From positions 1-43,096 of the forward strand of contig JALEZJ010000115.1 of assembly GCA_022772985.1 (NCBI GenBank): a stretch of 43,096 bases of DNA, written 5' to 3'. The translations under genes were made by a program, and so were the position numbers. Below, one piece after another: positions 1 to 43,096 of this stretch. This DNA is from Erysipelotrichaceae bacterium. GTDB lineage: Bacteria; Bacillota_I; Bacilli_A; RF39; UBA660. The notes below the pieces were generated by a model, which saw only the letters and a list, made by a program, of their open reading frames with translations, had not been told where the DNA came from and did not search any database. Each line of letters starts with the position of its first letter. Position 1 is the stretch's first letter.

Positions 1-2
1 CG

Positions 3-221
3 AGCCTCTCAGTATCAAAGTTGGTTCAACAATTAAAAGGAAAAACATCAAGAAAATTACAAATGGAATACGTTGAATTAAAAAGAAAGTATTGGGGACA
101 GCATTTATGGGCAACTGGATATTTTTGTAGAAGTGTGGGTATTGTAACAAAAGAAATAATAAAAGATTATATTGAAAATCAAATAGATGAATATGATGAA
201 AACTTTAAAATTATAGGCTAA
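3..221 (+). CDS. tnpA: IS200/IS605-family transposase TnpA, C-terminal part (5' end outside the window)
   Basis: Open reading frame continues to the window edge (SLSVSKLVQQLKGKTSRKLQ...WGQHLWATGYFCRSVGIVTKEIIKDYIENQ); this resembles the C-terminus of IS200-type Y1 transposases (LvqxlKGkss...HlWaxGYfxxsvG). Confidence 0.85.
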   Translation, partial: SLSVSKLVQQLKGKTSRKLQMEYVELKRKYWGQHLWATGYFCRSVGIVTKEIIKDYIENQIDEYDENFKIIG

Positions 222-258
222 TTTTAATCTTTAGTGCACTTAAAGTGTATAAAACAAG

Positions 259-279
259 CCCCGTACTTCAAGTGCGGGG
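259..279 (+). repeat. Terminal hairpin of the IS200/IS605 element
   Basis: ccccgtact-tca-agtgcgggg forms a 9-bp stem (one G-T) with a 3-nt loop just downstream of tnpA, as expected at an IS200/IS605 end. Confidence 0.6.
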
Positions 280-609
280 TGGTTGACAAAATATAGAAGA
301 GTAATTTTTGATAATTTTGTTGATAGAATTTTGGTTCAAACTTTGTGAATCAATATATAGGTTGGTTGTGTCTTCGGGATAAAAAGAAATTTTGAGGTGG
401 AATATAGAGTGTAGATTTTTTAATAGCATAGTTTGGTAAAAATAGTAATGAATGCAAACATCAAATCGAAGATTATGTCAGAAGAAATCAAGAGAAGGGG
501 TATATCTAAATTCATAGGGTACAATTAAAATTTTTGACAATCATTAAATAAACTTAATTTTTACTGTATATTGAGAATTTGTATTAAAAATTGCTAATTT
601 AAAAGTTAT

Positions 610-637
610 TATTCATGTTTCACGTGAAACATGAATA
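610..637. promoter_or_regulatory. parS: parS site 1 (ParB/Spo0J binding), in a 28-bp perfect palindrome
   Basis: tattcaTGTTTCACGTGAAACAtgaata; core 616-631 matches the canonical parS 16-mer. Confidence 0.95.
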
Positions 638-638
638 G

Positions 639-647
639 TTTTCCACA
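639..647 (+). promoter_or_regulatory. DnaA-box-like 9-mer next to parS 1
   Basis: ttttccaca, one mismatch from TTATCCACA. Confidence 0.6.
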
Positions 648-843
648 GTATTTTAATATCATATAATGATAGGATTTGGGTGCTGTTTATAGACTCTATA
701 TGTAATAAAGGATTTGTGAATATATATATTTAGTAGTTTCAACAGTGTGAAATATTAGCGAATAGTAAAATATTTTAATAATTACGTAATAATTTGTAAA
801 TAATATTATATTAACTTAATATTTTACAATAGTTTATAAGTTT

Positions 844-863
844 TATAGAAAAATTTTTTTAAA
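844..863 (+). repeat. Direct repeat copy A (20-mer) in the parS region
   Basis: tatagaaaaatttttttaaa; identical copy at 1408-1427. Confidence 0.7.
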
Positions 864-882
864 ATTAGGAAAATACCAATCA

Positions 883-898
883 TGTTTCACGTGAAACA
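883..898. promoter_or_regulatory. parS: parS site 2
   Basis: Perfect TGTTTCACGTGAAACA. Confidence 0.95.
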
Positions 899-901
899 TA
901 G

Positions 902-910
902 ATTTCCACA
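902..910 (+). promoter_or_regulatory. DnaA-box-like 9-mer next to parS 2
   Basis: atttccaca. Confidence 0.5.
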
Positions 911-1344
911 GTTTAAGTTAATTATATATTGTTGGTTTTTGTAATAGATTATTAACAAATAAATATGGTTTTATTTATTATTTATTTAAATATAATGAAG
1001 TTTTATTATAAAAATTTACTAAATCTTATAAAGAATCACCAATTTTCTCACTATATTTTATATCATGAAGTGATCTTTGTAACAGGAAAAGATATATTTA
1101 TGTTAGTAATAGTATGCGTTTTTTTTAACAATTTGTAATAATCATATAGAAGTAGAAGTTTTAATGCATTTTAGATTAGTTTTTTACTTTGATAGTAGTA
1201 ATAAGTATAATTGTTTTTATATTGTTGGAATTTTATTTTATCATTTATAAATCTAGTTTTCATTCATTCTTTTTTTGTTTGGAAATTATTAAAACTTTAT
1301 TTTATAGAAGATATTAAATTTATAATTAATATTAATATGTGTTA

Positions 1345-1360
1345 TGTTTCACGTGAAACA
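1345..1360. promoter_or_regulatory. parS: parS site 3
   Basis: Perfect TGTTTCACGTGAAACA. Confidence 0.95.
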
Positions 1361-1363
1361 TAG

Positions 1364-1372
1364 ATTTCCACA
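1364..1372 (+). promoter_or_regulatory. DnaA-box-like 9-mer next to parS 3
   Basis: atttccaca. Confidence 0.5.
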
Positions 1373-1407
1373 ATAGTTGATATGTGCTTACTAATGATGA
1401 AAATATC

Positions 1408-1427
1408 TATAGAAAAATTTTTTTAAA
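1408..1427 (+). repeat. Direct repeat copy B (20-mer) in the parS region
   Basis: tatagaaaaatttttttaaa, identical to 844-863. Confidence 0.7.
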
Positions 1428-1710
1428 TATTATATTTTTTATAATCAGTAAAGAATTTATTCTATATAAATTACAGAATAAAAATAATTTTACGGGTGTA
1501 TTAAACTTTATTATTCATTTATTTTTTTATGCGTTATTATCAATTTAATGATAATTAAATGGTAATTTGTTTATAAATTTTTGTTGGGATGATATGATAC
1601 TTTTAGATGATAGTTAAAAAATAAATTTGTAAATGTATAGGATTATAATAATCTTATTGTATTTTTTTATTGAAATATAGAAAAAAAGTTATTTTTATGC
1701 CTATTTTTTA

Positions 1711-1726
1711 TGTTTCACGTGAAACA
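1711..1726. promoter_or_regulatory. parS: parS site 4
   Basis: Perfect TGTTTCACGTGAAACA. Confidence 0.95.
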
Positions 1727-1730
1727 TAAG

Positions 1731-1739
1731 TTTTCCACA
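1731..1739 (+). promoter_or_regulatory. DnaA-box-like 9-mer next to parS 4
   Basis: ttttccaca, one mismatch from TTATCCACA. Confidence 0.6.
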
Positions 1740-1931
1740 ATTGTTTAACAAATAATATATATAATCTTTTTATTAAATAATTTTATGTTTTTGAAATTGA
1801 TTAGTATCGTTTTTATCTAATTTTGATATAGTAGATTCAATAAGTTTGAAATTAGTGAATTTTATTTAAATAATTACATATTTTTTGAATATTTTATTGC
1901 TTTTTTTTATATATTATTATATAATTTTATT

Positions 1932-2010
1932 GATGCAATAGTATTATTTTGGAATCAAGTCAGGATCGGGAGATAGCAGCTTTAACACAATATACTATGT
2001 GCATCTTTTT
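1932..2010 (+). ncRNA. ffs: Bacterial small SRP RNA (4.5S / scRNA type)
   Basis: Core GTCAGGATCGGGAGATAGCAGC aligns with the 4.5S core GTCAGGTCCGGAAGGAAGCAGC; terminal stem gatgca/atagta pairs with tactat-g-tgcatc, followed by a T run; lies directly upstream of dnaX as in Bacillus. Confidence 0.87.
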
Positions 2011-2044
2011 TTCAAACATTTGTTTGTATGTCATTAAATTTTTA

Positions 2045-2073
2045 TTGAAAATTTGCTGTTATTTTGATATAAT
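2045..2073 (+). promoter_or_regulatory. Sigma-70-type promoter for dnaX
   Basis: TTGAAA - 17 nt - TATAAT with extended -10 TG (TGaTATAAT), about 30 nt upstream of dnaX. Confidence 0.7.
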
Positions 2074-2106
2074 ATAGTTGTCTTATTTAGAGAAGGTGGT
2101 GATTGG

Positions 2107-3798
2107 GTGAGTTATTTGGCTTTATATCGAAAGTATCGACCTAATAATTTTAATGATTTAGTTGGTCAGTCTGAAATTGTTGATATTATAAGAAATGAAA
2201 TTTTAAATGATAAAATATCACATGCTTATTTATTTTCTGGACCTCGTGGTACTGGTAAGACTTCTACAGCAAAAATTATTGCACGTATGATTAATTGTAG
2301 TAATTTAGGGAAAGATGGAGTTCCATGTGGTAAATGTGTAAGTTGTTTGAATTTTAATAATAATAGTGATATTGTAGAAATTGATGCAGCTTCTAATAAT
2401 GGAGTAGATGAGATTCGTGAGCTTAGAGATAAAGTCAATTTGGTTCCAACTTTTGGAAAATATAAAATTTATATTATTGATGAAGTTCATATGTTGACAA
2501 CTCAAGCTTTTAATGCTTTGTTGAAAACTTTAGAGGAACCTCCTTCGCATGCTATTTTTATTTTAGCAACAACAGAGTTTTATAAAATTCCCATTACGGT
2601 AGTTTCTCGTTGTCAAAAGTTTCAATTTTTGAAATTTTCTAATGAAGAAATTGTAAAAAAATTGATAGAAATTTCTTCTAAGGAGTCAATTGATGTTGGG
2701 GCGGATGTTTTATTTGAAATTGCTCGATTATCTGATGGTGGGTTGAGAGATGCAATTAATATGCTTGATCAATTATCTTCTTTTAAAGGGCAATTATTAA
2801 CTATTCAGGATGTTTATAAACTTAATGGGGTAATTTCTTATGAAGAATTTAGGAATTTATTAAAATATATTTATTCTAATAAAATAGTTGATATTATAGA
2901 ATTTTTAGATAATGTTGATAGAAATGGAAAAAGCTTTGATAGATTTATTGAAGATTTGCTTAACTTTATGAAAGAAATTTTAATTTACAAAAATACATCT
3001 ATTTTTAATTCTAGTATTGTGGAAAAAAATGAGGCATTAGTTGAGTTATCTAGTATTTTTTCAGAACAGGTGTTATATAATTTTATTATTTCTTTGAATG
3101 AATTATCTTTTAGAATAAAAAATTCTTCTTTTGCAAAAATATTGTTGACTGCAGAATTTATAAAATTTTCTAATCAATTAGTTGAATCCAATTTTTCTAT
3201 CATTGAAAGTGAGGAAAAAAAGTTAAATTATCAAGAGAGTAACTGTAATTTTGATAATAAAATTAATGATAATAAATCAGAAATTAACAAATTGAAAACT
3301 AATAGTTTTTTTTATATGACTGATAAATTAAAAAAAATTAGGATTAATAATACTTTTGCTACTGCTTCTAAATCTAATAAACAAAAATTTAAAAGTAAAT
3401 GGGATTTTGTAAAGGAAAAATTATCAAATGATTCTAATTATTTAGCAATTGCAGGCATGATGAATGATGTTGAAATCTTAGTAGTAGGAGAAGAAAATGT
3501 TATTTTTCTTGCTCAGTATGATTCTTTGTTGGAACGATTATTTTCACAAGTTCTTTTGATAGAGCAATTGTTATTTGAAGTATTTAATATTCCATATAAG
3601 GTGGTTTTTTTATTAGAAGATGAATGGAATTTTGAAAGAGAAAATTATATTTTAAATCTTAAATCAGGAAAAAAATATGTTTATTTGGATGAAAAATCTA
3701 GTGATAAAAATGAAATGATTGATTCTTTTACTAATACAGATAATGATATTGATAAAATTGTTTCTATTTTAGGGTCGGATGTTATTTCATATGAATAA
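2107..3798 (+). CDS. dnaX: DNA polymerase III subunit gamma/tau
   Basis: YLALYRKYRPNNFNDLVGQ, Walker A GPRGTGKTS, Cys zinc motif, DEVHML, SRCQKF. Confidence 0.97.
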   Translation: MSYLALYRKYRPNNFNDLVGQSEIVDIIRNEILNDKISHAYLFSGPRGTGKTSTAKIIARMINCSNLGKDGVPCGKCVSCLNFNNNSDIVEIDAASNNGVDEIRELRDKVNLVPTFGKYKIYIIDEVHMLTTQAFNALLKTLEEPPSHAIFILATTEFYKIPITVVSRCQKFQFLKFSNEEIVKKLIEISSKESIDVGADVLFEIARLSDGGLRDAINMLDQLSSFKGQLLTIQDVYKLNGVISYEEFRNLLKYIYSNKIVDIIEFLDNVDRNGKSFDRFIEDLLNFMKEILIYKNTSIFNSSIVEKNEALVELSSIFSEQVLYNFIISLNELSFRIKNSSFAKILLTAEFIKFSNQLVESNFSIIESEEKKLNYQESNCNFDNKINDNKSEINKLKTNSFFYMTDKLKKIRINNTFATASKSNKQKFKSKWDFVKEKLSNDSNYLAIAGMMNDVEILVVGEENVIFLAQYDSLLERLFSQVLLIEQLLFEVFNIPYKVVFLLEDEWNFERENYILNLKSGKKYVYLDEKSSDKNEMIDSFTNTDNDIDKIVSILGSDVISYE

Positions 3799-3807
3799 AA
3801 AGAGAGG

Positions 3808-4122
3808 ATGATAAAATTGAATATGAATATACAAAATTTAATGCGACAAGCACAAAAAATGCAAAAAGATTTACAAAAAGTACAGGATGAATTAAAAAAT
3901 ACAGTTTATGAGGGGAAGTCTTCTTTGGTTCTTGTTACTCTTAATGGTAATAAAGATGTTTTGAGTGTAAAAATTAATGTTGATGAATCTTTTCAAAAAG
4001 AGGATATTGAATTGTTAGAAGATATGTTTATTGTTGCTTTTAATGATGCTTCTAAAAAAGTAGAAGAAGATAAAGAGAAAAAAATGGGAAAATATGGTCA
4101 AGGTTTAGCAGGTTTGATGTGA
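3808..4122 (+). CDS. ebfC: YbaB/EbfC family nucleoid-associated protein
   Basis: NMQNLMRQAQKMQKDLQKVQDEL and position between dnaX and recR. Confidence 0.93.
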   Translation: MIKLNMNIQNLMRQAQKMQKDLQKVQDELKNTVYEGKSSLVLVTLNGNKDVLSVKINVDESFQKEDIELLEDMFIVAFNDASKKVEEDKEKKMGKYGQGLAGLM

Positions 4123-4123
4123 T

Positions 4124-4720
4124 ATGTTTCCTAGTAGTTTGAAAAAATTAATTGATAATTTTAGAATGTTGCCTGGTATTGGTGGGAAGACAGCTGAGCG
4201 TTTAGCATTTTCTATGTTGGAATTTGATAAAAATAATTTGACTAGTTTTGCTAATGCTATTCTTGAAGTTCGGGATCATATTGGTCATTGTAAAGTTTGT
4301 GGTAATATTTCTGAAGGTGATTTGTGTTCTATTTGTTCTAATTCTGATAGAGATTTTTCTACTATTTTTGTAGTTGAAAGACCTAAGGATATCATTTTGT
4401 TTGAGAAATTGGGAGTTTATAAGGGAATTTATCATGTATTAAATGGATTGATTTCTCCTTTAGATGGAATTGGGCCAGATGAGATTGAAATTTCTAGTTT
4501 GTTATCTAGAATAAATAATAGTGATGTTCAAGAGGTTATTTTGGCGTTGAAACCTAGTATAGAAGGTGAAACGACAATGCAGTATATCAAAAAAATTTTA
4601 TCTGATAAAAATATTAAAGTAACTAAGATTGCAACTGGTGTTCCTATTGGTACAGATATGGAGTATATTGATTCTCTTACTTTGGAATTAGCGATTGATG
4701 AGAGAAAAAATATGAATTAA
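4124..4720 (+). CDS. recR: Recombination mediator RecR
   Basis: LPGIGGKTAERLAF, CxxC...CxxC zinc finger, Toprim VVERPKDI, IATGVPIGTDMEYIDSLTL. Confidence 0.97.
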   Translation: MFPSSLKKLIDNFRMLPGIGGKTAERLAFSMLEFDKNNLTSFANAILEVRDHIGHCKVCGNISEGDLCSICSNSDRDFSTIFVVERPKDIILFEKLGVYKGIYHVLNGLISPLDGIGPDEIEISSLLSRINNSDVQEVILALKPSIEGETTMQYIKKILSDKNIKVTKIATGVPIGTDMEYIDSLTLELAIDERKNMN

Positions 4721-4750
4721 AAAATTATAATTATTCATAAGATTTAGTGG

Positions 4751-4945
4751 GTGATGGTAATGATAATTCTTTTTTTTCGTTTTCTAAAAAAAATAGTTGT
4801 TGCAGCACTTTTAATTTATTCTTTTGATGTATTTGCTGTTTCTTTAAATTTAAGTATTCCGATTAATTTTATTACAATTTTACTTGTTACTATATTTGAA
4901 ATTCCAGCATTAATATGTTTGATATTGTTTTCTTTGGTTTTTTGA
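4751..4945 (+). CDS. BofA-like membrane protein (pro-sigma-K processing inhibitor family)
   Basis: 64-aa hydrophobic protein ending in ...NFITILLVTIFEIPALICLIL; occupies the bofA position downstream of recR. Confidence 0.65.
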   Translation: MMVMIILFFRFLKKIVVAALLIYSFDVFAVSLNLSIPINFITILLVTIFEIPALICLILFSLVF

Positions 4946-4961
4946 GAGAGTGGTGTGTCTT

Positions 4962-5930
4962 ATGTTAGAACAATTCAAGGAAAGTCAACCAATTGCTTAT
5001 TCTTTATTGGCTAATTCTATTGAATGTGGTAAATTATCACATGCATATTTAATTGATGCTAATAATAATGATGATGCTTTTGATTTTGTGTTATCTTTTG
5101 TTAAGACTATTATTTGTAATAGTTATCATTTTGATTCTAATTGTTGTGGTGATTGTAATATATGTCATAGAATTGATAATAATAATTATCCTGAAGTTAA
5201 GATTATTGAAACAAATTCTTTGGTTATAAAAAAAGAACAATTATTGGATTTACAGAGTGAATTTAGTAGAACTAGTCTTGAAGGAAATTATAGAATTTAT
5301 ATTATAAAAGATTGTGATAAAATGAATAAGCAAGCTTCTAATTGTTTATTAAAATTTTTAGAAGAACCTGTTTCTGGCATTATTGCTATTTTGTTGACCA
5401 ATCATTTAAGTCGTGTTTTGAATACTATTGTTTCTAGGTGTCAAATTATTCATTTATTAAATATTGTTACTTTAAAAGAAAATAGTTCTTTAGAAAATTT
5501 AGCTCTTTTATGTTGTGATAGTAAGGATTCTTTTTTGAAATTTCAAGAAGATGATTCAAAAAAAGATTTGATAAATTCTGTTCTTTCTTTTTTAACTTAT
5601 TTTGAAGAAAATGGGTTAGATACTTTGATTTTTATGAAAAATTTGTGGTATAATAAAGTTCAATCGAGAGAAGATTCTGTTTTAGCATTTGTACTTATGA
5701 TCTATTTTTATTATGATGTTTTGAAATATAAGGTTCATATTCAGCATTATTTTTTTTGTGATAGAATAGATGTGATTGAAAAGTGTGCTAATATGAATTC
5801 TTTACAAGCTATTATTCATAAAATTGATGTTGTTAATTATGGTTATGAAATGTTATGCTATAATTTGAATCTTAATTTACTTATGGATGATATTATAATT
5901 AGGTTAGGTGATACTCATGAATATAGTTGA
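4962..5930 (+). CDS. holB: DNA polymerase III delta' subunit
   Basis: KLSHAYLIDAN, zinc-binding Cys cluster, RIYIIKDCDKMNKQASNCLLKFLEEP, SRCQ. The ORF track starts at 4950; ATG at 4962 looks better. Confidence 0.9.
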   Translation: MLEQFKESQPIAYSLLANSIECGKLSHAYLIDANNNDDAFDFVLSFVKTIICNSYHFDSNCCGDCNICHRIDNNNYPEVKIIETNSLVIKKEQLLDLQSEFSRTSLEGNYRIYIIKDCDKMNKQASNCLLKFLEEPVSGIIAILLTNHLSRVLNTIVSRCQIIHLLNIVTLKENSSLENLALLCCDSKDSFLKFQEDDSKKDLINSVLSFLTYFEENGLDTLIFMKNLWYNKVQSREDSVLAFVLMIYFYYDVLKYKVHIQHYFFCDRIDVIEKCANMNSLQAIIHKIDVVNYGYEMLCYNLNLNLLMDDIIIRLGDTHEYS

Positions 5931-6693
5931 AGTTTATTTTGAATATAACCACTCTACAGCTTTTTTTAAAAATAAGGATTTGAATTTAAAAAAAGGTTTA
6001 ACAGTACTTGTTAATACTGAGCGTGGTATACAATTTGGTAAGGTTAGTCAAATTATTTCGTCAATTGAAGATTTTAAAGATGTTGATTTATATGATGTTG
6101 TACGAATTTCTACTAAGAAAGATTATTTTCATTATTTAGAGAATATAAAATTGGCACAAGAAGCTGTTATAAAATGTAAGGAACTTGTAAAAAAGAATAA
6201 TTTAAATATGACTATTTTAGATGGTAATTATAATTTTGAACGAACGCAGTTATTATTTCGATTTGTGGCAGATGAGAGAGTGGATTTTAGACAATTGGCG
6301 CGGGAATTGGGTTCTATTTTTCGAACTAGAATTGAACTTCGTCAAATTGGAATACGTGATAAGGCAAAAGAAATTGGTGGAATTGGACCATGTGGAAGAT
6401 TGCTTTGTTGTAGTAGTTTTTTGACTAATTTTGATAGTGTGACAATTAATATGGCAAAGAATCAACAAGTTTCTCTTAATCCTTCTAAGATTAATGGAGT
6501 TTGTGGAAGATTGCTTTGTTGTTTAAAGTATGAAAATGATTCTTATACTGAATTCAAAAAAGAAATTCCTAAAATTGGGGAAAATTTAGAAACTCAATAT
6601 GGTAGCGGCAAAGTTATTTCTATTAATGTATTAAAGAAAACTTATATTTTGGAATTGGAGAATAAGACAAAATTGGAAGTGAAATTAGATTGA
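5917..6693 (+). CDS. ricT: RicT/YaaT, PSP1 domain protein
   Basis: DERVDFRQLARELGSIFRTRIELRQIGIRDKAKEIGGIGPCGRLLCC...VCGRLLCCLKYE. ORF track starts at 5908; ATG at 5917 likely. Confidence 0.93.
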   Translation: MNIVEVYFEYNHSTAFFKNKDLNLKKGLTVLVNTERGIQFGKVSQIISSIEDFKDVDLYDVVRISTKKDYFHYLENIKLAQEAVIKCKELVKKNNLNMTILDGNYNFERTQLLFRFVADERVDFRQLARELGSIFRTRIELRQIGIRDKAKEIGGIGPCGRLLCCSSFLTNFDSVTINMAKNQQVSLNPSKINGVCGRLLCCLKYENDSYTEFKKEIPKIGENLETQYGSGKVISINVLKKTYILELENKTKLEVKLD

Positions 6694-7409
6694 AAGTAAA
6701 GAATAGGCTCTTAGATACGGATGCTATTATCTATCAAAATGATGATTGGTTTAAATTTTCATTAGATTCTGTATTGCTTGCTAATTTTGTAACTTTGAAT
6801 TTGCGTAGTAAAAAGATTATTGATCTTGCAACGGGAAATGCTCCGATTCCAATTTTACTTACTTTTAGGACAAATGCTTTTATTTATGGAGTAGAGTATC
6901 AAAGTTGTGTTTATCAATTAGGGGTAGATTCTGTATTAGAAAATAAAATAGAGGATCGTGTAATTTTAATTAATGATGATGTTAGAAATTTGAAACAACG
7001 TTTTGCTGGTGATAGTTTTGATGTTGTGACATGTAATCCACCTTATTTTAAGGTTAATAATGTAGATTATTTTAATCATAATTATGTTAAATCTTTGGCA
7101 AGGCATGAAATTACTTTGACTTTGGATGATGTGTTAATTCAAGCTAGTTATTTGTTAAAAAATGGTGGTATTTTTGCAATGATACATAGGACAGATCGTT
7201 TTGTAGAAATATTAGAAAAAATGAGAAAATATCATATTGAACCCAAACGTATTCAATTTATATATCCTAAGAAAGGAAGAAATAGTGATTTGGTTCTAAT
7301 AGAGGGGATTAAAAATGGTAAAGTAGGTTTGAAGTTATTATCTCCTTTAGTAGTTCATAAGGAAGATAATAATTATACAGATGAGATATTGGAAATGTTA
7401 AAATTTTAG
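6690..7409 (+). CDS. tRNA1(Val) (adenine-N6)-methyltransferase-like (YabB/TrmN6)
   Basis: SAM-binding LATGNAPIPILL and CNPPYF motif; TTG start overlaps the ricT stop. Confidence 0.85.
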   Translation: MKVKNRLLDTDAIIYQNDDWFKFSLDSVLLANFVTLNLRSKKIIDLATGNAPIPILLTFRTNAFIYGVEYQSCVYQLGVDSVLENKIEDRVILINDDVRNLKQRFAGDSFDVVTCNPPYFKVNNVDYFNHNYVKSLARHEITLTLDDVLIQASYLLKNGGIFAMIHRTDRFVEILEKMRKYHIEPKRIQFIYPKKGRNSDLVLIEGIKNGKVGLKLLSPLVVHKEDNNYTDEILEMLKF

Positions 7410-7427
7410 CAATAGAGGTGATTTTTT

Positions 7428-8276
7428 ATGTGGCAAAGAAGTTATGATGGGGAGCCAATTTTGTATTTAATTCCAACGCCTATTGGAAATATGGAAGATA
7501 TGACTTTTAGATCTGTTAGAATCTTGGGGGAAGTAGATGTTATTTTCTCTGAGGATACTAGAGTTACTCAGAATCTTTTGAATTATTATAAAATAAAAAA
7601 GAAATTAATTTCTTTGCATGATCATAATGAAGATTTAGTAAAGGAGCAGGTATTAGATTATTTGATAAATGGTAAAATGGTTGCTTTGGTTACTGATAGA
7701 GGGACTCCAATTATTAGTGATCCAGGTTATAAGACAGTTAAATACGTGAGTGAGAAAGGATTCCGAGTAGTTGGTTTACCTGGTGCTTGTGCTTTTATTC
7801 CAGCTTTAATTGTTTCTGGAATTGCTCCTCAACCATTTACTTTTTATGGTTTTTTAGATAGTAAAGTTGAAAAAAAGAAGAAGGAGTTAGAAAAGTTAAA
7901 ATTTGTATCTAATTCAATTATTTTTTATGAAGCTCCTCATCGTATTTTGAAGACAATGCAATTGATTTTAGAAATATTTGGGGATCGGGATGTTAGTTTA
8001 TCTCGGGAAATTTCTAAGAAATTTGAGAGTGTTTATCGTGGTAAGATTTCTATGTTAATTCCAACTTTAAAAGATATTAAGGGAGAATTTGTTATTGTTG
8101 TTTCAGGGTTTCAGGAGTTATTAGAAGATGATAGTGATCTTGATGTAGTGGGTCAGGTTGACTTTTATATTGAAAATGGTATGTCAACTATGGATGCTAT
8201 TAAATTGGTATCAAAAGAGAGAGGAATGAAGAAGAATGATGTTTATTCTCTTTATCATCGAGGTGAAAGTGCATGA
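7428..8276 (+). CDS. rsmI: 16S rRNA 2'-O-ribose C1402 methyltransferase
   Basis: LYLIPTPIGNMEDMTFRSVRIL, FSEDTRVTQNLL, TDRGTPIISDPGY. Confidence 0.95.
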   Translation: MWQRSYDGEPILYLIPTPIGNMEDMTFRSVRILGEVDVIFSEDTRVTQNLLNYYKIKKKLISLHDHNEDLVKEQVLDYLINGKMVALVTDRGTPIISDPGYKTVKYVSEKGFRVVGLPGACAFIPALIVSGIAPQPFTFYGFLDSKVEKKKKELEKLKFVSNSIIFYEAPHRILKTMQLILEIFGDRDVSLSREISKKFESVYRGKISMLIPTLKDIKGEFVIVVSGFQELLEDDSDLDVVGQVDFYIENGMSTMDAIKLVSKERGMKKNDVYSLYHRGESA

Positions 8277-8833
8277 AATTAATTATTGGATTGGGAAATC
8301 CTGGAAGTGAATATGAAGATACGAGACATAATGTTGGATTTCAGTTATTAGATTACTTATCAAGTAAAAAAGGGATTGAGATTAATAAAAGGAAATTTAA
8401 TGGTTTATATGGAGAAATTTTTATAAATGGTGAAAAAGTACTTTTATTAAAGCCTTTGTCTTATATGAATTTGTCTGGTAGTGTGGTTTCAAAGTTTGTT
8501 TCTTTTTTTAAGATTTCTTTTGATGATATTTTAGTTATTCAAGATGATTTGGATATGAATTTTGGAAAGATAAAAATTGTGTATAATAGTAGTAGTGGTG
8601 GACATAATGGTATTAAGGATATTGAAAGGTGTCTTGGTAGTCGGAAATATGCAAGGTTAAAGATAGGAATTGCAAATGATAAAAGTATAGATACAAAGGA
8701 TTATGTGCTAGGAAAATTTAATGAGGAAGAACAAGTTGTTTTAAGGAAAGATTATGAAAAGCTTGTTAATGTAATTGAAGATTTTTGTTCTATTAGTTTG
8801 GACAAGTTAATGAGTAAATATAATAATAAGTAA
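8273..8833 (+). CDS. pth: Peptidyl-tRNA hydrolase
   Basis: KLIIGLGNPGSEYEDTRHNVGF, LLKPLSYMNLSG, SSGGHNGIKDIE. Confidence 0.96.
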   Translation: MKLIIGLGNPGSEYEDTRHNVGFQLLDYLSSKKGIEINKRKFNGLYGEIFINGEKVLLLKPLSYMNLSGSVVSKFVSFFKISFDDILVIQDDLDMNFGKIKIVYNSSSGGHNGIKDIERCLGSRKYARLKIGIANDKSIDTKDYVLGKFNEEEQVVLRKDYEKLVNVIEDFCSISLDKLMSKYNNK

Positions 8834-8909
8834 TTTTTTGTTTGAAAAGTAAAATACTTATATGGAATGGTACTTTTTTAGTATCATTTTCGTGTTTGGA
8901 GGAATAGAG

Positions 8910-11900
8910 ATGAATTTTTTTGAGGGTTTGTTTCAGATTGAGGATAATCATTATTATGGTGTGAGTGGTTTAAATGCTGAACTTAGCTGTGTTTATATTT
9001 ATGATTCTTTTGTTAAATATCGTAAAGGGATGGTTGTTTTTGCTAATTCTTTGTATGAGGCAAATTTAATTTATAATAAATTAGTAAATTATACAGATCG
9101 TGTTTTATTTTTTCCAATGGATGATTTTATTACAAGTGAAGCAATTGCGATTAGTCCAGAATTTAAAAGTGAGAGACTTCATACAATTAATACTTTAGTT
9201 CAAGATAATTGTTATATTGTTGTTACGAATTTGATGGGAATTTTGAGATATTTACCTAGTAAGGATGTTTGGAAAAAGCATATTATTCATTTGGAAAAGG
9301 GTAGTAATATTGAAAGAGATTTTTTAGTTCATCAGTTATATGAAATGGGATATGAAAGAGAATCTATTGTTAGTGAAACTGGGAAGTTAGGGGTTCGTGG
9401 TTATGTACTTGATGTTTTTCCAATTGATAGTGAGAATCCGATTCGAATTGAATTTTGGGGCGATGAAGTAGATAGTATTAAATCTTTTGATGTAGAGAGT
9501 CAGTTATCTTTGAAGGAGTTAAATTCTATTGATATTTATCCTTATACAGAATTTTTACTTAAGGAAGATAAAGAAGGAATTGATAAAAAGCAGAAATATT
9601 TAAAACATTACTCGAAAGAGATTAGTTCTTTATGGGACTATTCTGGTAAGTTTATGTGTTTTTATTATGATTATAATCAAATTGAGGAAGGTTATCGAAT
9701 GCTTCGAGAGACGATTATGAATTATGATAAGGATAATTTAAATACTTCGGGAATTCGTACGGATTATATGTATGATTTGGATGATATTCGGTTTGAAAAT
9801 GAGATATTTTTAATGGATTTTGATAATATTTTGGCTTCTATTAAATTGAATCGGGAAGATAAGTATATTAGTGGGAATGTTGAGAAATATAATGGGAATA
9901 TTGAATTTATTAAAAGAGATTTAGAGAAGTTTTTGCTTCATCATAAAACTATTATTCTTTGTGTTGATACGGAACATTCTATGGAGAGAATTTTAAAGTA
10001 TATTGATAATGTTGAGATTATAAAGGCGACTGAAAATAATATTATAGAGAATAAAGTTAATATTATTATCAAGAATATTGATACTGGTTTTATATTTAAA
10101 GATTATGTGGTAATTTCTTCTAATGATTTGTTTCGGACTGGAGAAGTTAAGAAAAAGTATAAGAATAAATTTAAGCTAGGAACAAAGATTGGAAATATTA
10201 GTAATATTTCTAGAGGGGATTATGTTGTTCATGAGGCTCATGGAATTGGGATTTATGATGAGTTATGTACGATTGTTAAGAATGGATATAAAAAAGATTA
10301 TATTAAGTTAATTTATGATGGTGGAGATGTTTTATATATTCCGGTTGAGAAGATTGATCGAATTAGTAAATTTTCTGGGAAAGAGGGAGTTACTGTTCGA
10401 CTTGATAGTCTTAGTAGTGATAAATGGCAGAGAAAGAAGGCTAGAGTTCGTAGTAGGTTAGAGGATATTGCTGCTAATTTGATGAAAGTTTCGGCTGAAA
10501 GAGAGGCTATGAGTGGTTTTGCTTTTTCAGAAGATGATGAAAATCAAGTTTTGTTTGATAGTGAATTTCAATTTGAAGAGACTCCTGATCAATTAAAGGC
10601 AATTCAGGCAATTAAGTATGAAATGGAAAAATCAAAGCCTATGGATATGCTACTTTGTGGAGATGTTGGATATGGTAAAACGGAAGTAGCTTTTCGTGCT
10701 ATGTTTAAGGCTGTTAATGATGGAAAGCAGGTTGCTTATTTATGTCCTACTACTATTTTATCGAATCAACAGTATAAGAATGCGTTATCTAGATTTGCGA
10801 CTTTTCCTGTTAATATTGCACTTTTAAATCGTTTTGTGGATCGAAAAAAGCAATTGCAGATTATTGATGATTTAAAGAATGGTAAGATTGATATTTTGTT
10901 TGGGACTCATCGAATTCTTAGTAATGATATAGTGTTTAAGGATTTGGGTTTGTTAGTTATTGATGAGGAACAGAGATTTGGAGTGACTCATAAAGAGAAG
11001 ATTAAACAATATAAGTCTAATATAGATGTTTTGACTTTGTCTGCAACTCCAATTCCTAGAACTTTGCAGATGTCTATGACAGGGATTCGTAGTTTGGCGT
11101 TGATTGAAACGGCACCAGCGCAGAGGCTTCCTATTCAAACTTATGTGTTAGGAGAAAATAATAATGTGATTAAAGATGCGTTGTATAAAGAATTATCTAG
11201 GAATGGGCAAGCGTTTATTTTGTATAATCATGTTGATAATATTGAAGATAAGATGTATGATTTGAATAAACTTGTTCCAGAAGCAAAGATGGATTTTGCA
11301 CATGGAAGGATGACAAAGACAGAGTTAGAAGATAAGATGCAGGATTTTATTGATCATAAATTTGATGTGTTGGTTTGTACAACGATTATTGAGACAGGAA
11401 TTGATATTCCTAATGTGAATACTTTGATTATTATGGATGCCGATCGATTTGGATTATCTCAGCTGTATCAGATTCGTGGTAGAATAGGGCGTAGTGATAA
11501 GATAGGATATGCTTATTTAATGTATGATAATCATAAAATGCTTAATGATATTGCGGTGAAAAGGCTTAATACGATAAAGGAATTTACAGAACTTGGGAGT
11601 GGATTTAAAATTGCGATGAGGGATTTATCGATTCGAGGTGCTGGAGATATTCTTGGTAGTGAGCAATCTGGTTTTATTGATACAATTGGTATTGAGTTAT
11701 ATTTAAAAATGCTTAAGGATGCTGTGGATAAGATTAAGGGTGAATATGTAGAAGAAGAAGTGGATGAAAACTTGGATAATCGTAGTTTAATTGATGTTGA
11801 TACTCATATTGGAGATGATTATATTAAAGATGATGATTTAAAAATTGAGATTCATAAGAAGATTAATGAGGTTAATTCAATGGATAAATTACAAGCGGTA

Positions 11901-12248
11901 AAGGCTGAATTGGAGGATCGATTTGGTAAGGTTAGTCGTGATATGGAAATTTATATGTATGAGGAATGGTTTGAAAAGTTAGCTAGTAAATTAGAAATAA
12001 GAAAAGTGAAACAAACGAAAACTTTTATTGATTTAGAATTATCTGAGAATGTAAGTAATAAAATCAATGGGGAAGATCTTTTTATGTTGTCTTATGAAGT
12101 TTCTAAAAAGTTTAAGCTTAGTTATAAAGAAAATAAGATTCATATTGTGTTGGAGCTTGTTAATTTAGAGAAGCATTTCTTGTTATATTTAATTGAGTTA
12201 TTGACTAAAATTATTGAAAGTTTGAATCAATTGGAAGAGAATTTGTAA
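8910..12248 (+). CDS. mfd: Transcription-repair coupling factor
   Basis: LLCGDVGYGKTEVAFRA, DEEQRFGV, TLSATPIPRTLQMSM, QIRGRIGRS. Start refined to the ATG at 8910 after ggagg; ORF track gives 8862. Confidence 0.96.
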   Translation: MNFFEGLFQIEDNHYYGVSGLNAELSCVYIYDSFVKYRKGMVVFANSLYEANLIYNKLVNYTDRVLFFPMDDFITSEAIAISPEFKSERLHTINTLVQDNCYIVVTNLMGILRYLPSKDVWKKHIIHLEKGSNIERDFLVHQLYEMGYERESIVSETGKLGVRGYVLDVFPIDSENPIRIEFWGDEVDSIKSFDVESQLSLKELNSIDIYPYTEFLLKEDKEGIDKKQKYLKHYSKEISSLWDYSGKFMCFYYDYNQIEEGYRMLRETIMNYDKDNLNTSGIRTDYMYDLDDIRFENEIFLMDFDNILASIKLNREDKYISGNVEKYNGNIEFIKRDLEKFLLHHKTIILCVDTEHSMERILKYIDNVEIIKATENNIIENKVNIIIKNIDTGFIFKDYVVISSNDLFRTGEVKKKYKNKFKLGTKIGNISNISRGDYVVHEAHGIGIYDELCTIVKNGYKKDYIKLIYDGGDVLYIPVEKIDRISKFSGKEGVTVRLDSLSSDKWQRKKARVRSRLEDIAANLMKVSAEREAMSGFAFSEDDENQVLFDSEFQFEETPDQLKAIQAIKYEMEKSKPMDMLLCGDVGYGKTEVAFRAMFKAVNDGKQVAYLCPTTILSNQQYKNALSRFATFPVNIALLNRFVDRKKQLQIIDDLKNGKIDILFGTHRILSNDIVFKDLGLLVIDEEQRFGVTHKEKIKQYKSNIDVLTLSATPIPRTLQMSMTGIRSLALIETAPAQRLPIQTYVLGENNNVIKDALYKELSRNGQAFILYNHVDNIEDKMYDLNKLVPEAKMDFAHGRMTKTELEDKMQDFIDHKFDVLVCTTIIETGIDIPNVNTLIIMDADRFGLSQLYQIRGRIGRSDKIGYAYLMYDNHKMLNDIAVKRLNTIKEFTELGSGFKIAMRDLSIRGAGDILGSEQSGFIDTIGIELYLKMLKDAVDKIKGEYVEEEVDENLDNRSLIDVDTHIGDDYIKDDDLKIEIHKKINEVNSMDKLQAVKAELEDRFGKVSRDMEIYMYEEWFEKLASKLEIRKVKQTKTFIDLELSENVSNKINGEDLFMLSYEVSKKFKLSYKENKIHIVLELVNLEKHFLLYLIELLTKIIESLNQLEENL

Positions 12249-12273
12249 GTATTTTGTTGGTTTGAAAAATACT
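12248..12273 (+). terminator. Possible mfd terminator hairpin
   Basis: agtatttt...aaaaatact inverted repeat just after the stop; weak T tract. Confidence 0.35.
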
Positions 12274-12356
12274 GATTTATTCTTTTCTTTTTTATCTTTG
12301 AATTTAGTATTGTGTAGATTTTGTTTTTATGATATTCTTATGATAGAAAGTGAGGG

Positions 12357-12917
12357 ATGGAGATGCCAGTTTGGGCAATTATTTTGATTATTGTGCTTGT
12401 TATTATTATTCTATTTGTGATTAGTACTTATAATGGATTAGTAAGTTCTAGGAATAAGGTTAGAGATCAATTTAGTCAGATTGATGTTCAATTAAAGAAG
12501 AGATTTGATTTGATTCCTAATTTGGTAGAGACTGTTAAAGGATATGCTAAGCATGAGAGTGATACTTTTGAAAAGGTAATTCAAGCTAGAAATGGATATA
12601 TGAGTGCTAAAGATGATGACGCTAAGATAAAAGCTTCTAAAGAGTTATCTAGTGGTATTTCAAAGATTTTTGCTTTAGCCGAGAATTATCCAGAATTAAA
12701 GGCTAATACCAATTTTGTTGATTTACAAAATCAATTAAAAGATGTGGAAGAAAAGATTAGTTATGCTAGACAGTTTTATAATGATTCTGTTTTGATGTAT
12801 AATAATAAAATTGAAATGTTTCCTAGTAATCTTGTAGCAAGTATGTTTCATTTTACAAAAGAAAGTTTTTTTGAGGCAGAAGCACAAGAAAAAGAAAATG
12901 TTAAAGTTCAGTTTTAA
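12357..12917 (+). CDS. lemA: LemA family protein
   Basis: N-terminal TM, YNGLVSSRNKVRDQFSQIDVQLKKRFDLIPNLVETVKGYAKHE. Start may be 12363 for better SD spacing. Confidence 0.95.
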   Translation: MEMPVWAIILIIVLVIIILFVISTYNGLVSSRNKVRDQFSQIDVQLKKRFDLIPNLVETVKGYAKHESDTFEKVIQARNGYMSAKDDDAKIKASKELSSGISKIFALAENYPELKANTNFVDLQNQLKDVEEKISYARQFYNDSVLMYNNKIEMFPSNLVASMFHFTKESFFEAEAQEKENVKVQF

Positions 12918-12942
12918 GGGATTATTTAGTTAATCCTTTTTC
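12916..12942 (+). terminator. Rho-independent terminator after lemA
   Basis: aagggatta-tttagt-taatcctttttc. Confidence 0.55.
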
Positions 12943-12955
12943 TGTAGAGGTGATT

Positions 12956-14638
12956 ATGAAAAAATTATTTTTAATGTTAGGTCCAATTGTGGTAGTCGAT
13001 GCTAGTAGTATAGATAAAATCAATTTGGATATTATGGTAGATGTTTATGGGAATGCTTTTGTTACAGAAACTTGGATTGCTACAGTTGATGAAGGAACAG
13101 AGGGGTGGCATCCTTATTATAATTTAGGTAGTTCCGAGATTAGTGATTTGAAAGTTTCTATGGATGGTATGGAATTTACTACTATTGATGATTGGATTGT
13201 CAATCGTAGTTTATCTGAGAAAGCTTATCAAGCAGGTATTTATTATCCTAGTAGTGATGAAGTAGATCTTTGTTTTGGAATTACTAGTTATGGAAATCAT
13301 GAATATAAAATTCAATATGTGATTAGTAATTTTGTTTCTACTATGGAAGATGCAGATATGATTTATTGGAATCTGTTTCCTTATGACTTTAGTGCAGAAC
13401 CGGGTAATGTAACGATTACCATTTATAGTGATTTTGCTTATCATGATGATATTGAATTACATGGTTATGGGAAGTATGGAGCTTATAATCAATTAAGTAA
13501 TGGTAAGATTATGATTGATAGTCAAGGAAGTGTTGAGAAAGATGAATATTTGACTATTTTAGTGAAGTTTCCTAAAGGGACTTTTCAGACTAGTAATGAA
13601 TTAGAAAATGATTTTAGTTATTATTATAATATGGCTGAGGATGGTGCAGTTAATTATAATGATAATAGTAATAGTTTTGGATCTAAAGCTCTTGCTTTTT
13701 TAGGTGCTTTTTTGGCAGTTTTTATTAATATTTTTGTTTTTGGTTTTATATTTGTGATTGGAATTGTTGCTACTAGTCAAAATAAGAAAGTTTCTTTTGG
13801 AACGATTGGAAATAAAGTTAGAAAGGATGTACCTAAATTTCGCGATATTCCTTGTAATAAAGATATTTATCGTGCTTATTGGGTTGCTACTAACTATAAT
13901 TTAACTAAAAAGAAAGAGGACTTTCTTGGGACAGTTTTATTAAAGTGGATTCGTAATGGAAATATTCAGATTGAAAAAGTAGTTAAAGATGGTCTTTTTA
14001 AAGATAAAACGAATGATAATGTTGTATTTTTGAAAAGACCTGATGATGCTATTGAACTTGAGGGACAGTTGTATGATTATATGTATGAGGCTAGCTTGGA
14101 TGGAAAGTTAGAGTCTAATGAGTTTAAAAAATGGTGTAGTAAAAATTATACAAAAATATTAAAATGGTTTGATGAAATATTAGATTTTGAGAATAAAATG
14201 CTTGTTAATGAGGGGAAAGCTAAAATTGAGGTCATTACGACTTTAAAATTTTTTAAACATGATGTTTATCAGATTGATGATTCAATGATGCAAGAAGCCG
14301 AAAAAATGGCTGGATTAAAAAAATTTTTAAAAGAGTTTACTTTAATTAAAGAAAGAGAGCCTATCGAGGTTTCTCTGTGGAATGAATATTTAATGTATGC
14401 TCAGATTTTTGGAATGGCTGATGAAGTTGCTAATCAATTTAAAAAGTTATATCCAGAAGTTATTACTGATATGGATAGTATGGGATATAGTTATGAGGAT
14501 ATTTTATTTATTCATTTAATTACTTCTGATGGAATAAAAAGTGCCAATGCCGCTCAGAGTAGTGCTAATTCTTATAGTTCCGGTGGCGGAGGTGGTGGTT
14601 CCTTCGGTGGCGGAGGTGGAGGCGGAGGCTTCCGATAG
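12956..14638 (+). CDS. DUF2207 domain membrane protein with Gly-rich tail
   Basis: N-terminal beta-rich domain, central TM, C-terminal SSGGGGGGSFGGGGGGGGFR; paired with lemA as commonly seen. ATG at 12956 preferred over the ORF-track start 12950. Confidence 0.85.
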   Translation: MKKLFLMLGPIVVVDASSIDKINLDIMVDVYGNAFVTETWIATVDEGTEGWHPYYNLGSSEISDLKVSMDGMEFTTIDDWIVNRSLSEKAYQAGIYYPSSDEVDLCFGITSYGNHEYKIQYVISNFVSTMEDADMIYWNLFPYDFSAEPGNVTITIYSDFAYHDDIELHGYGKYGAYNQLSNGKIMIDSQGSVEKDEYLTILVKFPKGTFQTSNELENDFSYYYNMAEDGAVNYNDNSNSFGSKALAFLGAFLAVFINIFVFGFIFVIGIVATSQNKKVSFGTIGNKVRKDVPKFRDIPCNKDIYRAYWVATNYNLTKKKEDFLGTVLLKWIRNGNIQIEKVVKDGLFKDKTNDNVVFLKRPDDAIELEGQLYDYMYEASLDGKLESNEFKKWCSKNYTKILKWFDEILDFENKMLVNEGKAKIEVITTLKFFKHDVYQIDDSMMQEAEKMAGLKKFLKEFTLIKEREPIEVSLWNEYLMYAQIFGMADEVANQFKKLYPEVITDMDSMGYSYEDILFIHLITSDGIKSANAAQSSANSYSSGGGGGGSFGGGGGGGGFR

Positions 14639-14662
14639 AAGGGATAATTTGTTATCTCTTTT
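14639..14662. terminator. Terminator hairpin between convergent genes
   Basis: aagggataa-ttt-gttatctcttttttag. Confidence 0.5.
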
Positions 14663-15158
14663 TTAGATCATATCTATAAATTGCTGTTAGGGTGGAAGTT
14701 AGTTCTATTAGGATACATATTAATCCAGTTAAGGCTTTTACTTTTATATTATATATAATATATAAAATACATGAAATTACTTCAATTATTCTCGTTATTC
14801 TTAAGTTTTTTTGATATAGAGAAATACTGAAAATGATGCAGGCAATTCCAGGTAGGAGACTAATTGGGGTTGTGTAAGAAAAAAGAGATAGTGTTGTTAG
14901 TGCTATAAGAGTAGCTATTAGATAGATGAAAGGAGTTTTTTCATGGTAGTAAGAGAAGAGTATGTTTCGAATGGCACAGACAATATTAATAAAACATCCA
15001 CTCATAGCATTTAGTAATAGATATTGTATTGCGTATGCTAAACTAGATATAATTTGATATTTTAGTAAAGTTTCTTTATCATTTTTTTGAAAGCTTAATA
15101 CTAATGCTATTAGGGCAACTAGACCAATAATTTGTGCTATGATAAACACCTTAATCAC
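14652..15158 (-). CDS. YgjV family membrane protein
   Basis: 168 aa, multi-TM; QIIGLVALIALVLSFQKNDKETLLKYQIISSLAYAIQYLLLNAMSG resembles the YgjV family. Confidence 0.75.
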   Translation of the reverse strand: MIKVFIIAQIIGLVALIALVLSFQKNDKETLLKYQIISSLAYAIQYLLLNAMSGCFINIVCAIRNILFSYYHEKTPFIYLIATLIALTTLSLFSYTTPISLLPGIACIIFSISLYQKNLRITRIIEVISCILYIIYNIKVKALTGLICILIELTSTLTAIYRYDLKKR

Positions 15159-15229
15159 CTACTTTATTTGTATTATAACATATTTTGTTAATTTTATTGT
15201 TTCAGATAATATAATTTTATATAATTATA

Positions 15230-16027
15230 GTGAAAGGTAAGTTGATTGATGTGGTAAAGATTGTATTTAGTGATTTTGATAATACGATGTTGCATTATTA
15301 TAGCAATAAGAATTATTTTGATGATTATCAGTTAGAGATACTTCAAAAGTTACGGGAAGAGGGGATTAGATTTGGTATTGTAACAGGAAGATGTGTGTCT
15401 TTTTTTACGCGATTTCCTAAATTATTAGAAGTGATTGATTTTATTTTGGCTTCGAATGGTGCTTGTATTTATGATGTAAGGGAAAAAAAATTTATTTATG
15501 AAAAATTGGTGGATAATCATAGCTTGAATAATATTATTGGGTATGCTAAAAGTAATTGTAGTAAATTTATCATAAATTCTTTGGATAAGAGGTATCAATA
15601 TGGTGAATGGTCTGATATTCAATGTGAAACTTATCAAGAGGGAATAAGTTATATTTGTGAGCAAGTAGTGTTAATGGTAGATAAATTGAAGTTAGAGGAC
15701 TGTCATCATTATTTAGCTAGTTTAGGAAATGTTGTTGTCAATAATGTTGTATGTTGGGATAATTATTATTCTATTGATATTAATGATATTGGTGTTTCTA
15801 AAGGAAATAGTATTGTCAAGTTGTGTCAAATTTTAGAAATTGATTTAGTGGATACGATTGGTTTTGGAGATGGAGAAAATGATTTGTCTATGTTTCAAGT
15901 AGTAGGAAAAAGTGTTGCTGTTGGAAATGCCAACAATAAAATTCGACAAATTTCTGATGATGTTTCTTTAAAATGCAATGATAATGGTGTTTTTAGATAT
16001 TTAGAAGACAATATTTTGAATAGGTGA
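15230..16027 (+). CDS. HAD superfamily (Cof-type) hydrolase
   Basis: FSDFDNTML motif I, VTGR, IGFGDGENDLSMFQVVGKSVAVGNA. Confidence 0.9.
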   Translation: MKGKLIDVVKIVFSDFDNTMLHYYSNKNYFDDYQLEILQKLREEGIRFGIVTGRCVSFFTRFPKLLEVIDFILASNGACIYDVREKKFIYEKLVDNHSLNNIIGYAKSNCSKFIINSLDKRYQYGEWSDIQCETYQEGISYICEQVVLMVDKLKLEDCHHYLASLGNVVVNNVVCWDNYYSIDINDIGVSKGNSIVKLCQILEIDLVDTIGFGDGENDLSMFQVVGKSVAVGNANNKIRQISDDVSLKCNDNGVFRYLEDNILNR

Positions 16028-16031
16028 TGGT

Positions 16032-17183
16032 ATGAAAGTAATGCATTTATCTGATTTACATTTGGGAAAAATTGTGTTAGAGCAGTCTATGATAGATGAT
16101 CAGAGTCATATATTAAAACAAATTCTGAATATTGCAAAAACAAAGATGGTTGATATTGTTTTAATTGCGGGGGATATTTATGATAAAGCAGTTCCTTCTA
16201 TTGAAGCGATTCGTTTATTTAGTGATTTTTTAGTTCAATTACATAATTTAAATATTAAAGTATTGGTTATTTCGGGAAATCATGATTCAAAAGAGCGTCT
16301 TAGTTTTGGAAATGAATTGTTTGCAGATAATGAAGTTTATATAGAAGGTATTTTTAGTGGTCAATTAAGGAAGGTTTCTTTTTCTGATTTCTATGGTTCT
16401 TTCAATATTTATATGTTACCTTTTGTAAAACCAGCTGATGTTAAGAAATTTTATCCAGATTTTCAGGTAGATAGTTATTATGATGCGGTTAAGAGTATTA
16501 TAGAACATACTGATATTAATAAAGCGGATAGAAATATTATTATGGTTCATCAGTTTGTTACGGCTAGTGGAGTGGATTTGATTCGAAGTGACTCGGAGAC
16601 TATTTCTTTGGGAGGAATTGATAATATTGATGTATCTTTATTTGATGATTTTGATTATGTAGCGATGGGTCATATTCATGGAGCTCAAAAATTAGTTAAA
16701 GACACTATTCGTTATGCAGGTAGTCCTTTAAAATATTCTTTTAGTGAAGTTCATCAAAGAAAGAGTGTTCCTATTATTGAATTCAAGGAGAAAGGAAATA
16801 TTTCCATTGAATTGGTAGATTTAGTTCCACTTCATGATATGCGAGTAATTAAAGGTCCGATGGAAAAGTTATTAGATAAAGAGATTATTAATCAAGGAAA
16901 TGTGGATGATTATATTCAGGCTATTATTACAGATCCTGATTATGTAATGGATGCAATTGGTAAATTAAGAAGAGTTTATAAGAATTTACTTCGTTTGGAA
17001 TATCAAAACGCTAGGACCATGATGGGGGAATGTTCTAAAACAAAAGTAAGTGGTGATATAACTAAAAAAAGTGAGTTGGATTTATTTAAGGAATTTTATT
17101 ATTATCAAAATCATGTAGATCTTGATGGTGATAGGCAAACAATACTGATGGATATTATTCGTGATGTGAAAGAAAGGGAATAG
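16032..17183 (+). CDS. sbcD: Exonuclease subunit SbcD
   Basis: MKVMHLSDLHLGK, IAGDIYDKAVPS, ISGNHDSKERL, GHIHGAQ. Confidence 0.95.
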   Translation: MKVMHLSDLHLGKIVLEQSMIDDQSHILKQILNIAKTKMVDIVLIAGDIYDKAVPSIEAIRLFSDFLVQLHNLNIKVLVISGNHDSKERLSFGNELFADNEVYIEGIFSGQLRKVSFSDFYGSFNIYMLPFVKPADVKKFYPDFQVDSYYDAVKSIIEHTDINKADRNIIMVHQFVTASGVDLIRSDSETISLGGIDNIDVSLFDDFDYVAMGHIHGAQKLVKDTIRYAGSPLKYSFSEVHQRKSVPIIEFKEKGNISIELVDLVPLHDMRVIKGPMEKLLDKEIINQGNVDDYIQAIITDPDYVMDAIGKLRRVYKNLLRLEYQNARTMMGECSKTKVSGDITKKSELDLFKEFYYYQNHVDLDGDRQTILMDIIRDVKERE

Positions 17184-17196
17184 TTAGAGGTGTGAT

Positions 17197-18360
17197 ATGA
17201 GTTTTTTAGATAAATATAACGAAGAAATAAATTACTTATGGAATGATGTGTTAAAAGAAGAATTAATTCAATCTTTTGTTAATTTTTATGGTATTGAATA
17301 TGAATATAAAATTAGAGAAGTAATAGAAAATTTAGTGATTATTAGGTTGGAAAGAAATTTGGGTAAGGAAAAATTTCAACAGAAGTCTGATGATTTTTTA
17401 AATAAAATGAAAAAAAAAGTAAAGTTTATTTTAGATGAATTGAAAATTTCTTATGTAGATGATGATAAGTTTATTTCTAAGTGTAGAATAATTGCTGAAA
17501 AAGATATTCAATGGTTTGATTCTTTAATAAGAGAATCAAATTTAACTATTCATATAGATGAATTTTTATTGTTAAAGAAATATTATTATATGTGGCAGTA
17601 TTATATGGAAATAGAAAATTTTGATTTTAAAAATAAATTTGGTATTGTTGGTAGAAATGTTGATACAACTAAATATGATTCTTTGTTAGAAGTAGGTAAT
17701 GATGAAGCAGGAGTTTTTTATTCAGAAGTAAAGGATTGTATTCTTACAAGTTTGTGTGATTATGGAATAAACTTAGGGACTTTAATCCATGAAATTAATC
17801 ATTCACTTAGTAGAGAATTTTTGGCACATGATTATCAAAATGATAAAGATATCATGCAGTTGGGGTTTCTTAATGTAGGAGATTTTTTTTATGAAATTAT
17901 TAATGATTATATTGCAAAGGATATATTTAATGATTTGAATTCTAAATTAACGCATGATTTTGATTATCTTATAAAAAGAAAAAAGTATTCTAGTGGTTAT
18001 ATGGATTTAGATGATATTTGTTCTAATCCTATTCAACAAGTATATATTTGGTCTAAGAGTTTAATTACAAATTCTTTGATTGAGGGAAAAGGTTATGTAT
18101 TTGTTAATGTTATAGGTCAAGATAATTATGATAATTTGAATCATTTACTTATTGGAGTTTATGATAATTTTAAAAGAATAAAAGAAAAAGAGATTAAAGT
18201 AAAGAAAGAACAAATTAAATTAGTGGATAAAAAGAAAAAGATGTTTGATTTGTATTTGGGGAATATTTATGAAAATCTAAAAAAATATAATCAGTATAAT
18301 AAAAATTTAGAACAGCAATTAGAGAAAATGGAGAAGAAAGGTACAATTCGAAGAATTTAA
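17197..18360 (+). CDS. Uncharacterised protein with HExxH zinc-peptidase-like motif
   Basis: LGTLIHEINHSLSREFLAH...FFYEIINDYIAKDIF; charged coiled-coil C-terminus. Located between sbcD and sbcC. Confidence 0.6.
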   Translation: MSFLDKYNEEINYLWNDVLKEELIQSFVNFYGIEYEYKIREVIENLVIIRLERNLGKEKFQQKSDDFLNKMKKKVKFILDELKISYVDDDKFISKCRIIAEKDIQWFDSLIRESNLTIHIDEFLLLKKYYYMWQYYMEIENFDFKNKFGIVGRNVDTTKYDSLLEVGNDEAGVFYSEVKDCILTSLCDYGINLGTLIHEINHSLSREFLAHDYQNDKDIMQLGFLNVGDFFYEIINDYIAKDIFNDLNSKLTHDFDYLIKRKKYSSGYMDLDDICSNPIQQVYIWSKSLITNSLIEGKGYVFVNVIGQDNYDNLNHLLIGVYDNFKRIKEKEIKVKKEQIKLVDKKKKMFDLYLGNIYENLKKYNQYNKNLEQQLEKMEKKGTIRRI

Positions 18361-18417
18361 TCTGATTAGAGTGGTTATTTTTAAGTATTTTCATCATAAG
18401 AAAAGAGGTGATATGTG

Positions 18418-21258
18418 ATGAAGCCGTTGAAGTTAGTAATGAGTGCTTTTGGACCTTATCGGGATAGGGTAGAAGTTGATTTTGAAAAGTTGGGAAGTAA
18501 TGGTATTTATTTAATTACTGGAGATACAGGTAGTGGAAAGACGACTATTTTTGATGCGATTAGTTTTGCTTTGTTTGGGGAAGCTAGTGGTAGTAGGAGA
18601 GAGAATGGTACTTTTCGGAGTGATTTTGCTAGTGAGAAAGTTAAAACTTTTGTAGAGTTGGAGTTTGAACATAAAGGTTTATTTTATAAAATAGAAAGAG
18701 TTCCTCGTTATATGAGGAAAAAGGTTCGTGGGGAAGGAATGACGTCTGTTTTAGGGGACGCTACTTTAACTTATTTGGAAGAAGTGATTACTGGAGATAA
18801 GAATGTTACTGATAAGTGTGTAGAAATTTTAGGAATGAATGCTAGTCAATTTAAACAGATTGTAATGATTGCACAGGGTGAATTTTTAGAATTATTACTT
18901 TCTAAACCTAAAGATAGAGCTAGTATTTTTAGACGTATTTTTGATACGGGAATTTATAAAGAAATTAGTGATAAGTTAAAGGAGAATTATTTGGCTAAAA
19001 GACGAGAATATGAAGATAGCAGACTTTCTTTAGAGGGATATAAAGAGGGAATTCTTTTAGAAAATGATATTCTTACGGATATAGAAACTTCTGATTTGTT
19101 AGATTTATTGATGAAAGAAATTGAGAAAGATAAATTAGAAGAAGAAAAAATAATGACCGAAAAAGTAATTTTGGATAAAGAATTAGAAGTTATTATTAAA
19201 AAAATTAGTGAAGGGTTGATGATTAATCATAATTTTGAGGTTTTAGAGAAAACTCGCTTGCTGTTAAAAGAAAGGGAACAGGAGGAAGATGAGGTTATTT
19301 CTAAACGAAAGAAGGTTTTAAGAAATCAGGATATTTGGAGTTATATTATTCCTAAGAGAGATGAAGTGAATAGTGTAAAGGAAGAACTTTTAGAAAAAGA
19401 AAATAGTCTAAAAAAATATCAGGAGGAATTTCAAAACATTAATTTGAGTTATGAGAAAGCTCTTTTTCTGTTTCAAAAAGTTGAAAGTTTTACTTTGGAA
19501 TTGGAAAAGAAAAAAGGGATGAAACAGGAATATGAGAATAAGTTAATTATTTGGGAAGATATTTTAAATTTAGAGAATCAATTGAAGGAACAAAAGGTAT
19601 TACGTGATAAGATTTTATTATATGAAAAGAAAGAGTTTGAGAGAAAATTTGAACAAAAAAAATTACAAGAGGTAGAGCTTCAAAATTTGAGAAAAAGTTT
19701 TTTAGAGTTAAAAGAAGATTTTTTTAGTGAAAATCAGGAGTATTTAGAAGCTTATGATTGTTTTTTGTCCTCACAAGCTGGAGTTCTTGCTGCTACTTTA
19801 AAAAAAGGTTGTCCTTGTCCTGTATGTGGCAGTTTGGATCATCCTTGTATTGCTGCAATTGATGGAAAAGTTGTAGTGAAAGATGAATTGGATGATAAAA
19901 AGAAAAAAGTAGATAATCTTCAGAAAAAGTTAGAAGAGTATCAATTGCTTCTTCAAGATAAAGAGTTAAAGTTAGATCATTTAAAGCAGGAGTTAGGCTC
20001 TCTATCTTTAGATAGTTTATTGTCAGAAATTCATAAGTTAGAGAAACAGATTCAAGAAAATGGGGGAAACTTAAGTGAGAAAAGTGAATTTTCTAAAGAA
20101 GCTTTTCAGGAGATTGAGGTTATTATTGCTAATTTGGAAGTAAAGTATCATGATATGAGGAAAGAAGTGGCTGGCTACGATACAAAGGAGAGTATTCAAT
20201 TAGAGATTGAAATCTTAAGAAAAGAGATAGAAGAAAAGGAATTAAAGATTGATGAGATTCATAAGAACTATGAATTCCAGCTAAAAGAGAAAGTTAGAGT
20301 TCAATCTATGATTCAAGTTCTTGATGAGGATTCTTTGAAATTAAAAGAAAGACTAGATAATCTTTCTTTGGACTATGTTTCTAGTTATCAAAAATTTGGC
20401 TATGAAAAAGAAGAGGATTATTTGCAAGTTCAACTTACGAAAGAGGATATGGAGAATCTTTCTTTAGAAGTACAGAATTATTATGAAGAATTAGGGCAAC
20501 TTCAGAGTAAAATAAACACATTAGAGGATGTAGTAGTTGGTAAAAAGATGGTTAATGTTTTAGAATTAGAGGGCGAAAAATGTCAAATAAATGAGAAACT
20601 AGAAGATATTCATTCGTCTCTTAAAAGTATTGGTAATAAGATTTCTAATAATGTTAAAGTATATGATAAGATCGATGCTGTCTATAAAAAAGTAAAAAAT
20701 TTAGAAAAAGAAGTGATGGTTTACAAGGATTTGTCTGATACCGCTAATGGGACGATTGCTGGAAAAAATAAATTGGAGTTTGAGCAATTTGTACAAGCTA
20801 GTTATTTTGATCGAGTGATTGCTTCTGCTAATAAGAGGTTTGGCTATATGAGTGAAGAAAGATTTCAATTAGTAAGAAAGGAAGAAGCTAGTAAAGTTAG
20901 TGAAAAGTTAGGGTTAGAGTTGGAAGTAATGGATTATTATACAGGGAAAAAGCGAGATATTAAATCATTATCTGGAGGAGAGTCTTTTAAAGCTGCTTTA
21001 TCTTTAGCTTTGGGAATGAGTGATACGATTCAAGCTTTTTCTGGAGGTGTTGTTGTAGATGCGATGTTTATTGATGAAGGATTTGGTAGTTTGGATGAGG
21101 AAAGTTTAGAGGCTGCTCTTAATGCTATTATGATGCTTAGTCAAGGAAATCGCTTGATTGGGATTATTAGTCATGTTAATGAGTTAAGGTCTAGGATTGA
21201 TAAAAAAATTGTTATAAAGAAGAGTAGTTGTGGAAGTAGTGTTAGTGTGGTGGTATAA
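18418..21258 (+). CDS. sbcC: Exonuclease subunit SbcC (Rad50-like SMC ATPase)
   Basis: MKPLKLVMSAFGPYRDRVEVDF, Walker A GDTGSGKTTIFDAI, zinc hook CPCPVC, LSGGESFKAALSLALG, FIDEGFGSLDEE. The ORF-track GTG at 18415 is one codon upstream. Confidence 0.97.
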   Translation: MKPLKLVMSAFGPYRDRVEVDFEKLGSNGIYLITGDTGSGKTTIFDAISFALFGEASGSRRENGTFRSDFASEKVKTFVELEFEHKGLFYKIERVPRYMRKKVRGEGMTSVLGDATLTYLEEVITGDKNVTDKCVEILGMNASQFKQIVMIAQGEFLELLLSKPKDRASIFRRIFDTGIYKEISDKLKENYLAKRREYEDSRLSLEGYKEGILLENDILTDIETSDLLDLLMKEIEKDKLEEEKIMTEKVILDKELEVIIKKISEGLMINHNFEVLEKTRLLLKEREQEEDEVISKRKKVLRNQDIWSYIIPKRDEVNSVKEELLEKENSLKKYQEEFQNINLSYEKALFLFQKVESFTLELEKKKGMKQEYENKLIIWEDILNLENQLKEQKVLRDKILLYEKKEFERKFEQKKLQEVELQNLRKSFLELKEDFFSENQEYLEAYDCFLSSQAGVLAATLKKGCPCPVCGSLDHPCIAAIDGKVVVKDELDDKKKKVDNLQKKLEEYQLLLQDKELKLDHLKQELGSLSLDSLLSEIHKLEKQIQENGGNLSEKSEFSKEAFQEIEVIIANLEVKYHDMRKEVAGYDTKESIQLEIEILRKEIEEKELKIDEIHKNYEFQLKEKVRVQSMIQVLDEDSLKLKERLDNLSLDYVSSYQKFGYEKEEDYLQVQLTKEDMENLSLEVQNYYEELGQLQSKINTLEDVVVGKKMVNVLELEGEKCQINEKLEDIHSSLKSIGNKISNNVKVYDKIDAVYKKVKNLEKEVMVYKDLSDTANGTIAGKNKLEFEQFVQASYFDRVIASANKRFGYMSEERFQLVRKEEASKVSEKLGLELEVMDYYTGKKRDIKSLSGGESFKAALSLALGMSDTIQAFSGGVVVDAMFIDEGFGSLDEESLEAALNAIMMLSQGNRLIGIISHVNELRSRIDKKIVIKKSSCGSSVSVVV

Positions 21259-21522
21259 TATTATAATTATTAGTGGAGAAGAAAGATGATATAGAGCAGA
21301 TCATGATTTATTTTCTTGAAAAACAAAAAGAAGAATCTTTAGATGATTTTGAAATTCCTTTTATAAATTGTTATCAAATAATTGTTTAGAAAGGGATTGT
21401 TGTGTTTTTTATTAAAGCTTATATGTTTATTCTTAGTTGTAGTTATTTTTATATTAAAAATTAATTCTATTGTTTTATTTATGTTTTTATGGTATTATTT
21501 TTGATATAGAGTTGGTGATTTT

Positions 21523-22518
21523 ATGAATTTTATGGAAAAAGGTTTACTATTTCTAGAGACGACTGGATTTGATTGTGGTGGTGCTGATGTATTAGGGGTT
21601 ATTAAGTTTGTATGGACTCTTTTAGATGTTGTTTTTATTATTGTTCCGATTGGATTAATTGTAATGGTTTCTCTTGATTTTGCTAAAAATGTAATAGCTG
21701 GCAAAGAGGATGAGATGAAAAAGAATGTTTTATTGGCATTTAAAAGAATTATGTATTGTGTTGCTTTATTTTTAGTTATGCCTATTGTTAATTTTGTTAT
21801 TGTCTTATTAGGTGAACAAGATGTATCTTATGCGAAATGTATTGAAATTGCTACTACAGAAGATCTTTCTCAATACAAGATTGAATATGATGATGATTAT
21901 AATGTTCCAGAGCCTGATTTTTCTAAAGATTCTGGATATAGTACTAGTAATGGGAATAATATGTCTGATGAAGATTATAAGCATTTGGATATTTATAATC
22001 AGACGAATCCTACGATTGCTAGTAATAAGGTATGTATTGGTGGAGCGAAATCTGTTAGTGCTACTGCTTGTGGTCTTTCAACTTATATGGCTACGAGATA
22101 TGTTTTAACGAAGCAAGATACTAATTATATGGATTTTGCTCATGAAGCTTGTGGGACTGGTTTTTTTAATGGTAATGGGACTTCTTGGGAAGTTTCCGAG
22201 AAAGATAGTACTTATTCTGATAAATATGGTATTGTTAGTTCTGGGATGATGTCTAATTATGATGCTATTGTTGGAGAATTGAAGAAGGGGCGAGTTGTTG
22301 TTTTAATTGTTCATGCTGGTAGACCTACTGTTAATGAAGGTGGATTTAATTCTACTAGTAATCAGCATTTTATTGCGTTAGTTGGATATGATGGTTCTAA
22401 AGAGCAAATTTATGTATATAATCCAACTGGGAAAAATACTGGTTGGACGTCTAAAGATATGGTTCAAAAATATATTATTAATTATATAGATCTTATTAGA
22501 AGTGTAAAAGCAGTTTAA
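21523..22518 (+). CDS. Membrane protein with N-terminal two-TM (pilin/TrbC-VirB2-like) region and C-terminal C39-like cysteine peptidase domain
   Basis: TM segments FVWTLLDVVFIIVPIGLIVMVSLDF and IMYCVALFLVMPIVNFVIVLL; C39-like TACGLSTYMATRY ... NQHFIALVGYDGSKEQIYVYNPTG. Confidence 0.65.
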   Translation: MNFMEKGLLFLETTGFDCGGADVLGVIKFVWTLLDVVFIIVPIGLIVMVSLDFAKNVIAGKEDEMKKNVLLAFKRIMYCVALFLVMPIVNFVIVLLGEQDVSYAKCIEIATTEDLSQYKIEYDDDYNVPEPDFSKDSGYSTSNGNNMSDEDYKHLDIYNQTNPTIASNKVCIGGAKSVSATACGLSTYMATRYVLTKQDTNYMDFAHEACGTGFFNGNGTSWEVSEKDSTYSDKYGIVSSGMMSNYDAIVGELKKGRVVVLIVHAGRPTVNEGGFNSTSNQHFIALVGYDGSKEQIYVYNPTGKNTGWTSKDMVQKYIINYIDLIRSVKAV

Positions 22519-22623
22519 TCTTTATTATTTATATTTGTAGATGTAGGGTATGGATATTCATTTATTTTGCTATTGTATGGAGAAATGGGATAAGTTTTTT
22601 ATTTTGTTATAGCGTTAGAGAGG

Positions 22624-23811
22624 ATGATAGAGATGTTAGATTTTTCTTTTTATGCACCTACTTATTATGAATTTGGTCGTGATACGGAGAGTAAAGTAGG
22701 GGAATTGATTCAAAAGTTTGGTGGTACTAAGGTTTTGATTCATTATGGAGAGGGAAGTGTTGTTAGGAGTGGTTTGCTATCAAGAGTGGAAAAATACTTA
22801 GATAGTTGTCAGATTTCTTATGAAGAATTAGGTGGAGTAAAGGCTAATCCAGAAAGTGATTTAGTGTATGAAGGTATCAAACTTTGTAGAGATGAAAATA
22901 TTGATTTTATTTTAGCTGTTGGTGGTGGATCTGTTATTGATAGTGCTAAGGCTATTGCTGCTGGAGTTTTGTATGATCTTGATTTTTGGGATTTTTTCTG
23001 TGATGATGATAGAAAGAAAGTAGAGAAAAGTTTGCCTGTTGGGGTAATTTTAACGATTGCGGCGGCTGGTTCTGAGGGTTCTCCTAGTATGGTTATTACT
23101 AATAGTAAGACTAAATTAAAGAGAGGAAATATCAAAAGTGATGTTGTAAGACCTAAGTTTGCTATTATGAATCCAACTCTTACGATGTCTTTATCTAATT
23201 ATCAGACTGCTTGTGGGATTGTTGATATTATGACACATGTTATTGAAAGATATTTTACTAATACTAAAAATTGTATTGTTACAGATAGGTTATGTGAGGC
23301 AATTTTAAAATCTATGATTGAAAGTGGTAAGAAGGTAATGGATCATCCAAATGATTATGAGGCACGAGCTAATATCATGTGGGCTAGTACTTTAGCCCAT
23401 AATAATATTTGTGGTGTAGATAGAGTTCAGGATTGGGCTAGTCATAAGATGGAACATGAATTATCTGGTAAATATGGGGTTGCACATGGAGCTGGACTTG
23501 CTGTTATTGTTATTAAATGGATGAGGTATGTTTCTAAGAGAAATCCAAACAAATTTAGGGAGTTTGGCAAAAATATCTTTGGAATTAGGAATGATTTATT
23601 TGGTACAGATGATGATTATATAGAGCAAGGAATTCAAAAGTTGCAAGAATTTTGGATTTCTCTTGGAATGCCTAGTAGTTTAGAAGAATTAGGATATCAT
23701 GATGAAGATTTGGATTACTTGGTGGAACATGTAGATTATGCTAGTGATGGGACTATTGGTAATTACTTGAAATTAACTAAGGAGGATGTTAGAAATATTT
23801 ATCAAAGTTGA
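22624..23811 (+). CDS. Iron-containing alcohol dehydrogenase (butanol dehydrogenase-like)
   Basis: ILAVGGGSVIDSAKAIAAG, AAGSEGSPSMVITN, KYGVAHGAGLAVI. Confidence 0.93.
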   Translation: MIEMLDFSFYAPTYYEFGRDTESKVGELIQKFGGTKVLIHYGEGSVVRSGLLSRVEKYLDSCQISYEELGGVKANPESDLVYEGIKLCRDENIDFILAVGGGSVIDSAKAIAAGVLYDLDFWDFFCDDDRKKVEKSLPVGVILTIAAAGSEGSPSMVITNSKTKLKRGNIKSDVVRPKFAIMNPTLTMSLSNYQTACGIVDIMTHVIERYFTNTKNCIVTDRLCEAILKSMIESGKKVMDHPNDYEARANIMWASTLAHNNICGVDRVQDWASHKMEHELSGKYGVAHGAGLAVIVIKWMRYVSKRNPNKFREFGKNIFGIRNDLFGTDDDYIEQGIQKLQEFWISLGMPSSLEELGYHDEDLDYLVEHVDYASDGTIGNYLKLTKEDVRNIYQS

Positions 23812-23886
23812 TTTTTGGTGTATAAAATAATTTAAAATATAACATAATAATAAGGTAGTAATATACTGTTTATTCCTTGGTTTTAG

Positions 23887-23925
23887 AAAAAGTAATAGTG
23901 TCTAAGATGGTACTATTGCTTTTTT
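23887..23925 (+). terminator. Rho-independent terminator after the iron alcohol dehydrogenase
   Basis: aaaagtaatagt-...-actattgctttttt. Confidence 0.75.
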
Positions 23926-24026
23926 AGGGTATATTTTTGGTAATAAGAGGAAGATAATTATATGTTAAAATTCAATTTAAGTATTTTTTAGGTTATCAAA
24001 TATTGAAAAATAGTTTTACACAGTTT

Positions 24027-24035
24027 TGTGGATAA
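24027..24035 (-). promoter_or_regulatory. Perfect DnaA box
   Basis: tgtggataa, reverse complement of TTATCCACA, in the intergenic region upstream of the metK transcription unit. Confidence 0.5.
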
Positions 24036-24105
24036 TTAGTAAAGAATGAATAAAAGGTAGTAGATATTTTTTGTTTTTGTTATAATAAAATCGGAGGATG
24101 TATTT

Positions 24106-24423
24106 ATGAGTAAAAAAGAATTTGTTATAGATGATGAATTTCGAATGAAGGTAATAAATTTCTTAAAAATTTATGGCTATTATGATGGTATTTTAGTGCG
24201 TGATGGAAATGATAAGAAATATGTCAGTGGAGAGATTTTGATTACTGATCTTATTCAAAATAAAAAGGATTATAAAGAATTAAAGCAAAGTATTAGTAAG
24301 GTGTTAGAGTATTGTTATGAGAATCGTTTTGATGAGATAGAGGGTATTATGAATTATTTTTATCAAGTGGAATGTAAGCAAATTCGTAAGAGTTATGGTA
24401 GTTTGTTTGATAAGATTTCTTAA
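24106..24423 (+). CDS. Hypothetical protein (105 aa)
   Basis: ORF with cggagg SD; directly upstream of metK; no family recognised. Confidence 0.6.
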   Translation: MSKKEFVIDDEFRMKVINFLKIYGYYDGILVRDGNDKKYVSGEILITDLIQNKKDYKELKQSISKVLEYCYENRFDEIEGIMNYFYQVECKQIRKSYGSLFDKIS

Positions 24424-24444
24424 TTGTTTAGGTCAGGAGGGTAT

Positions 24445-25545
24445 ATGAATCGTTATTTTTTTACAAGTGAAGCAGTATGTGAGGGACATCCCGATAAGAT
24501 ATGTGATAAGATTAGTGATTATATTTTGGATTTTGCTTTAAAACAAGATAAAAATAGTAAAATGGCAGTAGAAGTTACAATTAAAGATTCTTTTGTTCTT
24601 ATTTATGGGGAAGCTAATACGCATGCTAATTTAGATTATAAAAAGCTTACTTTAGAAGTACTTAGAGATATTGGATATACAGAAGATTTTGAGGTAAAAG
24701 TTTTAGTAGGTAGTCAATCGAATGAAATTCATCAGGCAGTAATGCAAGATGAAGTTAGAGCTGGGGATCAAGGAATTATGTTTGGTTATGCATGTTCTGA
24801 TACCAAAGAATTGATGCCACTTCCTATCCTTCTTGCAAATAGGTTGTGCTATGAACTTAGTAGAGTTCGTAAGGAAGAACATATAGATTTTTTGAATCCA
24901 GATGGAAAAAGTCAGGTTACAGTAGAGTATGAGGGAGATGTTCCAAAAAGGGTAGATACTATCGTGATGGCAGTTTGTCATAAAGAAAATATTTCAGAAC
25001 CAGAATTGCATGATTTTGTTTTTAAAAATATTATTAAAAAAGTTATTCCTAATCATTTTTTGGATGATAGGACAAAAATACTGATTAATACTAGTGGTTC
25101 TTTTATACTAGGTGGACCTTGGGCTGATAGTGGGACTACTGGTAGAAAGATTGTAAGTGATTCTTATGGGGGCATGGCTAGAGTAGGTGGAGGTTGCTTT
25201 TCTAGTAAGGATCCATCGAAGGTAGATCGAAGTGCTGCTTATTATGCTAGGTATGTTGCTAAGAATGTTGTAGCTCATAAAATGGCAGATCAGTGTGAAA
25301 TACAGGTTGCTTATGCGATTGGAAAAAGTAAGCCAATTTCTTTATTTATTGATACTAAGCATACAAATAAGGTTCCTATTGTGGAAATTTATCAATATGT
25401 AGAAAATAATTTTGATTTTTCAGTTCAAAATATTATTGATGAATTAGATTTATTAAAACCAATTTACTATGATTTAGCATGTTATGGTCATTTTGGTAGA
25501 GAGGATTTAATTTTGAGTTGGGAGAAAATTAAGGATTCATTCTAA
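24445..25545 (+). CDS. metK: S-adenosylmethionine synthetase
   Basis: FTSEAVCEGHPDKICDKISD, GDQGIMFGYA, GGPWADSGTTGRKI. ATG at 24445 after aggagg; ORF track begins at 24424. Confidence 0.97.
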   Translation: MNRYFFTSEAVCEGHPDKICDKISDYILDFALKQDKNSKMAVEVTIKDSFVLIYGEANTHANLDYKKLTLEVLRDIGYTEDFEVKVLVGSQSNEIHQAVMQDEVRAGDQGIMFGYACSDTKELMPLPILLANRLCYELSRVRKEEHIDFLNPDGKSQVTVEYEGDVPKRVDTIVMAVCHKENISEPELHDFVFKNIIKKVIPNHFLDDRTKILINTSGSFILGGPWADSGTTGRKIVSDSYGGMARVGGGCFSSKDPSKVDRSAAYYARYVAKNVVAHKMADQCEIQVAYAIGKSKPISLFIDTKHTNKVPIVEIYQYVENNFDFSVQNIIDELDLLKPIYYDLACYGHFGREDLILSWEKIKDSF

Positions 25546-25615
25546 TTCGTGTTAATTTTGTTGTTTGTATAATTGTTTTATGTTATTCTCATTTCATGAA
25601 AGCAAGTGATTTTAA

Positions 25616-26554
25616 ATGAATAAAGAACAAAAGATTAGTATGAGAATAAAAGAGTTGAATAAGGAAAGAGAACTTTTAAAGGATTTGGTTTTGGAGAAGG
25701 ATATGTTAATTAAGGAACAGGAAGATTTATATCGTGGATTATATAGAGAGTTTTTTCTTTCTAAAAAATCAAAAGATTTTGTTTTGTATGATAGGTTTCC
25801 TAGTTTTCAAGTAGTTCGATCTTATTATTCTAAACTGCCTGTTCCTAGTCATCCTTTAATGGAGTATGGGGAATTTGATATGAAAGAGTTAGCAGAAGTG
25901 ATTAAATTGTTATATTCTTTTCGAAGGCAAAAAGAGTATAAGATAGTAACTTCTGGTCAGATGGAATGGAATGATATTTCACGACTTGATCCAAATATTT
26001 ATTTTTTGATTGGTGATGATAAAACTTTGGAAAATTATTTGTCTTATCAGCAGTGTTTTTTTGAAAAAGAGGATAGTTTTTTTTCCTTTGATTCATTAGT
26101 CGATTTTACTTATTTAAAGGCTGATAAAATTGTTAATAATTTTAATCATTATCCAATTGATAAAATGTTAAAGATGAGTTGTCATATTTTAGATGTTTTT
26201 GTTTCAGGTTTTTTGAATTTGGAGACAGAAATTACTTATTATGATTATTTAACAAAGAATTATTTTATTGCTTCTTTTTCAAAGAATACTAATATTTTTA
26301 AAAGTGATGTATGTTCTGATTTTGTTCATTATAAAGGAATTAAAGATACTTTGAGTATGCCTTTCCATATTAATGATTCTTTCATTGCTAAGGCATTAAT
26401 TAGTATTGCTATTTACAAAAAAAATCATCAAAAAATTAGTTTATCTAATGAAGATTATCGTTATATTTTTTATGAAATGTTTCATGAAGATGTAGATATA
26501 GAAAAAGAAGTAGAACAAGATATTCCAAAAAAGTTGAAATATGTACCTAGATAA
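25616..26554 (+). CDS. Hypothetical protein (312 aa, N-terminal coiled coil)
   Basis: Long ORF with consistent codon usage; no family recognised. Confidence 0.6.
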   Translation: MNKEQKISMRIKELNKERELLKDLVLEKDMLIKEQEDLYRGLYREFFLSKKSKDFVLYDRFPSFQVVRSYYSKLPVPSHPLMEYGEFDMKELAEVIKLLYSFRRQKEYKIVTSGQMEWNDISRLDPNIYFLIGDDKTLENYLSYQQCFFEKEDSFFSFDSLVDFTYLKADKIVNNFNHYPIDKMLKMSCHILDVFVSGFLNLETEITYYDYLTKNYFIASFSKNTNIFKSDVCSDFVHYKGIKDTLSMPFHINDSFIAKALISIAIYKKNHQKISLSNEDYRYIFYEMFHEDVDIEKEVEQDIPKKLKYVPR

Positions 26555-26558
26555 TCAT

Positions 26559-26603
26559 AAAAAGAGCAAATGAAATCATTTTGAAATAATTTGTTCTTTT
26601 TTT
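26559..26603 (+). terminator. Rho-independent terminator
   Basis: aaaaagagcaaat ... atttgttcttttttt. Confidence 0.7.
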
Positions 26604-26631
26604 GTTCATATTAATAAGGGTGAATCAATTT

Positions 26632-28059
26632 ATGAAGCGATATAGTATTTGGAAAGATAATATAGAAGAGGTTTCTTATCAAAAATTAGATCAAGATCTT
26701 ACAACAGATGTATTGATTATTGGTGGTGGAATGACTGGTATTAATACATTATATCATTTAAGGGAAAGTAATTTAAAAGTAGTTTTGGTAGAACAAAATA
26801 AGATTGGTATGGGAGTTACTGCAAATAGCACGGGGAAACTTACTTATTTGCAGGATCATCTTTATAATAAGTTGCTTACTAATTTTGATTTTGAGGTTGC
26901 CTCTTCTTACTTGAAGTCTCAGAGAGAAGCTATTCAATTGGCGAGTGATATTATAAAAAAGAATTCGATTGACTGTGATTTGGTTCAGTCTAATTCTTAT
27001 GTTTATACTTCTCAAGATAAAGAAATTGAAAAATTAAAAGATTTAAAAAAATTTTTAGAGAAGAATGGAATTTATGTTTTTGAGGATACAAATTCTATGG
27101 TAGAAAGTAAGTATATGATTGGAGTTGAAGATACGTATTTGTTTCATCCAGTTAAGTTTCTTTTTGGCTTATTAAAGGCGTGTTCTTCTCGAAATATTTA
27201 TGAGGATACCAGTATTGTTAAGATAGAAGAGGAGAAGGATGGATATGTTTGTTTTACAGAAGAACGTAAGATTCATGCGAAATGGATTGTGATTGCGACG
27301 CATTATCCTTATTTTAATTTGCCGATGGTGTTTCCGGTTAAGGCAAGTTTAGAGAAATCTTATCTTAGTGCATCTTTGAAGGAGATGGAACTTCTTTCTC
27401 TTATTAGTTATGATAATCCATTTATTTCTATTCGAAATTATCAAGATTATTGTATTTATCTTAGTAATTCTCATAAGAACAATGCTAAGGTAGATGATGA
27501 GAAGCACTTTCGGGAGTTATTGAAGAAGGCAAATGATTTGGGTTTAAATCCTGAATATTTATGGAGTAATATTGATATTATGACGAATGATGGGCTTCCT
27601 TATGTTGGGGAGATTAAAGAGGGGTTATTACTTGGGACTGGTTATAATACTTGGGGAATGACGAATGGTATTTTGGCTGGTAAGCTCCTTAGTGATTTGA
27701 TTTTAAAAAGAAAAAATGCTTATCAGGTATTATTTGATCCGAAACGAGTGAATTCTAGTATGGTAATTCAGGGTGTTATGGATGGATATTATAGTTTAGA
27801 GGGTTATATTAAAGGCCTACTTTCTAAGAGTGATAAGATTTCTTATCAAAAAGAAGATGGGAAACAAATAGCGGTTTACCAAGATGAAGAAGGAGAACAC
27901 AAAGTTTATACGAAGTGTCCTCATATGGGGTGTAGGTTAATTTTTAATGAGGTAGAGAAAACTTGGGATTGTCCTTGTCATGCTTCTAGGTTTGATATTG
28001 ATGGTAAATGTATCAGTGGCCCTGCTAATCGAGATATTGGAATAGGTGAGAATAATTGA
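26632..28059 (+). CDS. FAD-dependent oxidoreductase with C-terminal Rieske [2Fe-2S] domain
   Basis: TDVLIIGGGMTGINTLYHL (DAO fold) and CPHMGCRLIFNEVEKTWDCPCHASRFDIDGKCISGPA (Rieske). ORF-track start 26602 refined to ATG 26632. Confidence 0.93.
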   Translation: MKRYSIWKDNIEEVSYQKLDQDLTTDVLIIGGGMTGINTLYHLRESNLKVVLVEQNKIGMGVTANSTGKLTYLQDHLYNKLLTNFDFEVASSYLKSQREAIQLASDIIKKNSIDCDLVQSNSYVYTSQDKEIEKLKDLKKFLEKNGIYVFEDTNSMVESKYMIGVEDTYLFHPVKFLFGLLKACSSRNIYEDTSIVKIEEEKDGYVCFTEERKIHAKWIVIATHYPYFNLPMVFPVKASLEKSYLSASLKEMELLSLISYDNPFISIRNYQDYCIYLSNSHKNNAKVDDEKHFRELLKKANDLGLNPEYLWSNIDIMTNDGLPYVGEIKEGLLLGTGYNTWGMTNGILAGKLLSDLILKRKNAYQVLFDPKRVNSSMVIQGVMDGYYSLEGYIKGLLSKSDKISYQKEDGKQIAVYQDEEGEHKVYTKCPHMGCRLIFNEVEKTWDCPCHASRFDIDGKCISGPANRDIGIGENN

Positions 28060-28061
28060 TT

Positions 28062-28093
28062 AAATTTTGTTAATGTTTTTGTTAACAGAATTT
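28062..28093 (+). terminator. Rho-independent terminator
   Basis: aaattttgttaa-tgtttttg-ttaacagaattttttt. Confidence 0.6.
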
Positions 28094-28128
28094 TTTTATG
28101 TTATACTTAGGATAGGTGATGAGATAAG

Positions 28129-29112
28129 ATGGAGAGATTACAATTTTTGATGGATCAAATTTTAGAATGTTATAATAGTAGTTTATCTAATGATGAAAAG
28201 TATCAGAGTGTGTCTTTATTATGGACAAATTTTTATAAGTTGAGCTATGAATTTAAAAGAAAGTATGAATCTCTTGGAGATTTTGATAGTTTAGAAGAGC
28301 TAAGTGGTCAGTTAGAGAAGGCTACTCGACTTTATTTGATGTGTGAAAATGAGTGTTATAAGTTTTATCAAGAGCCTTCTCAAAAAGATATTGATAAAGA
28401 AGTAGTCATTCAGGCAGTAGATCATACGAAAGAGGTTCTTTTTAATCGAAAGCTAGGGATTGATGATGGAATTTCAATGGATGAAGTAGCTTGTCTTTTG
28501 GATTGGGCTGTTTCTAATGTTAGAACTACTTTAAAGGAATTTGGAATTGATATTCGGACCAATTCTTTAAATGGGTTTTGTGAATTTGGACAAGCATTGT
28601 CCATTATGCCTTTTGAACATTTAGGACTTGAGGTTACAAAGAATAGGGCTAGTGATGCATTTGGGTATCCTTTTAATCATGCGTTTGGTACAGTTACTTT
28701 CCCAGTTTTAGATAATGGAAAGGTAGTGGATAAAAAGTATTTAATTGATACTACATATAGACAGTTTTTTTCTAGTGTTCGTTGTAATGAGGGAAGGTAT
28801 TATGCAATAGAGGAGAATACAGGAAAAATAGCTAATCCGGATCCAGGATATTTTGTAATGGATGAATTGTTTGCAAAAACATTGATGAGAGATGGATATG
28901 TTTTATTTGATCAAAGAAGCGCTTATTTGTATGGGGAAGGTTTTTATTTAGCTTCTTTAGATATTGAGCATAAAAAGATAAGGGATGATAGGAATTTTGA
29001 TTATTATCAGGCTATCATAGATAGTAGTTTTGATTATTCTATTAATAGTAGTGAATTAGAGGGATTAAACTTAGATTTTCCAAGTTTTGTTTCTAAGGGA
29101 TTTCAGCGTTAA
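28129..29112 (+). CDS. Uncharacterised protein with possible transglutaminase/papain-like Cys-His-Asp arrangement
   Basis: NGFCEFGQALS ... NHAFGTVTFP ... KYLIDTTYRQF in order. Confidence 0.5.
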   Translation: MERLQFLMDQILECYNSSLSNDEKYQSVSLLWTNFYKLSYEFKRKYESLGDFDSLEELSGQLEKATRLYLMCENECYKFYQEPSQKDIDKEVVIQAVDHTKEVLFNRKLGIDDGISMDEVACLLDWAVSNVRTTLKEFGIDIRTNSLNGFCEFGQALSIMPFEHLGLEVTKNRASDAFGYPFNHAFGTVTFPVLDNGKVVDKKYLIDTTYRQFFSSVRCNEGRYYAIEENTGKIANPDPGYFVMDELFAKTLMRDGYVLFDQRSAYLYGEGFYLASLDIEHKKIRDDRNFDYYQAIIDSSFDYSINSSELEGLNLDFPSFVSKGFQR

Positions 29113-29248
29113 TTTTTTATTAAAATACTTATTTTTCTTAATTTTGAAGCTATGTTTTACATGATGACTGATAAATGATAAATACTTAATCATTTTGATA
29201 GTTAGTTATTAGAAATAGTCAATTTTTATTTTAGTCAAAAAAAAAGAG

Positions 29249-29698
29249 TTATTGCTTGTTTAAGGAGTTAATTTTTTTTGTTTTTGATTTGTTTTTTTTT
29301 AGTAATAGCTCATTTGTTTTGTTGTAGTAGATTATTCTTGGGGTATTATCGATATCTACTCCGTGTGTTTTTCCTAATTTACATTCTTGAATATTATATT
29401 TTTTTTCTTGCCATGTGATTTTATTTTCTCCTATGGATGTATAGATTTCAGAAATTCCTTTTTCTTTAGGGTGAAGGTGTTCTTTAATTCCACTTCCTGG
29501 AAATAGAAAAAGGAGTCCTAATTCTGATATTTTAGATTGATAATTATTGATTTTATATACTTCATGATTTCCAGTAGTTATTTCTATTGGTAGTTTTTCA
29601 ATCGTAAAATTATTTATAATTTCTTGAATAAAAGGTATGTTTAATATTTCTATTGGAAATATTTTGTATATTTTTTCTTTTATTTCTAATTCGTTCAT
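29249..29698 (-). CDS. Cupin-fold protein
   Basis: LFLFPGSGIKEHLHPKEKGISEIYTSIGENKITWQEKKYNIQECKLGKTHGVDI (HxH...E...H). ATG at 29698 follows agaggtaact; the ORF-track N-terminal extension is probably not translated. Confidence 0.65.
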   Translation of the reverse strand: MNELEIKEKIYKIFPIEILNIPFIQEIINNFTIEKLPIEITTGNHEVYKINNYQSKISELGLLFLFPGSGIKEHLHPKEKGISEIYTSIGENKITWQEKKYNIQECKLGKTHGVDIDNTPRIIYYNKTNELLLKKNKSKTKKINSLNKQ

Positions 29699-30030
29699 AG
29701 TTACCTCTTTTCTTTTAGGTATTATATAATTTTTTATTTTAAAAAGCAATATTTTTTTAGTATTATTACAATTACTTGTTCGTAAAGTTTTTCCTTTATT
29801 TATGATTTTAAGAGGTAATGATAAGAAAATGATTTTTATTGATTTTGACATGAGAAGGGTGTTAATAAGACTTTTTTAGAAGTAAGGATGATATATTATT
29901 TTAATTGATTCAGATGATATGTTTTTTATATTTTTATGGAAATGAAGATTTTTTGTTTGAAATTTCTTTTTTTTTCATATTATTATCTATAAATATTTGT
30001 TATAATATAAAGTGATGGAGGAATGTATCT

Positions 30031-31128
30031 ATGAATTTATTTCGCTATATTGATAGGTTTAGTTGTTATACATTTCAAGAAGTACCTTTTAATGAGTTGG
30101 ATAATGCTATTTTTGCAACACTTTCTTATGTTGATTTAAAGGGTATTGTTTCTCCGAATCGATATCATAAGAAGACGATTCGAGAAGTTGGACATATTTA
30201 TGCTGAGATTCATTCAAAAAAGGAAAAGGATATTTTAGCTGTTCGAAATGCAATTAAAGCACTTCGTTATATTCAAGATACTAGGAGATATGGAGATTTA
30301 TTTCTTTATAATTATGTTTATGAATCTGGTCAGGAAGAACAATTTTGTGCTCTTACAATAGAGATAAATTCTAAATTAGTTTATGTCTCTTTTGAAGGTA
30401 CAGATCATTTAGTTAGTGGTTGGAAAGAAGATTTTATGCTTAGTTATATGTTCCCTGTAGAATCTCAGAGAAGAGCAATTGATTATGTGAATAAGAACTT
30501 TTTCTTTCGTAGAAAAGAGATTATTTTAGGTGGTCATTCTAAGGGTGGTAATTTAGCTATGGTTGCCGGGATGTATGCAAATCTTTGGGTTAGAGATAAG
30601 ATAATTATGATATATAATAATGATGGTCCAGGATTATTGAAGGAGCAAATTGAATCGGATTATTATAAGAATATTCAATCTAAATTGGTTCATATTATTC
30701 CTAATTATTCTGTTGTGGGATTATTGTTAAGGCATACAGATAATTATATTGTAGTTCGTTCTGCTAGAAGAGGAATCTTTGCTCATGATTTATTTACTTG
30801 GGTAGTTCAAGATAAGGCTTTTTTGAGAACGGATTTAAGTTTGTTTAGTAAGACGTTAGATAATGAATTTGTTGTTTGGCTTAATCAGTATGATAGGGAA
30901 CAAAGAAGAAAATTTGTTATTTCATTATTTGATATTTTTAATAGAGCAAATATTACAAGTTTAGTTGATGTTATGGAAAACAAGAAATTAATTTTTCATT
31001 TGATAGCTGAATCGAAAGAGTTAGATGGAGATACTAAGAGAATGTTAAAAGATTTTCTTTTGATGCTATTTAAGTGTTTTAAAGATGTTAAAAAAGAAGA
31101 ATTACTATCTATTTTTTCAAAAAGATGA
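30031..31128 (+). CDS. Mbeg1-like / DUF2974 alpha/beta-hydrolase
   Basis: VYVSFEGTDHLVSGWKEDF, lipase nucleophile elbow GGHSKGGNLAM. Confidence 0.85.
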   Translation: MNLFRYIDRFSCYTFQEVPFNELDNAIFATLSYVDLKGIVSPNRYHKKTIREVGHIYAEIHSKKEKDILAVRNAIKALRYIQDTRRYGDLFLYNYVYESGQEEQFCALTIEINSKLVYVSFEGTDHLVSGWKEDFMLSYMFPVESQRRAIDYVNKNFFFRRKEIILGGHSKGGNLAMVAGMYANLWVRDKIIMIYNNDGPGLLKEQIESDYYKNIQSKLVHIIPNYSVVGLLLRHTDNYIVVRSARRGIFAHDLFTWVVQDKAFLRTDLSLFSKTLDNEFVVWLNQYDREQRRKFVISLFDIFNRANITSLVDVMENKKLIFHLIAESKELDGDTKRMLKDFLLMLFKCFKDVKKEELLSIFSKR

Positions 31129-31146
31129 TAAGTAGGAAGTTGTGGT

Positions 31147-31338
31147 ATGATGGAATGTTGTGATTTAGATAAAATTATTTGTGATGTAGTTGCATCTTTT
31201 AAAATTGATCATATTGTTATTTCTGATGATATGCTAGAAAATATTAGAAATTTATATTTGGAAGAAAATAATTTGAATAAAAATAATTTTCATGGAAAAA
31301 AATTGGTAAAAAGTAAGGAGAATTTTAAAAATGACTAG
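31147..31338 (+). CDS. VbhA-like antitoxin candidate
   Basis: VVASFKIDHIVISDDMLENIRNLYLEENN resembles the VbhA pattern (aSlxlEGlxpSxexxxxxxxylxGe); overlaps the fic start by 8 nt. Confidence 0.55.
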   Translation: MMECCDLDKIICDVVASFKIDHIVISDDMLENIRNLYLEENNLNKNNFHGKKLVKSKENFKND

Positions 31339-31966
31339 AGAAGAAAATGATAGAAATTGGGATAGTTATTTTATTAGTGGGACTAATGTTTTGAAAAATA
31401 AATTAGGAATTACGGATTATGATATGTTACGACAGAAAGAGGTTGAAATTACTGCTAATAAATTGATCAATTTGTATTTAAATCCTATTAATATGGGGTT
31501 TGGAATTGAACATTTGAAAGCAATTCATCGTTATTTGTTTGAAGATATTTATCCTTTTGCTGGAGAATATCGTAATGTGTTTATGGAAAAAAATCATTCT
31601 TATTTTTCTTTAGTTGAAGAAATTGATGTACGATTGAGAGCAACTTTTCAACTTATGGAAGAAAATATTAAAAATGTTGAAACTGAATATAGTTTTGCTT
31701 GCTTTTTAGCTGAATATTATGCTGTTCTTTTGAACATACATCCTTTTAGAGAAGGAAATGGTCGAACGATTCGTGAATTTATTCGGGAGTATGCTAATGA
31801 GAAAAGTCGGGAATTGCCATTTGGTGAAATTAATTTTTCCTGGTCTAATGTGGATGGTGACGCGATACAGTCTATTATTGATAAGTCAATTGCTTTTCGT
31901 TCTATTATTGAACTTGAATTTATGAAGGCTTTTGAAAAGAAGAAGAGTGATAGTTATACTTTATAA
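31331..31966 (+). CDS. fic: Fic family protein (Fido domain)
   Basis: Core Fic motif HPFREGNGRTIREF; FAGEYRN. Confidence 0.95.
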   Translation: MTREENDRNWDSYFISGTNVLKNKLGITDYDMLRQKEVEITANKLINLYLNPINMGFGIEHLKAIHRYLFEDIYPFAGEYRNVFMEKNHSYFSLVEEIDVRLRATFQLMEENIKNVETEYSFACFLAEYYAVLLNIHPFREGNGRTIREFIREYANEKSRELPFGEINFSWSNVDGDAIQSIIDKSIAFRSIIELEFMKAFEKKKSDSYTL

Positions 31967-32242
31967 TTATTTATCTTGAAAAGTATTTTAGATTATAGAT
32001 TAGTGATACTTGATAGAGATACTAATATTATTTATTATCCTGTTAAGAAAAGGTGATGAATTATTTTTATTGTGAATTATAATATTGATTGATCATTGTT
32101 ATTTTAGTGTTTTTGTTAATTAGCAAAAGTAGTGCTATTTGAGGTTTTAATGGTAGAAGTGTTTGTGAGATAGATTTATTTATAAAAAAACTTCTTTTTT
32201 TCTTTTTTTGTGCTATAATTGAGATAATAGGAGGAAAGAATT

Positions 32243-33262
32243 ATGAAATGTGTATCAATTTCGGGGGAGAGAAGTTTTGTATTAAAAGAGAGAGATATTC
32301 CTGTATCAAAGGATGGTTCTGTTGTTATTGAGGTAAAATCTTGTGGGATATGTGGGTCTGATATTCATTATTGGGAAAGTGGCATGCCAGTTGGTTTAGT
32401 GATGGGACATGAATTTGCTGGTATTGTAGTGGATCCTGGTTCTAGAAAAGACTTAGAGAAGGGAGATAGAGTTACTGGACTTCCTATTTCTCCATGTGGT
32501 AAGTGTGAGGCTTGTCGAAGTGGTAATGTTCAGTATTGTGCTGATACTTGGTCAGAAGCTGTTGGGCTTGCACTTACGAATCCTGGTGGTTATAGTAAAT
32601 ATACTAGTTGTAGGCCAGATATGGTTCGGAAGATTCCTGGTAATGTGAGTTTTGATGCTGCTTGTATGGTTGAACCTTCGGCAGTTGCTCTTCATGCAGT
32701 AAATCTTGCTAATATTAAAATAGGGGATAGTGTTTTAATTGTTGGTGGTGGTATTATTGGACTTATGTCAGCGGAGTTTGCAAAGTTGGCAGGGGCTTCT
32801 TATATTGCTATTTTAGAGACAAATAAAAAAAGAGGTAGAAAAGCAGTTAGCTATGGGAAGATTAATGAATATTTTGATGCAACGAAGGAAGATGTAATTC
32901 CTAATCTTATTACCAAAACAAATGGTGGTTTTGATAAAGTAATTGAGTGTTGTGGTTCTTCTTCGGCAGTTAGTGAAGCATTAATGGCAGTAGAACCTGG
33001 TGGAACTGTAGTTTTAGTTGGTGTTTCTTTAGGTCCTGTTACAATTCCTATTGTAGTTAGTGTTATGAGAGAAGTTACTGTTCAAGGAGCGATTGCTTAT
33101 ACACCATATGAGTTTGATACGTGTTTAAAATTAATTCGTGATAAGAAAATTAATGTTACAAAATATATTGATGATTTGGTTCCACTTGAGTTGGCTCAAG
33201 AGTCATTTGAGAGACTTACTAGTGGAAAAGATTCTGCAGTGAAGATTATTATGAAACCTTAA
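32243..33262 (+). CDS. Zinc-dependent medium-chain alcohol/polyol dehydrogenase
   Basis: CGICGSDIHYWE, GHEFAG, CGKCEACRSGNVQYC structural zinc loop, GGGIIGLM. Confidence 0.93.
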   Translation: MKCVSISGERSFVLKERDIPVSKDGSVVIEVKSCGICGSDIHYWESGMPVGLVMGHEFAGIVVDPGSRKDLEKGDRVTGLPISPCGKCEACRSGNVQYCADTWSEAVGLALTNPGGYSKYTSCRPDMVRKIPGNVSFDAACMVEPSAVALHAVNLANIKIGDSVLIVGGGIIGLMSAEFAKLAGASYIAILETNKKRGRKAVSYGKINEYFDATKEDVIPNLITKTNGGFDKVIECCGSSSAVSEALMAVEPGGTVVLVGVSLGPVTIPIVVSVMREVTVQGAIAYTPYEFDTCLKLIRDKKINVTKYIDDLVPLELAQESFERLTSGKDSAVKIIMKP

Positions 33263-33304
33263 TGGGTATAAATTTCATTTTTTTACAAATATTATAGTTA
33301 GAAG

Positions 33305-33329
33305 AGTTAAGTAGTGTGCTTAGCTTTTT
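33305..33329 (+). terminator. Rho-independent terminator
   Basis: agttaag-tagtgtg-cttagctttttc. Confidence 0.6.
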
Positions 33330-33344
33330 CTATGGATAAAAAAA

Positions 33345-33371
33345 ATAGCAATCTCTATTGACAATTGCTAA
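33345..33371. promoter_or_regulatory. CIRCE-like operator (HrcA-type inverted repeat)
   Basis: ATAGCAATC-N9-AATTGCTAA versus CIRCE TTAGCACTC-N9-GAGTGCTAA: 14/18 arm positions with the exact 9-nt spacer. Confidence 0.6.
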
Positions 33372-33385
33372 AAAAGTGCTATAAT
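33358..33385 (+). promoter_or_regulatory. Promoter of hsp20
   Basis: TTGACA - 16 nt - TATAAT. Confidence 0.8.
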
Positions 33386-33408
33386 GAATAATGAAAGGTG
33401 ATGATAAT

Positions 33409-33834
33409 ATGGCTTTAATACCAAGATTAATGCCAAATAAATTTTATTTGGATGATGTTTTTGATGATTTTATGTTTCCTACGATGAAAGAAAGTGAATT
33501 TGGAAAGATGAAATGTGATATTTATGAGAAGGATAATACTTATTATTTAGAAATGGATATTCCTGGATTTGATAAGAAGGATGTTAATATTGAAATAGAT
33601 GATAATGATTATCTTACTATTACTGCTGAAAAAACAACAGATAATAATGAAGAAGATGAGAATAAAAATTATATTCGTAAGGAAAGAAGTTATGGTAAAT
33701 ATCAGAGATCATTTTATGTTGGTGGGATTGATAAAGAAGGAATTGATGCTAATTTTAAAGATGGCATTTTAAAAATTACTATGCCTAAGAAGGCTGAAGA
33801 AAAATCATCAAAACAAACCATTGAAATAAAATAG
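33409..33834 (+). CDS. hsp20: Hsp20/alpha-crystallin family small heat-shock protein
   Basis: CDIYEKDNTYYLEMDIPGFDKKDVNIEIDDNDYLTITAE...RSYGKYQRSFYVG. Start refined from 33391 to ATG 33409. Confidence 0.95.
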   Translation: MALIPRLMPNKFYLDDVFDDFMFPTMKESEFGKMKCDIYEKDNTYYLEMDIPGFDKKDVNIEIDDNDYLTITAEKTTDNNEEDENKNYIRKERSYGKYQRSFYVGGIDKEGIDANFKDGILKITMPKKAEEKSSKQTIEIK

Positions 33835-33845
33835 TATAAAATTTT

Positions 33846-33874
33846 AAGACGTATGTTTGAGTATGTCTTTTTTT
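33846..33874 (+). terminator. hsp20 terminator
   Basis: aagacgta-tgtttgag-tatgtctttttttt. Confidence 0.65.
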
Positions 33875-34725
33875 GGTGTACCATGTATGGCATATATCTA
33901 GTTGATGAAAGTCTAATACATGTGATGAAGTGTTAGGAAAGCAGATAGTATCAGTCGTAAGACTTGGGGCCAAAGGGAGTGTGAAACAGCATTATGGTTA
34001 ACGAACAGAAATTTACTATAAGGCTGTATAAATGTATAAGGTTGCTTAACAAACTAAAGTCTAAAAAATATAGGAACTTTATGTAGTAAAGTAGGTAATT
34101 AATCGAGGAAAGATATATGTTTTATCGTGAGTGGTCTGTCAAACAAGTAAGTACAAGTAAATAATACATCAATTGTTAAAGTTGGTTGAACAAGGATTAT
34201 TGCAAGAAATTGGCAAAGGGGCGTAGTACTAGAAAAATCGGAATACCAAGTGTAATAGATAGTGTATTATAGCAAGTAATTGTACAAGTATTAACACTAA
34301 TTTATGAAAAACAATTTTCCGATAATTCTTACTGGTTTAGACAATGTTGTGAGTAGGCAGTTATTAAATTCTTAGAGTTCTTTAATAATGGTTATGATTG
34401 GATAGTAGATATTGATTTATAATTTTTTTCGATGAAATAAATCAAGATAAGTTAATGTCAATTATCTATAGACCATAAAGGATGATGATGTTATTTCACT
34501 ATAAGGAAGTTTTTACAAAGTAGAGTAATGAAAAGTATCACCACTTTTATAATTGAGAAATTAGGATTAAAAGTGAATGTAAAAAAGTAAAGTGGTAAGG
34601 TCCAATCAAATAAAATATTTGGAATTTGGGTTTTACAAGGAAGTTAATCAAAATGTATAAAGATTCAAATCGCATATAAAATCGATTGAGAAGTTTAAAA
34701 AATATGGTATTGAATCAGATGAATT
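33875..34725 (+). pseudogene. Degenerate group II intron with LtrA-type reverse transcriptase remnant
   Basis: Intron RNA-like 5' stretch (gtgttaggaaagcag...cagtcgtaagacttggggccaaagggagtgtgaaacagcatt...gttaacgaa); then RKIGIPSVIDSVL*QVIVQVLTLIYEKQFSDNSYWFR...AVIKFLEFFNNGYDWIVDIDL* with in-frame stops, and later KLGLKVNVKK...GFYKEV pieces after frameshifts. Confidence 0.85.
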
Positions 34726-34747
34726 ATAATGAAGGGAGTTTGTAATT

Positions 34748-34954
34748 ATGGAAATAAATTATAAAGGGGTTCAATGTAGATTAGGAACATATAGAATAAA
34801 TGGAGAAGATAAACCTACATTATATTATATTTCAGCCCCAAATAGTGAAATTGTGTATGAAGCTGGATTTGAGGAATTGCATTATGGCTTGTGGGGAAAG
34901 GTATTAACAGATGAAGAATATAAGGAAATAGTAAAAAAAAGGGAAGGTAGATAG
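34748..34954 (+). CDS. Hypothetical protein (68 aa)
   Basis: ORF with gaaggga SD-like sequence; no family recognised. Confidence 0.5.
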   Translation: MEINYKGVQCRLGTYRINGEDKPTLYYISAPNSEIVYEAGFEELHYGLWGKVLTDEEYKEIVKKREGR

Positions 34955-35190
34955 GGAGAAACTTAAAAAGAAAATTGAAGATGACATAGATAGAGCAATT
35001 AAAGTAAAAAGTATAAGGATAATAGTTTATAAAATTTGAAATTGATCGTTTATCCTAATTTTTAAATAATTATTTAGAAGAAATGTATAAAATTATTGTT
35101 CAAACTAAAAGTATTAATCTTTTAGTCTGAATTGTAATTTTTTTTACTTGATTATTTTCCTTCCCTTTAAATTGTGATATAATTAGTAGG

Positions 35191-36156
35191 ATGAAAGGAT
35201 GGTGGAATGATATGATAAAGATATTTAAGAATGAATTAGATAGTGAAGTGGTAAAGAAAGTAGAGAAGATTGAGGATAACTGTTGGATTAATTTGGTTCA
35301 TCCTACTACTGATGAAATAAAATATGTAGTGGATACTTTGGGGATTGATGAGGATTTAATTACGAAGGTATTGGATGAAGAAGAATTGCCTCGTATTGAG
35401 AAAACTGATAATGCTACTTTAGTAGTGGTAGATGGTCCTTTTATGGAAGATACACATATTAAAAATAAATATACTACTTATCCACTTGGAATTATTATTT
35501 GTAATGATTTGCATGTTATTACTGTTTCTTTAAAAGAGTTTAGTATTTTAAAAGATTTTGAATGTGGAAAGGTTAAAACCTTTTATACTTATAAAAAATC
35601 TAGATTTTTGATTCAGTTATTACTTCGAACGGCTTCTTCTTATTTGAAGGTGTTGAATTTAGTAAATGCAGATATTCATAAGAAAGAGAAGGTATTATAT
35701 CATTCTACTTCTAATAAACAATTGGTGGAGCTTTTGGATATAGAAAAGACACTTGTTTATTTTATTACTTCTTTGAAGGCAAATGATGTGGTATTAGATA
35801 AATTGTCCAAGGGAAGTACTATTACATTGTATGAGGAAGATATTGAACTATTAGAGGATACTATTGTAGAAAATAAGCAAGGTATTGAGATGTGTACGAT
35901 TTATAAAGAAATTTTATCTTCTATTACAGATACTTATGCAACGATTGTATCTAATAATTTGAATGTTGTAATGAAATTTTTAGCTGGTATTACGATTGTT
36001 TTGTCTATTCCAACGATGATATCTTCGTTCTTGGGAATGAATGTTTCATTGGGAGGCTTTGCAAATCAAGATTATGCTTTTGTAATGATTTGTTTTTTCT
36101 CTTTTTTGTTAGCTTTGTTTGTTGCTTGGTTGTTAAAGAAGAAAGATATGTTATAG
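35191..36156 (+). CDS. CorA-like magnesium/divalent cation transporter
   Basis: C-terminal two TM and variant of the GMN loop (SSFLGMNVSLGG). Confidence 0.92.
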   Translation: MKGWWNDMIKIFKNELDSEVVKKVEKIEDNCWINLVHPTTDEIKYVVDTLGIDEDLITKVLDEEELPRIEKTDNATLVVVDGPFMEDTHIKNKYTTYPLGIIICNDLHVITVSLKEFSILKDFECGKVKTFYTYKKSRFLIQLLLRTASSYLKVLNLVNADIHKKEKVLYHSTSNKQLVELLDIEKTLVYFITSLKANDVVLDKLSKGSTITLYEEDIELLEDTIVENKQGIEMCTIYKEILSSITDTYATIVSNNLNVVMKFLAGITIVLSIPTMISSFLGMNVSLGGFANQDYAFVMICFFSFLLALFVAWLLKKKDML

Positions 36157-36253
36157 TTGTTTAAAATAAAATACTTACTTTTATTTTTCTTATGTGAAAA
36201 AGTTATTGTTAAGTATTATTTGTTTATGTTAATGATAGTAGGAGGTATTTTTT

Positions 36254-36535
36254 ATGAAGAGAATGGAATATCAAACAGAGGGAGTTTGTTCTAGTAAGAT
36301 TATTATTGAAGTGGATAATCATATTATTCAGTCTGTACAGTTTATAGGTGGATGTCCTGGAAATACTATAGGGGTTAGTAAGCTTTGTCAGGGAAAAAAT
36401 ATTGATGATGTGATTCAATTATTGACTGGTATTGATTGTCGTGGAAGAGGCACTTCTTGTCCAGATCAATTAGCGAAGGCTTTGATTCAAATGAAGGAGA
36501 AATCATCTCAAGAAGGAAATGTATATGTTAATTGA
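36254..36535 (+). CDS. TSCPD domain protein (TIGR03905-like)
   Basis: EGVCSSKIIIEVDNHIIQSVQFIGGCPGNTIGVSKL...GIDCRGRGTSCPDQLAKAL. Confidence 0.88.
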   Translation: MKRMEYQTEGVCSSKIIIEVDNHIIQSVQFIGGCPGNTIGVSKLCQGKNIDDVIQLLTGIDCRGRGTSCPDQLAKALIQMKEKSSQEGNVYVN

Positions 36536-37022
36536 TACAAATGATATTATATTTAATACATTTCAGGATAATAATTTGGAGCATTTGAATTTGCTTCAAA
36601 GTTTTAAAGAGGAATCTAAATCAAAATTTATTCATTTTATTGTAGAAAGATTGTTACAAAATAGAAATCAGAAGTCTTTTCCTTTTGATACTGGTTTTGT
36701 TATTTCTTTAGATTCTGGAGAAAGTATTGGTTATTTATTTATTTCTAGTAAGAGAAATGATGAAGTTTTTTTGGAATATTCTATATTGAAAAATAAGAGA
36801 AAGATGGGATATGGTAAAAAGTGCTTGAGTTTAGTTACTGATTTTTTGTTTGAACATTATAATATCCGAGATATTGCTTTGGATATTGATGTTAGTAATG
36901 AGGCTAGTATGAGGACGGCTATGGCTTGTGGTTATTATGAAGATGAATATTTAGAAGAGGGAAAATTTATTTATAGAAAGTATAATTTAAATTATACTAA
37001 TAAAAGAAAAAATGGTAAATGA
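36519..37022 (+). CDS. GNAT family N-acetyltransferase
   Basis: EYSILKNKRKMGYGKKCLSLVTDFLFEHYNIRDIALDIDVSNEASMRTAMACGYYEDE. Confidence 0.88.
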   Translation: MYMLIDTNDIIFNTFQDNNLEHLNLLQSFKEESKSKFIHFIVERLLQNRNQKSFPFDTGFVISLDSGESIGYLFISSKRNDEVFLEYSILKNKRKMGYGKKCLSLVTDFLFEHYNIRDIALDIDVSNEASMRTAMACGYYEDEYLEEGKFIYRKYNLNYTNKRKNGK

Positions 37023-37056
37023 AAAGTTAGTTTAGTATGTTATTAAACTAACTTTT
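37022..37056. terminator. Bidirectional terminator hairpin
   Basis: aaaagttagttta ... taaactaactttt, perfect 13-bp stem between the GNAT gene and a convergent small ORF. Confidence 0.75.
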
Positions 37057-37189
37057 AAGATTCTTTTTCATCATTTTTTTCTATAGCGTTGTAATAATCG
37101 TTTCCTTTTTCATAGCTTTTCTCAATTTTTTTCTTTTCTTTTTCAGAAAACATTTCATCAGATAATTCTAATTTTTTTAGATATTTCAT
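37055..37189 (-). CDS. Small acidic/charged protein (44 aa)
   Basis: MKYLKKLELSDEMFSEKEKKKIEKSYEKGNDYYNAIEKNDEKES*, preceded by aggtgataaaa SD; below the ORF-track length cutoff; convergent with GNAT and sharing its terminator. Confidence 0.6.
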   Translation of the reverse strand: MKYLKKLELSDEMFSEKEKKKIEKSYEKGNDYYNAIEKNDEKES

Positions 37190-37596
37190 TTTTATCACCT
37201 ATTATTAGGGTGTTCTTTCTTTTTTTATTTATGTATATTTTTTGATGTTTTTTTCTCTTTTTATAAAGAGAGCTGGTGATTTTATGGAAAAAATTAGAGT
37301 GATGTTGGAAGAAGATAACTTTAAATTTTATATCATTAAGCATTTACTTTCTTTTAAAGATTTGGGAGTTTTAGAGAATGTTTGATTTTATTTGGAATGA
37401 GTCATGTTTGAATGCGATGTTTTAGAAAAAGCATAAATTTGAGATGAATTCTTTCATAAAAATATCTGGTACTAATGTTAGAGAATAAAAAGATTTGAAT
37501 TAAAAAATTTTTGATTGATGGTTTATTATACAAGTTGGTTCTATGTATATTTTTCTTTTATATTGGTAAAATATGTATAGAAAAGGAGTGATTTTT

Positions 37597-38130
37597 TTGA
37601 AAACAACTGGTATTATTAGACGGATTGATGATTTAGGAAGGATTGTTATTCCAAAGGAATTAAGAAGGACACTTCGAATTAAGAATGGGGATTCTTTAGA
37701 AATATTTGTTGATAATGAAGATATTATTTTGAAGAAATATTCTCCGATGGAGAGTATTGAAGAAGCTGCTAGTAAGTATGTGGATAGTTTTAATCAAGTG
37801 ATTAAGCATAGTGTAATTGTAACTGATAAGGATAAAGTAATTGCTGCTAGTGGTAGTTTGAAGAAAAAGTATTTAGGAAAGTCTATTACAGAATTTACGG
37901 AAAGAGGTATTGAAAGAAGGGATAGTTTTGTAGAGAGACAGAAAAAAACATTTTCTTTTGTTGAGGGAGTAGAAGATTTTGGCTATTATTCTTTTAGTTC
38001 TATTATTAGTGATGGTGATGCAATTGGGGGTGTTATTATTATATCAGTAGAGAGTCCTATTTTAGAGAGTGAAGAGAAAATGGCTACTATTTTGGCTAAG
38101 TTATTATCGGGTAATTTTGTGAATGAATAA
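37597..38130 (+). CDS. spoVT: SpoVT-like AbrB-family transcriptional regulator
   Basis: LKTTGIIRRIDDLGRIVIPKELRRTLRIKNGDSLEIFVDNEDIILKKYSP plus GAF-like domain; TTG start after aaaggagtgat (ORF track start 37573). Confidence 0.92.
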   Translation: MKTTGIIRRIDDLGRIVIPKELRRTLRIKNGDSLEIFVDNEDIILKKYSPMESIEEAASKYVDSFNQVIKHSVIVTDKDKVIAASGSLKKKYLGKSITEFTERGIERRDSFVERQKKTFSFVEGVEDFGYYSFSSIISDGDAIGGVIIISVESPILESEEKMATILAKLLSGNFVNE

Positions 38131-38160
38131 AATACATCTATTTGGTTGTAGATGTATTTT
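38129..38160. terminator. Bidirectional terminator between convergent genes
   Basis: aaaatacatcta-tttggttg-tagatgtatttt, perfect 12-bp stem. Confidence 0.8.
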
Positions 38161-40561
38161 TATATGTTTTTATAGTTTTTAATAGTTGAATTAAGATTAA
38201 TAGAGTTATTCCTAAAATACTTATTGAGATGCTTATTTTTTTATATGGTGCTTCATAAGTAATTGAGATGGTATGTTCTCCTTTTTTAATAGGAAAAGTT
38301 ACAAAGTTAGTTCCAGATTTTTCATAAGAATTTATTTTTCCATCTATTCGGATTTGAAATCCTTTGTCATAGGGAATTGAAATAGTAAAGTAGGAATTGT
38401 CTTTTGTTACATTGATTTTACCAATTATTGTGTCTCCTTTTGTTTTAGAAGTATCTATTATGAATTTATCTATATTTTGGTTTATTTCTTTGATTGTATT
38501 ATAGTCTAGGATATAGCTTTCAAAGTTGTTTAATTGATAAGTACCTTCTTGGAATAAAATGTTTAGGGTATTAGTATTGTATAGTACATAGTTAAAAGTG
38601 GTATTATTATTAAAATATTTCCAAGATTTGTTGGTTAGTTTGTTTTTAGTATTATTAATGGTAATTGATAAATCTTGATTTGGTGTATAAGCGTGATGAA
38701 ACCTTAAAAAAATAATTTTATTATTTGTATTTTGTTTTAATTGAATTGTCATGGAAGCATTTTTGTTAGCTTTTATAAGAGTGGTTTCTTTATTGGAAAT
38801 CATTTCTAAGTTGTTTGTTTGAATAATTTCATAGTTTATATTTTTTGTTGTTAATGTAGGAATTTCTTTTTCTGTTAAATCATTGTTTTCTAATATAATA
38901 TTTTTTAGAAGTGTAATTATATTATTTGGATAAGGTATTTTTTCTAATTGTTTTTTGTTAATTAATTGATCTGTTGCGTATCCTAATGGTAGTACATTAT
39001 TGTTTTTATATAGTTTTATACCATTTTTTTCTTTTAGAAGTTCAAAGTCTAAATCTAATGTATCTTTGGTAATAATATATTTTTCATTTAGAATCATTTG
39101 AGATAGTAGATTAGTGGATGGGGATAGCATGAATTTATTTCGATTTGGAATTGGATTTTTTAAAATAGAATTGTAAGTATCAATATAATTTTGATTGGAA
39201 GTAGAGGAATAAATGGTGGTTTTATATTCTTTCATGTTAGTTATTTTGTTGATTCCTTGTTCTTTTAAAGCATCTGTATTAATTCGATAAAGGGTTGTAT
39301 CTTCTTTTGTTATTTCATTAATAAATTCTTTTACTGTATTATATTCTGGATTGTTAATGTCTTCTTTTTTCATTAGATTATCATTTAGATTGGTATAAAG
39401 GCAGATTGAAAAAGAAGAAATTATTAGATAAGTTATTAGTAATATTTGTTTTTTGATAGTTGTTTTTTTTAGGTAAGAGGCTAAAAAGTCTGCTACTAGG
39501 ATTAAAATGATTGGTATAAAAGGAATTAATGATTTGGCATTTATGTATAGTGTTCCATTTAATATGTAGTTAAATATGGGAAAAGTTATAATTAATAAAC
39601 AAGTTATTGATAGATATTTTGTCTCTTTTTTTTCATTTAAAGTAAAATAAATGAGAGAAATTAAGCTGATTAAAGTTAGTCCAATGCTGTATGGACTATA
39701 AAGTAGGTTTGAAGTTGGAGATGGAGTTAATAGATCTTTTATAGAAAGTAGGTTTTTGGAAGATGAGCGACCATTTAGTAATGTATAGAGAGTGGGAAGG
39801 GTTAGGATTGCTGATATCATGATTCCTATTATAAAGGGAATGGAGATTTTTAGGAAGTGAGCTATTATTTTTTTGAAACTAATCTTTTTTTCTTGTTTTA
39901 TGTATTGATAGATTGAAAAAAGAAAAAGAGTAATTAAAGCAGGTATGCTAAAATAGTAGCTAGTAAAAATAATTAGGGTAATAGAAATGGTTAGAAGTAA
40001 GATATGATTTTTTTTAAAATAATTATCTACTCCATAGAGTCCTAAAATTAGAAATGGAAAGTAATTAATAAACATGATGTGTCTTTTGGCGTGAAAAATT
40101 AAGGGACCGCTGGTTAAAAGGAGAAAAGAGGTTATGAAACTTGTTGTTTCGTTATAGTTGTTTTTTCTTAAATAGAAGTAGAATAGGCTAGTGCTGATTA
40201 ATACAATTAGACAATTGGTTATAATCATATAATCTATCATTTTGATATTAGGAAATAGATAAGATAGGAGAATAAAAGGATTTAATAATCCGTAGTAAGA
40301 TAAGTAATAAATATTTTGTCCGCTTCCTAAATTTAGAGCGAAGTCTGGAAATAAGTCATGGGTATCATAAAAAAGGGTTCTAAAATATTCTGGTATTAAG
40401 TAATGTTGATATTTGAAATCTGTTACTGATGCAAATAGGTGATTATTTCTGGTTAAGATTAGATAAATTGTTAAGAATGTTAATATTAATATTAAATTAA
40501 ATAAAATGTCTTTTTTGGTGATAATATTTTTCTTATTATTATGAATTCTTTTTTTTAACAT
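38138..40561 (-). CDS. YfhO family membrane protein
   Basis: 807 aa, many TM segments, large C-terminal extracytoplasmic domain ending DKGFQIRIDGKINSYEKSGTNFVTFPIKKGEHTISITYEAPYKK, typical of YfhO. Confidence 0.9.
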   Translation of the reverse strand: MLKKRIHNNKKNIITKKDILFNLILILTFLTIYLILTRNNHLFASVTDFKYQHYLIPEYFRTLFYDTHDLFPDFALNLGSGQNIYYLSYYGLLNPFILLSYLFPNIKMIDYMIITNCLIVLISTSLFYFYLRKNNYNETTSFITSFLLLTSGPLIFHAKRHIMFINYFPFLILGLYGVDNYFKKNHILLLTISITLIIFTSYYFSIPALITLFLFSIYQYIKQEKKISFKKIIAHFLKISIPFIIGIMISAILTLPTLYTLLNGRSSSKNLLSIKDLLTPSPTSNLLYSPYSIGLTLISLISLIYFTLNEKKETKYLSITCLLIITFPIFNYILNGTLYINAKSLIPFIPIILILVADFLASYLKKTTIKKQILLITYLIISSFSICLYTNLNDNLMKKEDINNPEYNTVKEFINEITKEDTTLYRINTDALKEQGINKITNMKEYKTTIYSSTSNQNYIDTYNSILKNPIPNRNKFMLSPSTNLLSQMILNEKYIITKDTLDLDFELLKEKNGIKLYKNNNVLPLGYATDQLINKKQLEKIPYPNNIITLLKNIILENNDLTEKEIPTLTTKNINYEIIQTNNLEMISNKETTLIKANKNASMTIQLKQNTNNKIIFLRFHHAYTPNQDLSITINNTKNKLTNKSWKYFNNNTTFNYVLYNTNTLNILFQEGTYQLNNFESYILDYNTIKEINQNIDKFIIDTSKTKGDTIIGKINVTKDNSYFTISIPYDKGFQIRIDGKINSYEKSGTNFVTFPIKKGEHTISITYEAPYKKISISISILGITLLILIQLLKTIKTYKNTSTTK

Positions 40562-40708
40562 AGTATTTCTCCTTTTTGATAAAGTTATTATATCATTAAT
40601 ATTATGTGAATTCTTTTTTTGGAGATTTTTTTTGATGATTTAAAAGTATAAGTGTAAAGTTTTGTAAAGTAGATTTTTGATTTTTTTAGGGATATATTTT
40701 TTGAATTC

Positions 40709-40737
40709 TTGATATCAATTGGAGAGCGTGCTATAAT
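40709..40737 (+). promoter_or_regulatory. Promoter for dut-metG
   Basis: TTGATA - 17 nt - TATAAT. Confidence 0.75.
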
Positions 40738-40761
40738 AAGGGGTAATTAGGAGGGAGTATT

Positions 40762-41238
40762 ATGGAAAGATATTTTGAAAAGATTAGTTTTGAACAATTT
40801 AGTAAAGATATTTGTAGTGATATTGATTTGTATCATGAGTATGATTTACCAAGACGAGCAAGTGAAAATGCTTGTGGTTATGATTTTTTTGCTATTTCTG
40901 ATATGGTACTTCATCCTGGAGAGATTAGAAAGATTCCTACTGGTTATCGTGCTAAATTTTTGGAAGATGAGATGCTTTTGTTAGTGGTTCGTAGTAGTAT
41001 GGGATTTCGATATAATGTACGGATGTGTAATCAAGTTGGTGTGATTGATAGTGATTATTATAATAATTCTAATAATGAAGGTCATTTATGGGTAGCATTA
41101 CAAAATGAGGGAGATCAAGATTATATGATCAGAAAGGGTACTGCTTATTGTCAGGGAATATTTACAAAGTTTTTAACTTGTGGAGAAATAGTAGATTGTA
41201 AAAGAACTGGTGGATTTGGTAGTACCGATAAAAATTAA
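40762..41238 (+). CDS. dut: dUTP diphosphatase
   Basis: YDLPRRASENACGYDFFAI, VVRSSMGF, QVGVIDSDYYNNSNNEGHLWVAL, RTGGFGSTD. Confidence 0.9.
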   Translation: MERYFEKISFEQFSKDICSDIDLYHEYDLPRRASENACGYDFFAISDMVLHPGEIRKIPTGYRAKFLEDEMLLLVVRSSMGFRYNVRMCNQVGVIDSDYYNNSNNEGHLWVALQNEGDQDYMIRKGTAYCQGIFTKFLTCGEIVDCKRTGGFGSTDKN

Positions 41239-41252
41239 GGAGATTGAGAATC

Positions 41253-42794
41253 ATGAATAAAAAGAAGTTTTATATTAGTACTGCAATTGCGTATACAAGT
41301 TCAAAACCACATATAGGAAATACTTATGAGGTGGTGCTTGCTGATGTAATTGCTAGGTATAAGAGATTAAGTGGTTATGATGTTTATTTTCAGACTGGTA
41401 CAGATGAGCATGGTGAGAAAATTGAAATTAAGGCTAGAGAAGCTGGTGTTAGTCCACAGGAATATGTGGATAGTATTGCTAGTGAAATCAAAAGAATATG
41501 GGATATTATGAATACTAGTTATGATCGATTTGTTCGTACGACAGATAAAATCCATGAGGAAAAAGTTCAGAAAATTTTTAAGAAATTTTATGATCAGGGA
41601 GATATATATAAGGGAGAATATCAGGGATTATATTGTACTCCTTGTGAATCTTTTTGGACGGAGAGTCAACTAGTTGATGGAAAATGTCCTGATTGTGGTA
41701 GAGATGTTCATAATGCGAAGGAAGAAGCTTATTTCTTTCGTATGAGTAAATATTCTAAGTGGTTAGAGGAGTATATTGAGAGTCATCCACATTTTATAGA
41801 GCCTGAATCTAGGAAAAATGAAATTATGAATAATTTTATTAAACCTGGACTTCAAGATTTGTGTGTATCTAGAACGAGTTTTAAGTGGGGAATACCGGTT
41901 ACATTTGATGATCAGCATGTTGTTTATGTATGGATAGATGCGTTATCAAATTATATTACTTTTTTAGGGTATGATGTAGATGGTAATTTTAGTGAGGAGT
42001 TTAAGAAATATTGGCCAGCAAATATTCATTTAATTGGGAAAGATATTTTGAGATTTCATACTATCTATTGGCCTATTATGTTACATGCTTTAGGGTTAGA
42101 GTTACCTCGTCAGATATTTGGTCATCCTTGGTTATTATTTGGGGATGATAAAATGAGTAAGAGCAAAGGAAATATTGTTTATGCTGATGATTTAGTAAAG
42201 GTGTATGGTGTAGATGCAATTCGTTATTATTTAATTCATGAGATGCCTTTTGCTAGTGATGGAACATTTACGAATGAATTATTAGTAGAGAGTATTAATA
42301 GTAATTTAGCTAATGTACTGGGAAATTTAGTTAATCGAACGATTGGTATGATTTATAAATATTTTGATGGTGTAGTGGAGGATAAAAATACTTCAGATGA
42401 ACTTGATTTAGAGTTAAAGAATTTAGTATTATCTACTAAAAGTGTTGTTGATGAAAAGATGGATAGTCTTAGAATTGCTGATAGTTTAGATGCTATTTTT
42501 GAAATTTTTAGAAGATGTAATAAATATATTGATGAGACAATGCCTTGGGTACTTGTAAAAGATGAGAGTAAGAAAGATAGGTTAGCTACTGTTTTATATA
42601 ACTTGGTGGAGTCTATTAGATATGGTACTGTACTGTTACAAGCATTTATGCCTGATACTGCAGAAAAAATATTTAAACAGCTAAATACTGATAAGACTAC
42701 GTTTGATACTTTAGATAAATTTGGATATTATGAAAGTGGTACAAAGGTAGGTAAAGCAGAGGTATTGTTTATGAGAATTGATACTAATAAATAA
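41253..42794 (+). CDS. metG: Methionyl-tRNA synthetase
   Basis: FYISTAIAYTSSKPHIGNTYEV, TGTDEHGEK, DDKMSKSKGN. ORF track start 41244; ATG at 41253. Confidence 0.96.
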   Translation: MNKKKFYISTAIAYTSSKPHIGNTYEVVLADVIARYKRLSGYDVYFQTGTDEHGEKIEIKAREAGVSPQEYVDSIASEIKRIWDIMNTSYDRFVRTTDKIHEEKVQKIFKKFYDQGDIYKGEYQGLYCTPCESFWTESQLVDGKCPDCGRDVHNAKEEAYFFRMSKYSKWLEEYIESHPHFIEPESRKNEIMNNFIKPGLQDLCVSRTSFKWGIPVTFDDQHVVYVWIDALSNYITFLGYDVDGNFSEEFKKYWPANIHLIGKDILRFHTIYWPIMLHALGLELPRQIFGHPWLLFGDDKMSKSKGNIVYADDLVKVYGVDAIRYYLIHEMPFASDGTFTNELLVESINSNLANVLGNLVNRTIGMIYKYFDGVVEDKNTSDELDLELKNLVLSTKSVVDEKMDSLRIADSLDAIFEIFRRCNKYIDETMPWVLVKDESKKDRLATVLYNLVESIRYGTVLLQAFMPDTAEKIFKQLNTDKTTFDTLDKFGYYESGTKVGKAEVLFMRIDTNK

Positions 42795-42820
42795 TCAAGA
42801 AAATACTGATTAAAAACATT

Positions 42821-42855
42821 AATTCCTGTTTCTTGGATAGAGAAACGGGATTTTT
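42821..42855 (+). terminator. metG terminator
   Basis: aattcctgtttct-tggatag-agaaacgggattttt. Confidence 0.75.
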
Positions 42856-43096
42856 AACTTAATTAGTATTTTTATTAGACATAATTATTTAATGCTCAAA
42901 TGCAAAGTTAAACTGAAATTGTGATCAATCCTTATAAAATATGGAGTTGTGCAAGAGTAAATTTAACTTTTTTGTATGATTTTTGAAATTTTGTGGTACA
43001 ATATAACTAAATTTAGTTATTTTGTTGCACGCCAAAGAGGTTTTGCTCAAAATCGTGCAAAACTAAATTGAAATGTTTGTTAGATATCTTACTTGT

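Follow-up and report, generated by a model that had tools for sequence, protein, structure and literature searches.

The window, by which we mean the whole 43,096-nucleotide stretch of DNA analysed here, comes from a 1.75 Mb genome in 210 contigs (G000), and its first part holds a non-coding stretch of approximately 1.7 kb, very rich in A and T, in which all of its parS sites are found. The preliminary description had called this stretch non-coding, as is borne out by its position between the tail of a transposase gene (ending at about 221) and the small SRP RNA, after which dnaX, ybaB/ebfC and recR follow. The features of the region are:

3..221 (+), IS200-type transposase gene, 3' end only, truncated where the contig begins (Pfam Y1_Tnp PF01797, E 1e-18)
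616..631 (no strand), parS 1, TGTTTCACGTGAAACA, exact match
639..647 (+), predicted DnaA box 1, TTTTCCACA, 7 nt from parS, the same 9-mer as the oriC boxes
879..1372 (+), segment running from the second parS-box unit to the third, with a copy on contig C141 at 6279-6766 (97.4% identity, 494 columns)
883..898 (no strand), parS 2, exact match
902..910 (+), predicted DnaA box 2, ATTTCCACA, 3 nt from parS, a variant also found at oriC of the congeners G002, G004 and G005
1345..1360 (no strand), parS 3, exact match
1364..1372 (+), predicted DnaA box 3, ATTTCCACA, 3 nt from parS, from a motif search
1711..1726 (no strand), parS 4, exact match
1731..1739 (+), predicted DnaA box 4, TTTTCCACA, 4 nt from parS, from a motif search
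1922..2021 (+), small SRP RNA (4.5S/ffs; Rfam RF00169, 46.9 bits), overlapping a block of 79-86% identity common to congeners
2107..3798 (+), dnaX, DNA polymerase III gamma/tau (NCBIfam NF004046, above cut-off)
3808..4122 (+), ybaB/ebfC, nucleoid-associated protein (TIGR00103, above cut-off)
4124..4720 (+), recR (TIGR00615, above cut-off)

Much further along the window, at 33951-34120 (+), there is also a match to the Group II intron D1-D4-3 RNA (Rfam RF02001, 79.7 bits).

Beyond the four exact parS 16-mers, no further site was found in the 43 kb at up to three mismatches; shuffled versions of the window contained a mean of 0.23 parS, and none of 100 shuffles reached four. All four sites have (A/T)TTTCCACA downstream on the same strand, with TTTCCACA starting at 640, 903, 1365 and 1732 (always +), and this motif occurs at only three other places in the window. 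An exact-match search thus confirms the initial observation of four perfect parS sites, each with a same-strand motif 3-7 nt downstream. That motif had been described as resembling a DnaA box, and it proves to match the genome's own boxes around dnaA/dnaN (contig C140), where TTTTCCACA is present six times and TTATCCACA once. TTTTCCACA is the dominant oriC box in G000 and several congeners, ATTTCCACA is present at the origins of G002, G004 and G005, ATATCCACA and GTTTCCACA are among the further variants seen at oriC, and the spectrum of variants beside parS is similar to that at oriC. Judged by its sequence, the motif beside parS is the predicted DnaA box of this organism, whose DnaA is intact and possesses the C-terminal DNA-binding domain (Bac_DnaA_C).

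Pattern searches of the whole source genome bring the number of parS sites to six, the remaining two lying on C141, downstream of recF-gyrB-gyrA. Both carry TAGATTTCCACA, so that a box stands beside every one of the six. The near-identity of the segment spanning units 2 and 3 to its copy on C141 shows that units were copied by segmental duplication; the four units of the window are therefore not fully independent, and part of the repetition within the genome is unit duplication. C141 ends in sequence that resembles the beginning of an IS200-type element, and the window opens with the tail of one; the simplest order is therefore gyrA, two units, IS200, four units, SRP RNA, dnaX, with a presumed join between the two contigs. 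We also observed, in the stretch L012:1396-5957 of C141, that gyrB shares 90.8% identity with its G103 counterpart and only 69% with the congener genes, while the adjacent recF, like dnaX, has its nearest matches among congeners; these identities point to horizontal replacement of gyrB (and gyrA) or to a chimeric C141.

The protein partners expected of a chromosomal centromere are encoded in the same genome. The parS site is the 16-bp palindrome TGTTNCACGTGNAACA, its six copies lie in a gap that adjoins recF-gyrB-gyrA, and in G002, where one contig spans the array, the array is approximately 9 kb from dnaA. The genes for ParA and ParB are adjacent on contig C121, and ParB has both ParB_N and HTH_ParB domains, together with (as read from an alignment, in Caulobacter ParB numbering) the parS-type residues R173 and G201; arginine and glycine at these positions of Caulobacter ParB specify parS (PMC7383237).

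Comparison with congeners shows that four of the six genus members examined retain the pairing. Sites with NNNTCCACA within a few nucleotides account for 6/6 parS in G000, 4/4 in G002, 5/6 in G004 and 4/4 in G005, such that the box is kept at 19 of 20 parS in four species whose other non-coding DNA is largely unalignable, and whose DnaX proteins are distant (identity among congeners is only 57-59%, and 58-59% between G000 and either G002 or G005). BLAST alignments between congener gaps consist mainly of the SRP RNA and of the parS-box units, each 30-40 bp long, alongside a few blocks of weaker similarity. Boxes were permuted within the gyrA-dnaX gap using the narrower pattern T(A/T)TCCACA (6, 3, 5 and 3 in G000, G002, G004 and G005, respectively): none of 200,000 permutations reached 6/6 in G000, and p was at most 3.5e-5 for each of the four composite genomes. 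Chance pairing is rejected as the main reading. In the gaps of these four congeners 19 boxes lie near parS and 5 far from it, and boxes within 12 nt of parS are approximately 60 times denser than in the rest of the gaps. G003 and G006 have parS arrays and no DnaA box beside parS. The prediction that the unit would be conserved between diverged flanks therefore holds for G002, G004 and G005, in which nearly all of the gap but the SRP RNA has changed, and fails for G003 and G006; likewise, relatives that keep parS without the box, which had been named as the observation that would count against the idea, are found in these two genomes and in most genera.

On a wider scale, we analysed the gap at 114 gyrA-dnaX loci, mostly one per genus, and found 416 parS, usually 2-6 and at most 11 per gap. 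Clustering of parS, which had been thought unusual, is consequently the norm for this gap in the window genome's family, whose members appear to be uncultured gut Bacilli or Mollicutes-like bacteria, probably of the GTDB order RF39. Within this even, one-per-genus sample, boxes near parS (12 in number) are only about 2-fold denser than elsewhere in the gap, and so modest an enrichment implies that the composite unit is lineage-specific. Of 152 genera, about a dozen have repeated parS-box units, with the box facing either way: units with the box pointing away from parS, as in the window, are found in 13 of 390 family genomes (8 genera, 39 sites), and the opposite orientation, scored as a control, in 14 of 390 (11 genera, 28 sites). 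Clean away-pointing arrays are present in genus g157 (G268 4/4, G163 3/3), in G118 (3/3) and in G386 (4/4, on the same contig as L099), and G315 (L051/L130), which was reached by a separate scan, also has units; G386 and G315 combine parS, DnaA box and Noc site. In other genera the box beside parS is TTATCCACA, a perfect DnaA box. Arrays with the box pointing toward parS were seen in G063, G106, G234, G235, G317, G389 and G398, with TTATCCACA abutting parS in G389. Box orientation is therefore uniform inside a genome and reversed in other genera, and since the control also gave repeated arrays we dropped the idea of a family-wide fixed geometry. When sites are pooled, 22 away-pointing boxes lie exactly 3 nt from the parS core, in a sample partly selected for the away pattern. 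Mapped on the DnaX tree, the distribution of the away-pointing composite takes about six changes to explain, from which it follows that modules arose or were lost repeatedly; this tree is preferred because the gyrB and gyrA of G000 look foreign and the GyrA tree probably misplaces that genome. A composite scan of all genomes returned 101 stretches spread over many phyla, mostly a single parS with a nearby box, and all stretches with two or more composite matches belong to the window genome's family, so we make no claim for a general bacterial feature. Four stretches (L053, L083, L106 and L121, mostly labelled Lachnospiraceae) have a single parS directly followed by TTTTCCACA in a near-identical context, CGATATTTATGTTTCACGTGAAACATTTTCCACAAGAT.

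Many gaps in the family additionally contain Noc sites (ATTTCCCGGGAAAT), often interleaved with parS, and in some genera the distance between parS and Noc site is near-fixed, as in seven pairs in G020. Repeated parS-Noc pairs of near-fixed spacing were observed at L156 (G020), L268 (G133), L239 (G075), L157 (G019), L166 (G010) and L382 (G386). No ATTTCCCGGGAAAT was found in any gyrA-dnaX gap of the window genome's genus. The Noc homologues of this genus are 435-496 aa long (L301:1850-3199, L303:3954-5441 and L309:5917-7221, all on the minus strand); HTH_ParB was not detected in those of G000, G002 and G006, in which ParB_N is kept, the G000 protein has lost the GERR motif, and the gene still adjoins a gidB-type gene. 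Sites in the gap and a Noc with a helix-turn-helix, the combination that marks a Noc/NBS nucleoid occlusion array, are thus lacking in this genus, whose Noc has apparently degenerated or been repurposed. The Noc match of genus g157 is 74-75% identical to the intact G020 protein, and, since g157 combines this strong match with composite units, the composite can exist without loss of Noc.

ParB loads at parS and spreads from it as a CTP-dependent sliding clamp. With this in mind, an explanation to which we give even chances is that the region is an origin-proximal chromosome centromere, a parS array in the gyrA-dnaX gap with a predicted DnaA box at each ParB nucleation site, where DnaA would modulate ParB loading. 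Several features of the sequence support it, namely the presence of both motifs, the identity of the box with the oriC box, the retention of the unit amid mostly diverged flanks, and the presence of ParA, of a ParB with a parS-type helix-turn-helix, and of DnaA. DnaA beside parS would most likely modulate the loading or sliding of ParB, thereby coupling origin segregation to DnaA. The few nucleotides between parS and box imply that DnaA on the box would have to touch or crowd the nucleating ParB dimer, with which it might compete or which it might help; box-bound DnaA would also be a one-sided roadblock to sliding clamps, and a DNA-bound protein is known to stop ParB from spreading in one direction (PMC7053999). 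In this way the level or nucleotide state of DnaA would affect how ParB and SMC are loaded and, through that, how origins segregate, as proposed for Caulobacter. Against this explanation stand the reversed box orientation in other genera, which suggests that no single stereospecific contact is conserved, as well as the absence of boxes in G003 and G006 and the mere 2-fold enrichment in the even genus sample.

The two main rival explanations grant that the motif is a DnaA box and deny that its closeness to parS matters. It is fairly unlikely, in our view, that the boxes are a titration or reservoir cluster for DnaA near the origin, sharing with parS nothing more than a non-coding gap: the family gaps do hold 73 copies of T(A/T)TCCACA in 127 kb, approximately 10 times a hand estimate from base composition (about 7), and several gaps have boxes away from parS, yet such boxes are few in the composite congeners, the spacing is narrow (even allowing for the partly pattern-selected sample behind the 3-nt class), and six boxes are few for such a role. 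Duplication of an array in which one parS had by chance come to lie beside a box, carrying a functionless box along, is unlikely. Such hitchhiking agrees with the clear duplication of a segment holding two units, with tandem arrays that are nearly regular in other genera, and with an orientation fixed within genera and not between them. On the other hand, a 9-mer under no selection should decay, and the box is kept at nearly every parS of four species despite non-coding divergence; chance closeness alone, by a composition estimate, predicts fewer genera with such seeds.

Two other explanations concern which protein reads the motif. Seven of nine letters of TTTTCCACA match TGTTCCACG, a half of variant parS sites, and the motif could accordingly be a degenerate half-site for ParB; however, this 9-mer is also the box most often repeated around dnaA/dnaN, other genera carry the perfect DnaA box beside parS, and the letters that differ from parS (position 2 and the last base) follow the DnaA box, which is why we reject the half-site as the main reading and regard it as very improbable. 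We give equally little credence to a switch of the degenerate Noc homologue to TTTCCACA in place of its lost sites. Gaps free of Noc sites, homologues with no detectable helix-turn-helix and the missing GERR motif of G000 would fit a switch, but a protein without HTH_ParB would probably not read DNA, Noc sites and the box coexist in G386 and G315, and g157 has the box alongside its strong Noc match.

Several known systems bear on modulation of ParB loading by DnaA. In Caulobacter crescentus, DnaA binds at parS and influences how the centromere segregates (Mera et al. 2014, cited from the review PMC6399470), so the earlier assertion that parS sites are not joined to DnaA boxes overlooks a precedent. 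Predicted DnaA boxes lie at the chromosomal centromere of G000 as they do in that species, where the centromere is approximately 8 kb from ori and DnaA acts on segregation apart from replication; Caulobacter, however, is an alphaproteobacterium with one centromere locus, whereas here, in Bacilli, a box stands at each of six parS at short spacing. ParA, ParB, DnaA, the parS consensus and the closeness of parS to oriC are shared with the Soj/Spo0J system of Bacillus subtilis, which has about 10 parS loci, 8 of them on the oriC side (PMC6399470), and for which we found no repeated parS-box unit described in the literature. There, ParA regulates DnaA independently of parS location (PMC7614844), and by analogy this argues against our explanation, since such control needs no parS near oriC. 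At rctA/parS2 of Vibrio cholerae chromosome II a ParB site likewise binds a replication initiator (PMC6399470), although that initiator is RctB, titrated from the origin, and not DnaA. Finally, in Staphylococcus aureus the ParB-family protein Noc, which has a site next to dnaA, restrains replication initiation (PMC5540599), and interleaved parS, Noc sites and DnaA boxes are found in relatives of the window genome; the window genome's own genus differs in its gaps free of Noc sites and its Noc homologue without a detectable DNA-binding domain. In the open-licence literature searched we found neither a serial array of one box per parS kept under divergence nor the triple parS-DnaA-Noc modules of the relatives. 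DnaA at parS is thus already known from Caulobacter, and what is new, as far as that literature goes, is the serial, hard-wired version in Bacilli.

Coordination between replication start and origin segregation is an old open question in bacteria. The link between ParA and DnaA in B. subtilis needs no closeness of sites, whereas here a DnaA box lies a few bases from each ParB loading site, and segregation and the start of replication may be wired together at one spot. The array offers a compact substrate suited to reconstitution, in which two purified proteins and 60-bp DNA could ask whether DnaA gates the loading of ParB clamps. More tentatively, and with somewhat less than even confidence, the gyrA-dnaX gap of the family may be a combined control locus with one repeated module whose adjacent sites serve ParB, DnaA and, in many genera, Noc, integrating origin firing, segregation and division inhibition on a few hundred bases, with such modules having evolved repeatedly. 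The related parS-Noc-DnaA modules would in this way extend the question to the control of division.
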